This document shows, piece by piece, positions 1 through 64,000 of a stretch of DNA of 64,000 nucleotides. Source of the DNA: Ruminococcus sp. GTDB taxonomy: Bacteria; Bacillota; Clostridia; Oscillospirales; Ruminococcaceae. The stretch lies in NCBI RefSeq assembly GCF_017464355.1, contig NZ_JAFUAG010000038.1, positions 1 through 64,000 on the forward strand, written 5' to 3'. The notes beneath the pieces are model-generated. The model had not been told where the DNA came from. It searched no databases and worked only from the letters and a program-made list of their open reading frames with translations. The translations under genes were made by a program, and so were the position numbers. How positions within the stretch are numbered: the stretch's first letter is position 1; each line of letters opens with the position of its first letter.

Positions 1-176
1 ATTACATCTACTTTTACAATCACCAGCGAATTCAACTCAAAACAAAACTGACTCCGCTTGAATTGCGAAGCCAGTTCGTAGCTTGATTTAATTTACCATA
101 GGGGCTTTTTTGTGCTGTACGCACAATGTGGGGCGGGTCATCAGGTCGGCTGCTTTTTTCATGTATTGGAAAACGC

Positions 177-494
177 TCACGGCACCAGCTTGACATCGAA
201 CAAGTGGTCATAATAAAAATCGGTGATCTGTTTGACAGACTCCTCACAATCATTCTGCACCCACTGCATCGACACATTGAACAAGCTCCCCATGAAATAA
301 TACGGAGAATACCGTGATACAGTATACCCGTTCTGCTCGAAATTCCTGACTAATGCAGTGTTCATGAAGTCGAGATACATAAATTCAAGATGTGCAGAGA
401 TCAGCAGCTTTACGATCTCCTTTTCCTTCATTAAGGCGAACAAGGCATCTTTCAGGCTCTCTTTTGTGCGTTCGATCTCCTCTGCTGTCCTCAT
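177..494 (-). pseudogene. TetR-family regulator lacking its DNA-binding domain
   Basis: The 105-residue product starts after a good ribosome site (GGAGG, six bases before ATG). Residues 1-27 match the first helix of TetR regulators (ERTKESLKDALFALMKEKE), but the next segment, from about residue 28, already matches the C-terminal ligand domain of the TetR_C_8 type, ending with FMGSLFNVSMQWVQND. The helix-turn-helix and about 80 residues that should lie between are absent, while the reading frame is kept. The protein should be unable to bind DNA. It is divergent from a damaged membrane-protein gene. Assignment as a TetR relic is by recognition of both ends; the size of the loss is an inference from family length. 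Confidence 0.6.
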
Positions 495-517
495 AACTGC
501 CTCCTATGCGATACTAA

Positions 518-1311
518 ATATGCTCACTGCGCTGTTCAAGCCGCCTGTCAGGGTGATCGTTATCACCGATGTAATTGCGATACCTGTTACGATAGCCGTA
601 CTTGCTTTTCTTTCTCCAATGAACCCGATCTCCCTGTTCGCTTATCTGCTTTCGGCGTATGCGCTTACGATCTCTGTAATAGGATTCAAACGAGTGATAC
701 GACGTATCAGGGAACTGATGACCGGCGATGAAGTAAAAATGATCGTCAGATTCAGAAAGCTGATGCATAAAAACAAACTGACCGCCCTGTATCTTGACAG
801 CAAGGATCTCAGGGCGGAGGTGTCGCTGTATTGCGGACTTGCATTCAACCTGTTATTTGCCACATTTAAGGTGACTTCGGGTATCCATGACGGTTCTGCG
901 TGGCTGATATCCATAGGATTTTACTACTTTGCCTTCGCAGCGGCACGTTTTATGCTGACACAGGACTACCGCAGGCAAAAAAGCGATGATACGAACAGCG
1001 TCAAGCTGTATGAGTACCTTACATACAGAAGGTGCGGTATCACGAATGTGATCGCATTCCGCAAAAGTAACATTGCGATCCTGCTTGCCACAAAAGACCT
1101 TACCATGAGCGGTGCGGTAATGTCTATGTTTTCTCTGCAAAACTCGATGCTTCACACCTTCGGCGGTGCTGACGATAACAAATTCAGGCTTATTATGAAT
1201 ACAGTCACAGGCGGTTCTGTGCTTGTGATCGTACTCGGTATCGCCACTTTCATGATATTCAGAGGTACGAGGAAGCTGAAAAGATGTGAAGATCTGCAAT
1301 GGATGAGATAG
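518..1311 (+). pseudogene. Multi-span membrane protein, 5'-truncated and internally shortened
   Basis: The frame encodes at least five hydrophobic segments and a basic C-terminal tail. It resembles a family of Firmicute hypothetical membrane proteins of about 350 residues often found beside TetR genes. The first Met in family-like sequence is at 518 (MLTALFKPPV), but family-like sequence (ASYAILN) already precedes it, and no ribosome site sits there, so the true 5' end seems lost. After RRCGI (near 1035) the sequence jumps to TNVIAFRKSN, where other members, as I recall them, have a further membrane span of about 50 residues. Function unknown; probably not expressed as a normal protein. Confidence 0.5.
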
Positions 1312-1430
1312 AACTGTTCATCAAGGAGTATTGGAGCGTATTCCACACCTTTATGATGACCCAGCCAGATCTGCGGTTTATCGGCAAATGGAAAAGCGCT
1401 GCTAAGCTCAATTTCAAGCAGCGTTACCCC
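1299..1430 (+). pseudogene. Possible gene fragment after the membrane protein
   Basis: A frame opening with ATG inside the end of the preceding gene encodes MDEIELFIKEYWSVFHTF and about 25 more plausible residues. Near 1425 it runs into the antisense of the truncated acetyltransferase, where protein-like sequence stops although the frame stays open to 1532. It could be the start of a downstream gene cut off by a rearrangement. I do not recognise the family. Confidence 0.25.
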
Positions 1431-1912
1431 GAAATAGCGTGTTTTCGGCCTTCTTCCAATGCTATTTCCAATAGCTTCCGCATATATCCCTGTCCCTGGT
1501 ACGCTTTTGTCACGTCAACCATACCCACATAAATATAGGGGATCATGAATTTTGACAGGATCGCTCCGTATCCCGTTCCGTAATGCAGAAAACCTTTGCA
1601 CGCTGTGAAAATATGCGGAAGATCCGCACACTTGTATGCTGAACCAAGCAGGTCTGCTGCTGATGAAAGGCTCATGTTATGACCGTTCTTCTTAAATGCG
1701 ATAAACGCTTCATGCCTTTCACTTGTCGAATACAGTATTCTTTCTTTGATCGCCACGCGGACATAGGCACAGATGAAATCACTGACTGCCTGTCTGTCCC
1801 TTGCCAGATAACTCATGCCGAATTCTCCGTACGCATAAGCATGATCAGCGAATGCATCACCAATGGAACGGATCTCAGTTTCTGTCAATGTATTGATCTT
1901 CACAGTCATCAT
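1424..1912 (-). pseudogene. GNAT-family N-acetyltransferase, C-terminally truncated
   Basis: The product of about 162 residues starts at ATG 1912, eight bases after AGGAGG. The acetyl-CoA-binding motif A of GNAT enzymes is visible near the end (VDVTKAYQGQGYMRKLLEIA, with Q-G-Q-G-Y as the pyrophosphate loop). The frame stops a few residues later (EEGRKHAISG), so the last strand and helix of the fold, normally 40-50 residues, are missing. The end abuts a fragment coding on the other strand, which fits a rearrangement junction near 1424. The substrate cannot be told. Probably inactive. Confidence 0.55.
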
Positions 1913-2071
1913 CCACAACACCTCCTAACGGGGAAAAGCTCTCGGCTCATGAAACAACATGAACCCAAACCAGATCAACATACGATCACCTCGCCGAATA
2001 TTTATCAAATGTAGTTAGCGTTTACAAACAATATGATGATTATAACACATTTCGTTCCGTATTCCAAGATA

Positions 2072-2233
2072 TTATGCAAAAAACCTGAGCAGCAGACGCT
2101 GAACAGGGAAAATACACTTGATCCTAAAACCGAAACAGCTTTGCCGCAAGGCTTGTTCCATGAGCTTTTCGGTAACATTCGGCGTGCGGATCGCCATGTG
2201 ATCCACTTTATTTGCAACACTTTTTTGTATCAT
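2072..2233 (-). CDS. Small ORF of 53 residues, unknown
   Basis: An open frame of 53 residues starting MIQKSVANKVDHMAIRTPN. The first half looks like real protein (VDHMAIRTPNVTEKLMEQAL) and the second half looks random, so it may be a gene fragment rather than a complete gene. There is no convincing ribosome site. It lies in the otherwise empty 520-base gap between the damaged acetyltransferase and the TetR gene. No family recognised. Confidence 0.25.
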   Translation of the reverse strand: MIQKSVANKVDHMAIRTPNVTEKLMEQALRQSCFGFRIKCIFPVQRLLLRFFA

Positions 2234-2371
2234 AGCACATGACAAACGGTTTGTTTTAACTTATTGTTCGGTTTCATCGCATTGCACAAAAAACTACTAT
2301 GGATCGAGAAAGCAATGCACATTGCACTACCAAAATGCCTGAGCGTTCTATTTTTCGGCAAAAATAATCTA

Positions 2372-2400
2372 TTGACAATCTCAGAAAGACGTGCTATAAT
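2372..2400 (+). promoter_or_regulatory. SigA promoter of the TetR/ECF-ABC operon
   Basis: Perfect -35 TTGACA (2372-2377) and -10 TATAAT (2395-2400) with a 17-base spacer, 40 bases before the tetR start codon. Confidence 0.85.
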
Positions 2401-2406
2401 AGTCCT

Positions 2407-2427
2407 ATCGATAATGCCGTTATTGAT
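2407..2427. promoter_or_regulatory. Candidate operator at the tetR transcription start
   Basis: Inverted repeat with arms ATCGATAA and TTATTGAT (one mismatch) around a 5-base centre, beginning seven bases after the -10 box. Its position at the transcription start is right for repression, most simply by the TetR protein encoded just downstream. This is inference from symmetry and position. Confidence 0.5.
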
Positions 2428-2439
2428 TTGAGGTGAGTT

Positions 2440-3066
2440 ATGGTGAACAAGGACAAAAGCATTGATCCCGTTTTGCTGAAGAGCGCACGGGAACATTTCC
2501 TCGCAAAGGGCTTTGCCAATGCGTCGGTGCAGGAGATCTGCAAAAATGCAGGTGTGACGACCGGAGCGCTTTATACCCGCTACAAGGGAAAGGGAGAACT
2601 GTTTGAGGCAGTCGTCGAGGATGCAGTGCAGGTCCTGAATGACATCGCAAAGGCTGCCGAAACGGATATTGAGCGCCTGTCAGACCATGATCTGCTCGCA
2701 CCGTGGTATGCGGATGCAGCAGGGCTTTCAAGATTCTTTGACTTGTTTTATGGTGTTCGTGATTCGTTTATTCTGCTGCTCGCCTGTGCGGAGGGGACGA
2801 AATATCGGAATTTTCACCATGATTTCGCACAGCAGCTCACAGAGATCGACTACCGCTATTATGCGGAAGCGCATCGGCGCGGACTTGCAGGAGAAACGAT
2901 CAGCAAAGAAACGCTGCACGTTCTGCTGACCGCCTACTGGGAACTGTTCTATGAGCCATTCATTCATGGAATGTCCCGCGATGAAATGTCAGCACTGTGT
3001 CTGACCATCGCAAAGCTGATCAACTGGAAACAGGCGCTCGGACTGCCGGAAAGTCTGCCGGACTGA
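2440..3066 (+). CDS. TetR-family transcriptional regulator
   Basis: A full-length TetR protein of about 208 residues. The N-terminal helix-turn-helix is clear (ASVQEICKNAGVTTGALYTRYKGK, residues about 29-52); the C-terminal ligand domain is not diagnostic. AGGTGAG stands upstream; the start may be ATG 2440 or GTG 2443, the latter having better spacing. It is the first gene of a tightly packed set of transport genes and very probably senses their substrate or a related compound and represses the set. A strong promoter and an inverted repeat lie directly upstream, consistent with autoregulation. Confidence 0.85.
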   Translation: MVNKDKSIDPVLLKSAREHFLAKGFANASVQEICKNAGVTTGALYTRYKGKGELFEAVVEDAVQVLNDIAKAAETDIERLSDHDLLAPWYADAAGLSRFFDLFYGVRDSFILLLACAEGTKYRNFHHDFAQQLTEIDYRYYAEAHRRGLAGETISKETLHVLLTAYWELFYEPFIHGMSRDEMSALCLTIAKLINWKQALGLPESLPD

Positions 3067-3088
3067 CCGGCATTTCCAATGGATATTA

Positions 3089-3104
3089 GTTAGTGTATAC
3101 TAAC
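3089..3104. promoter_or_regulatory. Inverted repeat between tetR and the transport genes
   Basis: Perfect arms GTTAGT and ACTAAC around GTAT, 28 bases before the S-component start codon. It may be a second operator or a local regulatory site; its sequence differs from the repeat upstream of tetR. Confidence 0.4.
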
Positions 3105-3131
3105 ATCAATATAAGAATAAGGAGAATTATC

Positions 3132-3743
3132 ATGAGCAAAAAGGAAATCGCTTCAAGTGATCCGTCAAACAGGAAGCTGCGGACAAAGGAACTCATCTAT
3201 GCGGGTGCATTCGGTGCGTTGTATATCGTACTGATGCTGGTGATCGTGTTGGGCACGAGCATGATCCCTGTTCTGTATCTGCTGGCACCCATTACTGTCG
3301 GTCTGGTCTGCGGAACGGTCTATATGCTCTGTGTCCTCAAGGTAAAAAAGTTCGGCGCAGCGCTGATACTCGGCATACTGTTTGCTCTGTGTGCGTGCAG
3401 CAATGCATGGTTCAGCTTTGTCGGGGCTGTTGCGGCAGCGCTGCTGGCAGAACTGGTGATCAAACTTGGAAACTACAGGTCAAAAAAACTATATCTGCTG
3501 TCTTTTGTTGTATTCAACATCAACATGGCTTGCCCCTACATGATGCTTTCGTTTGCAAGGGATTCCTTCCTGAAACGCTCCGTGGAGTACTACGGTCAGG
3601 AGTACGCTGACGGCATTGCAAAGCTCGCGCCGACATGGATCTTTTTCCCGATCCTCGGATTTGCGTTGGCAGGAGGCATTCTCGGCGCATTGCTTGCAAA
3701 TGCGCTCATCAAAAAGCACTTTGAAAAAGCAGGGGTAGTATAA
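3132..3743 (+). CDS. ECF transporter S component, Trep_Strep/MptD-like
   Basis: A hydrophobic protein of 203 residues starting at ATG 3132, which follows AAGGAG at good spacing; an upstream in-frame codon at 3093 has no ribosome site. It has a short polar N-terminus (SNRKLRTKELIYAGAFG), about six membrane spans and a basic C-terminus, as in the Trep_Strep family of substrate-binding components of energy-coupling-factor transporters. It should bind the substrate in the membrane and work with the T component and the ATPases encoded next. The substrate is not known from sequence; neighbours suggest a metal chelate or similar small compound. Confidence 0.75.
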   Translation: MSKKEIASSDPSNRKLRTKELIYAGAFGALYIVLMLVIVLGTSMIPVLYLLAPITVGLVCGTVYMLCVLKVKKFGAALILGILFALCACSNAWFSFVGAVAAALLAELVIKLGNYRSKKLYLLSFVVFNINMACPYMMLSFARDSFLKRSVEYYGQEYADGIAKLAPTWIFFPILGFALAGGILGALLANALIKKHFEKAGVV

Positions 3744-3744
3744 G

Positions 3745-4494
3745 TTGGATATTTCAGTTTACGGTGAGGATCGCGGGGCATTGGTGCGTTTCGATCCTCG
3801 CACGAAATTTGTCGTATTTCTCGCATCACTGGCGGTAAGTGCTAATTCCTTCAATGCCACGGCACTTGAGCTGTACAGCTTTGTGCTGTGTGCCATGCTG
3901 TTTTTTTGCGGCAAGAAGTGGAACGCCGTCAAAATGGCACTGATGCTGGGACTTGCCGTGTATGCCCGCACCTGTATGGAGATGCAGGCAACGGGCGCAA
4001 AGATCGTGGTCACGATCATTTCCTTTCTTGTGACGATCTTTCTGTATTTCTTTCCCATGCTGGTTTCTTTGCTCATCATCACGCAGACGACCCGTGTAAA
4101 TCAGTTTTTGTCAGCATTTCAGGCGATGCATATTCCGACAAAGATCGTGATACCCATTGCGGTCATGTTTCGCTTTATCCCGACGGTGAGCGAAGAATGG
4201 AACGGTGTCCGTAAGGCGATGGCATTTCGCGGTATGTCGCTGGAACCGTCTGCGATCATCCGGCATCCGGTGAAAACCGTGGAGTACATCCTGATCCCAC
4301 TGCTGTTTTCGTGTATCTCCATTATGGAGGAGCTTGCAGCGGCAGCGCTTGCAAGGGGGATGGACAGCAACAAAACTCGGACATCCTACGAAACTGTACG
4401 CCTGAAAGCATATGACTATATCACCATAGCGTTGTTTGCCGTAACCGGGATCTGGTTCTTTGCAGCAGGGCTTGTGACGGGAGGTGCGGCATGA
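3745..4494 (+). CDS. ECF transporter T component (CbiQ/EcfT-like)
   Basis: About 249 residues starting at TTG 3745, two bases after the S-component stop and following AGGGG. It has several membrane spans and the cytoplasmic coupling region typical of EcfT/CbiQ, including the short Ala-Arg-Gly element near residue 210 (AAAALARGMD) that contacts the ATPases. It links the S component to the ATPase domains. Its stop overlaps the start of the next gene (ATGA), pointing to translational coupling and fixed stoichiometry with the fused ATPase protein. Confidence 0.8.
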   Translation: MDISVYGEDRGALVRFDPRTKFVVFLASLAVSANSFNATALELYSFVLCAMLFFCGKKWNAVKMALMLGLAVYARTCMEMQATGAKIVVTIISFLVTIFLYFFPMLVSLLIITQTTRVNQFLSAFQAMHIPTKIVIPIAVMFRFIPTVSEEWNGVRKAMAFRGMSLEPSAIIRHPVKTVEYILIPLLFSCISIMEELAAAALARGMDSNKTRTSYETVRLKAYDYITIALFAVTGIWFFAAGLVTGGAA

Positions 4495-7400
4495 TCTCAT
4501 TCAAAGACGTAGACTTCCACTATGGCGGTGAAAACGGCACCGGTGACGGTGTGGACGGCATTGATCTCACCATAGCGGACGGTGAATGTGTTGTGCTGTG
4601 CGGTCGCAGCGGATGTGGAAAAACGACTGTAACGAGGCTCATCAACGGTCTGATACCGCATTTTTATGAGGGTGAACTGATCGGTGATGTGATGATAGAC
4701 GACTACAATGTATCAAAAGGCGAGCTGTCGGAAACGTCAAGGCGTGTGGGCAGTGTCTTCCAGAATCCCAAATCGCAGTTTTTCAATATCGATACCTCCG
4801 GCGAGCTGGTATTCGGTTGTGAAAACCTCGGACTTTCCCATGAGGAGATCAGCAAAAGGATGGAACGAACGGTAACAGACCTGAAGCTCCAGCCGCTGAT
4901 GAACCGCAATATTTTTGAGTTGTCCGGCGGAGAAAAGCAGCAGATCGCCTGTGGAAGCGTTTACGCCGCCGAGCCGCAGATCTATGTAATGGATGAGCCT
5001 TCCTCAAATCTGGATAGAAAGGCGGTCAACCGCCTCCATGATATTTTTGCAAGGATGAAGGCGAACGGAAACACGCTCGTTATCTCCGAGCATCGTATCC
5101 ACTATCTGATGGATATTGCTGACAGGTTCATCTATCTGGATGACGGCATCATTACGGGTGAATATACGGCGGTCGAGATGCGTGCCATGTCCGATGAAAC
5201 GCTTGCAGAGATGGGACTGCGCTGCACGGATATCCGACATATCCCCACAAATCAGAAAAACAATATACTGCAAAAATCCGCAGCGGCACTCGATGTGATC
5301 GACCTGAGCTGCAGTCGGGGCAATTCACGCATTCTGGATATTGACCGGATACTGCTGCCGGAAAACAGCATCGTTGCCGTTGTTGGTGATAACGGCTGCG
5401 GAAAAAGCACACTGGCAGAAGCACTCTGCGGACTGATCCCGTCAGACGGCAGTGTGGCGCTGGGCGGCAGATTTCTGAATGACAGGCAAAGACAGCAGCA
5501 GTGCTATATGGTGATGCAGGATGTGAACCGACAGCTATTTTCGGACAGCGTGATCGAGGAAGTCATGCTGAACGCGGCGGTATCAAAGGAAGACGCGGAA
5601 AAGACGCTCGCAGAGCTGGGACTTGCAGACTTTGCTGACCGTCACCCCGCATCGCTTTCGGGCGGTCAGAAGCAGCGGACTGCCATTGCGGCGGCACTCT
5701 GTGCAGGCAAGGACATCATTCTGTATGACGAGCCGACCAGCGGTCTTGACCGCATGGGAATGCAGCGCTTTGGTGAACTGCTCCGCAGCACCCGCAGCAA
5801 GGTCAGACTTTCTTTCATCATTACCCATGACCCTGAACTGATCTTGCACTGCTGCACCCATGTTCTGCACATGGACAGAGGGCGTGTGACTGCCTTTTAT
5901 CCGATGAACGACGAAGGTGCAAAGCGCATCAAGACCTATTATCTCTCCAAAAGCAGCGATACCACCAGCAAGGTGCGGGACAGAAAAACTCAGATCGGCA
6001 AGATACTCGAATACACAGGCGGTGAACGCAGCAAGGTGTTTCTGGCAGCATTTCTCATGATGATCGGTGCGGCGGCGAGTGTCGTGCCTTACGGACTTGT
6101 GGGGAGTCTTGTCCGCAAAGTGCTGAGCAGCGGCAATATTACACTCAAAGGCGCACTGCCTGTCATCGGAGGAATGCTGCTCTGTGAGGTGCTTTATGCG
6201 GTGTTTTATATGCTGGGACTGCGCGTTTCGCACCATGCAGCGTTTGCGACGCTGGAAAATATCCGCTGCAAATTGCAGGAAAAGCTCGAACAGCAGCCGC
6301 TGGGTCCTGTCATGGCACGTTCTAAGGGGGAACTCAAAAAGCTGTTTTCGGATGATATTGAATCCATTGAAATGCTCCTTGCACACATGATACCGGAAGG
6401 AGCAGCAAATCTATTTGTGCCTGCTGCGGCTCTGCTGCTGTTGCTGTATGCCGACTGGCAGCTTGCCTTGCTCACACTGCTGATGGTCATGATCGGGCTG
6501 AGCGTTTCAAAGCAGATGTACAGTGTCGGTATGGATCGCATGGGCAGTTATTTTGCAGCATCTAAACGCATGAACAGTGCGATCGTGGAATATATCAATG
6601 GCATGGAGGTCGTGCGTGTCTTTCACCGTGACGGTGCGGCAAGCGAAAAATACGAAAAGGCGGTCACTGATTACAGAGATCTGGCACTTGACTGGTACCG
6701 TGTCTGCTGGCCGTGGATGGCACTTTACGGCAGTGTCTTTTCAAGCGTGGTGCTGTATTCTCTGCCCTTTGGCATCCTGCTGATCTTGCTGGGACAACTG
6801 GAGATCACAAATTTTGTCCTTGCACTTATCCTGTCATTCGGCATTGCACCTCTGCTGCTGCATTGCATGAGCTTTGTGGGTTCGATCCCGCAGGTATCAT
6901 TCAAAATCCAATCTCTTGAAAAGGCACTGGATGATATTCCGGTTAAAACGGGCAGCAGCGATATCAGGGGCGATCACAGCATCACATTTGAAAACGTGCG
7001 CTTCTCCTATCGGGATAATGAGGTCATCAAGGGGATATCTTTCAAGGCGGAACAGGGAAAAACAACTGCACTTGTCGGTCACAGCGGCAGCGGAAAAAGC
7101 ACGCTGGCAAGGCTTCTTGTGCATTACTATGATGTCAGCGAAGGACATATCCGCATTGGCGATACAGATATCTGCGATACGTCACTTGAGAAGCTGAATG
7201 CACGCATCGCCTATGTGTCGCAGGAGGTGTTCCTGTTCAACAAGTCGGTCATGGAAAATATCCGTGTGGGACGGCATGATGCGACCGATGAGGAGGTCAT
7301 TGCCGCTGCGAAGAAAGCGCAGTGCCACGAGCTGATCCTGTCGCTCCCGAATGGTTATGACACACCTGCCGGACTTGCAGGCAATATGCTGTCGGGCGGA

Positions 7401-7727
7401 CAAAAGCAGCGGATCGCTTTTGCAAGAGCCATTCTGAAGGATGCACCGATCATTATCCTTGACGAGGCAACGGCTTTTGTCGATGCGGAAAACGAACGGA
7501 AAATGCGCCGTGCGATAGAACAGATCACGAATGGCAAGACCGTCATTGTGATCGCTCACAAGCTTTCTTCCATCAAGAATGCAGATAAGATCATTTTGCT
7601 CGATCACGGCACGATCGCCGCAGAGGGCACACATGAAGCGCTCACAGCAAGCTGCGGGAAATACAGAAAACTGTGGGCAATATCAGAGAAAACACAAAGC
7701 TGGACATTGAAGGAGGCGGGCACATGA
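4491..7727 (+). CDS. Fusion of two ECF ATPases with an exporter-fold ABC half-transporter
   Basis: A 1,078-residue protein with three nucleotide-binding domains. Domain 1 has Walker A GRSGCGKTT (38-46), signature LSGGEKQ (144-150) and Walker B ending MDEP (167-170). Domain 2 has Walker A GDNGCGKST (299-307) and signature LSGGQKQ (389-395); these two correspond to EcfA1/EcfA2. From about residue 500 a six-span exporter-type membrane domain follows, then a third ATPase with Walker A GHSGSGKST (near 861) and signature LSGGQKQR (near 967). ECF ATPases and exporter-type ABC proteins are normally separate polypeptides. The gene overlaps both neighbours by four bases. It probably powers the upstream S/T components and also pairs with the next ABC half-transporter, as in IrtAB/YbtPQ-like siderophore importers. 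Confidence 0.85.
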   Translation: MISFKDVDFHYGGENGTGDGVDGIDLTIADGECVVLCGRSGCGKTTVTRLINGLIPHFYEGELIGDVMIDDYNVSKGELSETSRRVGSVFQNPKSQFFNIDTSGELVFGCENLGLSHEEISKRMERTVTDLKLQPLMNRNIFELSGGEKQQIACGSVYAAEPQIYVMDEPSSNLDRKAVNRLHDIFARMKANGNTLVISEHRIHYLMDIADRFIYLDDGIITGEYTAVEMRAMSDETLAEMGLRCTDIRHIPTNQKNNILQKSAAALDVIDLSCSRGNSRILDIDRILLPENSIVAVVGDNGCGKSTLAEALCGLIPSDGSVALGGRFLNDRQRQQQCYMVMQDVNRQLFSDSVIEEVMLNAAVSKEDAEKTLAELGLADFADRHPASLSGGQKQRTAIAAALCAGKDIILYDEPTSGLDRMGMQRFGELLRSTRSKVRLSFIITHDPELILHCCTHVLHMDRGRVTAFYPMNDEGAKRIKTYYLSKSSDTTSKVRDRKTQIGKILEYTGGERSKVFLAAFLMMIGAAASVVPYGLVGSLVRKVLSSGNITLKGALPVIGGMLLCEVLYAVFYMLGLRVSHHAAFATLENIRCKLQEKLEQQPLGPVMARSKGELKKLFSDDIESIEMLLAHMIPEGAANLFVPAAALLLLLYADWQLALLTLLMVMIGLSVSKQMYSVGMDRMGSYFAASKRMNSAIVEYINGMEVVRVFHRDGAASEKYEKAVTDYRDLALDWYRVCWPWMALYGSVFSSVVLYSLPFGILLILLGQLEITNFVLALILSFGIAPLLLHCMSFVGSIPQVSFKIQSLEKALDDIPVKTGSSDIRGDHSITFENVRFSYRDNEVIKGISFKAEQGKTTALVGHSGSGKSTLARLLVHYYDVSEGHIRIGDTDICDTSLEKLNARIAYVSQEVFLFNKSVMENIRVGRHDATDEEVIAAAKKAQCHELILSLPNGYDTPAGLAGNMLSGGQKQRIAFARAILKDAPIIILDEATAFVDAENERKMRRAIEQITNGKTVIVIAHKLSSIKNADKIILLDHGTIAAEGTHEALTASCGKYRKLWAISEKTQSWTLKEAGT

Positions 7728-9439
7728 TCGGGATGATACGTCAGATATTGAAATTTTCCGGGAAATATGCAAAGCGCATCCGAATTGCCTATATCACTGT
7801 ATTTCTGCACTCCCTGCTGCTGAATATCCCTGTCATGGCAGCAATTCTGACAGTTGACCGCTGCCTGAACGGCAGGCTGGATCTCAAGACCGGCGTGCTG
7901 ACGGCAGTGTTGCTGTATTCGGCATTTCTGCTGCAAGCGCTCTGCAAAAATCTGTCTGACAGGCTTGAATCAGGTACAGGCTATATGATCTTCTGCGACA
8001 AACGCCGTGAACTGGGAGAGCATCTCCGACGGCTGCCGATGGGATATTTCACCGAGGGCAATCTCGGGAAAATCAGCTCAGTGCTCTCGCAGGACATGGT
8101 CTATATCGAGGAGCAGGCAATGACGATTGTTGCCGATGTAGTCAGCGACATCTTTTCCACAATACTGACTTGTGTGTTCATGTTTGTATTCCATCCCCTG
8201 CTGGGTGCGGTCACGCTGGCAGTGGATATTCTGGCATTCCTCATCGCACAGCCCATGATACGGCGCTCCAGTGCAGATGCAAAGCTGCGGCAGGAAAGCA
8301 TCGAGGGACTGACCTCTGCGGTGCTGGAATATGCGGATGGTCTGCCCGTTATCAAAAGCTACGGAATGACAGGCGAAAGTGCTTCAGAGATGCGGAATGC
8401 TTTTCATGCGTCACGGGCCGCCAATCTGGAATATGAAGAACATATCCTCCCCTATGAGATCGCCATGATGCTCCTTTACGGCATCGGCATGACGGGTATT
8501 CTCGCCTCTGCGGTCTGGCTGTTTCAGCAGGGCAGTATCACCGCCGTATATTTTGTGGGTGTTGTGCTGTTTCTGTTCAGCATCTTTTCATCGGTCAAGC
8601 ACCTGTTTCAGCAGAGTACAAGATTGACGATCATGAAAAATTCCCTGGACAGGATAAACGAAATATTCAACGAAGCGGAGATCACCGATTTCGGAACAGC
8701 GAAAATCACCGATGATCCGACAGATGCAGAGATCGAATTTCAAAACGTCTCGTTCGGTTACGGCAAGGAAATGATCCTGCGTGATATTTCCTTTACCGCA
8801 AAGAAGGGGCAAATAGCAGCGCTCGTTGGCGAATCGGGCAGCGGTAAAACCACCATTGCTTCCCTGCTTGCAAGATTCTGGGATGTCGGTTCGGGTGAAA
8901 TACGAATCAGAAATACAAATATAAAAGATGTGCAGCTCAGTGACCTGATGGCACATATCAGCATGGTATTTCAGCGTGTCTACCTGTTCCATGACACCGT
9001 TTACAATAACATTGCAATGGGCAGCGGTGCCTCCCGTGAAGAGGTCATGGAAGCCGCAAAAAAAGCCCGATGCTACGAGTTTATCATGTCATTGCCCTAT
9101 GGATTTGATACGATCATTGGAGAAGGCGGTGCCACGCTGTCAGGCGGTGAGGCACAGCGAATATCGATCGCGAGATGTATCCTGAAGGATGCGCCGATCA
9201 TCATTCTGGATGAAGCGACCGCCAGCATTGATGCCGATAATGAACGCTGCATACAGGAGGCAATGTCGGAACTGTGTCGGAATAAGACAGTTCTTGTCAT
9301 CGCACATCGGCTGTACACCATAGCAAATGCCGATCAGATCATCGTAATGGACAAGGGAAGAATTGCCGAACAAGGCACCCGCGAGGAATTGCTTTCGCTT
9401 GGCGGCATTTACAGCAGAATGGAGGCAGCCAATGCTTAA
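7724..9439 (+). CDS. ABC half-transporter, exporter fold (membrane domain + ATPase)
   Basis: The start is ATG 7724, after AAGGAGG and overlapping the upstream stop as ATGA, giving 571 residues. The N-terminal half has six membrane spans; the ATPase half contains GESGSGKTT (Walker A), LSGGEAQR (signature) and IIILDEAT (Walker B). It most likely forms a heterodimer with the exporter-fold half of the preceding fusion protein. Such pairs next to Trep_Strep genes resemble transporters of siderophore loci (YbtP/YbtQ, IrtA/IrtB), which import despite the exporter fold; here that is an inference from context only. Confidence 0.85.
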   Translation: MIGMIRQILKFSGKYAKRIRIAYITVFLHSLLLNIPVMAAILTVDRCLNGRLDLKTGVLTAVLLYSAFLLQALCKNLSDRLESGTGYMIFCDKRRELGEHLRRLPMGYFTEGNLGKISSVLSQDMVYIEEQAMTIVADVVSDIFSTILTCVFMFVFHPLLGAVTLAVDILAFLIAQPMIRRSSADAKLRQESIEGLTSAVLEYADGLPVIKSYGMTGESASEMRNAFHASRAANLEYEEHILPYEIAMMLLYGIGMTGILASAVWLFQQGSITAVYFVGVVLFLFSIFSSVKHLFQQSTRLTIMKNSLDRINEIFNEAEITDFGTAKITDDPTDAEIEFQNVSFGYGKEMILRDISFTAKKGQIAALVGESGSGKTTIASLLARFWDVGSGEIRIRNTNIKDVQLSDLMAHISMVFQRVYLFHDTVYNNIAMGSGASREEVMEAAKKARCYEFIMSLPYGFDTIIGEGGATLSGGEAQRISIARCILKDAPIIILDEATASIDADNERCIQEAMSELCRNKTVLVIAHRLYTIANADQIIVMDKGRIAEQGTREELLSLGGIYSRMEAANA

Positions 9440-9614
9440 TGCAAAGAAGATCACAGGACTTTTGATGATGATGGCAAGCATTTTTCTGCTGCTGGGAGGG
9501 CTTTATCTCAACGCCGAAATGGTATCACAGTTTGTCATTACGTTACTGATAGTCGGCGGTGTATTGCTGCTGATCGCTGGGTTTGTGTTGTATAAGCTGA
9601 CAGATGAACAGTAA
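9432..9614 (+). CDS. Small two-span membrane protein in the ABC operon
   Basis: Starting at ATG 9432, after GGAGG and overlapping the end of the ABC gene by eight bases, it encodes 60 residues with two hydrophobic segments (about 9-26 and 33-54) and a short charged tail. Tight overlap shows that it belongs to the transport operon. It could be an accessory subunit. No family recognised. Confidence 0.6.
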   Translation: MLNAKKITGLLMMMASIFLLLGGLYLNAEMVSQFVITLLIVGGVLLLIAGFVLYKLTDEQ

Positions 9615-9634
9615 AATAATAGGAGGAAATGATA

Positions 9635-10432
9635 ATGGAACTGAAACTCGGAGATGTGCAGACGACAGCTTTGATCCCGCTTGCTGTCAAGGCAAATGAA
9701 ACGCTGCGTCCAAACGCCAGGATCAAAGACCGCAAGGCGGTTGAGATCATTCAGGCTCTGAAAATTGATACGGCGCAGTATGATAAATTCATGTCACATG
9801 AGGGTGTGATCGCAAGAACGATCATGCTGGACCGTCAGCTGAAAGGAATCATCAGAAAAGCGCCCGATACGGTGATCGTGAATGTCGGTGCAGGGTTTGA
9901 TGATCGGTTTTCGAGAGTGGATAACGGCAGAATTGCATGGTTCGACCTCGATCTGCCAGACTCGATCGCTGCAAGAAGAAAGGCATTCCCGGAACGTGAG
10001 CGTGTCACGATGCTCGCAGGGAATGCGCTTGAAAATGATTGGTGCAGACCGGTGCAGGAAGCACTTGTTGGCAGAAAAGCAAAGCCGGTGTTTATCGCTG
10101 AGGGATTATTTATGTACCTCACGCTTGATCAGATCCGCACGTTTCTGGAAGTGCTGAAAGCCAATTTCCCGAACGGCGGTATTCTGATCGCAGAACAAAA
10201 CTGCAAGGCGATGCAGAAAAATGAAAAGCACCATGATACTGTCAAAAACACCAAAGCACATTTTATGTCCGGTACGGATTCGGGACAGGAGATCGCTGAT
10301 CTGACAGACGGTTTTCAGCTCGTGGAGGAACACAGCTTCAATGAAGAAATGAAAAAACACAGCATCCGCGGCAAGCTGTTTGCATTCCTGCTTCCCAAAA
10401 TGAATGACCGTTGGGCAACATTCAGATGGTGA
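9635..10432 (+). CDS. SAM-dependent methyltransferase, leucine carboxyl methyltransferase family
   Basis: About 265 residues. ATG 9635 lies eight bases after AGGAGG and is preferred to ATG 9629, which is too close. The SAM-binding motif is seen as VIVNVGAGFDDRF (about 84-96), with the acidic motif WFDLDLP and a later VFIAEGLFMYL, all typical of the PPM1/TcmP (LCM) family. Members methylate carboxyl groups of proteins or small molecules. Last gene of the operon, 15-20 bases after the small membrane protein. It may modify the transported compound; this is inference. Confidence 0.75.
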   Translation: MELKLGDVQTTALIPLAVKANETLRPNARIKDRKAVEIIQALKIDTAQYDKFMSHEGVIARTIMLDRQLKGIIRKAPDTVIVNVGAGFDDRFSRVDNGRIAWFDLDLPDSIAARRKAFPERERVTMLAGNALENDWCRPVQEALVGRKAKPVFIAEGLFMYLTLDQIRTFLEVLKANFPNGGILIAEQNCKAMQKNEKHHDTVKNTKAHFMSGTDSGQEIADLTDGFQLVEEHSFNEEMKKHSIRGKLFAFLLPKMNDRWATFRW

Positions 10433-10494
10433 TGGTATACCGTTAATATCGCCTGTGTTTTGCAGCAAAACTGCTGTTTAAACCGCATGATTAG

Positions 10495-10543
10495 GAAAGC
10501 CCTGATAAATGCTTTGTATGCAGATCTCAGGGCTTTCTCTTTT
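10495..10543 (+). terminator. Likely terminator of the ABC operon
   Basis: Inverted repeat GAAAGCCCTGA / TCAGGGCTTTC with a 21-base loop followed by TCTTTTAT, 62 bases after the methyltransferase stop. The loop is long, so confidence is moderate. Confidence 0.55.
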
Positions 10544-10577
10544 ATGGCATTCATGTTTTGTAAAAGACAACTGTCGC

Positions 10578-10700
10578 TTAATTATCAAACATCGTCAGGG
10601 TGAACTTTGTCAGCTCTATTGCAAACTCGTGCGGAGTTTCCGCAAATCCTCGTTCAGCCCGATCTAAAATAGCATTGAAGATAATGCCGTTCCGGGCAAG
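10578..10700 (-). pseudogene. C-terminal gene remnant, unknown family
   Basis: Read on the minus strand this stretch gives about 40 well-behaved residues (ILDRAERGFAETPHEF, then AIELTKFTLTMFDN) and a stop at 10578. There is no start: the frame runs into the antisense of the integrase remnant. It looks like the end of a gene whose front was removed. I do not recognise it. Confidence 0.3.
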
Positions 10701-11149
10701 ATGAAAATCCGGATCATTTCGCTGGTGAGAAGATCAACGCATTTTTCAACGCTTTGTATGCTGACAAGAAGCACTATATGTATCAGGTCATGTTCAGTGT
10801 GATGCTTGCGACCGAATGCCGTATCGGTGAGATCTGTGCGCTGACGTGGGATAACATCGACTTTGAGAATGATCGCATTCATATCTGCAAGCACTTTACC
10901 GTTGGCAAGACAGGCTCTTATATTCGTGACGGCTGCAAGACAAACGCAGGAGACCGCTGGCTCAACAGCTTTACCGAAAAGAACGGGCTTCCGAGGATAC
11001 ATCCGCATATGTTCCGTCATACATCGGTAAGCTTGCAGTTGCAGGCAGGTATCAGCATTGCAGACGCAGCTAAGAGAGCAGGTCATGCACGTCCTGATGT
11101 GACACTGAGAATTTACTCTCACACACTCAAAAAGAATGAACTGCATTGA
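10700..11149 (+). pseudogene. Tyrosine recombinase (integrase) remnant
   Basis: The catalytic domain of a phage/ICE-type tyrosine recombinase is recognisable: first Arg in ATECRIGEICALTW, the H-x-x-R box as HPHMFRHTS, the following His in AGHARPD and the Tyr nucleophile in RIYSHTL. The N-terminal arm- and core-binding domains are missing; the frame opens near 10700 without a start. Between KTNAGDRWL and NSFTEKNGLP about 40-50 residues normally present between the active-site Lys and the HxxR box are also gone, in frame. The remnant suggests that a mobile element once lay here. No attachment repeat was seen. Confidence 0.65.
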
Positions 11150-11404
11150 TGTGAGGCTGTCACGAAAGCAATGCCGAAAATGCCAAAGCGTGAAGCGTAG
11201 TGACAGGATATGTCAAGTTGCGTGAAGCCTATCTTCCTATATCTTGAAGTATCGTAAAAGTTGACCGAATGTTGACCAAAGTGATATGCCCATCGCTGAA
11301 ATCAGCCGAAAACATCGTATTTTCGCAGTGAGGGTTGAAATTTCACGGTTAATGTGACATACTTGTATAGACGAAATCTGACCAAAGGCTGCAAAGGAGC
11401 GATC

Positions 11405-11509
11405 ATGGATAACAAGGTATTATATCATGGGAGCACACAAATAGTAGAGTTTCTCGAGATGACTGAGGAGTGGCTGGATATTCACTGCTGTTTAGGAGAA
11501 ATAGCATGA
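11405..11509 (+). pseudogene. DUF3990-like protein, internally deleted
   Basis: A 34-residue frame starting at ATG 11405 after AAAGGAG. It begins with the DUF3990 signature VLYHGSTQIVE and passes directly to EMTEEWLDI, a motif I know from the second half of these proteins; about 80 residues between them are absent, again in frame. The stop overlaps the next start as ATGA. DUF3990 proteins resemble ADP-ribosyltransferase-like folds and are common in accessory loci. It may now serve only as a leader for the next gene. Confidence 0.4.
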
Positions 11510-11784
11510 ATATTGATAGATTTGTTGAATTGTTCATAAAAAAAGGCAATGCAGATGGATCGGGACAATATAACATTGGCAATGAGTGTTATGATTTAAT
11601 TATCAAGTGTTATAATGATATCAAAATTAATGATGAAGAAGATGAATTGTTATCATTAATAAATCATAAGAATTGCAACACCACCACAATTCAATATATT
11701 GACAAATCACAATTTCAGCACTATAATTTACATAAAGTTATTTTACAGACAGCAGCAATATTGAAAGCGAGGTCAGAAAAATGA
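11506..11784 (+). CDS. Unknown AT-rich 92-residue protein
   Basis: ATG 11506 overlaps the preceding stop (ATGA) and follows TTTAGGAGAA. The product is acidic and rich in Asn, Ile and Asp (MNIDRFVELFIKKGNADGSG); its base composition is clearly more AT-rich than its neighbours, pointing to separate acquisition. It ends in an ATGA overlap with the next gene. The composition and size would suit an immunity or antitoxin-type protein, but there is no motif to prove this. No family recognised. Confidence 0.5.
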   Translation: MNIDRFVELFIKKGNADGSGQYNIGNECYDLIIKCYNDIKINDEEDELLSLINHKNCNTTTIQYIDKSQFQHYNLHKVILQTAAILKARSEK

Positions 11785-12926
11785 GTAACATAAATGACAT
11801 TCCCGAACTTGAACGCGGTGAATATACCGAAACGATCTACGGCGATACCTGTTCGGACGAGCCTGCCAACTCTGAAAATGCAGAGGACATCGTCAGGGGC
11901 ATTGAGCTTGCCATGAAGCTTGAGACCCGTCCTGTATTTCTTGAGGGTGCTGCTGCCAGGCTGACACAGCTTGGCGTGCCTTGTAAAGCCGAAGACACTC
12001 AGCTCATACTTGCAGAAGTCAGGCGCAGATTTAACGATAAGCTTGGTATTTCCTGCCCTAAAGCGGTGGAAAACTGGTGCAGGGGCGGAAACACGGGCGT
12101 CACTAACCGTAAGAACAATTATGACCTCTGCTATGCCCTTGAAATGGACTATGATGAAACGGCGGTCTTCTTTCAGAAGACATATCTGACCATACCTTTC
12201 ATTGTCAAAAGTAAAGAAGATGCAGTGTTCATGTACTGTCTGTATCACAAGAGACCCTATTCTGTGGTGAAGGGATTGCTTGAAAAATCAAAGGGTTTTG
12301 TTTCTCAGGAAAAAGCCCATACCTCGACCGCACAGATAAGATCGGTGATACTTGAAACAGATGATGATGAAAAATTCCTGCGGTATCTTTCGGAGCATTG
12401 CTATGATAAAGAGCAGCAGTTTCAGCTTGCAAGGGACCTCATTATCAAAGAGGTCAATGACGTGAAAGAAATACTTCAAAAATATGAAAAAGACAGGATA
12501 CTGTCTGCCAAAAGGCTCAACAGCATGACGATAGAGGCTCTGCTTGGCTACAAGTATCAGCGTTCAGACAAAAAGCTCAAAGATAGCGGTCTGCCAAAAC
12601 GCTTTACAGAGTCGCTTCCCAATGATGCCACCCTCGGTGATATAATCAACGGCAATAGGGCTTCATACGAGCTTCTGCGCAAGACCCTTATGCTGCTGAA
12701 ATTCTATAATTTCTACTTTGGAGCAGATAACGACAGCCGTGAAAGTGTAAGGGCAAATCTTATGGATCTCCGTGGAGAACTTAACTACGCACTTAATTCC
12801 TGTGGCTTTGCCCGGCTGTATGTATGTCACCCATTTGATTGCCTGCTTTTGTACTGTGCTAATTCTTTTGACCCCATTGACACGCTCTACTGCGTTATCC
12901 AGAACGGGCAGAACCCATTTTTATAA
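11781..12926 (+). CDS. Unknown 381-residue protein, possible HTH-containing partner of the kinase-STAND gene
   Basis: A soluble protein starting at ATG 11781. Residues about 75-135 (CPKAVENWCRGGN, then NRKNNYDLCYALEMDYDET) resemble the helix pattern of XRE-type DNA-binding domains that pick a recognition helix before a conserved Leu-Ala-Leu stretch. The remainder, mostly helical, has no motif I recognise. The stop is 48 bases before the kinase-STAND gene, which has its own promoter. The pairing suggests a regulator or signalling partner. Confidence 0.55.
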   Translation: MSNINDIPELERGEYTETIYGDTCSDEPANSENAEDIVRGIELAMKLETRPVFLEGAAARLTQLGVPCKAEDTQLILAEVRRRFNDKLGISCPKAVENWCRGGNTGVTNRKNNYDLCYALEMDYDETAVFFQKTYLTIPFIVKSKEDAVFMYCLYHKRPYSVVKGLLEKSKGFVSQEKAHTSTAQIRSVILETDDDEKFLRYLSEHCYDKEQQFQLARDLIIKEVNDVKEILQKYEKDRILSAKRLNSMTIEALLGYKYQRSDKKLKDSGLPKRFTESLPNDATLGDIINGNRASYELLRKTLMLLKFYNFYFGADNDSRESVRANLMDLRGELNYALNSCGFARLYVCHPFDCLLLYCANSFDPIDTLYCVIQNGQNPFL

Positions 12927-12954
12927 TCCCTTTCGGGAATGGGTTATAATATAG
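12915..12954 (+). promoter_or_regulatory. Promoter of the kinase-STAND gene
   Basis: CCATTTTTATAATCCC starting at 12915 and TATAATATAG starting at 12945; there is no TTGACA-type -35. A hairpin (ATCCC / GGGAT-like) lies between them. The same arrangement recurs at 15717-15755, which is why both parts are thought to matter. Confidence 0.55.
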
Positions 12955-12973
12955 GTGAAAGGAGGTCGGTGAT

Positions 12974-15694
12974 ATGCTTGAAAAGGGCTATATTTTGTCT
13001 GCGGAGGGCAGGCAGTACACGATCATAGAACAGCTTGGCAGAGGTGCGAATACAGTTGCCTACCTCGCTGAGTGCAGTCACGGAGAACTGATGACAAAGT
13101 GCATTCTGAAAGAATATGCTCCCCGTAACACAGAAGATATTGAGGTCGGCAAGGCACGTTTTATCAATGCGGGCAGGACGCAGAATGCGGTACGGCAGAA
13201 GTCTGTGCTGAGCAATCAGACACCGCCTGTGAGCCACGTTTTTGAAGCCAGCGGCACGGCTTTTATCGATGTTGCCTGCTACAACGGAACAACTCTTGAA
13301 AAGCTGAGTGAGCTTACATTACCGCAGTATATGTCGATCTGCAAAACCATAGCCAAAACCGTAGGTTACTACCATAAGTCTGGATATCTCTGCCTTGATC
13401 TGAAACCCGAAAACATCTTTATCCTGCAAAATTCTCCCGATGATACTGTAACACAGCTTGTGGAGTTCATCGACTTTGACAGTATCAGAGAGATGCAAAA
13501 CGGCGGTAACACGCTGTTTTCCTACACCAGAGAATGGGCCGCGCCAGAACAGCTTGATCCCTATGCAACTGCAAAAATAGGCAGTACCGCTGACATCTAC
13601 ACCGTGGGCGAGATAGTATTCTATCTGCTTTTCGGCAGACATTCCACCGATACTGAACACAGGGGATTTTCAAGATTTCCCTTTGAGGAATGCAGGCGTG
13701 AATATCACAAATATACTGAGCGCCCCGATGTGCAGGCGCTTTTCACAAGGATTTTTCGTGGGACGATACGTTCATCTGCAACGAACCGGATTCGGGACAT
13801 TGACGAGGTCACAAAACTTCTCGGTGCGCTTGTGGGAGCGCTGGAGCAGAAAGACTATGTTATCCCCATACTTCCGACAGTATCGCCTGATTTTGTGGGC
13901 AGAGATACTGAGCTTAAGCAGATAGCTGAAAGTCTGCAAAGTAACCATGTCCTGTATATCACGGGGCTTGGCGGTATCGGCAAGACCACGCTGGTCAAGA
14001 ACTATATTTCACGCTATCGGACAGAATATGATGTTATCGCTTATCTTGAATATGACGGCGATATTCAGCATACCTTCTGCGATGATATGCAGCTGCAATT
14101 AAGCACTGTGTCACGGCAGGACGGTGAACCTCCGGAGGACTATTTTGCCCGTAAGCTAAAGGCTTTCAAGCGTATCTGCGGCGGGCGGCGGGTGCTGTTC
14201 GTGGTGGACAATTTCAGCGGACTAATGAGCAAAGACCTGAGCCGTATCATCAACTGCGGATATGACACCATTATCTGCACAAGAAGCAAGCCGCCGAAAA
14301 ACAGCTTTGCTGTTCTGGAGGTCGGGGCTATATCAGATAATGCCGACATTTTCAGGCTCATCACCCTGAACCTTGAAAGACAGCTTACAAAAGCAGAACG
14401 GCTGTGCTTTGAGGAGATAATAACTCTGGTTCAGGGGCATACTCTTGTCCTGGAACTTATAGCAAGACAGATAGCCGCAGGCAGGCTGGATATCCACACG
14501 GCGCTTGACCTTATCCGTGAGAATGGTTTTTCTCAGTTTTCCGATGAAAAGGTGGGCAATATAAAGGACGGTGAAGAGGTCTACGATACACTGGAAACTA
14601 TCATCTCGGCGCTGTTCGATGCAAGTGCTGTCAGCAAGGAAGCAAGGCTCACGCTGAAGATACTTGCTCTGCTGAATGTGCGCGGCCTTGAAACGAGCCT
14701 TGTGGAGAAATTCTTCCCCGACATTTCCCCAAAAACTATATCTGCGCTTTCTGCAGAGGGCTGGATATATTCAGGTGAGCGTATAAAGCTTCACCCCGTC
14801 ATAGCCGAGACTGTCCGCTACTGGGAATGGTATGGCGAAAAAGTGCAGGTCATGGAATATCACAAAAAAGTCATCGACATATATGTCGGTATGTCAGACG
14901 CTTTGCAGATAAAGGAAATACTGCGTTCTGCCGACAGTTACACAAGTATGCACGACCACCATATCATCAGGGGTATGTATTTTGATATGCTGGCGAGCTA
15001 TTATGACACGCTGGTCGCGGGGCGGTATGTGGCTTATTCAGAGGAAGAGAAAGACCTTGTGCTGAAACTGGTGCAAGCCATGGACGATGCCATTGCTGAA
15101 ATGGAGCAGGAGCCCGATAAAAGGCGGGATAAATATCTTGCGAACTACTACCTTTCGCTGGCCACAATTTTGATGAGAGGCGACCCCGAATGCTTTGATG
15201 AAGCCTCTGAACTTATCAAAAAAGCAGGTGATATGATAAACCAAAACCTCGATGAACTGTGTGATGAACACATATATCTGTGTACGGTAACGATGTGGTA
15301 TTTCACTTTGGCGGAACCGAATATAGAACTGGTCAGAGAGCTTGCCGACTCCGCAGAAGAAATGGCTTACAAAATATACAAGACCGAGCTGGAGATAATT
15401 GATATCATATATATCCCGACAGCGAACTGCTATTTTTATCATAACGACTTCCGCTCGTCAGCCGACAAGATAGAAGAAGCGGTGGAGATCTGCAGGAAGT
15501 ATCCCGACATGATACCGTATATCGACAAGCAGGCAGAACTGCTGAATATTCTGCTTGACATATATATGGAAATGCAGGACATACCCAAATGCCGTCAGCT
15601 TATCGCTGAGATAGACCACATCAATGAAAGATACAAAGAACAGGGCGTTTGCCGTGAAGTATCGCCTTTCATACGAGAAAAAGCAGGTTCGTGA
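12974..15694 (+). CDS. Protein kinase-STAND NTPase-helical repeat protein
   Basis: A 906-residue protein after GGAGG. Residues 15-290 are a eukaryotic-type Ser/Thr kinase: glycine loop GRGANT (22-27), Lys46, catalytic LDLKPEN with Asp142 and Asn147, and metal-binding Asp167 (DFD instead of DFG; Cys140 replaces the His of HRD). From 307 (FVGRDTE) a STAND/NB-ARC NTPase follows with Walker A GLGGIGKTT (331-339), Walker B ending Asp412 and sensor TIICTRS. Then come a winged-helix region and about 300 helical residues of TPR character. STAND proteins act as ligand-triggered switches, often in antiphage defence or regulation; kinase fusions imply that the output or input is phosphorylation. Substrate unknown. 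Confidence 0.8.
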   Translation: MLEKGYILSAEGRQYTIIEQLGRGANTVAYLAECSHGELMTKCILKEYAPRNTEDIEVGKARFINAGRTQNAVRQKSVLSNQTPPVSHVFEASGTAFIDVACYNGTTLEKLSELTLPQYMSICKTIAKTVGYYHKSGYLCLDLKPENIFILQNSPDDTVTQLVEFIDFDSIREMQNGGNTLFSYTREWAAPEQLDPYATAKIGSTADIYTVGEIVFYLLFGRHSTDTEHRGFSRFPFEECRREYHKYTERPDVQALFTRIFRGTIRSSATNRIRDIDEVTKLLGALVGALEQKDYVIPILPTVSPDFVGRDTELKQIAESLQSNHVLYITGLGGIGKTTLVKNYISRYRTEYDVIAYLEYDGDIQHTFCDDMQLQLSTVSRQDGEPPEDYFARKLKAFKRICGGRRVLFVVDNFSGLMSKDLSRIINCGYDTIICTRSKPPKNSFAVLEVGAISDNADIFRLITLNLERQLTKAERLCFEEIITLVQGHTLVLELIARQIAAGRLDIHTALDLIRENGFSQFSDEKVGNIKDGEEVYDTLETIISALFDASAVSKEARLTLKILALLNVRGLETSLVEKFFPDISPKTISALSAEGWIYSGERIKLHPVIAETVRYWEWYGEKVQVMEYHKKVIDIYVGMSDALQIKEILRSADSYTSMHDHHIIRGMYFDMLASYYDTLVAGRYVAYSEEEKDLVLKLVQAMDDAIAEMEQEPDKRRDKYLANYYLSLATILMRGDPECFDEASELIKKAGDMINQNLDELCDEHIYLCTVTMWYFTLAEPNIELVRELADSAEEMAYKIYKTELEIIDIIYIPTANCYFYHNDFRSSADKIEEAVEICRKYPDMIPYIDKQAELLNILLDIYMEMQDIPKCRQLIAEIDHINERYKEQGVCREVSPFIREKAGS

Positions 15695-15708
15695 GAGCCT
15701 GCTTTTTT
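15679..15708 (+). terminator. Terminator overlapping the end of the kinase-STAND gene
   Basis: Stem AAAAGCAGG / CCTGCTTTT followed by TT. The left arm codes the last residues of the protein and the stop codon lies in the loop. Confidence 0.8.
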
Positions 15709-15716
15709 GTCGGAAT

Positions 15717-15755
15717 CCATTTTTATAACCCCAAAAAATATATGCTATAATATAG
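15717..15755 (+). promoter_or_regulatory. Promoter of the small membrane peptide and lipoprotein genes
   Basis: CCATTTTTATAACCCC starting at 15717 and TATAATATAG starting at 15746, spaced 29 bases apart; the copy before the kinase-STAND gene is spaced 30. No TTGACA-type -35 box is present, so an activator or another sigma factor may be used. Confidence 0.55.
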
Positions 15756-15794
15756 TCAGAAGGAAAAACCTGATAACCAAAAGGAGGTAATACT

Positions 15795-15941
15795 ATGAAC
15801 GATATCGGAAAGGGAATGCTGCTGGTACTGCTTATACTGTATATCGTATCACCGATCGACTTGATGCCTATGTGTCCTGTTGATGACATTATAGCAATAC
15901 TTTTGTACACCGCATCGTCTAAGAAAGCAAAGGAGGAATGA
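15795..15941 (+). CDS. 48-residue membrane peptide with a DUF1232-like core
   Basis: ATG 15795 follows AAGGAGG. The product has one or two hydrophobic stretches around the segment YIVSPIDLMPMCPVDD, which matches the core of DUF1232 proteins (S-P-I-D-L-x-P ... D-D). Normal DUF1232 proteins are over 80 residues, so this is a minimal version. The last codons contain the ribosome site of the lipoprotein gene, which begins three bases after the stop. Its promoter mirrors that of the kinase-STAND gene. Function unknown. Confidence 0.6.
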   Translation: MNDIGKGMLLVLLILYIVSPIDLMPMCPVDDIIAILLYTASSKKAKEE

Positions 15942-15943
15942 CT

Positions 15944-17035
15944 ATGAAAAATATTAAAAAACTCACAGCTATCGCAGCTGCTTTATGCGTGCTTTTATCC
16001 GCCTGCGGAACTGCGGGTACGGAGCAAAGTTCTGAAAAAATGACAAATGCTGCGACCTCAGGGACGGCAGCTGAAACGGCGGAAACTTCCGAAAAAGCTG
16101 ACGAGCCCGAAGTCAGCGGGGAAACACTTCACCTTGATTACGGCGACGCGGCTTCACTGGCAGCGGCGCTGAACGCAGGGGAAGACGTAACAGGAAAAAC
16201 TGTCCGCTTTACAGTGGAAGAAATTCACCCCGACTCGGCAGTGGGCTTCAACCTGTGGGCGGGGGAGCACCTGAATTTTGTCACTCCCGATGAGCAGGAC
16301 GTTCATGAGGGCGACGTGCTGACGGTAAAGGTCATTGGTGCTGAAACGCTGCTGGATTCCTGGATAATCAGCTATGAATTTGCGGAAAATGCCGTGGAAG
16401 ACAAAAATACTATCACCGCAGAGGATATCCCCGAGACCTCTGAAGAACCCGAAGAACCCGAGCAGACCGAGGAGCAGATAACCGAAGATACCTACGAGCA
16501 TAACGCATATTACGACATTGTGGAAACTTCAAGTTGGGTAAATTCCATCGGCAGCACAGTAATAGTCCACAAGGTCATGGCCAAGCAGGACGTTACAGTT
16601 TCATCGACAGTGCTTGCATATTCGGAAGACGGCAGTGTTATAGGCAAAAGCACAGATAACATCACGCTTACAGCAGGTCAACCGAACTATTTCAACTATC
16701 ACTTCTCTGAGGATATTTCCAATGCGGAACTCAAAACAAATGCTCAGGCGGAGAAAGACTCTATACTGACAGGGGAGCGCAATGCAGTAGAGCTGGTGCA
16801 GTGCGATATAGCTGACAAAGAGGTCTTCCTGACATTTAAGCAGACCGCCGAGAAGCTGAGCAGCTTTGCAAAATTCAAGCTGCTGCTGTACAGCGGTGAT
16901 AATATAGTAGGCACAGAGGACGGATTTTTCAGTATCTACGCAGGAAATCTCAGCGGAAAAGACACAACAGATGTAGCCGACCTGCGCATATACGGCACTG
17001 ATTTCGACAGGTTAGAATACATATTTGAGCCGTAG
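15944..17035 (+). CDS. Lipoprotein with OB-fold-like domain
   Basis: The start is ATG 15944, seven bases after AGGAGG (ATG 15938 is too close). The 363-residue product has a lipoprotein signal peptide with lipobox LLSAC near residue 22, then a Thr/Glu-rich linker, a domain at about 50-140 (DYGDAASLAAAL, GKTVRFTVEEI, LTVKVIGAE) resembling tRNA_anti-like OB folds of secreted proteins, a Glu/Pro-rich linker, and a C-terminal beta-rich domain. It should be anchored outside the cell membrane. Co-transcribed with the 48-residue peptide. Role unknown; possibly a sensor. Confidence 0.7.
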   Translation: MKNIKKLTAIAAALCVLLSACGTAGTEQSSEKMTNAATSGTAAETAETSEKADEPEVSGETLHLDYGDAASLAAALNAGEDVTGKTVRFTVEEIHPDSAVGFNLWAGEHLNFVTPDEQDVHEGDVLTVKVIGAETLLDSWIISYEFAENAVEDKNTITAEDIPETSEEPEEPEQTEEQITEDTYEHNAYYDIVETSSWVNSIGSTVIVHKVMAKQDVTVSSTVLAYSEDGSVIGKSTDNITLTAGQPNYFNYHFSEDISNAELKTNAQAEKDSILTGERNAVELVQCDIADKEVFLTFKQTAEKLSSFAKFKLLLYSGDNIVGTEDGFFSIYAGNLSGKDTTDVADLRIYGTDFDRLEYIFEP

Positions 17036-17045
17036 AGATAGATAT

Positions 17046-17080
17046 AACAGCACCTGCAATTCTGCGGGTGCTGTTGTTTT
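17046..17080 (+). terminator. Terminator after the lipoprotein gene
   Basis: Stem AACAGCACC / GGTGCTGTT with a 12-base loop followed by GTTTT. Confidence 0.75.
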
Positions 17081-17178
17081 AAGTCGCATTCATTCAGAAC
17101 GGTTGAAAAAAACGTTGAGAGCAAGTGTTCACATCAACGCTTATAGGCTCAAATGTCAAAATTGACCCTGCGCGGTCA

Positions 17179-19092
17179 TCAGCGATACACACCAGGATCT
17201 GAGCCGCTTTTTTTTATCTTCTCCGACCTCAGTGAAAGGGTCGAGCCCTCAACGGTCACACCCTCAGGAAGTTCTTCCTGACCGTCGTAAGGCTTGCTGA
17301 TAGTTTCTGCTGTCACAGCACTTACATCTGTGTCGTCGAGTTCTTCATTTGCAGGGAGGCTTCCGAGCCGAAATGTTTCTGCGAATACGCATCGTAGTTC
17401 AGCATGGCCTTTACAAGCGGTACTGCCTTTGCATATTCTTTATTCTCAGCAGCTCCTGCTATCAGCTGCTCCGCATATTCCCTGACAGTGTAGGTGTATT
17501 CCTCACCCGTGCGCTCCCCGTCAATTATCTGCGCTTTTATCTGCGAATTCATTTCCTTTGCAGATACATTGCACCTGAATGAATAGCAGGTCTTGCCGTT
17601 TACGGTCTTCTCCTTCGCTTCGCTGACAGGTACCTTCGCCGTCTTCCCGTTGGGCAGGGTAAATAGCATATACGCATCATCACTTGCAATGGCCGCAGGG
17701 TCAAGGTCCATTATGAAGTTAACACCTATGTTACCCATAAGGCTCAGCGAGCAGCCTGCAAGCACGTTCTCGGACGCATATTCCCATACTGCCTTTACAA
17801 CTGTGTCTTCTGTCACAGTGAAACTGTTATTGGGCAGATACTCTGTGTCACCTGAACTTCATATGGTCAGGGGCATCAAATTCAAAGAGGGGAAGTACAA
17901 ATTCATCTCCCTGTACCGCCTCGGCAGTTTCCTGCACACCCGTTCCGCCGTTTGCATCAAATGTCACGGTATATGTGGGAAGCTTCTCAAATACAGTAGC
18001 GATCTCAGCATTCGCCGCAGTCATCACCCTTCCAGCCGCTGAAACGCTCATACAGCTCAGTGTCTCCGACTGAAGTGGTCAGAATGTCTTCATCGCTCAG
18101 TGGGGGGAACATGAAGTTTCTGTCTCTGGGAATGAACATATTCATGAGTTCCACGCTGCTCTTGAAAGTGATAGCGACGATGCCGTTTTCTTATCCGCAT
18201 TCGCAGTTTCCGGTCTCTGCGTTTGCAGATGTGATCTTGTGTCCGCAATGCGAGCAGAACCAGGTGTGAGTATCATCGGTGATGTCCCGATAGTTCACTC
18301 CGCTTTCGGCGTGTGGGCAGTTGATAATGTGTATCTTCCGCGCGCTCCGACAAGTGCTGATGCGCTCGGTGTAAGGGTACGGGAGTAGTCTCTTCATTCT
18401 TATAAAGACAGCGGATACCGTCAACATGGAGCGTTCCCTCGTCGCTGCCGTCAGAACCGTAACCGATCGCCTGACCGCAGTTGCCGTTGAGAAAAGGATT
18501 CACGCTCACATTCACCGCCTCTAGAAAGGCCATATTCAGAGCCTGCACCGATACCTGCACCGTGTACGCCGCCCCGGGCAGTGACTGAGCCCGAGTGGAT
18601 ATTTATGATGCCGTTGAAATACTCGTCACTGCCGCCGATAGCTGCATAGCCCTTGTCTGCATTTGCGATGAGCGTTCCGTCGGTCTCACTTTCTCCGTAG
18701 ATGTTCAGCGTGCCGACATAGGTCGGATCAGTGTTTCCGTCACGTCTTGCGACCTCGATGTCCTTTTTAAAATTCGCGGTCACGCCGTCCTTGATAATCA
18801 GGTTCACGGTCTTATGTCTGCGGACTTTCAATCTGCTGTTGTCCTTCGGGTCGTAGTCGAATGTGCCGTTGAATATACGAGCATCTTCCGAAATTGCAAC
18901 CGTCTCTCCTGTTACAGTCTTTGTTTTATCATTCCATGTGGTGTTCCGGTATGTTCACAGTGACGACTCCGCGCTTGCACTTATGACAGAACTGTTGAAC
19001 AGCTGTGCCAGCGGCTGTGCAGGCGCACTTCCTGCTGCCAGCAGCAAAGCCGCCGCAGCAGAAAGTGTTCTCATGAGAAATTTGCCTTTCAT
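17179..19092 (-). pseudogene. Secreted surface protein with InlB-type repeat, multiply frameshifted
   Basis: The gene starts at ATG 19092 after GGGAGGTAAG with a good signal peptide (MKGKFLMRTLSAAAALLLAAG), but stops after SAESSL. Homologous-looking sequence then continues in other frames: a beta-helix-like segment (LNIYGESETDGTLIAN, 18.6-18.8 kb), a zinc-ribbon-like piece (WFCSHCGHKITSAN, about 18.2 kb), an InlB B-repeat (YTVTFDANGGTGV, about 17.95 kb), and a C-terminal region (17.3-17.8 kb). A last frameshift near 17.36 kb separates that region from the true end (SKPYDGQEELPEGV). At least four frame changes are needed. The intact ancestor was probably an exported, cell-surface protein of several hundred residues. 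Confidence 0.7.
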
Positions 19093-19219
19093 ATCTTACC
19101 TCCCTACGGAGCGGATCTTCCGCCAAACATTTTACCCTGACGGAACATGGTCGTTACACTGTGTGAGCGATCTATAAGTTTTAGTATATTACATTTTTGC
19201 CGAATTGTGAATAGCGGTG

Positions 19220-19384
19220 TTAATTTTTAAGCATTTGTACCACTTTGGCCAAAAGCTCACCGATGTCCCTGCACTTGCTGACGCTTTGATAATGAAATTT
19301 GTTTCCCATAGATGTTCTGTCTGTTATCTTTTCAAAGAAGACAGGCGTTTCTGTCGGCAAATTTGTTATGGTATCCGATACCAT
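19220..19384 (-). CDS. Small ORF of 54 residues, unknown
   Basis: A frame starting MVSDTITNLPTETPVFFEKI and ending LLAKVVQMLKN. Its composition is protein-like, but no ribosome site precedes the ATG, and a plus-strand frame in the same place also looks plausible. It could be a real small protein, a fragment or chance. Confidence 0.2.
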   Translation of the reverse strand: MVSDTITNLPTETPVFFEKITDRTSMGNKFHYQSVSKCRDIGELLAKVVQMLKN

Positions 19385-19430
19385 TCTGTATATCGTTTAT
19401 CTTGACGGAACGGGAAGTCATTTTTACACA

Positions 19431-19459
19431 TTGGCAATTTCAGAAATGTGTGATACAAT
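19431..19459 (+). promoter_or_regulatory. SigA promoter of the ArsR remnant
   Basis: TTGGCA (19431-19436), 17-base spacer, TACAAT (19454-19459), 31 bases before the ATG of the truncated regulator. Confidence 0.7.
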
Positions 19460-19489
19460 ATTTTCAGTACATCAGGGAGGGTGATAAAA

Positions 19490-19600
19490 ATGGACATAGA
19501 TATGATAGAGATGAGCAAGGCACTTTCCAACGAAATACGCTTAAATATCCCGTGCTGGCTCAAATCACCCGAGGGCAATTTCCCGCCCCGGGGCGGCTGA
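19490..19600 (+). pseudogene. ArsR-family regulator, only the first 36 residues left
   Basis: ATG 19490 follows GGGAGGGTGAT and a good promoter. The product, beginning MDIDMIEMSKALSNEIRLNI, is the dimerisation helix that opens ArsR-family proteins; the DNA-binding helices that should follow (usually another 60 residues) are missing and the frame ends at 19600. A further protein-like stretch without a start (19611-19736, RRNAVKVADDIIHETEKC) follows but does not look like ArsR. The region is decayed. Confidence 0.55.
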
Positions 19601-19715
19601 AAAGGAAATTTTTCAGGAGGGGTACGCTTTAAGGAGAAATGCCGTTAAAGTTGCAGACGACATTATCCACGAAACGGAAAAGTGTGTCCGTATCGGCTAT
19701 ATCCGTGGAAACAGG

Positions 19716-19755
19716 CAAATAAAAAGGGCCGCATGACCAACGGTGTCATGCGGCC
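19716..19755 (-). terminator. Terminator of ptsHI
   Basis: Perfect 11-base stem GGCCGCATGAC / GTCATGCGGCC followed, on the minus strand, by CTTTTTATTT; 45 bases after the ptsI stop. Confidence 0.85.
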
Positions 19756-19799
19756 TGAAAAAATTGAGAAGAAACTTCCGCGCTTAAGCGGTCTTTGGT

Positions 19800-21431
19800 T
19801 CAGTATGCGGTGCTGCTGCGGACAGCCTCACGCAGAGGAAGGATAAACGGGGCTGAAACGCTCAGCTCGTCGATACCCATTCTCAGAAACGTCTGCGTCA
19901 GCGAAGTATCTGCTGCAAGCTCGCCGCAGATACCGACCCATGTGTCATGCGCATGAGCATTCTTTGCCGTTAGCTCTATGAGCCTGAGAACTGCCTCGTG
20001 ATGAGGGTCTGCAAAAGCTTCAAGCGCGGGGTCCTGTCTGTCACAGGCAAGGGTGTACTGTGTCAGATCGTTGGTGCCTATGCTGAAAAAATCCACTATT
20101 TGCGCAAGAAGATCACTGATGACCGCGGCGGCGGGTGTTTCGACCATGATACCTATCTCCACGCTGTCGCTGTACGCAATGCCCTCCGCACTCAGCTCAC
20201 GCTTTACCTCCTCGCAGGCAGCAAGGCATTTCTCCACCTCGCTGACAGAGGTTATCATCGGGAACATTATCCCCAGCTGACCGTAAACAGAGGCACGGTA
20301 GAGGGCACGAAGCTGTGTACGGAACAGCTCGGGTCTGGTCAGAGAGAGCCTGACCGCCCGCAGACCGAGTGCGGGGTTATCCTCATGTTTCAGCCCGAAG
20401 TAGTCTATCTGCTTGTCGGCGCCGATATCCAGGGTGCGGATAATTACCTGCCTGCCTTCCATGCGTGTAAGCACATCTTTATATGCGTCAAACTGCTGTT
20501 CCTCGGTGGGGCAGTCGGATCGCTCCAGATACAAAAATTCCGAACGGAACAGCCCGATACCGCCTGCATCATTTTCGAGCGCAGCATCTACGCCGTCAGG
20601 GCCGCCGATATTTGCGTATATCCGTATCTCACGGCCGTCCTTTGTGATATTCGGTCTGCCTTTCAGCTCCGAAAGGCTCTTTGCACGGCAGTAGTCCTCC
20701 TCCTGTCTTGCACGGTAGAACTGTTCTGTTTCTGTGTCGGGATCGAGGATAAGATCGCCCGTATGCCCGTCAACAATGAGCATATCGCCGTCCTTAACTG
20801 CGGAAAGGAATTCTTCCCCAGCACCTATCACCGCAGGGATATCCATATTTCTCGCAAGTATCGCCGTGTGAGAATTCGAGGAACCGAATGCGGTCACGAA
20901 AGCCACGACCAGGCTTTTGTCAAGTGAAACGGTCTCGCTGGGCGCAAGGTCATCGGCACAGAGAATGTGCATATCACTGCCTGCGTCGCCCGTCTCGCTG
21001 CTGCCTGTCAGACAGGAGATCAGACGGTTCGAGATATCCTTGACATCTGCCGCCCTTGCCTGCATATAGTCATCGTCCATGGAAGCAAACATCTCTGAAA
21101 ACTCATTTCCCGCCGTCAAGACCGCATATTCCGCAGTGGCCTGCTCTGTCCGTATCAGCGTTTCGATACGCTCGCTGTGATCCTCATCTTCCAGCATCAT
21201 CATGTGTATCTCAAAAATCTGAGCGTTTTCCTCGCCGACCTCGCTGCAGGCTTTTTCATATATCTCAGCAAGCTGCGCAGAAGCAAGTGCCTTTGCAGCG
21301 GCAAGCCGTTTCAGCTCCTGCTCGGGGTCCTCAGCCTTTTGCTGAGTGATATTTGTTCCCTGTCTGCTGAACACCGACACCCTGCCTATGGCGATAGCCC
21401 CGTAAACACCTTTTCCGCAGAACTTTTTCAT
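19800..21431 (-). CDS. ptsI: Phosphoenolpyruvate-protein phosphotransferase (PTS enzyme I)
   Basis: A 543-residue enzyme that takes phosphate from PEP and passes it to HPr, starting sugar uptake and phosphorylation. The phosphohistidine site is seen in GSSNSHTAILARNMDIPAV (near residue 188). The C-terminal PEP-binding barrel has IRTLDIGADKQ, the GLRAVRLSLTRPELFRTQLR box, FFSIGTNDLTQY, and the Cys motif WVGICGELA. Length is slightly below the usual 570. It starts 17 bases after ptsH, with which it forms an operon ended by a strong terminator. Confidence 0.95.
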   Translation of the reverse strand: MKKFCGKGVYGAIAIGRVSVFSRQGTNITQQKAEDPEQELKRLAAAKALASAQLAEIYEKACSEVGEENAQIFEIHMMMLEDEDHSERIETLIRTEQATAEYAVLTAGNEFSEMFASMDDDYMQARAADVKDISNRLISCLTGSSETGDAGSDMHILCADDLAPSETVSLDKSLVVAFVTAFGSSNSHTAILARNMDIPAVIGAGEEFLSAVKDGDMLIVDGHTGDLILDPDTETEQFYRARQEEDYCRAKSLSELKGRPNITKDGREIRIYANIGGPDGVDAALENDAGGIGLFRSEFLYLERSDCPTEEQQFDAYKDVLTRMEGRQVIIRTLDIGADKQIDYFGLKHEDNPALGLRAVRLSLTRPELFRTQLRALYRASVYGQLGIMFPMITSVSEVEKCLAACEEVKRELSAEGIAYSDSVEIGIMVETPAAAVISDLLAQIVDFFSIGTNDLTQYTLACDRQDPALEAFADPHHEAVLRLIELTAKNAHAHDTWVGICGELAADTSLTQTFLRMGIDELSVSAPFILPLREAVRSSTAY

Positions 21432-21448
21432 GATCGCAGTCCCTCAGC

Positions 21449-21709
21449 TTACAGGTTTTCAGACATGAATTTCATAACTGCCTCAGCAGCAGCGTCCTCA
21501 TCGGGTCCTTCTGCTGTAAAGGTAACGGTATCTCCGCACTTTACACCAAGCCCCATAAGCATCATGAGCTTGGTCACCTCAACGCTTTTTTCACCCTTTG
21601 TTATAGTGATCTTTGTGCCTGCAAAGCCCTTTGCAAGCTTTGCAAGAAGTCCTGCAGGTCTTGCGTGTATGCCTACTTTGTCCTGTATTGTATACTGAAA
21701 TGTTTTCAT
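21449..21709 (-). CDS. ptsH: PTS phosphocarrier protein HPr
   Basis: An 86-residue phosphocarrier. The phospho-site His15 is in GIHARPAG. The region that in Bacillus HPr carries regulatory Ser46 (KSIMGVMSLG) here reads TKLMMLMGLG: aligned through the following M-x-L-G motif, Ser46 is replaced by Lys (position 47 here). Phosphorylation by HPr kinase, which drives CcpA-dependent catabolite control in many Firmicutes, should therefore not occur at this site. First gene of ptsHI, with its own promoter. Confidence 0.95.
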   Translation of the reverse strand: MKTFQYTIQDKVGIHARPAGLLAKLAKGFAGTKITITKGEKSVEVTKLMMLMGLGVKCGDTVTFTAEGPDEDAAAEAVMKFMSENL

Positions 21710-21769
21710 GATCGCTCGTTCCTTTCACATGATCTATTGATTTGGCGAACATATGACTTCGCTTTAACT

Positions 21770-21798
21770 ATTATAACATATTATTCATAAAAATGCAA
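21770..21798 (-). promoter_or_regulatory. Promoter of ptsHI
   Basis: On the minus strand TTGCAT (21798-21793), 17-base spacer, TATAAT (21775-21770), about 60 bases before the ptsH start. Confidence 0.7.
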
Positions 21799-21861
21799 TG
21801 GAAGCATTGAAAAAATGTCCTGAGGTGTTTAGTGAAAACCAAAGCGATCCGTATCAACACA

Positions 21862-21900
21862 TAAAAAGATCGCCCGACCATGTATGAGGTACGGGCGATC
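21862..21900 (-). terminator. Terminator of the EIICBA gene
   Basis: Stem GATCGCCCG / CGGGCGATC with a 15-base loop, followed on the minus strand by TTTTTAT; 72 bases after the stop codon. Confidence 0.8.
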
Positions 21901-21971
21901 TCGTTTATTATACTTTATGCTGTTTATTGCTGCATAGGTTTGATTTACGGAACCGGGGCTCTGTTATACGC

Positions 21972-23969
21972 TTATTTTGTCAGACACTGTACATCCTCAA
22001 TATCATCGCTGTTGGTCAGCATAACGGCAACGATATCGCTGTAGCCTGCATTTCTGATAGCCTCGCGGCTGAAACGGAGCAGCGGCTGACCTGCCTGCAC
22101 GGTGTCTCCCTCATTCACGAGGCAGGTAAATCCCTCACCGTTCATCTTGACCGTATCTATACCGACGTGTATCAGCAGTTCCATGCCGTTTGCTTCAAGT
22201 GCAATGGCGTGCTGTGTATCGGTGATGTTGATAACAGTTCCGTCGAAAGGTGCTACAGCCGTGTCGTCCTCAGGGCATATGCCGACACCCATTCCGAGAA
22301 TGCCCGAATTAAAGGTATCATCGGGTATCTCCTCCATAGGTATCACCCTGCCCCTGACGGGCTGAAGCACGGTGCCCGCATCGCAGCGTATAACTTCGGC
22401 AGAGGGAAGTTCAAACTCTTCCGCAGGTTTGCTGTCTGTCTTCGGTCTTGCTTCTGCTGACGTAGTTTCCTCAGCACTGGAGCCCTTAGCCGCCGCTTTC
22501 AGCGCATCTGCAACGCTTTGCACATTAAGTCCTATGACGACCTGCAAGCCGTTTTTGCCTATTTTCATTATACCCTTTGCGCCTGCGGCTTTGATCTCGC
22601 TCTCGGTGATATTTTCCATATCCGCTATCTCAAGGCGAAGTCTGGTGATACAGTTATCTATCAGCGTCAGATTAGTGCTGCCGCCCAGACCCCGAAGCAG
22701 CCGTGCGATATCAACACCTGCAACAACGAGGGAACCAGCCAAAGACGGCCCTGCGGATACCGTTTCTTCATCATCGCTGCCTGGAGTTTTGATCTTGAAA
22801 ACAGTTATCATCACCCTGAAAACGAGATAAAACACGATAAACGCAGCGGCACCCAGGGGCAGTATCATCCAGGTATTTTCCGCAGCGGGAAGCGATGACG
22901 AGAATACCAGGTCTGTCACGCCGCCTGAGAATGCAAATCCTGCACGGAAACCGAAGATCGCTGCGAGAAATGCAAATATACCATACAGCAGGGCGTAGAC
23001 AACGTAAAGCTCGGGTGCTGCGAACATAAACGCAAACTCAAAGGGCTCGGTCACACCGCAGACAAATGAACATATAGCGCCTGAGAGCAGGATACTCATG
23101 CTGCGCTTACGCTTTTCTTTCGGTGTGCAGTGGATCATGGCCAGCGACGCTGCAGGCACGCCGAACATCATGCTCGGGAAAAAGCCCGACATATAAATAC
23201 CAAGGGGCCATGAAACGTCCGCAGAGGTCTCGCCTGCCCAGTAGTGGGTGAGATCGCCCATGCCGATAGTATCGAACCAGAATACATTATTAAGTGCATG
23301 GTGCAGACCGAAAGGCAGCAGCAGGCGGTTGAGAAATGCGTATATGCCTGCGCCGAGGGAACCCATGCTGCTTATGGCTTTTCCGAGGGAAACAAGCCCG
23401 CCGAAGAACATGGGCCAGACCAGGAAAAGCAGTGCGGCTGTCACGGAAGATATTATCCCCGAAACGATGACCGTAGAACGTTTTCCGCTGAAAAAGCCCA
23501 GCCACTCGGGCAGTTTGGTATCTTTGAAACGGTTATAGCAGAAAGCACCGATGTTGCCCGCTATGATACCGATACACGGGTTTTCTATCTTGGAAAATGC
23601 CAGCAGTGCCGTCTGATCGCTGGCCAGGGACGGCATAAGCTTCACCGCATTATCAGGGTTCAGCAGAGATGTTATCATCAGCCACGATACAAGCGAAGCC
23701 AGGGCGGCCGTTCCGTCATTCTCCTTTGCCAGGCCGACACCGATACCTACTGCAAACAGCAGCGCGATATGGTCGATGATAGCGCCGCCCGCTTTGACCA
23801 TGAAAAGACCGATCACCTTGACTACGCCTGTGACCTCGCCGCCCTGCATAGTTGCGGGGCAAAGCATATAGCCAATGCCCATAAGCAGACCGCACAGCGG
23901 CAGACAGGCTACGGGCAGCATGATCGCTTTTCCGAGTCGCTGCAGATATTGCATAACTTTCACTCTCAT
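21972..23969 (-). CDS. PTS glucose/N-acetylglucosamine transporter EIICBA
   Basis: About 665 residues, starting at ATG 23969 nine bases after GAGGAGG. Order of domains is EIIC, EIIB, EIIA. The membrane EIIC domain (about 1-390) contains LPFGLHHALNN and GVTEPFEF, the sugar-binding Glu motif of the glucose superfamily. EIIB has the phospho-Cys in LTLIDNCITRLRLE (near 445). EIIA has the phospho-His in MELLIHVGIDTVKMNG (near 590) and PFDGTV. It imports and phosphorylates glucose or GlcNAc; which one is not certain. No antiterminator-type regulator gene is nearby. It faces away from the metallophosphoesterase gene. Confidence 0.9.
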   Translation of the reverse strand: MRVKVMQYLQRLGKAIMLPVACLPLCGLLMGIGYMLCPATMQGGEVTGVVKVIGLFMVKAGGAIIDHIALLFAVGIGVGLAKENDGTAALASLVSWLMITSLLNPDNAVKLMPSLASDQTALLAFSKIENPCIGIIAGNIGAFCYNRFKDTKLPEWLGFFSGKRSTVIVSGIISSVTAALLFLVWPMFFGGLVSLGKAISSMGSLGAGIYAFLNRLLLPFGLHHALNNVFWFDTIGMGDLTHYWAGETSADVSWPLGIYMSGFFPSMMFGVPAASLAMIHCTPKEKRKRSMSILLSGAICSFVCGVTEPFEFAFMFAAPELYVVYALLYGIFAFLAAIFGFRAGFAFSGGVTDLVFSSSLPAAENTWMILPLGAAAFIVFYLVFRVMITVFKIKTPGSDDEETVSAGPSLAGSLVVAGVDIARLLRGLGGSTNLTLIDNCITRLRLEIADMENITESEIKAAGAKGIMKIGKNGLQVVIGLNVQSVADALKAAAKGSSAEETTSAEARPKTDSKPAEEFELPSAEVIRCDAGTVLQPVRGRVIPMEEIPDDTFNSGILGMGVGICPEDDTAVAPFDGTVINITDTQHAIALEANGMELLIHVGIDTVKMNGEGFTCLVNEGDTVQAGQPLLRFSREAIRNAGYSDIVAVMLTNSDDIEDVQCLTK

Positions 23970-24020
23970 AAGCAAAACCTCCTCAGTTGTGATCGAATGC
24001 TACATCTTAAATTTGCATAT

Positions 24021-24049
24021 ATTGTATCACATATCCGACATTTCGTCAA
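24021..24049 (-). promoter_or_regulatory. Promoter of the EIICBA gene
   Basis: Minus strand TTGACG (24049-24044), 17-base spacer, TACAAT (24026-24021). Confidence 0.75.
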
Positions 24050-24197
24050 GTTGAGCGCGCAGATACGGCATATCTGGAATATTATGCCAGCACACTGTAG
24101 CAATATGCAGAGGCTGAGAGAGTTATCACCGAATTTCGGCAATGCGCAGCACAAATGATATTTCCACAGTATACTTTCAACAGAATTCAGATCATAC

Positions 24198-24226
24198 TTG
24201 ACATATCCCTATCTGTATGATATTAT
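24198..24226 (+). promoter_or_regulatory. SigA promoter before the zinc-ribbon frame and metallophosphoesterase
   Basis: TTGACA (24198-24203), 17-base spacer, TATTAT (24221-24226). It should drive the small frame at 24257 and probably the phosphoesterase at 24441. Confidence 0.75.
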
Positions 24227-24256
24227 GGACTTGATGACCGAGGCGGGGGTGATAAG

Positions 24257-24376
24257 GTTTATAAACACACCTGTCAGCTCTGTGGAAAGACCTGCACGGT
24301 CATAACAGGCTCTCAGAAATACTGCAAGGAGTGCAGTGATCGGTTTTTTCTATCGGATATCAAATATTTCAATTAG
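24257..24376 (+). CDS. Possible small zinc-ribbon peptide without a clear start codon
   Basis: The frame reads 39 residues with two Cys pairs (HTCQLCGKTC and KYCKECSDRF), spaced as in a zinc ribbon, and ends at TAG 24374-24376. It lies 31 bases after a strong promoter. The frame is open back to about 24220 but contains no ATG, GTG or TTG in frame; GTG 24249 is out of frame by one. Either a frameshift has broken the start or translation starts in an unusual way. The Cys spacing makes chance unlikely. Confidence 0.4.
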   Translation, partial: VYKHTCQLCGKTCTVITGSQKYCKECSDRFFLSDIKYFN

Positions 24377-24440
24377 ACTTACAACGTTTTGTGTGCAATG
24401 ATTTTTACACACAAAGTGTTGATTTTCACGAGGTGATAAA

Positions 24441-25550
24441 ATGACAAGACAAGCAAGTATAATGTGGCTGATAATTCTTGGTGCGGCAGTGGCTGCACTG
24501 GTGGCAGGTGCCATATATATGGTCATAGCCGTTGGGCGCTTTGGGGGTATAAAGGCGCTTTCAGGGGACAAAAAGTGGCTCAGGAACCTGATCTCATTTG
24601 CGTGTATAGCCGCAGTTTTCCTGATAGTATCCATATCGCTTTCCCCCGTAAATGCGGCGGTGGTCTTTCTTCACGAGGTATTGTTCTTCCTGGCCTTCGG
24701 CGGGATAATGCGGATAGTCGGACACTTCACGGGGAAGGAAACAGCGGTCTATTGGCAGTGGTGGCTGGCCATAGGCACATCGGTCATCTACCTTGCTGTC
24801 GGATATTATCTGCTCCACCACGTCTGGCAGACTGATTACAGCCTGAAAAGCGAAAAGCCCGTCAGCCTGAAAATAGCCATGTTCGCTGACAGCCACATAG
24901 GCACGACCTTTGACGGCGAGGGCTTTGCAGAGCATATGAAGACCATCGAGGCACAGCACCCCGATATAGTCCTTCTTCCGGGAGATTTTGTTGATGACGG
25001 CTCCAAGAAGGCAGATATGCTGAGAGCCTGCGAAGCCCTGGGCAAAATGAATGTCAAATACGGGGTGTGGTACTCCTACGGAAATCACGACGAGGGTTTG
25101 ATGAACAGCCGTGATTTCACTGCGGCGGAGCTTGAACAGGCTCTGCGTGACAACGGCATACACATTCTATCGGACGAATATGAACTGGTGGACGACAGCT
25201 TCTATGTGGTCGGCAGAAAGGACAGCTCTCTCGGTGAACGCAAGAACATGGACGAGCTTCTGGAGGGCGTTGATACAAGCAAATACATCATCGTACTCGA
25301 TCACGAGCCCAATGATTACGACAACGAAGCGGCTTCCTCTGCTGACCTTGTAGTTTCGGGACACACCCACGGCGGGCAGCTTTTCCCTGTGACCTATGTG
25401 GGAGAATTGTTCGGCATAAACGACCGAACCTACGGTTATGAAAACAGGAATGGCACCGATTTTATCGTGACCTCGGGAATTTCCGACTGGGAGATACAGT
25501 TCAAGACAGGCACGAAGTCTGAGTATGTTATCGCTGATGTTAACAGATGA
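24441..25550 (+). CDS. Membrane-anchored calcineurin-like metallophosphoesterase
   Basis: A 369-residue protein with GAGGTG before its ATG. Four N-terminal membrane spans (to about residue 130) precede the catalytic domain, which has every metal-binding motif of the YkuE-like family: FADSHIG, LLPGDFVDD, YGNHDEG, LDHEP and SGHTHGGQLFP. The domain should face outside the membrane. Such enzymes hydrolyse phosphodiesters or phosphomonoesters, possibly in envelope lipid metabolism; the substrate here is unknown. Single gene closed by a strong terminator. Confidence 0.85.
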   Translation: MTRQASIMWLIILGAAVAALVAGAIYMVIAVGRFGGIKALSGDKKWLRNLISFACIAAVFLIVSISLSPVNAAVVFLHEVLFFLAFGGIMRIVGHFTGKETAVYWQWWLAIGTSVIYLAVGYYLLHHVWQTDYSLKSEKPVSLKIAMFADSHIGTTFDGEGFAEHMKTIEAQHPDIVLLPGDFVDDGSKKADMLRACEALGKMNVKYGVWYSYGNHDEGLMNSRDFTAAELEQALRDNGIHILSDEYELVDDSFYVVGRKDSSLGERKNMDELLEGVDTSKYIIVLDHEPNDYDNEAASSADLVVSGHTHGGQLFPVTYVGELFGINDRTYGYENRNGTDFIVTSGISDWEIQFKTGTKSEYVIADVNR

Positions 25551-25639
25551 CCTTGCCATTATCCCGTTTTGGGTGTGTATCAGATAGTAAGTATGACAGA
25601 AATTACCGTACTAAAATCAAATATCGCGTATACACCACA

Positions 25640-25679
25640 AAAAAGTCTGACACAGAAAAGATACTGTGTCAGACTTTTT
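25640..25679. terminator. Strong bidirectional terminator
   Basis: Perfect 16-base stem AAAAAGTCTGACACAG / CTGTGTCAGACTTTTT with an 8-base loop, 90 bases after the phosphoesterase stop. Confidence 0.85.
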
Positions 25680-25812
25680 ATCATACTCAACTAAGAAGCA
25701 GAAGTATTATCTGTTTCACTGTTTTGATGTTTATTGCTGATGATACAGAGCGGCTGTTCTTTCGTATCGTTCAGTAATACACAGCAGGAACGGTATCTAT
25801 CATGCTGATATA

Positions 25813-28173
25813 TCAGTCCATGGTCTTTAACAGTTCATCGGTGTTGAGTTCGCCGATGAGCTTGCAGGTGCTGCCTGCGTGGTCTGCTTCGTAGTCTGCA
25901 TAGCGGATATATTTTCCGTTTTTGTCGTTGTTGTTCTTAGCGTATACGGCCAGCCTCATTTTATCGGGCTCGGTTATATCGAAGCTTATGCTTTCCACCT
26001 TGCTCACATCATCTATGGTCCGGGTATACTGTGTGTCGTTCCCCCAGAAGATGCTGAATGTATAGGAGCCTCTGAGGCTGTCGGGCACGGGGACATCAAG
26101 CTTTAAATCTTTGGTCAAGGGATATGAGTAGGGGTAGCTTTCTGTAGCCTCGGTCATGGGGCCTTCGTATTCACCCAGGGAGATGCACACCTTTATGACA
26201 GCGCCCTTGCACACAAAGTCGTAGTGGTGCAGCGGGTCGTAATAGGGGTCGTAATATTCGCAAACATGACCCTTTTCGGTGAAGTCGTCATATTCGTAGC
26301 TGATGACACATTCAAGGCCTGCTTCTTTCAGGGCGGCCACTGCCTGTTCCTCTGTAAGATCCAGGAGCTCGGGCACTTCTAACTCCTCCACAGGGGGGAT
26401 AACAAAGGGGCTTTCCTTTACTGCCTTGAAATTAAGCTCAGTGACCTCCTCGGGGCTGCGGAGCTTGCGGGCGAATACTGCAAAGCGGTAGTCCTCGGCA
26501 CCCTCTGCGGGGATATCCGTTACAAGGGTCAGGTAGTCGTCATCTGCGTTACAGTCTATGTCACGCATTATCGAACAGGTGTCCTTTATGTTTGTCATCC
26601 AGTTATCGAAGGTGTAGCTGCTGTCGTCAAAATCAGTGTATTCATATGCGAAGCAGCTGTTGTCCTCAAGCTTTACGCAGCCTGCACCGATGATAGCATA
26701 TCGGTCAAGCTGATCCTCACGAATGGTACCGAAGAGGATATCGGGGCATTTTTTCAGCATTTCGCCTGTGCCGTCATCAAGGTCTGTAAGGTGGGTGAAC
26801 ATGGTGCCTATAGTTCTCACATTGCTGCCGTAAAGGGTCACGTTGTCGGAACGTTTATCGTCCGTTACGGCCACAGCAGCCTTATAGTCCGCAAAGACAT
26901 TGCCTGCCTCGGTGGCTCTTTCAACATAGTCATAGTGGTAATAGTACTCGTTGTCATCGTGCTGTGTTACCTCGATGTTGACATATTCCTGGCCTGAAGC
27001 ATTGACAAGTTCGGGTATGCGGATATAGCCTACGACCTCGGGGTTGTTGTAAACATCGACCGCTGACAGTTCCCGTGAGGTATACAGGTAAGCCTCGGAC
27101 ATCTCGGTGGAGTCCATAAATGTATTGAACCTGTCTATCCATGCACGGGCATTTTTATAGTATGAGGTGTGAGCTTCATCACCTATGCAGCCGTTCTGCT
27201 TTATGCAGATGATATCGTCGGCCTCGAACAGGCCTGCATAGTATCTTATGCCGTCAAGGGTGAATGAAATGTCGGCATCGGGGGTCTCGGAAAGTGTCAG
27301 CGCATTGGGCTCTCCCGGTTCTGTTTCGGGGATATCTGTGATAAGGGTGCCGTTTTTCTGTATATCACTGATGATCTCCAGTGCTTTTGAGACAGCATTA
27401 TCATCGTATGTTATGAGGTTCTCGCTGTCAAAGAACATGGGGGTGTCCTCTGCGGTGGCGTACAGCAGATCCTGGAAGGGTGACTCATCGGCATATCTTT
27501 CCACAAGGTATTTTGTGCCGTTTACTGTTATGGTCATATATTCAGTGCCCGCATTTTCATCGCCGTCTTCTGCCACACCGATGTATACGCCCAGTGCGGA
27601 ATAGCCCTCATCGCCCAGTTCAACGGTGTACTTTTCACCGTTGGAATAATATTCCAGCGTGCGGCAGGCGGGGATATCGCAGTTTTCATTTACGGGGAAT
27701 GTCATGGCTTTTTCCACCAGTGCTTTTATGGCGGCTACCCTGTTTTCGTCTGTGATGGTAAAGGGACTGCCCACCGCCTTGGTAACGGCTACCGCATTTT
27801 CCGAGATAACGCTTTCATCAAAGGCTGAAACGTGCTTCTCTGTCTGTGAAACGGATGAGTTTTCTGTGTTGTGGACTTTTGTGGTATCCTTATCCATCCC
27901 TGTGGCAGCCAGCGCCACAGCTATGACAGCGCAGGCTGCCACAGATACGGTCGCAAAGGGGAAATGTTTTTTTACATATGCTGTTTCCTTAGTAATGTTT
28001 GCATTCATTGTTATCTGCTCCTTTTGTATATCTCTGTTATCTGTTTTATTTTCCGAGCCAAAGGTCTTCTTTCCTGCTTGGAGTGCTGAGGCACGTTCCA
28101 TAACACTGTGCTTCAACTCCTCGGACGGTTCAAGCCTTTGGAGAATGTATGATGTATTCTTTTTCCCGTTCAT
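25813..28173 (-). CDS. Membrane-anchored partner of the ECF sigma factor, with a PASTA domain
   Basis: A 786-residue protein with a short cytoplasmic part (1-70), one membrane span (FATVSVAACAVIAVALAAT, about 73-91) and a large extracellular part. A PASTA-like domain lies at about 600-670 (LDLTEEQAVAALKEAGLE). The gene overlaps the sigma gene by 44 bases, the usual arrangement of a sigma factor with its anti-sigma, so it probably holds the sigma factor until a cell-wall signal arrives. An internal ATG at 28008 has an excellent ribosome site (AAAGGAGCAGATAACA) and may give a second, shorter product without the sigma-binding part. Confidence 0.7.
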   Translation of the reverse strand: MNGKKNTSYILQRLEPSEELKHSVMERASALQAGKKTFGSENKTDNRDIQKEQITMNANITKETAYVKKHFPFATVSVAACAVIAVALAATGMDKDTTKVHNTENSSVSQTEKHVSAFDESVISENAVAVTKAVGSPFTITDENRVAAIKALVEKAMTFPVNENCDIPACRTLEYYSNGEKYTVELGDEGYSALGVYIGVAEDGDENAGTEYMTITVNGTKYLVERYADESPFQDLLYATAEDTPMFFDSENLITYDDNAVSKALEIISDIQKNGTLITDIPETEPGEPNALTLSETPDADISFTLDGIRYYAGLFEADDIICIKQNGCIGDEAHTSYYKNARAWIDRFNTFMDSTEMSEAYLYTSRELSAVDVYNNPEVVGYIRIPELVNASGQEYVNIEVTQHDDNEYYYHYDYVERATEAGNVFADYKAAVAVTDDKRSDNVTLYGSNVRTIGTMFTHLTDLDDGTGEMLKKCPDILFGTIREDQLDRYAIIGAGCVKLEDNSCFAYEYTDFDDSSYTFDNWMTNIKDTCSIMRDIDCNADDDYLTLVTDIPAEGAEDYRFAVFARKLRSPEEVTELNFKAVKESPFVIPPVEELEVPELLDLTEEQAVAALKEAGLECVISYEYDDFTEKGHVCEYYDPYYDPLHHYDFVCKGAVIKVCISLGEYEGPMTEATESYPYSYPLTKDLKLDVPVPDSLRGSYTFSIFWGNDTQYTRTIDDVSKVESISFDITEPDKMRLAVYAKNNNDKNGKYIRYADYEADHAGSTCKLIGELNTDELLKTMD

Positions 28174-28684
28174 CAGCTTCCACCGACCTTTCTGTATTTG
28201 TTCTTACACTTTCAAGTTCTGTCCTGAGCTTTTCTCTGGCACGTTTCAGGCGCATCTTGACAGCGCCTTCGCTGAGTTTCATCGTTTTTGCTATCTCCGA
28301 GAGGGGTATCTCCTCAAAGTAGTGCAGGTACACCAAAATGCGGTATTTTTCTTTCAGCCTGCACACCGCCTGCCACAGTTCGCTGCTCTCAGGGGAGCTT
28401 TCAGGCTGTACCAGTGTGTCGGGGTCGAACTCCTCGCCGTTTCGGAATTTGAACCAGGGAGAACGGTTCGCCGCCCGACAGAGGTTCACCGCTGTGCGTA
28501 TCAGCCATGAGCGTCTTGCGCCCTCGTCCTCAAAATACAGCTCCTTTGTGTAGTAGAGCAGGAAGACCTCCTGGAAGATATCCTCCCTCTCTGACGGAGA
28601 GCCAAGCATGGAGGCTATGACACCATTTACAATTCTTCCGTATTTCTCCATTACGTATTCCAAGTCTTTTTGTTCATCGGTCAT
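28130..28684 (-). CDS. ECF-type RNA polymerase sigma factor
   Basis: Starting at ATG 28684 after GGTGAGG, it encodes 184 residues. Region 2 is seen as ASMLGSPSEREDIFQEVFLL and SWLIRTAVNLCR, and region 4 as IPLSEIAKTMKLSEGAVKMR. It should direct transcription of a small stress or envelope regulon and usually of its own operon. The following gene encodes its likely membrane-bound regulator, with a 44-base overlap. Confidence 0.85.
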   Translation of the reverse strand: MTDEQKDLEYVMEKYGRIVNGVIASMLGSPSEREDIFQEVFLLYYTKELYFEDEGARRSWLIRTAVNLCRAANRSPWFKFRNGEEFDPDTLVQPESSPESSELWQAVCRLKEKYRILVYLHYFEEIPLSEIAKTMKLSEGAVKMRLKRAREKLRTELESVRTNTERSVEADEREKEYIIHSPKA

Positions 28685-28930
28685 CTGCCTCACCGCCTTT
28701 CGATGTAGTTGTTGTTGAATGCATTCATATACTAATGCTGATTTTAGCACATAAGTAACGTTTTTTGAAAGGATAATATCCAACTTTGTATAATTGCACA
28801 CATTGGCGGGCGTAGACAGGTTCTTGCTAGTGCATTTTACACAGTGGATATGCAGCCTGCTGATATCTGGAAACAGTTGACAGAATGCACTAAGGGCAGT
28901 ATAATAGATACATCGGCTGAACTTTTATAT

Positions 28931-29027
28931 CCCAATTTGGTTGTGTATTGTTTCTCCCGCCGAAGACGGATGAAAACAATACGAAAAAAGCCATTCTGTA
29001 TCATCAGCAATACACTTCAAAATTGGG
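28931..29027. repeat. Palindromic repeat element, copy 1
   Basis: Terminal inverted arms start CCCAATTTGGTTGTGTATTG and end CAATACACTTCAAAATTGGG (rightward). A near-identical element, inverted, is at 43308-43366. This copy has about 38 extra bases in the loop, which form a second small inverted repeat (GTATTGTTT / AAACAATAC). It lies in the 570-base gap between the sigma gene and the GH59 gene; no gene is evident in that gap. Confidence 0.75.
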
Positions 29028-29173
29028 AGAATTTTATAAAAAAAGAGGCTTACGGAGGAAAGTGACCATGGGGTGCATTTTATCCCATGATATCACAGAT
29101 ACTGTTGCCTGTACATGATACCGACATTTTCTTTGAAGATTGCCGCCGGGCAGGCAGGAAATGCTGTGTATTG

Positions 29174-29207
29174 CCCATGAGTAAGCTCATGGGACGGAAA
29201 CGTTTTT
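29174..29207 (+). promoter_or_regulatory. Hairpin before the GH59 gene
   Basis: Perfect stem CCCATGAG / CTCATGGG with loop TAAG, followed by ACGGAAACGTTTTTGC. It may be a terminator (run of five T) or part of a control element; GGAAACGTTTTT resembles LacI-family operators. It lies about 65 bases before the GH59 start. Confidence 0.4.
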
Positions 29208-29256
29208 GCAAAGATCGGATATGGGGATAGTGGTAAGCAGGATATGGAGGGATATT

Positions 29257-31734
29257 ATGAAATACACTGAACAAACTGCGGCGGATATGCAAAAAAGCTC
29301 CGCCTGCAGCAGCGGGGCTGTGAGATTTGATACTGAGGGCGTCACCGTGAAACGGAAGATCATCGCTGACGGCAGCAAGGCTATGGGTGAGGAGGCAAAG
29401 CGCTTTGACGGCACAGGCATGATCTCGGCTAACAATTCATCGCGGCTGCTGCTGGATTACAAGGCGCTGCATCCGCAGATATATCAGAAGCTGCTGGAAT
29501 ATCTGTTCGGGAAGGACGGTCTGGGACTTAGCCTTATCAAAATAGAAATGGGCGCCGATGTGGATTCTTCATCGGGAACTGAGCCTGCTGTAATGCGCTC
29601 GGCTGATGAGGCCGCAGATGTTACAAGAGGTGCAGGATATCAGCTGGCAGCCGATGCCCTGAAGATAGCACCCGATATCAGGATCGACCTTATCTACTGG
29701 GGCATACCTGCATGGGTCGCCAATGCAGAGGACGGCTATGACGCGATGTATAAATGGTTCAAAGCTACTATCGATGCCATGTATGATACCTACGGCATCA
29801 GGGTGACTAATGTGACCGTCAACCAGAACGAGAGAAATATCGACTGCGAATGGGTAAAGTATTTCAGCAGGCGGCTCAAGGAAGAAACGGACGAACGCTA
29901 TGACTACGATACTATAAAGCTGGTCTGCGGAGAAGAGGTTGGCACCTGGGGCATTGCGCCGAAAATGCTGGAGGACGAGGAACTCAGAGAAGCGATAGAT
30001 GTGGTCTCATCACACTATACCTCCTGGACGACCCCTTGCGTAAAAAAACTGCAGGAAGAATACGGCAAAAAAGTGTGGTTCTCAGAGGGCTCGCCGCCCA
30101 TGAGTTACGCACCTGCGGTAAGCAGATATGATGGTAACGGCTCGGGACTGAGTGGTATCAACGGCACACTTGATATCGCCACCCGAATTACTCAGGCTAT
30201 CGCAGAGGGCATGACCATGTATGAATTCCAGCCTGTGGTCAGCGCCTATTACAGCGGTGTGACCTATTATCCCAAACAGCTCATAACTGCCAATGAGCCC
30301 TGGTCAGGAGCCTATTCACTTGATGCGGGATTTTATATGGTACTGCATTTTTCAAAATTCATAAGACCCGGCTGGAGAATGCTCAGGGGCGGCTGTTTCG
30401 GTGACGGCATCGCGGGGGGCGACGGCCACGCTGTTGTCGGTTCCACCTTTAATTATGTCACAGCAGTTGACAGTGCAGGCGGGAACTGTTCTGTTATACT
30501 GGTGAACAATTCTGCCGAGACCATAGGCTACGATATAGAATTTTCAGAGCTTTCCTGTGCTGACAGCAGGTTTTATGTATGGGAGACCAGAGGCCCTGAT
30601 GAGGGTGCGGACTATTACAGCAGCTTTTTCAGAAAGCTGGGCTTTGTACAGCCTGAGAACGGCAGGGCGTCTGTGGTGGTAAAGCCCTATTCGATGATGA
30701 CGGTATCCACCCTTGACGTGCCCGAGATAAAGTACGAAAGTGCTGAAAGCTCGGTGATGCGGCTGCCTTACTCTGACGACTTTGAGTATACAGCCTATGG
30801 TGAAGGCTTCCTGGCTTCAAGGGGATATGCGCCTCTCTACACCACCGATCAGGGCGGTGCCTTTGAGATAGAGAATGCAGGGGGCAATAATGTGCTGGTG
30901 CAGAAGATCACCGAAGATATCAGACCCGTGGAATGGGGAGGTTCCTGCGAACCTGTTACCATTCTCGGTGATGACAGGTGGTCGGATATCTCAGCGAGTA
31001 TCGAAGTTAAGCTGGCTGATGATGAGAATGCCTATGCAGGCCTTGGGATCAGGTATGCTCTTGCTGATGCATATCAAAGCGGTTACTGGATAAAGCTGGA
31101 ACACAATGGCTGCTGCTGGCTGATGAAAGGCAGCAGCGCTGTAACTTCCGCAGAGATAGCAGATCTCGATACCGCGGTTAAGCATACCATTTCGATCTCG
31201 GCTCAGGGTAACACTGTCAGGGCCGGGGTAGACGGAAGAGAGATCATATGCTTCAATGATACTGAAAGGCAGTTCGTTTCGGGAAGAGCAGCAATATACA
31301 GTTCCTATCACAAAAACAGCTTTGACAGCCTGAGGCTGGAGGCTGCAGGGGATACAGCACCATACATGACCAGGATAGATGCCCTGGACATGGAGCTGAC
31401 TTACTCTGCGGGCAGCAACTGCGAGGACGGTGCGGGCTGGTATCATGATACTATGTGCAGCTTCAGAAATTACAACCGCACCTGCTCACGGGGCAAGGCG
31501 GGGGACACGTTGGAGTTTGAGTTTTACGGCAGCAGCTTTGCCGTTATCGGCAACACGGTATCGGCTTACATAAAGGCAGAGGCAGACGGCGAGATCGTGG
31601 GAGAGGATATTCACTGCACAGGCGCACACCGACAGGCCGCATACTATCTCAGCGGTCTTGAATGCGGCAGACACAAGGTAAAACTTACCGTTACCGACGG
31701 TATCCTTGAAGTCGATGCGGTGGAATATAAATAG
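29257..31734 (+). CDS. GH59 (galactocerebrosidase-like) glycoside hydrolase
   Basis: Starting at ATG 29257, seven bases after GGAGG, it encodes 825 residues. The GH59 opening FDGTGMISANNSSRLLLDY is clear, with RGAGYQLAADALK and IYWGIPAWV following. The acid/base Glu is E192 in VNQNERN and the nucleophile E277 in VWFSEGSPP, spaced as in galactosylceramidase. TANEPWSGAY and a C-terminal lectin-like beta-sandwich (about 510-690) follow, then another beta domain (about 705-825) that may bind carbohydrate. No signal peptide is seen, so it should act in the cytoplasm on imported galactosides. The GH13 gene starts 34 bases downstream. Confidence 0.8.
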   Translation: MKYTEQTAADMQKSSACSSGAVRFDTEGVTVKRKIIADGSKAMGEEAKRFDGTGMISANNSSRLLLDYKALHPQIYQKLLEYLFGKDGLGLSLIKIEMGADVDSSSGTEPAVMRSADEAADVTRGAGYQLAADALKIAPDIRIDLIYWGIPAWVANAEDGYDAMYKWFKATIDAMYDTYGIRVTNVTVNQNERNIDCEWVKYFSRRLKEETDERYDYDTIKLVCGEEVGTWGIAPKMLEDEELREAIDVVSSHYTSWTTPCVKKLQEEYGKKVWFSEGSPPMSYAPAVSRYDGNGSGLSGINGTLDIATRITQAIAEGMTMYEFQPVVSAYYSGVTYYPKQLITANEPWSGAYSLDAGFYMVLHFSKFIRPGWRMLRGGCFGDGIAGGDGHAVVGSTFNYVTAVDSAGGNCSVILVNNSAETIGYDIEFSELSCADSRFYVWETRGPDEGADYYSSFFRKLGFVQPENGRASVVVKPYSMMTVSTLDVPEIKYESAESSVMRLPYSDDFEYTAYGEGFLASRGYAPLYTTDQGGAFEIENAGGNNVLVQKITEDIRPVEWGGSCEPVTILGDDRWSDISASIEVKLADDENAYAGLGIRYALADAYQSGYWIKLEHNGCCWLMKGSSAVTSAEIADLDTAVKHTISISAQGNTVRAGVDGREIICFNDTERQFVSGRAAIYSSYHKNSFDSLRLEAAGDTAPYMTRIDALDMELTYSAGSNCEDGAGWYHDTMCSFRNYNRTCSRGKAGDTLEFEFYGSSFAVIGNTVSAYIKAEADGEIVGEDIHCTGAHRQAAYYLSGLECGRHKVKLTVTDGILEVDAVEYK

Positions 31735-31768
31735 TAGATGCACATCAGTAAGAACAGGAGTGATAAAT

Positions 31769-33311
31769 ATGGCCAAAAGACCAGAATGGCTCGACAACGC
31801 AGTGTTTTATGAGATATACCCCCAGTCCTTCAGGGACACCGACGGGGACGGCATAGGCAACATAAACGGTATAACCGAAAAGCTGGGATATATAAAGGAG
31901 CTGGGCTGCACAGCACTCTGGCTCAACCCCTGCTTTGAGTCACCTTTCGGGGACGCAGGCTATGATGTTTCAGACTACTGTAAAACTGCCCCCCCGCTAT
32001 GGCACCAATGATGACCTTGAAAGACTTTTTGAGGAGGCTCACAAGCTGGGTCTGCATATTATTTTGGACCTTGTACCCGGGCATACCTCGTGGAAGCACA
32101 GGTGGTTCACAGAGAGCATGATGGCGGAGAAAAACGAATTTACCGACCGCTATGTCTGGACAGACAGCATCTGGGAGGAACCTGAGGGCTACGGTTCACT
32201 GCGGGGCATATCTGATCGTGACGGCAGCTGTATGGTGAATTTCTTCACCCACCAGCCCGCCCTGAACTACGGCTTTTATAAGCCTGAGCGTCCCTGGCAG
32301 CAGCCCATGGATTCTCAGGGGGCGCTGGCTACCCGTGAGGCCATGAAGGACGTCATGCGTTTCTGGCTTTCAAGGGGCTGCGACGGTTTCCGTGTGGATA
32401 TGGCAGGTTCTCTTGTAAAGAATGACCCTGAGGGCAAGGGCAACATTGCCCTGTGGCAGGATATACGTGCGTTCCTTGATGAGGAATTCCCCGAGGCTGC
32501 CATGGTCTCGGAATGGGGCGAGCCTGACAAGAGCCTGCAGGGCGGTTTCCACATGGATTTCCTGCTGCATTTCGGCCCCTCGCATTACAACGACCTTTTC
32601 AGGTGCGAGCAGCCTTTCTTCGGGGGCAAGGGCGATGCCTCTGCATTTGTGTCCAAATATATGGATAGCTATGAAAGGTCTGAGCGCAGGGGGCTTATCT
32701 GCATACCCTCGGGCAACCATGATATGGACAGGCTCGCAAGGCGCATAAAAGGGGAGAGGAGAAAGCTGGCATTTGCATTCCTGCTCTCCATGCCTGGAGC
32801 GCCTTACATCTACTACGGCGACGAGATAGGCATGAACTACGTGGAGGGTCTTACCTCTGTTGAGGGCGGCTACGGCCGCACGGGTTCCCGTTCGCCCATG
32901 CAGTGGAACAGCAGTGCCAACGCAGGATTTTCCTCTGCACCCGCAGAAAAGCTGTATATCCCCATTGACCCCTCACCCGACCGTCCCACCGCCGCCGGCC
33001 AGGCAGCTGACGAAACTTCGCTGCGCAGCGAGGTAAAGCGCCTTATCGCCATACGCCGTCAGTACAAGACGCTGCAAAGCACAGGGGATATCAGGTTTAT
33101 CAGCGACGGCGCCGTTGGCAGGCCTCTTGCATATATGAGGAGCTTTGAGGGTGAGCGCATACTCATCGTTATAGACCCCACAGATCTTCCTGCAGAATTC
33201 ACGCTTGACGGCAGGGGAGAGGTAATATACTCTTTCGGCAGCTGTGAGATCAAGGGCAGCACCCTGACCGTCGGGGAATGCTCAGCGGTATTTGTAAAGC
33301 TGGAAAAGTGA
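31769..33311 (+). pseudogene. GH13 alpha-glucosidase-family enzyme with a +1 frameshift in a C run
   Basis: ATG 31769 follows AGGAG. The N-terminal part (AVFYEIYPQSFRDTDGDGIG, then LGCTALWLNPCFESPF) reads in one frame to 31995; the rest reads in another frame from there to 33311. The switch falls in seven consecutive C (31989-31995); six would restore KTAPRYGTNDDLE and one protein of about 513 residues. Conserved regions are DLVPGHTS (I), GFRVDMAG with the nucleophile Asp (II), MVSEWGEP with the acid/base Glu (III) and SGNHDMDR (IV). GH13 enzymes of this type cleave alpha-glucosides. The frameshift could be sequencing error, mutation or slippage-based switching. Confidence 0.75.
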
Positions 33312-33338
33312 GTGCTGAAAAGGCCTGAGAACATATGA

Positions 33339-33378
33339 AAAAAGGCCTTGCTGCCGAAAATGACAGCAAGGCCTTTTT
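33339..33378. terminator. Bidirectional terminator between GH13 and aldo-keto reductase genes
   Basis: Perfect 15-base stem AAAAAGGCCTTGCTG / CAGCAAGGCCTTTTT, serving two convergent genes. Confidence 0.85.
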
Positions 33379-33414
33379 ATGCTTAAAAACTCAGTTTTGC
33401 GTTGAGATGAAGTT

Positions 33415-34275
33415 TCAGATCTTCATGCCGTTGATGAACTTTACAAAGTCCGCCGAACCGTGGTCGACTATCTCGCTGTTACCCTTGTCCTTGGCGGAGA
33501 TGACAGCCATGTCCTCATCGGTAAGGGTGAAGTCCCAGATGTCAAAATTCTGCTTCATTCTCTCAATGTGAACAGACTTCGGCAGCACCGAAACACCTCG
33601 CTGTACGTTCCAGCGCAGCACCACCTGTGCCGCAGATCTGCCGTATTTCTCACCTATGGCCGTAAGTTCTGGATCGGTGAAGATACCGTGCCTGCCCTCC
33701 GCAAAGGGACCCCATGCCTGGGGCGCAACACCGTAGTGACGCATGACTTTCAGGGCATCTTCCTGGGCGAAGAATGGGTGCAGTTCCACCTGGTTTACCG
33801 CAGGTATCACTTCAACATTCTCGCAGAGGTTGGCAAGTATGGCGGGGTAGAAGTTTGAAACTCCCACAGCCTTTACAAGACCCTCCTTGTAAGCCCTTAC
33901 CGCACCTCTGTAGGCTGCAAAATAGTCGCCCATGGGCTGGTGCAGCAGGATAAGGTCAACATATTCAAGCCCCAGCTTTGCCAGTGATGACTTTACAGAC
34001 TCATAAGCTGTTTCCTCGTTCTTCATGTTGGAGACCCATATCTTGGTGGTGATGAAAAGTTCCCCGCGGGTCGTCAGACCGTCTGCGATCGCTCTTGCGG
34101 CTGCCTTGCCGACGGCTTCTTCATTCATATATGCCTGTGCTGTGTCGATGAGTCTGTAGCCCGCCTTGACAGCGTTGTATACCGCCTCCTCGCATTCCGA
34201 CGGGTCGGGCACCTGAAAAACTCCGAAGCCCTCCAGGGGCATTTTTGCGCCTGTGTTAAGTGTTATAAATTCCAT
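33415..34275 (-). CDS. Aldo-keto reductase
   Basis: ATG 34275 lies after AAAGGAGG; the product has 286 residues. It carries the catalytic tetrad motifs: GYRLIDTAQAY (Asp), the Tyr of AQAYMNEEA, ITTKIW (Lys) and LILLHQPMGD (His), plus VGVSNF and the cofactor end VLPKSVHIER. It should reduce carbonyl compounds with NADPH. It resembles the second reductase at 36.3-37.2 kb in sequence and in the promoter layout, and both carry the same upstream motif. It has its own promoter (TTTACA-17-TATAAT). Confidence 0.85.
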   Translation of the reverse strand: MEFITLNTGAKMPLEGFGVFQVPDPSECEEAVYNAVKAGYRLIDTAQAYMNEEAVGKAAARAIADGLTTRGELFITTKIWVSNMKNEETAYESVKSSLAKLGLEYVDLILLHQPMGDYFAAYRGAVRAYKEGLVKAVGVSNFYPAILANLCENVEVIPAVNQVELHPFFAQEDALKVMRHYGVAPQAWGPFAEGRHGIFTDPELTAIGEKYGRSAAQVVLRWNVQRGVSVLPKSVHIERMKQNFDIWDFTLTDEDMAVISAKDKGNSEIVDHGSADFVKFINGMKI

Positions 34276-34325
34276 AAAAAAACCTCCTTTTGGTTTGACT
34301 TTATTATAGCATACATTCAGCACTG

Positions 34326-34370
34326 TGTAAAATATCGATTTGTCATAGCGCTATCATTTTCAGTTATAGC
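34326..34370 (-). promoter_or_regulatory. Promoter edge and LysR-type motif of the first aldo-keto reductase
   Basis: The -35 box TTTACA (minus strand, 34331-34326) is followed upstream by TTTGTCATAGCGCTAT at 34339 and CAGTTATAGC at 34361 (plus-strand reading). The same words stand at the same distance from the -35 of the second aldo-keto reductase gene. Confidence 0.6.
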
Positions 34371-34385
34371 AGAGATCCTTTTAGC

Positions 34386-35546
34386 CTAAAGACATTCCTG
34401 CAGTATCTCAAAGATCTCCTCCGCCGTCAGCTTTTTGCAGCAGCCCTTTGTTATTACAGTGGACTCAGCCACAGCCCGCAGGTCGGTGTCGGTCCCTATG
34501 CCCATTTCCCCGAGGGTCACGGGCAGACCTGCTTCTTTTATGAAGTCACTGAGCGCCTCAATGCCCGCCAGTGCCAGTTCATCTTCCGTTCTGCCCCGGG
34601 GGGATATGCCCCATACAGCCTCAGCCATGCGGGCAAAACGTGCAGTGTCCTCCTTGTATATGTGCCTGTACAGAACAGGGTGCAGCACCGCCAGTCCGCG
34701 GCCGTGGTTGCAGTCGGTGTAAGCCCCCAGCTGGTGTTCTATCATGTGGCACTGGAAATCTGTGACCTTACCTATCTTCAGTATGCCGTTTTCAGCCATG
34801 GCGGCCGCCCAGATAAGTTCGCTGCGGGCAGACCTGTCCTGCGGGTCAGCCAAAGTCCTGCGGATATTTTTTATTATGTTCCTCATGACCGCTTCGTTTA
34901 TCTCGTCGGAAAGATTATCCTGCCTTGGGGTGCCCAGATAAGTTTCCATGCAGTGGGAAAGGCTGTCAAAAGCCCCTGACATCACCTGGCCGAAAGGCAT
35001 GGTCATGGTGTATCCCGGGTCAAGCACAGCGAAACTGTGATAAGCCCCCCATAGGGCAGACTTGAGTTTTTGGTCCTCATGAGTTATTACCGCTCCGTTG
35101 TTCTGTTCAGCACCTGTCCCGAAAGCTGTTACCACTGCCCCCATGGGTATGAACTTTACGGGACGCAGACCCTTGGCATACTCAAAGTCCCATATATCTT
35201 CATCGAGCAGGGCCTGGGCCGAGATGATCTTGCAGGCATCTATCACCGAACCGCCCCCCAGGGCTATTATCAGGTCGATGTTTTTCTCCCGTGCCAGGGC
35301 AGCACCCTCCTGCACTTTGGCATAGGTGGGGTTCGGCATTATGCCGCCGAATTCCGTGACAGCCTTGCCTGCTTCTTCAAGAATGCCCTTTATCTCCTCA
35401 AATATGCCCACCCGTTTTACCGAGCCCCCGCCGTAGGCCAGCATGACGTTCCTGCCGTACTTTCCAAGTTCATCAGGCAGATGTTTTCTTGCAGCCCCCT
35501 CACCGAAATAGGTGGTCACGGGGTAAAAATATGTAAATGCGTTCAT
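34386..35546 (-). CDS. Iron-containing alcohol dehydrogenase (butanol dehydrogenase type)
   Basis: ATG 35546 follows AAGGAGG; 386 residues. Family marks are the nucleotide-binding AYGGGSVKR, the GGGSVIDACK motif and the metal site with CMETYL, IEHQLGAYTDCNHG and GRGLAVLHP. It should interconvert aldehydes and alcohols with NAD(P)H, e.g. in fermentation or aldehyde detoxification. Its start overlaps the stop of the flavodoxin gene by four bases, so the two are translationally coupled. Confidence 0.88.
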   Translation of the reverse strand: MNAFTYFYPVTTYFGEGAARKHLPDELGKYGRNVMLAYGGGSVKRVGIFEEIKGILEEAGKAVTEFGGIMPNPTYAKVQEGAALAREKNIDLIIALGGGSVIDACKIISAQALLDEDIWDFEYAKGLRPVKFIPMGAVVTAFGTGAEQNNGAVITHEDQKLKSALWGAYHSFAVLDPGYTMTMPFGQVMSGAFDSLSHCMETYLGTPRQDNLSDEINEAVMRNIIKNIRRTLADPQDRSARSELIWAAAMAENGILKIGKVTDFQCHMIEHQLGAYTDCNHGRGLAVLHPVLYRHIYKEDTARFARMAEAVWGISPRGRTEDELALAGIEALSDFIKEAGLPVTLGEMGIGTDTDLRAVAESTVITKGCCKKLTAEEIFEILQECL

Positions 35547-36340
35547 CGTATTCCTCCTTGATACCCCAGCCCGTTCAGCCACTCTTCAATGTCTTCGCTG
35601 GAACCGCCCACGTCTGCGCCCTTGACAGAAAATCCGTCAAGCACCGCAGCCCCCGGTTCAAGGGCGGATATGCTTGATACCGAATCTGCCAGCCCGCTGC
35701 CCTCATGGGTGGTCACGGGGATGATAGTCTTGTCCGAAAAATCGTACTTGTCAAAGAAGCTGTATATGGGTTGGGGCATGGTGTACCACCATATGGGGTA
35801 TACCACAAACACAGTGTCATAGCCGCTGATATCCACCGCCGTTGCCAGTTCGGGAAGTTCCCCTGCGTCCTGTTCAGCCTTGGCTTCATCGGCAAGGGCA
35901 TTGTATTCAAGCGGGTAATCCTTCACTGTCTGTATGGAGAACAGATCGCCCCCTGTGTAGGCCGCCACCACGTTGGCCATGGCCTCGGCGTTGCCCATGT
36001 CTTCGCCCGAGAAGCTCACCCTTGAAGCGGAAGTTATAGCATCGTTCTCGCCGTTTTCCGCAGGGGTGAAATAGGCTACAAGTATGCCCGATGCAGCGCT
36101 TTCTTCGGCAGGTGCAGACTCTTCGGCGGCGGTAACATCAGCTGTTTTTGAGGGATCTTCCTCATCTGCCTCATTGATCGCTGCTTCACTGCTTTCTTCG
36201 GAAGAAACTGTCCCCTCCGACTTTGCGCCCCCTACAGACCTCGCTGTCTGTGCAGGCCTTGTGCCGCCGTCCCCCGCAGAACTTCCGCAGCCTGCCAGCA
36301 GCAGGGCAGCAAGCACAGCTATAGTCATCATCTTTTTCAT
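35543..36340 (-). CDS. Flavodoxin-like lipoprotein
   Basis: 265 residues. The signal peptide ends in a lipobox (LLLAGC, Cys18), followed by a linker rich in Glu, Ser and Ala to about residue 83. The rest is a flavodoxin fold: GILVAYFTPAENG opens it, with VYPIWWYTMPQPIYSFF as the flavin-binding loop region. A membrane-anchored outside flavodoxin is uncommon; it may carry electrons at the cell surface or act on quinones. It is co-transcribed with the dehydrogenase and reductases. Confidence 0.8.
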   Translation of the reverse strand: MKKMMTIAVLAALLLAGCGSSAGDGGTRPAQTARSVGGAKSEGTVSSEESSEAAINEADEEDPSKTADVTAAEESAPAEESAASGILVAYFTPAENGENDAITSASRVSFSGEDMGNAEAMANVVAAYTGGDLFSIQTVKDYPLEYNALADEAKAEQDAGELPELATAVDISGYDTVFVVYPIWWYTMPQPIYSFFDKYDFSDKTIIPVTTHEGSGLADSVSSISALEPGAAVLDGFSVKGADVGGSSEDIEEWLNGLGYQGGIR

Positions 36341-36352
36341 TTTATATTCCTC

Positions 36353-37195
36353 CTAATCGTGTATCTTCAGGTTTATCAGCTGCCTTGCAGTGTGGGCGCA
36401 GCGGTGGTCGATTATCTCGCTGTGTCCCATATCAAGGGCGGATATCCGCTGCATATCCTCTTCGGTAAGTTCAAAGTCAAGAGCAATATCCTCTGCCCTG
36501 TGTCCCTTGTCTGCCGAACGGGGTATCACTGCCACACCCCGCTGCAGGTTCCATTTAAGGGCGATCTGTGCTGCTGTTGCGCCGTGGGTCTTTCCTATGC
36601 TGCAAAGGGTAGCGTCGTTGAATATGTCCTTCTGCCCCTCGCACAAAGGCCCCCAGGCCTGGGGCTGACAGCCGTATTTGCGCAGTTCGGCAATGGTCTT
36701 CTCCTGCTGAAAATAGGGGTGCAGCTCTATCTGGTCTGCCATGGGCGGTATATTCGTGTTCAGTGCCAGGTCAACCACCCTGTCCGCACTGAAATTCGAT
36801 ACCCCTATCGCCCGCACAAAGCCCTCTTTCAGCAGTTTCTCCATGGCTCGCCACGACCCGAAGATATCCCCGTAGGGCTGGTGTATAAGGTACAGGTCTA
36901 TGTAACTGAGCCCCAGGGCTTTCCGCGATGTTTCAAAGGCTTTCAGGGTGTTTTCAGTTCCTGTGTCCTGCACCCAAAGTTTGGTGGTGACGAATATCTT
37001 CTCCCTGGGTATGCCGCTGTTCTTTACTGCCCTGCCTACAGCTTCTTCATTGAAATATGAAGCTGCCGTATCTATCAGTCTGTAGCCCTGCCTGAGTGCG
37101 TCAGCAACGTGTTCCTCGCAGTCCTTTCTCAGCATGAAAGTGCCGAAACCTACAGTAGGCATTTCCACCCCGTTTGAAAGAATAAGCTTTCTCAT
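36353..37195 (-). CDS. Aldo-keto reductase (second copy type)
   Basis: ATG 37195 follows AGAGGTG; 280 residues. Catalytic-tetrad motifs are visible: GYRLIDTAASYFNEEAVG, FVTTKLWV and LYLIHQPYGD, with GVSNF and VAVIPRSADK. It is the first gene of the minus-strand operon AKR-flavodoxin-alcohol dehydrogenase and faces a LysR regulator across 139 bases. It ends 12 bases before the flavodoxin lipoprotein gene. The set looks like an aldehyde or quinone reduction operon under LysR control. Confidence 0.85.
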   Translation of the reverse strand: MRKLILSNGVEMPTVGFGTFMLRKDCEEHVADALRQGYRLIDTAASYFNEEAVGRAVKNSGIPREKIFVTTKLWVQDTGTENTLKAFETSRKALGLSYIDLYLIHQPYGDIFGSWRAMEKLLKEGFVRAIGVSNFSADRVVDLALNTNIPPMADQIELHPYFQQEKTIAELRKYGCQPQAWGPLCEGQKDIFNDATLCSIGKTHGATAAQIALKWNLQRGVAVIPRSADKGHRAEDIALDFELTEEDMQRISALDMGHSEIIDHRCAHTARQLINLKIHD

Positions 37196-37239
37196 ATGTC
37201 CCACCTCTTGAAAACATTATACAACAAAGCAGGCTGAAT

Positions 37240-37282
37240 GTACAATACAAATTTGTGATAGCAGTATAAGTGAAAGTTATAG
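37240..37282 (-). promoter_or_regulatory. Promoter edge and LysR-type motif of the divergent region
   Basis: The minus-strand -35 (TTGTAC, 37245-37240, with TATAAT 18 bases on) is followed upstream by TTTGTGATAGCAGTAT at 37252 and AAGTTATAG at 37274. The arrangement matches 34326-34370. The site also lies just upstream of the lysR promoter, as expected for divergent LysR control. Confidence 0.65.
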
Positions 37283-37285
37283 TGA

Positions 37286-37314
37286 TTGACAATTTTATGC
37301 AGTTATGCTATACT
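37286..37314 (+). promoter_or_regulatory. SigA promoter of the LysR gene
   Basis: TTGACA (37286-37291), 17-base spacer, TATACT (37309-37314), 20 bases before the start codon. Confidence 0.75.
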
Positions 37315-37334
37315 TACTTCAAAGGGGTGATACC

Positions 37335-38210
37335 ATGATAGAGATATATATGCTGATACAGCTGGTGGCCATAGCCGACTGCGGGACTATGTCAGGGGCG
37401 GCGGAAAAGCTGCACCTCAGCCAGCCTGCTCTGAGCCGCACGGTCAACAAGCTGGAAGATATCATAGGCGTAAAGCTGTTTGACCGCAGCAAAAACAAGG
37501 TAGGGCTGAACGACAACGGCAGACTTGCTGTGGAACTTGCCCGCAAGGTCATTGCCGAAAACGAAGAACTCATCGAAAGGGTGCGTGCCTTTGACATGAG
37601 CAGCAGGACCATCTCTGTGTGTTCCTGCGCCCCCGCCCCCCTCTGGACGGTGGTGCCGCTGCTCAGCGAGCTTTTCCCCGATATGAAGATCTCAAGCGAG
37701 ATGAAGTACCACGATGACTTTCTGACCGAGCTTGAAAAGGACAGCTGTCAGCTGCTGATCACCCCATTTGAGGTAAATGAGGCGGACATAGTATGCAGGC
37801 TGCTTTTCACTGAACAGCTTTATCTCTCAGTACCTCCCGCCCACCCCCTGGCAGGCTATGCCGAGGTGCATTTTTCCGACCTGGACGGCGAGACCATGCT
37901 GCTGTTTTCAGACCTGGGTCTCTGGCATGATGTCCACCGAAAGTACACCCCTGAAACCAGGTACATTGTGCAGAGCGAGTATGAAGCCCTGGGCGAACTG
38001 ATAAAAGCTTCCGCCCTGCCCTCGTTTTCATCCAGCATAACTATGGGTATGCAGGGGCAGGATAACAATCGGGTAAATATCCCCATAGCAGATGAGGCTG
38101 CAAAAGCCACATTTTACTGTTGCTGGCGAAAGGAAGACAGCAAGCGTTTCAGAGCCTTTGCAAAGCGCCTGGAAGAAATATCCGCTGTGCCGTTGACTTA
38201 CCGGAACTAA
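37335..38210 (+). CDS. LysR-family transcriptional regulator
   Basis: ATG 37335 follows AAAGGGGTGA; 291 residues. The N-terminal winged helix is typical (GTMSGAAEKLHLSQPALSRT, then GVKLFDRSKNKVGLN), and the rest is an effector domain of the periplasmic-binding-protein type. It is divergent from the reductase operon and most probably activates it in response to a reactive or electrophilic compound; no effector can be named. A motif shared by two reductase promoters supports two targets. Confidence 0.85.
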   Translation: MIEIYMLIQLVAIADCGTMSGAAEKLHLSQPALSRTVNKLEDIIGVKLFDRSKNKVGLNDNGRLAVELARKVIAENEELIERVRAFDMSSRTISVCSCAPAPLWTVVPLLSELFPDMKISSEMKYHDDFLTELEKDSCQLLITPFEVNEADIVCRLLFTEQLYLSVPPAHPLAGYAEVHFSDLDGETMLLFSDLGLWHDVHRKYTPETRYIVQSEYEALGELIKASALPSFSSSITMGMQGQDNNRVNIPIADEAAKATFYCCWRKEDSKRFRAFAKRLEEISAVPLTYRN

Positions 38211-38302
38211 AGTGATATAATGGTGCTGCTGTGTGCAGACAGCTCATATAAGATGTCATATGCAGGGTCTGCCGAAATTTCCTTATCGGGGAGAGATATT
38301 AT

Positions 38303-39235
38303 TTGAAAAAAGAACTTATACCCTTTCTCGGAGCTATGGTCTGCTGTTTTCTCTGGGGCAGCGCTTTCCCGGGGATAAAGCTGGGTTATGACTTCTGGGG
38401 CATACACGGCGAGACCGCAAGGGTCATCACCTTTGCAGGCACCCGCTTTTTCCTGGCAGGCGGGCTGGTCATACTTTTCTACTGCATATCCCGCAGAAAG
38501 TTCATGGCTCCCCGCCGCGATGAATGGGGAAAGATAATGTTTTTAAGCCTTTTCCAGACTATCGGCCAGTATGTGTTTTTTTACATCGGCCTTTCCCATA
38601 CCACAGGGGTCAACTCAGCGGTGGTCGATTCGCTGACAAGCTTTTTCGCTATCATCATCGCCGCCCTTGTCATGAAAATGGAAAAGCTCGATGCCCGCAA
38701 AATACTGGGCTGCCTGCTGGGCTTTGCAGGGGTGGTCATAGTTAACCTGGGTCCCGCAGGCTTTTCGTTCTCCCTACTCGGAGACGGCCTAGTTGCCCTC
38801 TCAGCCCTGTGCTACGGTGTTTCATCAGCTATGATAAAGAAGTATTCCCGTGACCACGATACTGTCATTTTCAGCGGATATCAGTTCCTATTCGGGGGAC
38901 TTGTCATGGTGCTTATCGGTCTGGCCATGGGCGGCCTGTCGGAAGCTCCCGCCCCGGCGAGAGGATATGCCCCCGCCCTGGGCATACTCATCTACCTGGC
39001 TCTCGTTTCCAGCGTGGCCTATACTCTCTGGGGCATACTCTTAAAGACCAACGATGTTTCCAGGATCTCCATTTTCGGTTTCATGAATCCCGTCATCGGT
39101 GTTATCCTCTCAGCCCTTTTGCTGGGCGAGGGCGATGTGCTGGGCATAAAGCATATCCTCTCCCTGGTACTGATCTCCCTGGGCATAGCCCTTGTAAACG
39201 TGAAGCGCCGTGAACGGAAATTTTCGGCAGAATAA
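38303..39235 (+). CDS. EamA/DMT-family transporter
   Basis: 310 residues starting at TTG 38303 after GGGGAGAG. Ten membrane spans in two EamA repeats are evident, opening with the typical FLWGSAFPGIKLG and with LGFAGVVIVNLGP closing the first half. These carriers export metabolites or amino acids. It lies 92 bases after lysR and may be transcribed with it. Closed by a terminator. Confidence 0.85.
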   Translation: MKKELIPFLGAMVCCFLWGSAFPGIKLGYDFWGIHGETARVITFAGTRFFLAGGLVILFYCISRRKFMAPRRDEWGKIMFLSLFQTIGQYVFFYIGLSHTTGVNSAVVDSLTSFFAIIIAALVMKMEKLDARKILGCLLGFAGVVIVNLGPAGFSFSLLGDGLVALSALCYGVSSAMIKKYSRDHDTVIFSGYQFLFGGLVMVLIGLAMGGLSEAPAPARGYAPALGILIYLALVSSVAYTLWGILLKTNDVSRISIFGFMNPVIGVILSALLLGEGDVLGIKHILSLVLISLGIALVNVKRRERKFSAE

Positions 39236-39239
39236 AACA

Positions 39240-39277
39240 ATGCCTCACCTCCGCAGCAGAGGTGAGGCATTTGTATT
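39240..39277 (+). terminator. Terminator after the EamA gene
   Basis: Stem ATGCCTCACCT / AGGTGAGGCAT with a 9-base loop followed by TTGTATTTG. Confidence 0.75.
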
Positions 39278-39330
39278 TGTTCACGGTCATGTATTGCTAT
39301 TCTGTAACATCAGAACGTGGAGCATTCTGA

Positions 39331-40950
39331 CTACTCATTATAAGCCAGATCCTTGATAGCCTCATTCATGAGGATATCCATTCTCTCCTTGTTCTCATCG
39401 CTCTCGTCATCTGTCCATTCCAGCAGTATGAAACAATTATGCTGGGGTGCTTCGACCCTGGAGTAGTCACCCAGCACACATTCGCAGTAGATCTTTTTAT
39501 CATCGTAGAATTCTTCCTTCCAACGGTCGTAGTAAGATCTTACTACCAGATATCCCTTGATCTTCAGCGCCTCTCTGCCGTCAAGCACCTGCACGGTCTC
39601 CTGACTTATAGGTTCGATGTAGTCAGGTGTGTTGCCGTGGAAATCCTGGTTCTCAAAGGTCAGACCCATATTGGTGCGGTCAAAGAATTCATCTCTTAAA
39701 AACTCCAGGTCTGACTGTCCCTCTTCCTTTTCATCCATATACGGAGCGAAAGTATATCCTTCATAGTGTATGGAAATGGTGCGTAATGGCGCCAGATATT
39801 CAGGACCTTCTGCAAGTATCTCCGCAGGGGTAGGGTAGGTCTCTTCCCATACACCACCTGAGTCACGAAACTGGTCTATATCACCCTCAAGTTTTTGTTT
39901 TCCCGGCAGCAGATACCTCAGATCTCCCCCGCCCAGTGTGGCATAGTCCTTTATAAAGAACAGGTTGCTGTCATCTTCGGTCACAGCTTCGCTGTTGGCC
40001 TCGCTGCTTTCTTCGTTGACTTCTTCTTCCACTGTTTCGGAAACTTCCTCATTTGCTGAAGTCACTTCCTCAGCCTTGCTTTCCTCCGCCGAAGAAACGC
40101 TCACCGTCTTCACATCGTCCTTGCTGCTGTTGAGCAGAACTGCGGTAGTCACACCGCCTACTGCTATAACACCTGTGGCTATGGCTGCTATGATTTTTCC
40201 TGTTATCATTTTCGTAGTACCTCCTGCAACACTCGTTGTCAATGTATTTGTTGCAGAAGCAGCTGCAGTGCTGAAAAAGTCCGCCTGTAAAAGTATCTTC
40301 GATATGTCGGGTACCGGGATACGCTGTGCCTCCAGACGGAGTATCTTTGTGAGTACGGGAACAGGTACCAGTGCGTGGAGCCTGTCGTCGTTTTCCTTTT
40401 CGTAAATAAGCACCGCCCCCCTGATCTTCTCTCTGGCGGCGCAGAGCCGTGAAGACACCGTCTTCAAAGGGCAGCCCATGACCTCAGCTATCTCCTCCAG
40501 GCTCATCTCGTCATAATAGTAAAGTATGACAGCCTGCCGCTGAACGTCAGATAATTCCTCGTTTATCATGCGCACTATGATCTGCCGTCTTGTTTCATCG
40601 GTGACATATTCCTCGGGAATGAACTTTTCATCGTCCCTGAAATCAGCCCCCTGCTCCAGCTGTTCGTCTATGGACTCATGACCTGCTTTCCTGAAACTGT
40701 CCCTGCATTTGTTGACAGCTATCCTGTTCACCCACATGGGGAACTTGCTGCCGTCCTCAAGACTGTCCAGCCTGTCAAGCGCCGTCATGAAAGTGTCCTG
40801 CATAAGGTCCTTGGCGCTGTCCTCGTTGGCCACAAGCTTAAGGCAGGTGAAGTATACTGCCCGTTCGGTAGCACGGTACAGCTTTTCAAAGGCCTGCTTG
40901 TCGCCCCTGCGGGTGGCCTCCACCAGCTCCCGCCATTGAATTTCTTCCAT
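39331..40950 (-). CDS. ECF sigma factor fused to a membrane and extracellular domain
   Basis: ATG 40950 follows AAAGGAGG; 539 residues. Residues about 1-170 are an ECF sigma factor: region 2 (FEKLYRATERAVYFTCLK, DSAKDLMQDTFMTALD) and region 4 (MSLEEIAEVMGCPLKTVSSR). After a spacer a membrane span follows (KIIAAIATGVIAVGGVTTAVLL, about 250-271), then a Glu/Ser-rich stretch and an extracellular domain of about 200 residues that I do not recognise. Sigma factor and membrane sensor are thus one chain, instead of a sigma/anti-sigma pair as at 28 kb. Activation would need cleavage or a conformational change. Confidence 0.8.
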   Translation of the reverse strand: MEEIQWRELVEATRRGDKQAFEKLYRATERAVYFTCLKLVANEDSAKDLMQDTFMTALDRLDSLEDGSKFPMWVNRIAVNKCRDSFRKAGHESIDEQLEQGADFRDDEKFIPEEYVTDETRRQIIVRMINEELSDVQRQAVILYYYDEMSLEEIAEVMGCPLKTVSSRLCAAREKIRGAVLIYEKENDDRLHALVPVPVLTKILRLEAQRIPVPDISKILLQADFFSTAAASATNTLTTSVAGGTTKMITGKIIAAIATGVIAVGGVTTAVLLNSSKDDVKTVSVSSAEESKAEEVTSANEEVSETVEEEVNEESSEANSEAVTEDDSNLFFIKDYATLGGGDLRYLLPGKQKLEGDIDQFRDSGGVWEETYPTPAEILAEGPEYLAPLRTISIHYEGYTFAPYMDEKEEGQSDLEFLRDEFFDRTNMGLTFENQDFHGNTPDYIEPISQETVQVLDGREALKIKGYLVVRSYYDRWKEEFYDDKKIYCECVLGDYSRVEAPQHNCFILLEWTDDESDENKERMDILMNEAIKDLAYNE

Positions 40951-41319
40951 GTTGCCTCCTTTGCTTTTTTCCGACATTCATTATCCTGCAAAGCACTGCT
41001 GTTTGCCTCTGCATACAATAGACGAATGAACATCGGAAAATTCCCGATTTTTTTCGGATATTTCTTCACTTTGTATCATTGCACTATTCTTGCGGCGAAA
41101 CACATCTGCTGCTTGTGCAAAACTCACAGTGAGACAGCTTTCTTCCGCCCAAAGCATTATATCACAATATCCCACTCTAGTCAATCTTTATAGGCAGCTG
41201 CGCCATTTTCTTGTGAATTATGTATACCGCACAAACTCTCCGCAGAAATTTTGTCGCCAAAAGTCCCTGAAAAACAGCTTGTGTCCAATAAAGTTCCCCG
41301 CAAATCTCAGCGGATATGC

Positions 41320-41350
41320 TATAATGATAAAAAGCAGAGCATAGCTTTTT
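41320..41350 (+). promoter_or_regulatory. -10 box and leader hairpin before the 41.4 kb gene
   Basis: TATAAT at 41320-41325 and a hairpin AAAAAGC / GCTTTTT (41329-41350) at the start of the transcript. The 440 bases between the sigma gene and 41393 hold nothing else that I can name. Confidence 0.5.
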
Positions 41351-41392
41351 ATCCGCAGTATAGTCCTAAAAATACCCGAAGGAGGGGATACC

Positions 41393-41935
41393 ATGTGTAA
41401 GTGCGAAGATAACTACGTTCAGGTCAGACTGATAACAGGGGAGGTAGTCACCGTAAAAGAAGAAAACGTAGTGGGCTTTTGTCATTGCTCCACCCATAAA
41501 GGCTATGTGACAAAAACTGTCATGAAGAACCATAACTGTCTTGAAAAAAACTGTCATCATCTGAAAAAATTTAGTGAGAAGGCCTACTGGGAGAATTATG
41601 AAGCGAGCCTGAAAAGCAAAAAGGAAGAAAAACAGCTGCTGTCTGCCCGCAAAAAGCCGGAGCAGGAAAGGGAACAGCGCTGGAAAAGAGAATGCCAGCG
41701 CATAGCCGAACTCTCGGAATACCCCATAACCATAATCAGCGTGCGCAAACTGGCGGACAAGAGCAAGGTCATGATATTCTTCGTTTCCGATGAAAGCATA
41801 GATGACAGCCGCAGATACATAATGCTCGCCAGGGAGTTTGCAGACACCCATATGATAAAGTCCGAGATACGTCATATCAGGGATATCGACGGCGAATATG
41901 TTACCATGTCCCATACTTATAGCAATCCGCCTTAA
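41393..41935 (+). CDS. Unknown protein with Cys/His-rich N-terminus
   Basis: 180 residues starting at ATG after GGAGGGG. Residues 1-55 contain several Cys and His (MCKCEDNY, FCHCSTHKGY, HNCLEKNCHH), a possible metal site. Residues 60-110 are strongly charged and probably coiled-coil (Lys/Glu/Arg). The last part (YPITIISVRKLADKSKVMIFF) looks globular. Single gene ended by a terminator. No family recognised. Confidence 0.6.
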   Translation: MCKCEDNYVQVRLITGEVVTVKEENVVGFCHCSTHKGYVTKTVMKNHNCLEKNCHHLKKFSEKAYWENYEASLKSKKEEKQLLSARKKPEQEREQRWKRECQRIAELSEYPITIISVRKLADKSKVMIFFVSDESIDDSRRYIMLAREFADTHMIKSEIRHIRDIDGEYVTMSHTYSNPP

Positions 41936-41942
41936 AATTCAG

Positions 41943-41996
41943 ACAAAATCCAGTCACAAAACCCATAAATCCCAGCTTTTGCGACTGGATTTTGTG
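41943..41996 (+). terminator. Terminator after the 41.4 kb gene
   Basis: Long stem ACAAAATCCAGTC / GACTGGATTTTGT with a 27-base loop that itself contains paired bases. Confidence 0.65.
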
Positions 41997-42060
41997 AATT
42001 TAAAAAGTTGGATTGCTATAGTATGGCAGCATTGTTTGCAGATGAATAACTGAAACGGGG

Positions 42061-42089
42061 TTGACAAACAGAAAATAATGTGATATTTT
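42061..42089 (+). promoter_or_regulatory. Promoter of the 42.2-43.0 kb genes
   Basis: TTGACA (42061-42066), 17-base spacer, TATTTT (42084-42089). It implies an untranslated leader of about 110 bases. Confidence 0.6.
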
Positions 42090-42117
42090 AATTAAAGCAG
42101 AATATCATAACATTTTA

Positions 42118-42167
42118 GCAGACCATCTTTTCGGGAACGCAAGCTCCCTGAGAGGCTTAAGGTCTGC
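42118..42167 (+). ncRNA. Candidate structured leader RNA
   Basis: Within the long leader, GCAGACC (42118) pairs with GGTCTGC (42161) and encloses an inner hairpin GGGA / TCCC (42133-42148), with purine-rich single strands between. This resembles the closed-stem plan of regulatory leader RNAs, but I do not recognise any known riboswitch. The start codon is 38 bases after the closing stem. Confidence 0.35.
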
Positions 42168-42204
42168 GAAGAACGACTTTTACTCAGGAAAGGAAAGACA
42201 TAAA

Positions 42205-42579
42205 ATGGTTTTCAGGGCGATGAAAGATCTGTTCGATGAGTACCGCGGCATTGATGTCGAGGCACGCTACAGGGCAGAGCGTGAGGCCAGAAAAAAAGAA
42301 CTCAGCGAATACAAAGCGAACAACTTCATATCCAAAAGCGGCAGGCGCTATCTCACTTTCATAAGCGGAGCGTTCCTGTTTTACGGAATATTCATGCTCC
42401 TGGGTGAGATAAAGAACGGTATGGCAGGAAAGGCTGCCCTTACTGTGGCGGAGCTGCTGATGTGTCTGGCGTCGGTCATACTTCTGCGGATAAAAAACAA
42501 GGGCGTGCAGAAGGTGGGCTGCATAATGTTCTGGGCTTTTGTGGCAGTGCAGCTCCTCAGGTCGCTGATGTTAATATAA
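42205..42579 (+). CDS. Small membrane protein, unknown
   Basis: 124 residues starting at ATG after AGGAAAGG. The N-terminal 50 residues are charged and helical (YRGIDVEARYRAEREARKKE); then come about three membrane spans (FISGAFLFYGIFMLL, KAALTVAELLMCLASVILL, GCIMFWAFVAVQLLRSLML). Probably co-transcribed with the next gene 20 bases downstream. No family recognised. Confidence 0.6.
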   Translation: MVFRAMKDLFDEYRGIDVEARYRAEREARKKELSEYKANNFISKSGRRYLTFISGAFLFYGIFMLLGEIKNGMAGKAALTVAELLMCLASVILLRIKNKGVQKVGCIMFWAFVAVQLLRSLMLI

Positions 42580-42599
42580 GCAGAAGAAAGGGGCAGTTT

Positions 42600-43028
42600 A
42601 TGAAAGCGAATATCCCCGGGAGCAAGCGTACCGTGATTGACCTGAAAGAAGCTTTGGGTGACAGCAAGAAAGTCACTGAGGAACTGGAGAATATAGTTGC
42701 GAATTTTGAAAAGTGGCTGGAGATATCTTCACTCACCCTCGGGACCTTCACCGAAGCCTACAGCAGTGCGGAAAATTTCTCGTTATTAAAAAAACAGGCC
42801 GATGACTACACAGTCATATGCATGGTGCATGAAACGGACAGAGGCTATGCCAATATCGGCGAGACCCTGGCTTACCCCACTGCTGATGAGTCGGCAAGAT
42901 ATGATATGATACTGCTGCTGATGTATATAGCCTGCCGCCTTGATGAACATGACAAGACAGGCCGCAGGAATTATTTCTTTGATATAACAAAGAAATTCTG
43001 CATGACACTGGACGACAAGCATATATGA
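42600..43028 (+). CDS. Unknown 142-residue soluble protein
   Basis: ATG 42600 follows AAAGGGG. The product appears soluble and mostly helical, with segments SKKVTEELENIVANFEKWLE and DMILLLMYIACRLDEHDK. No motif recognised. Second gene of the leader-RNA transcription unit; ended by a strong hairpin. Confidence 0.55.
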   Translation: MKANIPGSKRTVIDLKEALGDSKKVTEELENIVANFEKWLEISSLTLGTFTEAYSSAENFSLLKKQADDYTVICMVHETDRGYANIGETLAYPTADESARYDMILLLMYIACRLDEHDKTGRRNYFFDITKKFCMTLDDKHI

Positions 43029-43032
43029 ACAT

Positions 43033-43070
43033 AACACCGTACCCTACTTGAAAGGGTACGGTGTTTTTAT
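43033..43070. terminator. Bidirectional terminator overlapping the XRE gene end
   Basis: Perfect 12-base stem AACACCGTACCC / GGGTACGGTGTT followed by TTTATTTT. The same bases code the last residues (TPYPF) of the convergent XRE protein. Confidence 0.8.
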
Positions 43071-43268
43071 TTTCGTCCTTCCGAGAATGTAGTCGGTGCT
43101 GGTGCTGTAGATATCAGCCAGCTGTATCAGCAGGGCAATGGGTATCTCGCGGCTTTCGTTCTCATACCTGCAGTAGGCTGCCCTTGAAATGTGCAGCACA
43201 TCAGCAAGGTCCTCCTGAGTCAGGGTCTTTTCTGTGCGAAGTTTTTTCAGCATATAGTTGTATCTCAT
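43044..43268 (-). CDS. XRE-family HTH regulator
   Basis: ATG 43268 follows AGGAGG; 74 residues. Nearly the whole protein is an XRE/Cro helix-turn-helix (KTLTQEDLADVLHISRAAYC, RYENESREIPI, LADIYSTSTDYILGR). It has a promoter TTGACA-17-TATAAT at 43475-43503 and a leader of about 200 bases that contains palindromic repeat copy 2. Targets are unknown; the conjugation module starts on the other side. Confidence 0.85.
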   Translation of the reverse strand: MRYNYMLKKLRTEKTLTQEDLADVLHISRAAYCRYENESREIPIALLIQLADIYSTSTDYILGRTKIKTPYPFK

Positions 43269-43290
43269 TTTACACTTCCTCCTGTTTGTG

Positions 43291-43425
43291 TTAGTTGTTT
43301 TTTTTCTCCCAATTTTGAAGTGTATTGCTGATGATACAGGGGGAAACAATACACAACCAAATTGGGATTAAATTTTTTGACAATTCATTTCGTAAAATCA
43401 TTTGATCTGTTTTTGATGGGTTCAT
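43291..43425 (-). CDS. Possible 44-residue leader ORF over the palindromic repeat
   Basis: A frame in the XRE leader (MNPSKTDQMILRNELSKNL ...) whose second half is encoded by repeat copy 2. Parts of the same peptide (WLCIVSP and CIISNTLQNWE) are also encoded at copy 1, but in a broken frame. It may be chance coding over a DNA element; the ribosome site is weak. Confidence 0.25.
   Translation of the reverse strand: MNPSKTDQMILRNELSKNLIPIWLCIVSPCIISNTLQNWEKKNN
43308..43366. repeat. Palindromic repeat element, copy 2
   Basis: A 59-base version of the element at 28931-29027, in inverted orientation, with the same arms (CCCAATTTTGAAGTGTATTG and CAATACACAACCAAATTGGG) and without the 38-base loop insert. 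Confidence 0.75.
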
Positions 43426-43474
43426 CAGCGCAGAGCCCCTTGTTATACGCCTAAAAGCAGTTATCCTGATGATA

Positions 43475-43503
43475 TTATACCATAGATGTGACAAAATGTC
43501 AAC
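43475..43503 (-). promoter_or_regulatory. SigA promoter of the XRE gene
   Basis: Minus strand TTGACA (43503-43498), 17-base spacer, TATAAT (43480-43475). Confidence 0.8.
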
Positions 43504-43754
43504 GAAAATTTTCAAAAACGATTACGGAAGTTGAAATAAATGAAAGCTATTTGATAATATTAAACTAAACAAATGGTGATTGTAACTAAAGGTCCGAAAA
43601 AATTAATCAATAGTTTTTTACTTGGAATACATATTTTACAAAATACGGTGATATAAACTAGGGACTTTAGCGGCTTGTTTACGCGATAAAGTTAAGATAA
43701 AATAATTAATTAAATCAATATTAAGTTTATTTTGAATTTTTAACGAAAAAAAGC

Positions 43755-43783
43755 TTGCAAAGGTATGAAAAATGTGATATAAT
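43755..43783 (+). promoter_or_regulatory. Promoter of the first conjugation operon
   Basis: TTGCAA (43755-43760), 17-base spacer, TATAAT (43778-43783). The 270 bases upstream are AT-rich and hold no gene. Confidence 0.75.
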
Positions 43784-43800
43784 CGTATCGAAAAACGGAA

Positions 43801-43818
43801 AGTAAAATTGATTTTACT
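43801..43818. promoter_or_regulatory. Operator site 1 of the conjugation module
   Basis: Perfect palindrome AGTAAAATTGATTTTACT, 17 bases after the -10 box, so it should cover the transcription start. Related sites lie before the GntR gene and before the second operon. Confidence 0.65.
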
Positions 43819-43844
43819 AACTAATACAGCGGAGGGCGATAAGG

Positions 43845-44084
43845 ATGTACAGTTTGTATGACAGGATAATGGCAAACGATTTTTTGTCCGTTTGTGACGA
43901 ATTGGATCCATCGGAGTACAAGATCGAAAGTTTCAGGCACATGAAAAGATTTCTCATATCTGAAGAAACATCTGATGCGGCCAGAAAACTGCTGACCAAA
44001 ACATCGGCGATGATAAGGAATGACCCCGAACACGCCAGGGATATACTTGAAAAGTCCTGCAAGGTCATAATCACGGGACACTGA
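43845..44084 (+). CDS. First gene of the conjugation operon, unknown
   Basis: 79 residues after GGAGGG. Mostly helical and charged (MYSLYDRIMANDFLSVCDEL). It stands 26 bases before the next gene. No family recognised; position suggests a role in regulation or processing for transfer. Confidence 0.55.
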   Translation: MYSLYDRIMANDFLSVCDELDPSEYKIESFRHMKRFLISEETSDAARKLLTKTSAMIRNDPEHARDILEKSCKVIITGH

Positions 44085-44110
44085 GAAAAACGTAAAAGGA
44101 GGTCATCGCA

Positions 44111-45109
44111 ATGGCAGCAGATCAGGGCGCAGAATTTTTAGCGATGTATATGAAGCTTCTGGAGTACAAGCTCCAGCTCATTCGTGATATACTGAAAAAT
44201 CTGGTACGTTTTGCTAAAGTAAGTGCGCCGATTGTGGCAAAACTGGTAGAGAAGTACAAAGAGACCAAAGCCGCCAAAGAGGCTGCAATGGAAAAAGGCA
44301 CCGTGGATCTGGAGGTGCTTTCCGAGAACGAACAAAAACAGCTCGGGATCGCAGGACGCGGACCTGAGCTGATAGATGCAAGAGGATATGAGCAGGGGGA
44401 AGCTCCTCTCATGCTGGACGGCAATATGCCTCCCGCCATTCTCACCCCGGAAGAACGGGAAACAACAAGAGTAAAATTAGAGCAGCACGGATTTGCAAGC
44501 AAACGGCTCCTCAATGATAAGTCAGCTATCCGCGGTACTGAGTCGCAGCTCAGGGCTGATGTGGAAAATATCCTGTCAAATGCTGATGATCTCTTTGAAA
44601 CAGCCCGTAAGGCAGGCTGGAGCAAAGAGGAATTCGGCGCTCTGACTGAAGGGCTGACCGCAGGCACTGTATCTCCTGCGATAAAGGACAAGATCAATGG
44701 TGATATGCAGCGTGACATCGACGGACTCAATGCTGCCCACAGAAGCTTTGAACGGAATTTCCGCATATATGTATTGAACCGTGAAGCAGCCAGAGAGGAC
44801 TTTGGAGACAGCGTGAGAGATCGGGCGGGAAGAAACGATCCGTTCCGTTCGGGGGCTGATGACAAGGTGATCGACGTTGATGTCCTTGATGCCCGTGAGT
44901 ATAAGCAGATCGAGATGAACCAGGCTGTATCAGATATCCACAGCGGCAGCAGTGACATAGACAGAGGATATACCAAAGGCAAGGATACTCTCGATTCCTA
45001 CAGAGATAGGATAAAGGCTGAAAGGGAAAGAAAGTCCATGACCAATGCAGGTGATCTTGGTGTGCGTGATAAGCAGAAGCAGCTGTCTGTGAGAGATCAC
45101 GAACGCTGA
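44111..45109 (+). CDS. Unknown 332-residue protein of the conjugation module
   Basis: ATG follows AAAGGAGG. Residues 1-60 are helical (YMKLLEYKLQLIRDILKNLV), the middle is mixed, and the C-terminus is very rich in Asp, Arg, Lys and Glu. The protein lies directly before the coupling-protein gene, where Firmicute elements often have a PcfB/DUF3801-type accessory protein, but the sequence match is not good enough to call it that. Probably cytoplasmic. Confidence 0.5.
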   Translation: MAADQGAEFLAMYMKLLEYKLQLIRDILKNLVRFAKVSAPIVAKLVEKYKETKAAKEAAMEKGTVDLEVLSENEQKQLGIAGRGPELIDARGYEQGEAPLMLDGNMPPAILTPEERETTRVKLEQHGFASKRLLNDKSAIRGTESQLRADVENILSNADDLFETARKAGWSKEEFGALTEGLTAGTVSPAIKDKINGDMQRDIDGLNAAHRSFERNFRIYVLNREAAREDFGDSVRDRAGRNDPFRSGADDKVIDVDVLDAREYKQIEMNQAVSDIHSGSSDIDRGYTKGKDTLDSYRDRIKAERERKSMTNAGDLGVRDKQKQLSVRDHER

Positions 45110-45127
45110 TAGGGGGCTGATGTTATC

Positions 45128-47392
45128 TTGAAGAAAAAGACGTCATCAACATATATTGTAACTGTGGTCATTGTGATGCTGGCTGTAGCTTTCGCGGCAC
45201 TGCACCTGTCCTGCTCGGTAGATACCTGGAAAAAGCATTCGTCACAGGCTGCCGTATCGACAGGGGAAACGCCGGGAACGGTAAAGTTCCCCGGGCAGGA
45301 GATATTGGAAGATTTTTCGGGCAGGCTGAAAGCTCCTACAAAAAATATCTATTACAACAGCTATACACTTAAATTCCTGCTGGTGGGAGAGCTGGTGTGC
45401 TTCCTTGCTTTCCAGTACAACAAGCTGAATAAGAAGAAGTACATGGACGGAAAGGAGTACGGCTCGGCTGAATGGGCGAAAAGCGAAACTCTGCGCACCC
45501 TGCAAAGCGGCTATCTCTACAAGCAGGCTCTGAAAAAGGCTAAGACAAAGGAGAAAAAAGAGAAGCTGAAAGAGATGTATGAGCTGCCCGATATCAAGAA
45601 GAAAAACTGGTACAGAACAGACCGCATATTTACCAGTACCGAGAGGATATGTATGTTCAACTATGAACTGAACAATAATACCCTCATCATAGGCGGTGCG
45701 GGTGCAGGTAAATCCAGGGGCTATGTGCTTCCCAACCTGCTGCAGTCGAATACATCCAATATAGTCACCGACCCCAAGGGCGAGCTTTACGGCAAGGTAG
45801 GCTACTTCCTGACCAGGATCAAGGGTCACAAGGTAAGGGTGCTGGAACTTGGAGATTTCAAGGGGCGCAGCGACTGTTTCAATCCGCTGTATTATGTTCA
45901 CCGCGACCGTGACGGCTGGGAGGAAAGAGTGCTTACACTTATAGAAACACTTATTTCCAACACCGACGGCGGACAGGAACAAAAGGGCTCAGACCCCTTT
46001 TGGCCAAAAGCGGAAAGACTTTTCCTTCAGGCCATAATCTTTGCAGTGGTACAGGCTTTCCCCGATGAAGAAGTAAACTTTGAAACGGTCAATACCCTGA
46101 TAAGCTGGCTCTCCATTGAGGAGGACGGCGATGATTACAACAGCGACCTGGACATCTTCTTTAAGGAATTTGCCAAGATGTACGGCGAAAACAACATAGC
46201 TGTAAGGCAGTTCAATGAGTTTCGTTCCAAGGCCAGCGGCAAAACCGCAAAATCCATAGTTATCTCGGCGGTGGCAAGGCTTTCCTCCATGAAGATACCC
46301 GAGATACAGAGGATACTCAGCCGTGACGATATGCACCTTGACCTGGTAGGTGAGGAACTTACGACCATATTCGTGGTAAAGCCGCCTACGGTAGATGAAT
46401 GCAACTATATCGCAGGTATGTTCTTCACCATACTTTTCCAGGAGCTGAACTACTGTGCTACAGTAAAGCACCGCGAAGACCAGCGTTGTCCCGTGCCCGT
46501 GCATTTCTATCTCGATGAATTTGCGACCACCTGCCGCATACCAAAGTTCGTTGAGATACAGTCCTATGCACGTTCACTGGGCATAGGCATAACAGTGATA
46601 TTGCAGTCGCTGGATCAGCTGAAAAATATCTACGAAAAGGAGTGGGGCGTTGTTATAGATAACTCCAACACCTTCCTTTATCTGGGCAATATAGGTTCAA
46701 TGGAAACGCTGAAATATGTGTCTGAGCTGCTGGGCAAGGCGACGATAGACAAGCGGTCTTCATCGCGTTCAAGAGGCAAATCGGGAAGTTCCTCGCAGAG
46801 CTTTGACAGAATGGGCCGTGAACTCATGATGCCCGATGAGATAAAAAAGCTTCCCAAGAAGGAGTGCCTGCTGTTCGTCAGCGGTAAAGCACCTTTCCGC
46901 AGTGTAAAGTTCGATTACAGCCAACACCCTTATTACAAGTACAGTTCTGACTACGATAAGAGCCTGTTCTATGAGCATATACCCCAGTACCTCAAGGACA
47001 AGGAGAAGGAAAAGGACGAGCTTGAAAATGTCATTCCCGAAAAGGAAAGAGTTGACCTCGGCAATGCAGCTGCGGCAAAAGTGCCTGCGGAGCAGAAAGC
47101 CGATGAAAGACCTGTGCCTGATGACCGGGCTATAGAGGCGCTGCTGGACGATATACTCGGTGATGCAGATGTTTCGTCTGCGAACCATGATATGCACCCT
47201 GACAGCGTTGACTCCCTTATAGATGACCTGCTGGACGAAAACGGCAGGCTGGATGAAGAAGCACTTGATACAAAACTCGATGAGATAGCAGATGATACAA
47301 GCAAGAACGGAGTTATCTCCGATGAGGACCTTGACGCACTGCTCGGATTGCTTGATCTCAGCGAAAGCCCTGCGGTGGATACCGCAAGCTGA
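45128..47392 (+). CDS. VirD4/TraG-type coupling protein
   Basis: 754 residues starting at TTG 45128. Two N-terminal membrane spans (about 10-28 and 82-98) precede the ATPase. Walker A is GGAGAGKS (189-196), followed by NIVTDPKGELY; Walker B is VHFYLDEFATTCRIP. The motif FWPKAERLFLQA is also typical of T4 coupling proteins. It brings the relaxase-DNA complex to the secretion channel. The last 100 residues are acidic and probably contact cargo. Key gene for calling this a conjugative element. Confidence 0.9.
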   Translation: MKKKTSSTYIVTVVIVMLAVAFAALHLSCSVDTWKKHSSQAAVSTGETPGTVKFPGQEILEDFSGRLKAPTKNIYYNSYTLKFLLVGELVCFLAFQYNKLNKKKYMDGKEYGSAEWAKSETLRTLQSGYLYKQALKKAKTKEKKEKLKEMYELPDIKKKNWYRTDRIFTSTERICMFNYELNNNTLIIGGAGAGKSRGYVLPNLLQSNTSNIVTDPKGELYGKVGYFLTRIKGHKVRVLELGDFKGRSDCFNPLYYVHRDRDGWEERVLTLIETLISNTDGGQEQKGSDPFWPKAERLFLQAIIFAVVQAFPDEEVNFETVNTLISWLSIEEDGDDYNSDLDIFFKEFAKMYGENNIAVRQFNEFRSKASGKTAKSIVISAVARLSSMKIPEIQRILSRDDMHLDLVGEELTTIFVVKPPTVDECNYIAGMFFTILFQELNYCATVKHREDQRCPVPVHFYLDEFATTCRIPKFVEIQSYARSLGIGITVILQSLDQLKNIYEKEWGVVIDNSNTFLYLGNIGSMETLKYVSELLGKATIDKRSSSRSRGKSGSSSQSFDRMGRELMMPDEIKKLPKKECLLFVSGKAPFRSVKFDYSQHPYYKYSSDYDKSLFYEHIPQYLKDKEKEKDELENVIPEKERVDLGNAAAAKVPAEQKADERPVPDDRAIEALLDDILGDADVSSANHDMHPDSVDSLIDDLLDENGRLDEEALDTKLDEIADDTSKNGVISDEDLDALLGLLDLSESPAVDTAS

Positions 47393-47459
47393 ATAGTTTC
47401 ACTAAAAATGATATCCGGTCATAAAGTATTTAGTCATGAAGAGAAAGGAAATGTTAAGT

Positions 47460-47837
47460 ATGAAAAATATCGATATGAAAAAGTTTAATGGGATCAAAAA
47501 GAAGACCTATAAGTATCTCTGGGTAGTGTCAGCTGTGTTCTGCTCAGTGACGGCTTCAACTATCTTTGCTTTTGCAGATGATGGTGTACCGTCCTCTATG
47601 TTTACTGCGGTCCTTGGAACGATCTGTAAATTTGTTACTGCACTTGGCGGTGTGGTCGCTCTTATAGGCGGTATCAACTGGGCTCTCGGATTTAAGAGTG
47701 AGGATTCGGACGCTCAGGTCAGGGGTATCAGAACACTCATTGCCGGTGCCGCAGTAATTGCTGTTGTGCAGGCAGCAAAGACTTTTGTCTCGGATCCTAC
47801 GCCCGCTACAGGGTTCATCACGTTCCTGGGGCTTTAA
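47460..47837 (+). CDS. Candidate T4SS pilin (VirB2/TrbC/Maff2-like)
   Basis: ATG 47460 has GAAAGGA upstream; 125 residues. A signal peptide ends at FAFADDG (near residue 43), followed by two hydrophobic segments (about 52-72 and 88-105) joined by a short loop with FKSEDSDAQVRG. This plan is that of VirB2-like pilins and Maff2 proteins in Firmicute elements. A stable hairpin follows the gene, which may protect an abundant mRNA. Confidence 0.7.
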   Translation: MKNIDMKKFNGIKKKTYKYLWVVSAVFCSVTASTIFAFADDGVPSSMFTAVLGTICKFVTALGGVVALIGGINWALGFKSEDSDAQVRGIRTLIAGAAVIAVVQAAKTFVSDPTPATGFITFLGL

Positions 47838-47876
47838 TAGCAAGAAGATCAATGACCGGATATAAAGAGCGTGCTT

Positions 47877-47900
47877 GTGCAGCCTGTCTGCGGGCTGCAC
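47877..47900 (+). promoter_or_regulatory. Hairpin after the pilin gene
   Basis: Stem GTGCAGCC / GGCTGCAC with an 8-base loop, no T run: probably an mRNA stabiliser or processing site rather than a terminator. Confidence 0.4.
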
Positions 47901-48061
47901 GGACATGATCTCTGAACATTAAAAATACTTTATCATCATGCACCGCGGCTTAAGGGCAGCAGCGCATGGTCATAAGGTATTTTTTAAGGCAGATATATGT
48001 TAAAAGAATAAATAAATGTCCCGATGACACGGGGCAAAACGGGAAAGAAAAGAGGAAAAGA

Positions 48062-49321
48062 ATGAAAAAAAAAGTAGCGCTGCTTGCGGCAGCAGCCTGT
48101 TTATCCATGCTGATCTCTCCCTTTCAGGCTTATGCAGATGAAAGCAGCAAGGCTGAGAGCAAGAGCAGTTCAGCTCCAAAGTCCGACAGCAGCAAGTCCG
48201 ATCGGTCATCGAAGGCTGAAACGAAGAAGGAGTCGGATAAAAGCACGGTGGGGATCATGGCTGTAATGCCGCAGGAATGGCTTGACGATGATAACTATGA
48301 GTTCGAGGTCACATTTTCAAACGCAAGTGAGAGAAAAAGTGTTTACCTTGATGTGGATAACAGTTTCACGTCGGAAATAGAGCTGAAAAAATATCAGATG
48401 TATGAGGTCACATTTTCAGACGATATCGCGGGCTACGATGTGGGCGGTATTGACCCTGACGGCTTTATGGCGGAACGGGATAATGAAATGAAGGTGCTGA
48501 CTTTCAGACGTCATCAGGATATCTCGGCTGCTGCAGGGGACGGTGTCATAACCGCTGAACAGGCAGATGAACTTGAAGCGGCAAGAAATGTCGTTCAGCA
48601 ATTTATCAGCAACACAAAAAAGATAGGCCTTGACGAGAACAACAATGACCAGAAGCTGCTCTTCAATCTTAACAAGGATATGATAAAGGACAGGTTTTTT
48701 GAGGGGACAGGTAAATATTACACCCCGGAGGTATACAAGGAACTGACAAAAACAGATGCTTTCTACTGTTACTGGCTTTCCTATAATGCCTACAAGGTAA
48801 TAGATACCTCAGACCCCTATGTGGAGGAAAGCATAGATGAAGAGCTTTCATTTTTCAAGGACTATGACAGCCATGAACAGGTATATGAGGGTCTGCGCAC
48901 TGCCGTTGGCAAGGAGGTAAGGAGCGTCTGGGAATGGCTGAAGACCCAGGCCGATGAAACAGGAGCCATGCCCGATCTTTTCATAGTGTATATGGATATG
49001 AAAAACAATGTGGAATATCAGATAGAAAATGCGGGAGTCACCAAAACAGAAGAAGTTTCTGCGGACGAAGATGTGGTGCATATCGAAGACAAGGTGGAAT
49101 TGTTTATAGATGAAACCGAAGTCCCGGAAAGTGAACGTATCGATTTTACAGATGATCTTCCGAAGGAAGAAACGATCGCAAAGCGTACATCGTCAAGATT
49201 TCTGCGGCTGATCAAGGATAATTCAGTTACGCTGATATTTCTTGCTGTGACAGGTGCGGCGGTGCTGCTTACAAGACGTATCAGCAAAAAGGTAAAGGAA
49301 GATAGTGATGAAGATGATTAA
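48062..49321 (+). CDS. Exported membrane-anchored protein of the conjugation module
   Basis: ATG 48062 follows GAGGAAAAG; 419 residues. Signal peptide to about residue 24 (FQAYA), a Ser/Lys-rich linker (about 25-60), a globular extracellular region, and a C-terminal membrane span (SVTLIFLAVTGAAVLL) with basic tail. It lies between pilin and VirB6-like genes, so it may form part of the outer face of the channel or an adhesin. No family recognised. Confidence 0.6.
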   Translation: MKKKVALLAAAACLSMLISPFQAYADESSKAESKSSSAPKSDSSKSDRSSKAETKKESDKSTVGIMAVMPQEWLDDDNYEFEVTFSNASERKSVYLDVDNSFTSEIELKKYQMYEVTFSDDIAGYDVGGIDPDGFMAERDNEMKVLTFRRHQDISAAAGDGVITAEQADELEAARNVVQQFISNTKKIGLDENNNDQKLLFNLNKDMIKDRFFEGTGKYYTPEVYKELTKTDAFYCYWLSYNAYKVIDTSDPYVEESIDEELSFFKDYDSHEQVYEGLRTAVGKEVRSVWEWLKTQADETGAMPDLFIVYMDMKNNVEYQIENAGVTKTEEVSADEDVVHIEDKVELFIDETEVPESERIDFTDDLPKEETIAKRTSSRFLRLIKDNSVTLIFLAVTGAAVLLTRRISKKVKEDSDEDD

Positions 49322-49335
49322 GGAGAGTGAAAAAA

Positions 49336-50259
49336 ATGTTTGATACTGCATTCAGCGGGACTTTTACAGCAGGTATAACGGCCAAATCAGCCTTTGCAAA
49401 GGGCGTAAAGAAATTTTTTGAGTCCCTCCTGGAGTCCATACCGAGCCAGAAGGAAGAACTGCTTGCTGTGCTGCAGCTTGATGGAAGTAAAAATCCCTTT
49501 GAGGGCGTGTCAATTCAGCTGACCACTACGCTGACGAATTATGCTTATATCATATGTGCCATAGTTTTTATGATAGAATTTCTGAAATACACCATAAAGA
49601 TAGAGGGTGTAAAGCTTGAATATGTGGCAGGTCTCGGCTTCAAATTCGCAGTGGCAAGATCGGCTCTGGATATAGGCAGAGATCTGCTGCTGGCCATTAC
49701 CGCTACGGCAAACAGCCTCGTACTTTCAGCTGTGAATACCCAGGCAGTATACTATGCCTATGACAGCAGCGGTAAGCTTGTATCCCAGAGTGTGACGGGC
49801 GGTATCAGCGAGAATATAGAAGCTATCAAAACTCTGATCAACAAAACTCTTGAAGACGCGGGGATGTTTGATGCCATAGTACCGCTGATAACACTTTCGC
49901 TGCCCTTTATCGCAATAAAGGTCATAATGTTTATCGGTATCATCATGGCATACGGCAGAATGTTCGAGATGACTATATACCAGATAATGTACCCCCTGCC
50001 CTGCGGCATGATGCTGCTCGATCAGGGCAGGATACCCAAAAGGTTCTTTGCTTCATACTGTGCCTGCGCATTGCAGGGGCCTATCATGATAATGTCGGTA
50101 TCGCTTTTCGAGGGCTTCATGACAAGGGCAGTCGCAGAAGCGGAAACAGTCCAGGATCTCAGCGCTGTGGCATTCACCACCCTTATGGCTGCGCTGATGA
50201 TGCTGATGGGAATGCTCAAATCAGGACAGTGGGCTAACAGGGTACTCGGTGAAAGTTAA
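49336..50259 (+). CDS. VirB6/TrbL-like membrane protein
   Basis: ATG 49336 stands ten bases after AGGAG (GTG 49327 is too close). The 307-residue product has about five or six membrane spans and the Pro/Gly-rich PLPCGMMLLDQG motif region before the last spans, as in VirB6-like channel proteins of Firmicute T4SS. It should form the inner part of the DNA-transfer channel. It starts 14 bases after the previous stop and ends 12 before the next gene. Confidence 0.75.
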   Translation: MFDTAFSGTFTAGITAKSAFAKGVKKFFESLLESIPSQKEELLAVLQLDGSKNPFEGVSIQLTTTLTNYAYIICAIVFMIEFLKYTIKIEGVKLEYVAGLGFKFAVARSALDIGRDLLLAITATANSLVLSAVNTQAVYYAYDSSGKLVSQSVTGGISENIEAIKTLINKTLEDAGMFDAIVPLITLSLPFIAIKVIMFIGIIMAYGRMFEMTIYQIMYPLPCGMMLLDQGRIPKRFFASYCACALQGPIMIMSVSLFEGFMTRAVAEAETVQDLSAVAFTTLMAALMMLMGMLKSGQWANRVLGES

Positions 50260-50271
50260 GGAGAGCTGGTT

Positions 50272-53200
50272 ATGATACAAATAGTTATCCCAAAGGATAT
50301 TCGGGAATATAAGGAGAAGGTAGTCCTCGGCCTGACTTTGCGCCAGGCTGTGACCATAGGCTCCGCATTGGCAATAGGCATACCTATGCACATTATCGGA
50401 AAGCGCTATATAAGCGGAGATATCCTGCCTTTCATCATAGTGCTGCTGTGTACGCCTATAGTGGTCTGCGGTTTTGTTACGGTAAACGGTATGCCCTTTG
50501 AGAAATTTCTGGTAGTGGGCATAGCCAAGTTTTTGAAATTTCCCGTAAAAAGACTGTACAAAAGCGATAACAAGTGGCGCAGAGATCTCAGGGAACTATA
50601 CCCGGTAAAACCCCTTGACAAAAAGGAAAAAAAGCTGAAGACCGAAGCAAGCTTTGAAAAACTGTTTCTTTGTCTTGAAGCAGAGGAGAATGGAGAGATG
50701 CTCAGTATGAAAGATATCAAAAACAGTGACCTGTTGACAGTAAAGATAAAGGAAAGGGCAGAAAAGGTAAAAAAAGAAGCTGCTCAGAAAAAGAAATCTT
50801 CCAAGGACTCAAAGTTTGAAAAACTCAAAAGCAGGGCTGATGAGATAGCCGCAAAGCAGGAGGCAGATCCCGAGTATGTGCCCGACAAAAAGGAAGGCGC
50901 TGTACTGAGAAAATACAACAACGCTGTACTGGTCAGACGTAAGAAGGTGGTCAAGGACGGCGTCAAGGATGTAAAGAAAAAGAACAATGAAATGCTCAAA
51001 AGGAAAAAGGCCAAGACCTTTATCCCCAGATCAGCCCAGGATACTCTGCCCTATATAACAGATTTTGACAACGGTCTTTTTGAGGTGGAGGAGGGAGTCT
51101 ACTCCAAGTGCTACCGCCTTAAGGACGTCAATTTCACCAATGTAAAAGAGGAGGAGCAGGAGCAGATCTTTGTGAAGTGGGGCGAATTCCTCAACTTCTT
51201 CTCAGAGGATATTTACCTTTCGGTGACTATCGACAACAGGATAGTCAGTGAGTCTGAGATGCTGGAAAACGTTCATTACCATATGCATAATGATGACTTT
51301 GATGTACACAGAAGAGAATATAACCGTGTTATGGACGTGGCTGTGGCAAAGTCCAAAAAGAATATCCGTCAGGAAAAGATGTTCACCCTTTCGCTGAAAG
51401 CGGACAGCCCGCTGGAGGCAGAGATGAAGTTCCTGAGAATGGAAAATGCTATCCAGAAGAACCTGACCCCCATGGGAAGCAATGCAAAACTCATGAGTAC
51501 CACCGAACGTCTTGAAATGCTCCACGACAAGTTCCGCAAGGGCAGGGAGGGGACTTTCAGGGTGAATTATCCGTTCCTTGAAAAGCAGGGGCTTTCCAGC
51601 AAAGACTATGTGGCACCCTCCAGCTTCTCCAGAATGGACAAGAAGGATTATTTCAAGATAGATAACGGCTTCTACAGATGTATGTATATCTCAAATCTTC
51701 CCGCCAGCATGAGCACCGATTTCATACAGGAGTTCGTCGATGTGGATTTCCCGCTGATGACAACTGTATGCATCGAGCCTATCGCCAGCGACAAGACTCT
51801 CAAAATGGTAGGCAGAAATTATGCCTCCATGAAAAATGATGAGATCAAATACGAAAAGCGTGCAGCAAAAAGCGGCTATTCAAAAGCCTTTTTGCCCCCG
51901 AACCTTGAAAGGTCTATCGAGCAGGCTGCAGAGCTTATGGACTTTATACAGAACAAGTCCCAGAAGATGTTTTTCATCACCCTGACCTGCATGGTATACG
52001 GCAAGACCAAGGAGGAACTTGAAGAGAACTGCGGCATTGTCATGAGCGTGGCAAGAAAGTTCACCTGCCAGATGTCCAGCTTTGATTTCCAGCAGGAGGA
52101 AGCCATGAAGATAACCTTCCCCATGGGTATCAGCCCCAAGGGAAAGACTTATGTTGACAAGACCATGACCACTGAGGCAGCTTCGCTGTTCCTGCCTTTC
52201 AACTCCACCGAGCTGTACCACAAGAACGGTTTCTACTATGGCATAAATCAGGTATCCAACAACATAATCCTCTGCGACAGGACACAGTTCAAGACCCCCT
52301 CGGGCTTCGTGCTGGGTTCGGCGGGCTCAGGTAAATCCTTTGCCGTCAAGCGTGAGATATTCAATGTTCTGTTCAGAGATGATGAGACCAGCGTTATAGT
52401 TATCGACCCTGAGGCAGAGTATGTTGATTTCTGCGAGATATTCATGGGCGTGCCTATAACAGTCTCGCCGGGCTCTGACATTCATATCAATCCTATGGAT
52501 ATGAGTGAGAACTACGGACTTGATGTCACAGACGATGTCATGAGTACTCCTCTTGAAGTGAAGAAGAAGAAAGCCCTCGTCAAGAAGAGCGACTATATCA
52601 TGTCGATCGTTCAGTCCATGATGCAGGACGCTAACGGCTATGTCAGCATAACCCCTGCCCAGAGGACTATCATCGACCGTGCGGTCCAGAACGCTTACTA
52701 TGAGTACATGACACACAATTTCGACAGCCAGTACCTGCCTACGCTGAAGGATCTGTATAATGAGATACAGTCCATGAGGCTGACCACCGAGGGCGCAGCT
52801 GAGATAGCTGACGGTATTGACTATTACATCAACGGCTCCATGGGCGTTTTCGCAGATTATTCCAACGTTGACTACAACAACAGGTTCGTGGTCTTCAATA
52901 TCAAGGAACTTGGCGAGCAGCTGAGGCAGATAGCTCTGCTGATAATCCTGGATTTCATCTGGGATAAGATGTCCACTAACTTCACCGAGGGCAAGAGAAC
53001 ATATACCTATGCCGATGAGATACACGTCCTGTTCAGGAACGACTTTGCTGCACAGTATCTCCGTCAGCTTTACAAGCGCGGAAGAAAGTTCGGTCTTGTT
53101 ATCACAGGCATAACTCAGGACTGTGAAGACCTGCTCTCGAATACGGTAGCAAGGGGCATGATAAGCAACTCAGACTTCGTGCTGATGCTTTCTCAGAAGT

Positions 53201-53523
53201 CTGAGAACCTGAAAGCACTGGCTGATATGCTCAAGCTTTCAGAGGACGAGCAGAGATATGTTACACAATCTGCCCCCGGCAGCGGCCTGCTGTTTGCTGA
53301 GCAGGTGGTAGTTCCTTTTGAGGACGATTTCCCCTCATCAAGCTATCTGTATAAGCTTATCTCCACAAAGTTCGGCGAGGACAGAAATATCAATGATATC
53401 AGGGAATATGTTGCAAAGCTCATCGAAAACAAAGACTGCGAAGAGGAAACGGAGAGCCTGGAAGGGATCAGGAGCAGCATAGTAAAGGAAGAGCGTAAGA
53501 GGGAGTCCCTCGAAGCCGTATAA
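50272..53523 (+). CDS. PrgI-VirB4 fusion ATPase
   Basis: 1,083 residues. The first 100 match the small membrane protein PrgI (IPKDIREYKEKVVLGLTLRQ and two spans). A long basic, helical linker (about 125-250) leads to a VirB4/TraE ATPase with Walker A GSAGSGKS (682-689), VIVIDPEAEY, and Walker B-like TYADEIHVLF. In many Firmicute elements PrgI and VirB4 are separate neighbours; here they are one chain. VirB4 energises assembly of the conjugation channel. Confidence 0.88.
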   Translation: MIQIVIPKDIREYKEKVVLGLTLRQAVTIGSALAIGIPMHIIGKRYISGDILPFIIVLLCTPIVVCGFVTVNGMPFEKFLVVGIAKFLKFPVKRLYKSDNKWRRDLRELYPVKPLDKKEKKLKTEASFEKLFLCLEAEENGEMLSMKDIKNSDLLTVKIKERAEKVKKEAAQKKKSSKDSKFEKLKSRADEIAAKQEADPEYVPDKKEGAVLRKYNNAVLVRRKKVVKDGVKDVKKKNNEMLKRKKAKTFIPRSAQDTLPYITDFDNGLFEVEEGVYSKCYRLKDVNFTNVKEEEQEQIFVKWGEFLNFFSEDIYLSVTIDNRIVSESEMLENVHYHMHNDDFDVHRREYNRVMDVAVAKSKKNIRQEKMFTLSLKADSPLEAEMKFLRMENAIQKNLTPMGSNAKLMSTTERLEMLHDKFRKGREGTFRVNYPFLEKQGLSSKDYVAPSSFSRMDKKDYFKIDNGFYRCMYISNLPASMSTDFIQEFVDVDFPLMTTVCIEPIASDKTLKMVGRNYASMKNDEIKYEKRAAKSGYSKAFLPPNLERSIEQAAELMDFIQNKSQKMFFITLTCMVYGKTKEELEENCGIVMSVARKFTCQMSSFDFQQEEAMKITFPMGISPKGKTYVDKTMTTEAASLFLPFNSTELYHKNGFYYGINQVSNNIILCDRTQFKTPSGFVLGSAGSGKSFAVKREIFNVLFRDDETSVIVIDPEAEYVDFCEIFMGVPITVSPGSDIHINPMDMSENYGLDVTDDVMSTPLEVKKKKALVKKSDYIMSIVQSMMQDANGYVSITPAQRTIIDRAVQNAYYEYMTHNFDSQYLPTLKDLYNEIQSMRLTTEGAAEIADGIDYYINGSMGVFADYSNVDYNNRFVVFNIKELGEQLRQIALLIILDFIWDKMSTNFTEGKRTYTYADEIHVLFRNDFAAQYLRQLYKRGRKFGLVITGITQDCEDLLSNTVARGMISNSDFVLMLSQKSENLKALADMLKLSEDEQRYVTQSAPGSGLLFAEQVVVPFEDDFPSSSYLYKLISTKFGEDRNINDIREYVAKLIENKDCEEETESLEGIRSSIVKEERKRESLEAV

Positions 53524-53531
53524 CAGACATT

Positions 53532-53554
53532 CACCGCACTTAAGCAGTGCGGTG
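53532..53554 (+). promoter_or_regulatory. Hairpin after the VirB4 gene
   Basis: Stem CACCGCACT / AGTGCGGTG with loop TAAGC, no T run; may lower downstream transcription or protect mRNA. Confidence 0.4.
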
Positions 53555-53614
53555 TTGTCATAAGCGGGATATCCCTGAAACAAATTGCAGGGCAAGATAC
53601 AAGGAAGTGAGAAC

Positions 53615-56467
53615 ATGGCACGGGGAAGACCCATAGTTATAGATGAGACCAGGATAAAAAAAGGCCGCACAGGCAGCGCAGGCCCAATAAGATCATACTC
53701 AGCTGCGGCAAAGGATCTGTCAAGGCAGATGAAAAATGCAGCCTATTCAGCAAGCGGAGATTCAGGCGGAGGCTCCATGATGAAATATACCGTCAACGGT
53801 GCGGGCTCAGCTGTCAGGGTCTACAAGGCTATTGACAGAACGTGCAATTCTGTGATAAACACAGCCGCCAAAACAGCCTCGACGGTAAACAAGCTTGTAA
53901 ATAACCCTCGTGTAACTGTGAAGACCACCATGGATCTCGGCCCTCTCTGTGAAAGGGTCAAAAAATATGGTGCGGCAGGTATCATAAATAAAAAGTCGGA
54001 ACTGCAGCACAGCACCACTTACTACGGCTATATCAGGAGTAAGGCAGTCCGCGGACTGAAGAACACAGGCGTATACAAAGCGGCGCATATGATGAAGAAG
54101 GATATAAAAGACTTCTCCCGTGATATAAAGGTCGCTAAGGGTGCCATAAGAAGAAATACCCGTATCACCGCCAAAGGTGTGAAGCACCTGAAAACGGGTA
54201 CCTGTAAGGTGATCCTTAAAACAGGTAGTAAGATAATGGTAAGAACTGTCGGAAAGGTAACTGTCAGGACGCTTAAGCTTCAGTATCATATCACCGCAAC
54301 GATCATAAAAAACACGCCTAAAGCGGCAAAGTATACCATCAAAGGTGCTTCAAAGCTGACCGAGATAACATCTGATGCCCTTATAGCAGGCGAAAACGCC
54401 ATGCTGGAAACGACGGGATATACCATCAAGACTGTGCATACCTCTGCAAGGCTGACCAAGGACACTGTAAAAACAGGTGCTAAAGTTGCGGTGAAAACAG
54501 GAAAGGTCGCAGGAAAGGGCTTCAGAGCTGCAAGAACAGGCATAAGCTATGCCAGGAAGAACGGCTTGAAAAAGGCAGCTGCCAGGGCGGGCGAAAAGGC
54601 AGTAAAGGGCATAGCTTCTGCTGCAAGGAACGGGTTCTCGCTTGTGACCAAAGCTGTGTTCCGCCGCCTGCTGGTGCCCGTTGTAGTAACGGTGCTTATA
54701 GCGGCAGGTGCTTTTGTCATGATAGGCGGAGGCGGCGCTGTTGTGGGCTCTATATTCAGCGGAGTCACATCTGTGGTCAGCGGAGTAAAGGAGAAAGTCG
54801 CAAGCTTTTTCGGCGGAGGCGAAGATGAAGAGGACGGCCCTGCTGATATCGACATGGATGAATATCTCCGCGGAAGAATAAAGAAGTCCCGAAATGAACT
54901 GCGTGATGACGTGATAAAGTCACTTAAGAAAAAGGGTTCTTATTTTGAGGTGAGATTTTACAACAAAGAGCTTGACATGGATATCCCCGTTGACCCGGAA
55001 CTTGCCAGAAGCAAGAACAAGGTAAGCAGAATGATATATTCCGAGGAAGCTATACTCCGTATTATCGAACCTGTGTTCAACGCCCGTGTGGTGGCGGAAT
55101 ACGGTCTTGAAGTTCCGAAGATGAAAGACCTGGACGATATGTATGACGATATCGCAAAGGATATTTTTGTCATAAAGTCAGAGGAATTCATCGAGTACTG
55201 TACTCCCGATATCTGCCCCTCCTGCGGTAATCACCATTCGTCGGACGGCTGTCCCTCGGTAAACCAAGGATCCCATTCAGACACAAGCCTGTGTCACGAC
55301 TGCTGCCGCACAACTCATATGATCTGTGAAGGTCATTTGTCGGGTTATGAATGCGGCTGTGAAGAACATGACCATTCGGGGAAAGATCTGGATGATGCCT
55401 TTGATTATTTTATGGACAATGATTCTGATGTTGATACGGTCTGGTACAACTGGAAACTTACCGGGAAAACATATGAGAGAAATGGCCGTATCACATACTA
55501 TGCACGCTGCGCAAAGGGAGGCGACGGCGACTGTAATGGGCACCGCCACAGCGACGGATGCCGCAAGACCAGATATCACTGGGCAGACGGCTCCTTCCGT
55601 GAGGAAAGACCGGGGGGCGGAGATTCCTATATCGAAGGCAGTCCATGTGACCATACATCTGCTGTAGATGTATGCGGAGGTTACAGCTACTGCGAAGGAC
55701 ATAAGATAAAGCGCATATATATCCAGCCCAAGGAACTGGATGAGTTCATCGATGATAACTACACCAAAAAGATCGAGAAGCTTGAAAAAGAGGTCGCAAA
55801 AAAGTCCAAAAAGCTTGATAAAGCCAAGGACAAGAAAAAGCCTGACGAGGAAGATATAGCGGAAAAGGAAGACGAACTCACTGACCTTGAGAAAAAACTG
55901 GACGACCTTGAACAGGCCCGTGACCTTACATATAATTTCCTTGAACTTATAGATGATGAACTGGGCCTTGGAGAAGAGGGGGAAGATGCAGATGCCAAGA
56001 AGTTAGCAAACATGGATATCAGCAACCTCTATGCTCAGAAAGCGGCGGGGCAGACAGGCAAACCCTTTGTGTTCGAGGGTGAGGACCCCAATGTGGGATT
56101 TGATGATATCGGCCTTGTGAAATATGTCTACGGTCAGGCACTGAACGATGTGGACTCTTATAAGGCGCTTGCTTCCCACGGTGCCTTTGATTTTTCCCAT
56201 TCCTATGAGGACGATCGTGAGGGGGCACTTATACTGTATACCTACGGTGTGAAAAAAGTGAATTCTCAGGGTGTGGAAGATTACAGCGATGTATTCGATC
56301 CCGAGAATATCTACCATGTGGGGATATCCCTGGGCAACGGCTATATGGTACACGCTGCGGGTGCGCCTGCGGTCGGCGGCAAGCAGGGGGGCAGAGTCAG
56401 GGTGTCAAGGGTATCGGCCGATGCTGTCATGAAGATAGGCATACCCAGGCAGGAGGTCCTCGGCTGA
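53615..56467 (+). CDS. Large conjugation protein with NlpC/P60-like domain lacking the catalytic Cys
   Basis: ATG 53615 follows AAGGAAG; 950 residues. The first 360 are very basic with repeated Lys-Thr/Gly segments (KTGAKVAVKTGKVAGKG), then a membrane span (VVVTVLIAAGAFVMIGGGGA, about 365-385). The extracellular part has a Cys/His-rich section (about 530-700; CPSCGNHHSSDGC, LCHDCCRTTHMICEGH), a coiled coil (about 720-790) and a C-terminal NlpC/P60-like domain. There the catalytic FDCSG reads FDDIG (829-833), while His901 in HVGISLGNGYMVHAAG is kept. Conjugation operons normally encode an active wall hydrolase at this place; this one may bind but not cut. Confidence 0.7.
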   Translation: MARGRPIVIDETRIKKGRTGSAGPIRSYSAAAKDLSRQMKNAAYSASGDSGGGSMMKYTVNGAGSAVRVYKAIDRTCNSVINTAAKTASTVNKLVNNPRVTVKTTMDLGPLCERVKKYGAAGIINKKSELQHSTTYYGYIRSKAVRGLKNTGVYKAAHMMKKDIKDFSRDIKVAKGAIRRNTRITAKGVKHLKTGTCKVILKTGSKIMVRTVGKVTVRTLKLQYHITATIIKNTPKAAKYTIKGASKLTEITSDALIAGENAMLETTGYTIKTVHTSARLTKDTVKTGAKVAVKTGKVAGKGFRAARTGISYARKNGLKKAAARAGEKAVKGIASAARNGFSLVTKAVFRRLLVPVVVTVLIAAGAFVMIGGGGAVVGSIFSGVTSVVSGVKEKVASFFGGGEDEEDGPADIDMDEYLRGRIKKSRNELRDDVIKSLKKKGSYFEVRFYNKELDMDIPVDPELARSKNKVSRMIYSEEAILRIIEPVFNARVVAEYGLEVPKMKDLDDMYDDIAKDIFVIKSEEFIEYCTPDICPSCGNHHSSDGCPSVNQGSHSDTSLCHDCCRTTHMICEGHLSGYECGCEEHDHSGKDLDDAFDYFMDNDSDVDTVWYNWKLTGKTYERNGRITYYARCAKGGDGDCNGHRHSDGCRKTRYHWADGSFREERPGGGDSYIEGSPCDHTSAVDVCGGYSYCEGHKIKRIYIQPKELDEFIDDNYTKKIEKLEKEVAKKSKKLDKAKDKKKPDEEDIAEKEDELTDLEKKLDDLEQARDLTYNFLELIDDELGLGEEGEDADAKKLANMDISNLYAQKAAGQTGKPFVFEGEDPNVGFDDIGLVKYVYGQALNDVDSYKALASHGAFDFSHSYEDDREGALILYTYGVKKVNSQGVEDYSDVFDPENIYHVGISLGNGYMVHAAGAPAVGGKQGGRVRVSRVSADAVMKIGIPRQEVLG

Positions 56468-56478
56468 TCGTTAAATAC

Positions 56479-56507
56479 TTGACAAAGATGAAAAAATGTA
56501 TTACAAT
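56479..56507 (+). promoter_or_regulatory. SigA promoter of the GntR gene
   Basis: TTGACA (56479-56484), 17-base spacer, TACAAT (56502-56507), right after the preceding stop codon. Confidence 0.8.
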
Positions 56508-56513
56508 AAAAGT

Positions 56514-56529
56514 GTAAAACCGACTTTTC
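56514..56529. promoter_or_regulatory. Operator-like site 2, before the GntR gene
   Basis: GTAAAACCGACTTTTC, an imperfect version of the palindrome at 43801, seven bases after the -10 box. Confidence 0.5.
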
Positions 56530-56559
56530 ATTTATAGTTCGAGCGAATAGAGGTAAAAC

Positions 56560-57096
56560 ATGAGGTACAATTTTTACAGCAATAAAAACAAGGATATCAA
56601 GCTTGCAGTGGCTATAGACATAGTCAGGGGCAAATATCCTATCGGAGAAAAACTTTCCTATAAAAACCATATGGCGGAAGAATATGGTGTTTCAAGGCCG
56701 ACTTTCCACAATATCTGCAAGGAGCTTTCAGATGAGAACATAATCGAAGCCTGTGACAAGGGGCGTAGCTTCTATGTCCCCAGCAACACAAAGGCTGCAA
56801 AATATGTGGTGACTTACCTGGCTGAGCAGCTGAAGCAATGCTCAAGGTTGCTGGAACTTATAGGCTTTGGCGCCAGAGAGGCCAGAAATCAGCTTTACCT
56901 GAAACAGATAGTGAATACCCTGCCTACCAAGCTCAGTGAAATGGAGGAGGAAGGCAGGATACAGATCTACGGAAAGAAGAATGAAGAGGATAATGACCTG
57001 GCATTGCTGGAGCAGATAAAGGTCATGCAGGAGGATGTGGTCATTTCTTCTCCTGAGCTGCAGGACATCATCGAGGCTCTTGAAGATATGCTGTGA
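56560..57096 (+). CDS. GntR-family regulator of the conjugation module
   Basis: 178 residues. The N-terminal winged helix is of GntR type (IVRGKYPIGEKLSYKNHMAE, then YGVSRPTFHNICKELSDENI). The C-terminal 100 residues are helical, without a FadR or UTRA domain, as in the short YtrA-like group. It sits between two conjugation operons and under its own promoter, with similar palindromes at all three promoters, so it is the best candidate for the repressor of transfer genes. Confidence 0.8.
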   Translation: MRYNFYSNKNKDIKLAVAIDIVRGKYPIGEKLSYKNHMAEEYGVSRPTFHNICKELSDENIIEACDKGRSFYVPSNTKAAKYVVTYLAEQLKQCSRLLELIGFGAREARNQLYLKQIVNTLPTKLSEMEEEGRIQIYGKKNEEDNDLALLEQIKVMQEDVVISSPELQDIIEALEDML

Positions 57097-57249
57097 TACT
57101 CTGCCGTCATGTTTGCGGGAGGGTGCGGTATCTCAACGGCTGCCGAGCATAACGGCGGCCGTTTTTCTGTGCCTGAAAATATTGCAGACGCAGTTTATAC
57201 TTGTACTCTGAGTGAAAAAAACGATGTTATCCACTGTAATGGACAAAAT

Positions 57250-57269
57250 AAGTAAAATCTGCTTTACTT
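57250..57269. promoter_or_regulatory. Operator-like site 3, upstream of the second operon
   Basis: AAGTAAAATCTGCTTTACTT: arms AAGTAAA / TTTACTT perfect around six bases. It lies about 45 bases before the -35 box. Confidence 0.5.
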
Positions 57270-57314
57270 AAAATACAAAAAGTGTAAAATTCATAATTTT
57301 TTATGCTAAAACTA

Positions 57315-57344
57315 TTGACTTTTCGGGGTGAGGTGTGTTATAAT
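57315..57344 (+). promoter_or_regulatory. Promoter of the second conjugation operon
   Basis: TTGACT (57315-57320), 18-base spacer, TATAAT (57339-57344). Apart from this and the operator sites the 310 bases between genes hold nothing that I can name. Confidence 0.7.
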
Positions 57345-57360
57345 GTAATAGAAGAAACGA

Positions 57361-57381
57361 GTAAAGTAAAATTGACTTTAC
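57361..57381. promoter_or_regulatory. Operator site 4 of the conjugation module
   Basis: Arms GTAAAGT and ACTTTAC are perfect around seven bases; the inner part AGTAAAATTGACTTTAC matches operator site 1 in 16 of 17 bases. It begins 17 bases after the -10 box, the same place as site 1. Confidence 0.65.
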
Positions 57382-57406
57382 AAAATATCAAAAAGGAGAT
57401 ACAGCG

Positions 57407-57661
57407 ATGTCTTCAGAAAACAGACGAGAGGGACTGTCCAACGCAGCCGGGGTAAAAGCGGATATCATAAACCGTGATGACAGCTATGTTACTTCAAAAG
57501 AACTGGCCATGGATGCTGAAAAGCAGCAGCAGATCACCCGTACAAAACTTGAATGGGAGATGGCAATAAACGCTGAACGCAAACGCATGAAAGCCGATAA
57601 GCAGCTCCGACAAGAAAAGCACGAACAGTCCGGGAAAAACGAAATTTTTGAAAGAACATGA
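57407..57661 (+). CDS. Small charged protein, unknown
   Basis: 84 residues after AAGGAG. Highly charged, predicted helical throughout the second half (LEWEMAINAERKRMKADKQL). First gene of the second operon. No family recognised. Confidence 0.5.
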   Translation: MSSENRREGLSNAAGVKADIINRDDSYVTSKELAMDAEKQQQITRTKLEWEMAINAERKRMKADKQLRQEKHEQSGKNEIFERT

Positions 57662-57707
57662 CAGGCCGTAAAGGCTGTATGTATTATCAAGAGGGAAAAC
57701 GTGTTTT

Positions 57708-60700
57708 ATGGATCATTTTGAGAAATATATAAATGCCCTTCCACAGGCAGCAGCTCTCAGCTTCGGGGAAAATGGGGCTGAAAAATGCATTATAGCTGTA
57801 TGTGATGAGGGAAACAGCGGGGAGTTGAAAGCATACAAGGGAAAGACATACGAAAGCCCCGAAAAGGCAAGGACAGCACTGAAAAATGCAGGGCTGTATG
57901 AAGTGACCCTTGATGAACTAAAAAAATACGGTACTGAGGCTGCAAAGAAAAGAGCGCAGTTTTTCAGGGATATATATATAAATACTCCGCCTGTGGTCGT
58001 TGTGGAAAAAAGCGGCCATGAACTTGTAAGGTCAGGCAGAAGATACACACCGGCTGTGTTCTCGCACCTCCTTGAAGAGGCTGAGGCCGAATGGGAAAAA
58101 GGCAAGAGCGCAGGGAGCAATACTCATCTGGGCTATGCCAGGATAAACTACACTATAACGAACATTCCGTTCAATGATAAAGAGCTTGGAGAGCTTAAGT
58201 GCCGCCAGGCTATAGGCGACGGTGACAGGTCGCTGGTAAACCATGTCAGAAATGTCTCCGATGATAACATAGAGATGCTGAAAGAATGGGGCAGGACCGA
58301 TAAGGACCGTGATGCCCTGACAGAAGCCAGGCTCAGAGCCTGCTGGATAGAGCCCTTTATTGAGTTTGCGGTAATGCTGGGGGACCTTGAACAAGAAAAC
58401 GCTCAGATAAACGCAGACAATGACAGGGAAGGCTGCTCTGCTGAGCAGAAAAAAAAGAGCAGCTTTGATGAGCGCTACGGAAATGTCCGTATCTCAGAAC
58501 TCAAAAAAATAGTCTACCTCAGGTTCAGCGCAGCTGCAGCCAGGCTGATGTCGCTGATACTGGAGGGTGAAAAGATAAGCTATAACACTGCTTTGCGAGG
58601 TGGCTTGGGCGTTGTGGCCGTTTCAGGTGAGGATGAGCTGAGAGTAAGGCAGCTTATGAGAATACATGAACTAAGCACAGGCCTTGGCAGACAGCAGGAC
58701 AAAAATGATCCCCTGGCCGATAAGCAGAGCGCTGAGAGATTTCTCAACGACAGGATAACAGATATCATGAAGAACGACGGCCTTGAAGGCTTCTGCAAAC
58801 TGCCCTCGCTCTATTCCCTGAGAAACCACAGTTTTGCAAATGCAGTGCTGATAACCAGCATGATGCCCGAAGCCTCGTTCTGCTGCTCCAACAGGGTCTG
58901 GCAGATATACGGCAGGACCTGTAAAGAAGGCAGCGAGCCACTCAGGATCTTCCAGCCCGTGGTACTTGGCGAAAACAATATCGCAGCTTTCTGGGAAAGG
59001 CTGAAAAAGGATATAGTCCGTTCCTATTCACCTGAGAAGAATTATGGTGAAGCGGTCATACCTGATACGGATGTCACCATAACAGGCAATAACGACAGCT
59101 ATGATATCAGGATAAAGGGCAAGATACTTGTGGCTAACCAGCCCAGTAAGGTCATAAAGAATTGGATGTCGAAGGTCATGCTGAATAAGGTGACTATCGA
59201 CCATACCATGGGCAATGTCTATGATATCTCCCAGACTGTCCCTGCAGAGGACTATCTCTGGGTCAGGTCGGGCTTTGAGTGGAAGGAGCTGGTGCTTGAA
59301 AACAACGGCAAGCCCGTGCGCGACGCAAACGGCTTCTATAAGGTGAATAATACTCCCGAAAGGATAAAAAGCTTTGTGCCCGATGTTTCATGCACGCTGA
59401 AAAGACGGGACAAGGGCAGGCTCGAACTGCTTTATGATGTACTCAGAGCCGTGGCTGAGGATATGGATCTCCATGTACATGAGATAAGCAGCGATGAAGC
59501 CGCTGAAGAAAAGAGGGAAGGCTTCTATTCACCCAAGGAAGGCATGATAAAAATATGCCGCGATGAAGATATGTATGATAAGGTGAGCATGGTCATACAT
59601 GAACTGGCTGCTGCTGAGATACAGCGCTCCTACAGCCAGAAAAACATAAACGCTTATGAAACTGATATCCAGTCTGAAGCAGCAGCCTGCATAGTAGCTG
59701 CAAGATTTGGCATAAACACCGATATAGGTTCTTTCAGAAGCTGTCCCCAGATGTTCAAGGTGAGAACTGTTGAAGTCATACGGGGATACCTTGAGAATAT
59801 GTGGTCAGCTGCAAGGCACATATCGGCGCAGATAAATGATGAACTGGAGGCCAGAGGGCTGACGGCTGCCATTGAACCCGCAGACCGCAGCGAGGGACTG
59901 ATGTCTGAGGAGGCCGTGGAGGAAAAGATAAAGGGCTACATTGAAACTCTGGCAGAGATAAGAACTAATAATATCGCAGAAGCTAAGCGAAGCAAGGAAG
60001 AGTATGAGAAATGCGTCGTCAATAATGTAAGACAGCTTCTGGAAGAACTGCGTAAAAAACAGACTGCCATAGATAAGGAGATAATGGCCACTGATGAGCA
60101 TATCAGAAGGCTCAGGGATTGTATCACCGCAGGCCAGCAGAAGAAAGCTCTGAGAATGATAAAAGCAGGCCTGGGACGGATAGCCATTATGGAGGACGAA
60201 TGCATAAAGCTCCGCAATGCCATAGATATCATGCCTCAGCCGCACACTCCTTTGCAGGAGTTCAAGGCTGCACCCATGAATTTTATGGGGAAGCTGCATG
60301 AGTTTGAAAATGTAAGTGATGAACTTAAGGTCATCATAGCACAATCAAAGTTCATAAGGGTAAGGTACGCACCTCTCCTTGAAAGCTCTGTGAGTGCTTT
60401 TGCTGAGGCTGCTGTAAAGCAGGCTGAAAATATAAAAAAGGTAATGTCCAGAAACGAAACGGCCGTTGAGATAGTGAAGTTTGAATATCTTGATACCGAC
60501 ACCAGACTTTCAGCAGGCATGGTAATGCATCCCAGATATGCCGATGATATCTTCAAACGCCTGGAATGCGAGATAAAAAGTGCAAAAAAGGAAGCTGAGC
60601 GCAGGGACAGCTACTATCCGAGCCTTGCGGCGGAGATAACTGTCTACAGCTATATCAAGTCTTTCAACGTCGATGGCGTAGTTGCCATGAACAGTATAAT

Positions 60701-60971
60701 ATTCGTGGGGGACGGCCGCCAGAACAGCCTTTCAGAGCATATCTCGGGTATCAGAAAGGGTATAGAAAGGACAGAGGTATGTGACAACTTCTTTGACTCA
60801 CTGAAAGAAAAGGGAAAAAACGTGCAGTGCCTTCTTCCTGAGGAGAGCCCTGAGGTCGCAAAGCTGTTGAGAGATACCTCGGACAGCACCCGTGATATGG
60901 AGGACTGGAATTATTTTCTGATGAGAAGCGATGATGAAAAAAGAAAAAAAGGGAACCACACCCGGGGGTAA
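57708..60971 (+). CDS. Giant ArdC-like protein with degenerate zincin motif
   Basis: 1,087 residues. The segment at about 364-420 (SLRNHSFANAVLITSMMPEA and VWQIYGRTCKEGSEPL) matches the N-terminal part of ArdC antirestriction proteins, which binds single-stranded DNA. The metalloprotease-like part follows at about 600-670: the expected HELAH reads HELAA (His631, Glu632), while Glu657 in SEAAACIVAARFG corresponds to the third ligand. One zinc ligand is therefore missing. The last 350 residues are coiled-coil and globular. Possible roles are protection of entering DNA or organisation of transfer DNA. Confidence 0.6.
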   Translation: MDHFEKYINALPQAAALSFGENGAEKCIIAVCDEGNSGELKAYKGKTYESPEKARTALKNAGLYEVTLDELKKYGTEAAKKRAQFFRDIYINTPPVVVVEKSGHELVRSGRRYTPAVFSHLLEEAEAEWEKGKSAGSNTHLGYARINYTITNIPFNDKELGELKCRQAIGDGDRSLVNHVRNVSDDNIEMLKEWGRTDKDRDALTEARLRACWIEPFIEFAVMLGDLEQENAQINADNDREGCSAEQKKKSSFDERYGNVRISELKKIVYLRFSAAAARLMSLILEGEKISYNTALRGGLGVVAVSGEDELRVRQLMRIHELSTGLGRQQDKNDPLADKQSAERFLNDRITDIMKNDGLEGFCKLPSLYSLRNHSFANAVLITSMMPEASFCCSNRVWQIYGRTCKEGSEPLRIFQPVVLGENNIAAFWERLKKDIVRSYSPEKNYGEAVIPDTDVTITGNNDSYDIRIKGKILVANQPSKVIKNWMSKVMLNKVTIDHTMGNVYDISQTVPAEDYLWVRSGFEWKELVLENNGKPVRDANGFYKVNNTPERIKSFVPDVSCTLKRRDKGRLELLYDVLRAVAEDMDLHVHEISSDEAAEEKREGFYSPKEGMIKICRDEDMYDKVSMVIHELAAAEIQRSYSQKNINAYETDIQSEAAACIVAARFGINTDIGSFRSCPQMFKVRTVEVIRGYLENMWSAARHISAQINDELEARGLTAAIEPADRSEGLMSEEAVEEKIKGYIETLAEIRTNNIAEAKRSKEEYEKCVVNNVRQLLEELRKKQTAIDKEIMATDEHIRRLRDCITAGQQKKALRMIKAGLGRIAIMEDECIKLRNAIDIMPQPHTPLQEFKAAPMNFMGKLHEFENVSDELKVIIAQSKFIRVRYAPLLESSVSAFAEAAVKQAENIKKVMSRNETAVEIVKFEYLDTDTRLSAGMVMHPRYADDIFKRLECEIKSAKKEAERRDSYYPSLAAEITVYSYIKSFNVDGVVAMNSIIFVGDGRQNSLSEHISGIRKGIERTEVCDNFFDSLKEKGKNVQCLLPEESPEVAKLLRDTSDSTRDMEDWNYFLMRSDDEKRKKGNHTRG

Positions 60972-61034
60972 TTATGATATGAAACTCAAAGACTAAACAG
61001 ACAGCGGCAAAACTGCTGTCAAGGAGTATCAGAT

Positions 61035-61229
61035 ATGGAAGAGAAAAAAGAACAGCCAAATGCTGTGAAGGATATCAAATTGAAGTCAGCAGAGAATAAG
61101 CTCGGGAAAATGCCTGCCACTTTCACAATGAGAAAGGAAAGAGAAGATATGATAAAAAAAGGCATAGTGTTCCCCAGGACCTCTGAACTGACATATATCG
61201 ACGATAACGGAAACCTGATCGAGATATAA
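61035..61229 (+). CDS. Small basic protein, unknown
   Basis: 64 residues, after a spaced AAGGAG (start ATG 61035). Segments PATFTMRKEREDMIKKGIVF and TYIDDNGNLIEI look like a small folded unit. It ends 12 bases before the next gene. No family recognised. Confidence 0.5.
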   Translation: MEEKKEQPNAVKDIKLKSAENKLGKMPATFTMRKEREDMIKKGIVFPRTSELTYIDDNGNLIEI

Positions 61230-61241
61230 GGAAGTGATATA

Positions 61242-61577
61242 ATGAAAAATGCTGTCGGTACATCATTCAGCTATGATGAGATGATAGTGTTGAATAACGT
61301 AGGCATAAACGTCAGCCTGAAAGACGCAATGAACAGTGTGCTGACCCAGGTGGTCATCACAAGGGATAAGACGGTAAAGGTGATGCTGCTGGATCTGAAC
61401 ACGAAACTCAGACAGATGAGCGAGGAGGAGTGGGAGGATATGCAGAAGTCTATGCCCTTTGAGATAGCCTACATGAATGAAGATCATTATGACGATCCCA
61501 TGGATCTGAACGATGAGGATATGGCAAAGTTCGATAAAATAATAGAAGATATGGAAAAGGAGGGCAGCAGTTCTTAA
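61242..61577 (+). CDS. Small acidic protein, unknown
   Basis: 111 residues after AAGGAAG. A compact N-terminal region (SYDEMIVLNNVGINVSLKDA) is followed by an acidic C-terminus rich in Asp, Glu and Met. Possibly a partner of the basic 64-residue protein before it. No family recognised. Confidence 0.5.
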   Translation: MKNAVGTSFSYDEMIVLNNVGINVSLKDAMNSVLTQVVITRDKTVKVMLLDLNTKLRQMSEEEWEDMQKSMPFEIAYMNEDHYDDPMDLNDEDMAKFDKIIEDMEKEGSSS

Positions 61578-61632
61578 GGTGTCGGGGAGACGCCCTTGTA
61601 AGAATACCTTTGTATTTAAGGAGTGAACAAAA

Positions 61633-62922
61633 ATGGATAAAGAACAGACACAGGAAGTGAAAAAAACCATAAGCGAAAGGCTTAAGGAGATCGCCGCTGA
61701 AAAGAACGGTATCATGGATGATATAGGAAAGCAGAAAGCTGATTTTGCCCCTGATATAGACAAAGAAGGCCTTACAGACCTTTTTAGGCGATCCTGCACC
61801 TCTCTGGCAGGGCTCAATGAACTCTCATATGAACTTAAGGAGATGCAGACAGACCTTGAACAGAAGATCGCAGGGATAAAAGAGGCATCAGGTCTTGAGA
61901 GTGAGATAGCAAGCAAGAAAAAGGAACTGACAAAGGTCCACGATCAGCTGAGAGATGGTTTCCTGCAGTGGAGCATGATGGATCATGAACTGCAAAAACA
62001 GGGCATAACCCACGATTCTCCCATGACCCCCGAGATACTGCCCAAGGTAGGCGCGGTGGAGAACCAGGGCGCTAAGGTGGATAATATAAAAGCCCGTAAG
62101 GATGAACTTGAAGCTGAGATCAAAGGTCTTGAAGCCAAAAAAGACAGCATGAAGGAGGAGATCAGCCGACTCCCTGAGCTTGAAAGCCGGCTGGAGGAAG
62201 TAAAGGTCCTCAGCGAAGAAATGGAAAAGGCCGCCGATATCGCAGTGGAAAATGCCGATTTTTACTTTGATGACCTGAAGGTACAGATAGGTATCGTGCC
62301 GCCCACAGAGGAACACCCGCAGAGAGGTCAGCAGGTCTCCGAGAAAGATGCCATTCGTGAAAAATATCAGGCAGAAAACGGCCTTTCTGCAGAGGAATTC
62401 AAGAAGCTGGGGCAGGCTGCCCACAGAGAAAATGATGAGCTGAAGGCCGCCATCTCCCTTGAAGCAAAGGTTACTATCGAGAATTCATCGCACGGTGCAT
62501 TAGGCGCTGTAAAGGATATGCTCAAAAAAGGCCTTGAAGCCGCTGCCAAGAGCTATGAGGGCTTCAGAGACAGTCTGTTGAGCAGCATTACCATTGCCCC
62601 ACTCCGCCCTGACCTTGAGTCACAAGCACCTGAGAAGGGCAATGGAAGATCGCTGAGCGATATCGTTAAGACCGCCGGCGAGATACACCGCAATAATGCG
62701 GATATAAACTACCATAAAGGACAGATAAGGTCGCTGAGAGCAGAGATGACGAGGGAACAGCAGGAACGCAAGTATCTGAGTACCGATGAAAGGAACGGCG
62801 CTGTGAACCTGCAGGCTTTCAGAGATGAGATATCCAGAAAAGAGACCCGCATAGATGAACTTAAGGATAAGAACAGCGAGCTGAAAAAGGGTTTGACAAA
62901 GTCAGATGACATGACCAGATGA
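61633..62922 (+). CDS. Coiled-coil protein of the conjugation module
   Basis: 429 residues after AAGGAG. Long heptad-rich helices dominate (LSYELKEMQTDLEQKIAGIK; ELEAEIKGLEAKKDSMKEEI; REQQERKYLSTDERNG). No membrane span and no catalytic motif. Three coiled-coil genes stand in a row here, which suggests a joint structural role, e.g. a cytoplasmic scaffold for DNA processing. No family recognised. Confidence 0.55.
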   Translation: MDKEQTQEVKKTISERLKEIAAEKNGIMDDIGKQKADFAPDIDKEGLTDLFRRSCTSLAGLNELSYELKEMQTDLEQKIAGIKEASGLESEIASKKKELTKVHDQLRDGFLQWSMMDHELQKQGITHDSPMTPEILPKVGAVENQGAKVDNIKARKDELEAEIKGLEAKKDSMKEEISRLPELESRLEEVKVLSEEMEKAADIAVENADFYFDDLKVQIGIVPPTEEHPQRGQQVSEKDAIREKYQAENGLSAEEFKKLGQAAHRENDELKAAISLEAKVTIENSSHGALGAVKDMLKKGLEAAAKSYEGFRDSLLSSITIAPLRPDLESQAPEKGNGRSLSDIVKTAGEIHRNNADINYHKGQIRSLRAEMTREQQERKYLSTDERNGAVNLQAFRDEISRKETRIDELKDKNSELKKGLTKSDDMTR

Positions 62923-62980
62923 TGTCATGAGAACATAAGTAAGAAACTAAAGAATAATAAACAGAAGGAGCGAATTGAAA

Positions 62981-63613
62981 ATGGCAAAGAAAAATATGGA
63001 AAATGAAGATTTCGCAAGAATAGGCAAGAATTCTTACGGCGCATCAAGAAAAGATCTTGGCGCTCTGGGTAGCGATAAGCTGAACGGGATCATCAAAGAA
63101 GTTAATCAGGAAGTAAGTAATATCGATAAGAAGATCAGCAATGTTTACCTGAACGGCAGGATGGTCGCAGGTCATGATGTCGTTCTGCAGGACATGGAGA
63201 GCCAGAGAGAAAAGCTCACTAAATACCTCGATAAGCTTTATGACGTAAGAGGCGGCATTGATGAACATATCGCTGTGCTGGAGGCTAAGATAAAAACTGC
63301 CGAGAGCAAGGTAAAGAGCAACGAAGAGGAGATCAGCACAAAGACCTCCCTGATGAAGGAGCTTGGAAAGAAAGTCACCAGAATGGATAATGACAACAGG
63401 GTCGGTATCCCGATAAATGAGTCCGAGAAGGATTCCGCTCTGAGTCAGATTGGCAAGCTCGAGACCCGTCTTGAAGCTATCAATGAGGAAAATTCTGCAC
63501 TTAAGCAGAATATCTCTGATTTTAAGCGTCAGATAGATGAACTGAAAAAGGGTACGTCTTCCAACAAGAAGAAGGCAGGCCCCAAGAAAGATGAACAGAA
63601 TTTAGGAGAATAA
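62981..63613 (+). CDS. Coiled-coil protein, 210 residues
   Basis: ATG 62981 follows AAGGAG at ten bases (TTG 62975 is closer and less likely). Most of the chain is heptad-rich (ESQREKLTKYLDKLYDVRGG; LETRLEAINEENSALKQNIS) and the end is basic. No membrane span. It ends five bases before the next gene. No family recognised. Confidence 0.55.
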   Translation: MAKKNMENEDFARIGKNSYGASRKDLGALGSDKLNGIIKEVNQEVSNIDKKISNVYLNGRMVAGHDVVLQDMESQREKLTKYLDKLYDVRGGIDEHIAVLEAKIKTAESKVKSNEEEISTKTSLMKELGKKVTRMDNDNRVGIPINESEKDSALSQIGKLETRLEAINEENSALKQNISDFKRQIDELKKGTSSNKKKAGPKKDEQNLGE

Positions 63614-63618
63614 GTGAA

Positions 63619-64000
63619 ATGGCTAAAAAGATCACATATGAGGATTTTATAGCGATAGATAAAAAGATCGACGTCATAAATGATGAGATAAGCGAGCTTA
63701 TACAGCAGGGCGCTTCTGATGAGGTGCTGGAGGAAAAGTATATACAGCTCGGCAAGGCTGTCATCGGCAGGGATCTTGCAGAGGCACGTCTGAAAGAGGA
63801 TATGACCGAAGAGGAGAAAGCAGATTTCGATAAACTCATCTCCCTCTATCAGCGGCAGAAAATGCTGGAGCTCAGGCTGAGCATCATGGAAAAGGAACTG
63901 GATGAAACTATGGCATCAAAGGCACAGCTCGATGAGACCATAGCAGACGGTGAGCGTGTGCTGGAACTGGTGGAGAAGACTATCAGGGCTGTAGAGAATC
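63619..64000 (+). CDS. Coiled-coil protein, cut by the window edge
   Basis: ATG 63619 after TAGGAG. The 127 residues present are helical and charged (KKIDVINDEISELIQQGASD), with no known motif. The gene runs off the end of the window, so its length is unknown. Confidence 0.5.
   Translation, partial: MAKKITYEDFIAIDKKIDVINDEISELIQQGASDEVLEEKYIQLGKAVIGRDLAEARLKEDMTEEEKADFDKLISLYQRQKMLELRLSIMEKELDETMASKAQLDETIADGERVLELVEKTIRAVEN

Follow-up and report, generated by a model that had tools for sequence, protein, structure and literature searches.

The gene pair B and C, which lies in the 64,000-nucleotide Ruminococcus sp. stretch analysed here (the window, part of a 103-kb contig in a 3.48-Mb draft genome), is a conserved pair in Ruminococcus, and its core consists of B and C plus downstream target genes. 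We consider it fairly probable that the two form a signalling pair, in which the kinase-STAND sensor C sets the activity of a constitutively made activator, B, with positive feedback on C and with mostly surface proteins and small membrane proteins as targets. The features of the locus are as follows, with positions given in the window.

11506..11784, plus strand: AT-rich 92-aa ORF, not conserved and probably outside the system
11699..11727, plus strand: match (12/12) to a consensus -35/-10 promoter (TTGACA-17-TATAAT), inside the 92-aa ORF and upstream of B
11781..12926, plus strand: B, a 381-aa protein, probably with tandem XRE-like HTHs, predicted activator
12911..12925, plus strand: element copy GAACCCATTTTTATA before C, overlapping the 3' end of B, with its -10 TATAAT at 12945-12950
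12974..15694, plus strand: C, a 906-aa kinase - NB-ARC/STAND - helical-repeat protein
13016..13651, plus strand: Ser/Thr kinase domain of C, residues 15-226, with K46, D142 and D167 invariant
13892..14893, plus strand: NB-ARC/STAND ATPase of C and the arm that follows, about residues 307-640 (inner border estimated), with Walker A K337
14894..15691, plus strand: helical-repeat (TPR-like) tail of C, its least conserved part and likely sensor
15713..15727, plus strand: second element copy GAATCCATTTTTATA, after C, with its -10 TATAAT at 15746-15751
15795..15941, plus strand: putative 48-aa small membrane protein, first gene behind the second element
15938..17035, plus strand: putative 365-aa lipoprotein, second gene behind the second element

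The initial annotation had described C as a single protein that joins a Ser/Thr kinase, an NB-ARC-type STAND ATPase and helical repeats, and this is borne out by Pfam matches and by a solenoid in the structure model. Pkinase (residues 15-226, E 2.8e-17) and NB-ARC (residues 312-413, E 7.7e-6) both lie above the Pfam cut-off, and residues 640-906 are modelled as a confident helical solenoid; over the kinase C-lobe the model is poor, with pLDDT below 50 at residues 103-251. In an alignment of 20 sequences, i.e., the window sequence and 19 relatives, one of them at 23% identity, the kinase residues K46, D142, N147, D167 and D169 and the ATPase residues G331, G333, G334, G336, K337 and D412 are invariant throughout, as is H607. 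The Cys-Leu-Asp and DFD readings of the kinase motifs and the residue numbers assigned to them earlier hold as well, the named catalytic residues being the same in 20/20 sequences. C hence has what defines a Hanks-type Ser/Thr kinase (Pkinase match, catalytic Lys, Asp and Mg-binding Asn/Asp) and a STAND/NB-ARC ATPase (NB-ARC above cut-off, Walker A and B, repeat tail). Mean pairwise identity is 48-53% in the helical tail vs 61-66% in the rest of C, and this low conservation fits a sensor, the likely role of the tail.

For B, Pfam, NCBIfam and PADLOC gave no significant match (the best PADLOC row, Cas1 with E 0.003, was taken as chance), and nothing significant was returned by Foldseek. The top row in VIA-align was a SaPI repressor. 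XRE proteins were compared through a profile built with phmmer, a regular expression for such proteins having yielded none. From VIA-align and the XRE comparison, B probably is a tandem XRE-like HTH protein, and the HTH-like character first ascribed to the 381-residue protein is likely correct.

A scan of genome contigs found 17 relatives of C with 50-79% identity in the best segment, and whole genomes added four loci, which with the window gives the set of 22 C loci used here; named records with C relatives carry the labels Ruminococcus, Oscillospiraceae or Ruminiclostridium. B stands directly 5' of C in 20 of the 22 loci, the window counted, and is not beside it in L012, with 1023 nt of DNA before C, or in L020, with 4.9 kb. 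Whole-genome searches detected C in 9 of 29 genus genomes and B in eight of these nine; in the ninth, G020, C lies at a contig start. The genes that flank the pair mostly vary between loci, and in R. albus 7 (G022) the pair is found on the plasmid pRUMAL01 (RUMAL_RS17560 and RUMAL_RS17555).

The three open reading frames of the initial annotation (11506-11784, 92 aa; 11781-12926, 381 aa; 12974-15694, 906 aa) were recovered, the first two overlapping by ATGA, but its three-gene set had to be reduced to a conserved core of B and C. A set that includes the 92-aa ORF was rejected since this ORF is confined to its own genome (1/61): it has no relative in 60 other genomes or in the C loci compared, and no family match in Pfam, NCBIfam or PADLOC. 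Its G+C fraction is 0.276, and the promoter match upstream of B sits inside it. A mobile-element remnant, likewise proposed before, is present on the left side, where a 131-aa ORF at 10754-11149 (plus strand) corresponds to the C-terminal part of a tyrosine recombinase (Phage_integrase, E 8.8e-18). On the other side of the pair, neighbouring short ORFs at 17322-18051 (minus strand) resemble, in our reading of their sequences, fragments of one broken secreted protein.

The pair is accompanied by a promoter element, GAAYYNRTTTTTATA, with its end 18-19 nt upstream of a strong -10 box that reads TATAAT or nearly so. The element precedes C in 22/22 loci (20 exact; one mismatch in L020 and L025) and occurs again at most 150 nt after C in 13 of the 18 loci with at least 200 nt left beyond C; four of the 22 loci ended too soon to be counted. 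When up to one mismatch is allowed, the 22 loci contain 40 element matches, and a -10-like box follows at 18-19 nt in 38 of these. When the distance was left free, -10 matches peaked at 19 nt (36) with at most 4 elsewhere, and the sequence that separates element and -10 is poorly conserved. Since the copy before C often contains the stop codon of B, part of its conservation is coding; this does not apply to the after-C copies and those in L012 and L020. We hence rejected the element as a coding constraint of the B C-terminus, given that it recurs after C, and before C without B. As to a known RNA, the window has no Rfam match at gathering score.

A search of 61 whole genomes with the strict element pattern gave 24 sites, against 0 for its reversed control. 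Among the 29 genus genomes, the element is present in 9/9 with C vs 1/20 without C (G009), and a reading of the element as a general promoter of the genus was rejected. The nine C-bearing genomes hold 22 sites, namely 9 before C, 7 just after C and 6 elsewhere; one further match, in G041 of another family, looks like chance. The promoter element appears to travel with the B-C pair and to mark C and nearby, mostly surface-protein, genes. In G009, where no B or C was found, the lone element lies 5' of a zinc-ribbon gene (L130 5050-6141). A shortened pattern matched in 7 of 12 genomes, with three further matches at G022 C1:93475, G004 C31:8131 and G002 C16:33653. The first two (L128 and L129) represent a related block, TCAATTTTTATA, which lies 18-19 nt before TATACT and is shared by two R. 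albus genomes with a nearly identical spacer sequence. A one-mismatch match at L132 7209 (minus strand) is in no promoter position.

Besides C, the element precedes the 48-aa membrane protein and the lipoprotein in the window (15795-17035) and in R. albus strains, and at other sites further lipoproteins, small membrane proteins and zinc-ribbon proteins, where the lipoprotein and membrane labels are our reading of the sequences. A gene of those kinds starts within about 100 nt of 12 of the 13 after-C copies; at the remaining one, in L026, the next gene is about 690 nt away. The 48-aa protein has a relative, 89.6% identical, behind an element in R. albus 7, and relatives of the 365-aa lipoprotein are found in L013 and L028 and in part in L024. 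One of the three sites on pRUMAL01 lies ahead of three genes, whose products are a secreted protein of 634 aa, a lipoprotein bearing an LHH (HNH/ENDO VII) nuclease domain and a protein of the SUKH immunity type. In G004, a site of this kind is followed only by a short remnant of the secreted protein, and L016 has a three-gene set of this type (secreted, LHH lipoprotein, SUKH) directly behind C without a second element. In L030, B itself is among the genes that follow an element. Varying combinations of dynamin-, SPFH- or HerA-like genes are present farther downstream in L017, L024, L030 and L031; those for a dynamin-like GTPase and a HerA/DUF87-type ATPase recur behind B-C (L024 9463-12681, together with SPFH and zinc-ribbon genes; L030 3-3981; L031 14429-19001; L017 4755-10949).

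B and C differ in their promoters. At least 10/12 matches to TTGACA-17-TATAAT are found within 150 nt upstream of B in 13 of the 16 loci with more than 100 nt upstream available, and 12/12 in seven; the promoter was missed in L016, where the start probably was called late, and in L027 and L028. C promoters have a -10 and at most 4/6 matches to a -35 (20 loci with the -10 inside the 60 nt examined), and the after-C promoter of the window scores 10/12 with TTTATA as -35. A consensus promoter at B and a -10 with poor -35 at C make up the layout that one would expect for a constitutive activator and for targets that depend on it. With the -10 taken to start at -12, the element would span about -46 to -32.

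We may thus envisage that B, a two-HTH DNA-binding protein, is made constitutively from its normal -35/-10 promoter and binds the 15-bp element at about -46 to -32 of promoters with a good -10 and a poor -35, where it would recruit RNA polymerase as a class II activator. C would act as a cytosolic sensor that uses its helical-repeat tail and STAND ATPase to detect a signal, probably through oligomerisation, upon which its kinase domain would control B. Phosphorylation of B is the most likely route, which we infer from the analogy to PknK and VirS (PMC4601284). Active B would then raise C in a positive feedback and switch on surface lipoproteins and small membrane proteins.

Relatives of B extend beyond the genus and were found in 29 of 345 genomes sampled across the order; neighbourhoods were taken from 21 of the 28 other order genomes with a B match. 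At 23 B loci (20 order loci plus L033, L034 and the putatively viral L065), a kinase gene lies in the stretch in 18 cases, less than 2 kb away in 11 of these and several kb in the rest; for comparison, seven genomes hold 3 to 10 kinase matches each. The five loci without a kinase in the stretch are L034, three that are cut less than about 1.1 kb from a contig end (L105, L111, L116), and L123, a weak match. The neighbour is a kinase-STAND gene at six of the 23 loci (L033, L104, L110, L112, L113, L065).

We also scanned for paired 15-nt blocks located 18-19 nt before a -10, with a threshold of at least 13/15, in 23 B loci (12 test loci, L114-L123 and L068) and seven controls (three overlapping window pieces, L066, L071, L073, and L072, which had no pairs). 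Such pairs occur in four B loci, L033, L104, L106 and L117. The seven stretches without B gave 0 among 4070 pairs, and the 12 test loci gave none when the offset was set to 25-53; a threshold of 12/15 no longer discriminates, as L112, L123 and, without B, L071 then match. The elements are CGCAACGAAAATTACA in L033, GTAAAATCCAWACTACGG in L106 and TAAAAAAATCGAAAA in L117, and in L104 a sequence around TTCYGCAAA, where the pair from the scan may be a tandem duplication and the copy before the kinase-STAND gene was found by eye. Genome-wide searches placed the L033, L106 and L117 elements nowhere but at their own loci, in 2, 2 and 3 copies, and found none in the other 5, 5 and 6 genomes searched, respectively. 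In L106, the kinase has Big_3 domains along with a PASTA match that stays below the cut-off, and a BspA-type LRR protein lies behind the second element copy. In L117, positions 2639-9710 hold the run PP2C - B - unknown - vWA - PP2C - kinase (PP2C and vWA as read from sequence), in which an element of its own is present three times.

To a broader reading we would give an even chance: B-family proteins and kinases may constitute an undescribed, order-wide class of one-kinase, one-activator systems, i.e., the Ser/Thr-kinase equivalent of two-component systems, in which every system has a private element at a constant distance of 18-19 nt from the -10. In the Ruminococcus branch, surface proteins would be under the control of an NLR-like STAND sensor, as would a pair of nuclease and immunity genes on the plasmid of R. 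albus 7. Searches of an open-access library that lacks most subscription papers gave no recognised description of the B family, the B-C pair or the elements.

There is a precedent for a STAND-domain kinase acting on a transcription factor. PknK of Mycobacterium tuberculosis, a soluble Ser/Thr kinase whose C-terminal domain is of the STAND type, phosphorylates the transcription factor VirS and alters target operon expression (PMC4601284). C resembles it in kinase-STAND architecture, and a phosphorylation of B, as predicted here, would be a second parallel. However, VirS belongs to the AraC family, whereas B resembles XRE proteins and its gene immediately precedes that of the kinase, and at B-C the shared element marks the kinase gene as well as surface genes, implying feedback on the kinase. 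In Xanthomonas citri, the Hanks-type kinase of the PknS-EcfK pair is reported to work through a transcription factor (PMC13147305). That kinase is transmembrane and its partner an alternative sigma factor, whereas the -10 at the B-C locus is of the ordinary type. Avs proteins and their relatives comprise a STAND ATPase, a repeat tail and an N-terminal effector-type domain. C has the same three-part layout, but its N-terminal domain is a kinase, its neighbours are a regulator and surface proteins, and its Avs4 match is limited to the P-loop region. The L117 gene run with its own element resembles what we take to be kinase-phosphatase-vWA (TerY-P-like) loci; no STAND part was found there, and its gene set differs from B-C. 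In our judgement, it would be unusual for a bacterial Ser/Thr kinase to have both its own dedicated transcription factor and an exact binding site that is readable from the DNA. The B-C locus offers candidates for all three together, with target genes predicted one by one, and the pRUMAL01 copy in R. albus 7 makes the system testable. If true, an NLR-like STAND protein would be wired to gene regulation, not cell death.

Other readings have to be weighed against an activator B set by C. B might be a repressor that sits over the -35 region at C and at the surface genes until activation of the kinase-STAND protein releases it; XRE-type HTH proteins often are repressors, the SaPI match points the same way, and the element overlaps the -35 region. 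We regard this as unlikely, given that a repressed promoter would be expected to keep a good -35 and that the rigid spacing to the -10 suggests contact with RNA polymerase. Quite unlikely, in our view, is a reader of the element other than B, be it a different regulator or an alternative sigma factor belonging to the host, with B-C merely in its regulon. The lone site in G009 and the element-bearing L012 and L020, without B beside C, would suit such a reader, but not the strong co-occurrence of element and C in the genus, nor the ordinary TATAAT type of the -10. Distant B loci moreover have different elements that are spaced alike from a -10, and in the three genomes searched whole these were confined to the B locus. 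That C is a housekeeping kinase with an unrelated neighbour we find scarcely credible; the window genome does have seven kinase-domain matches in all, yet the distribution of C (9 of 29 genus genomes only), its plasmid location in R. albus 7 and its near-constant partner B disfavour this.

The initial annotation had left the choice between defence and signalling open. Signalling gains from the conserved pair and from an element that marks C and mostly surface-protein genes, whereas defence as the primary function is not supported, the family matches being partial and the neighbours mixed. An antiphage role, with the STAND part as sensor of a phage protein and the kinase as toxic effector, as in Avs-like sensors and defence kinases, seems very unlikely to us, although STAND and kinase domains do occur in defence systems, as PADLOC matches illustrate. 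Among the best 25 of 38 PADLOC rows, the matches (mad6, PD-T4-6, MkoA, STAND_TPR, Avs4) cover parts of C only, namely the kinase domain and its surroundings or the P-loop region. C reaches 38.4 bits against a cut-off of 460 for MAD6, and Avs4, the only Avs among the rows listed, matches residues 309-354 with 19.1 bits against 1500. For PD-T4-6, the PADLOC rows among the matches listed stay within residues 12-304 of the 906, and C approaches no NCBIfam equivalog cut-off. B, the element and the surface-protein targets fit a regulator, and 50,697 phage records contained one partial match, to 35% of C. Defence may nevertheless be a possible output of the activator-kinase pair.

Neighbours were scanned with PADLOC and Pfam for 140 of 146 selected proteins of 110-900 aa at most 8 kb from C, and families are given by raw occurrence, with no background rate, among the best 25 of 96 and 25 of 138. 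Some C loci adjoin defence genes, i.e., BrxL and E1/JAB genes near the R. albus 7 copy, which would favour defence, and single DpdF and PsyrT matches; many flanks, in contrast, hold housekeeping genes (SufBD, MreB, phosphorylase). While the B profile gave no confirmed viral contig, the C profile gave nine, of which L065 and L068 have a B-like neighbour (L067, L069 and L070 were left out). On these two IMG/VR contigs, a B-like gene adjoins a kinase gene (L065 6357-11447, where it is a kinase-STAND-TPR gene; L068 7396-9254), a side-by-side arrangement that also counts in favour of defence. On pRUMAL01 (L127 24324-28019), BrxL lies beside ThiF-type E1 and Mov34/JAB genes downstream of C, possibly as a defence cluster.
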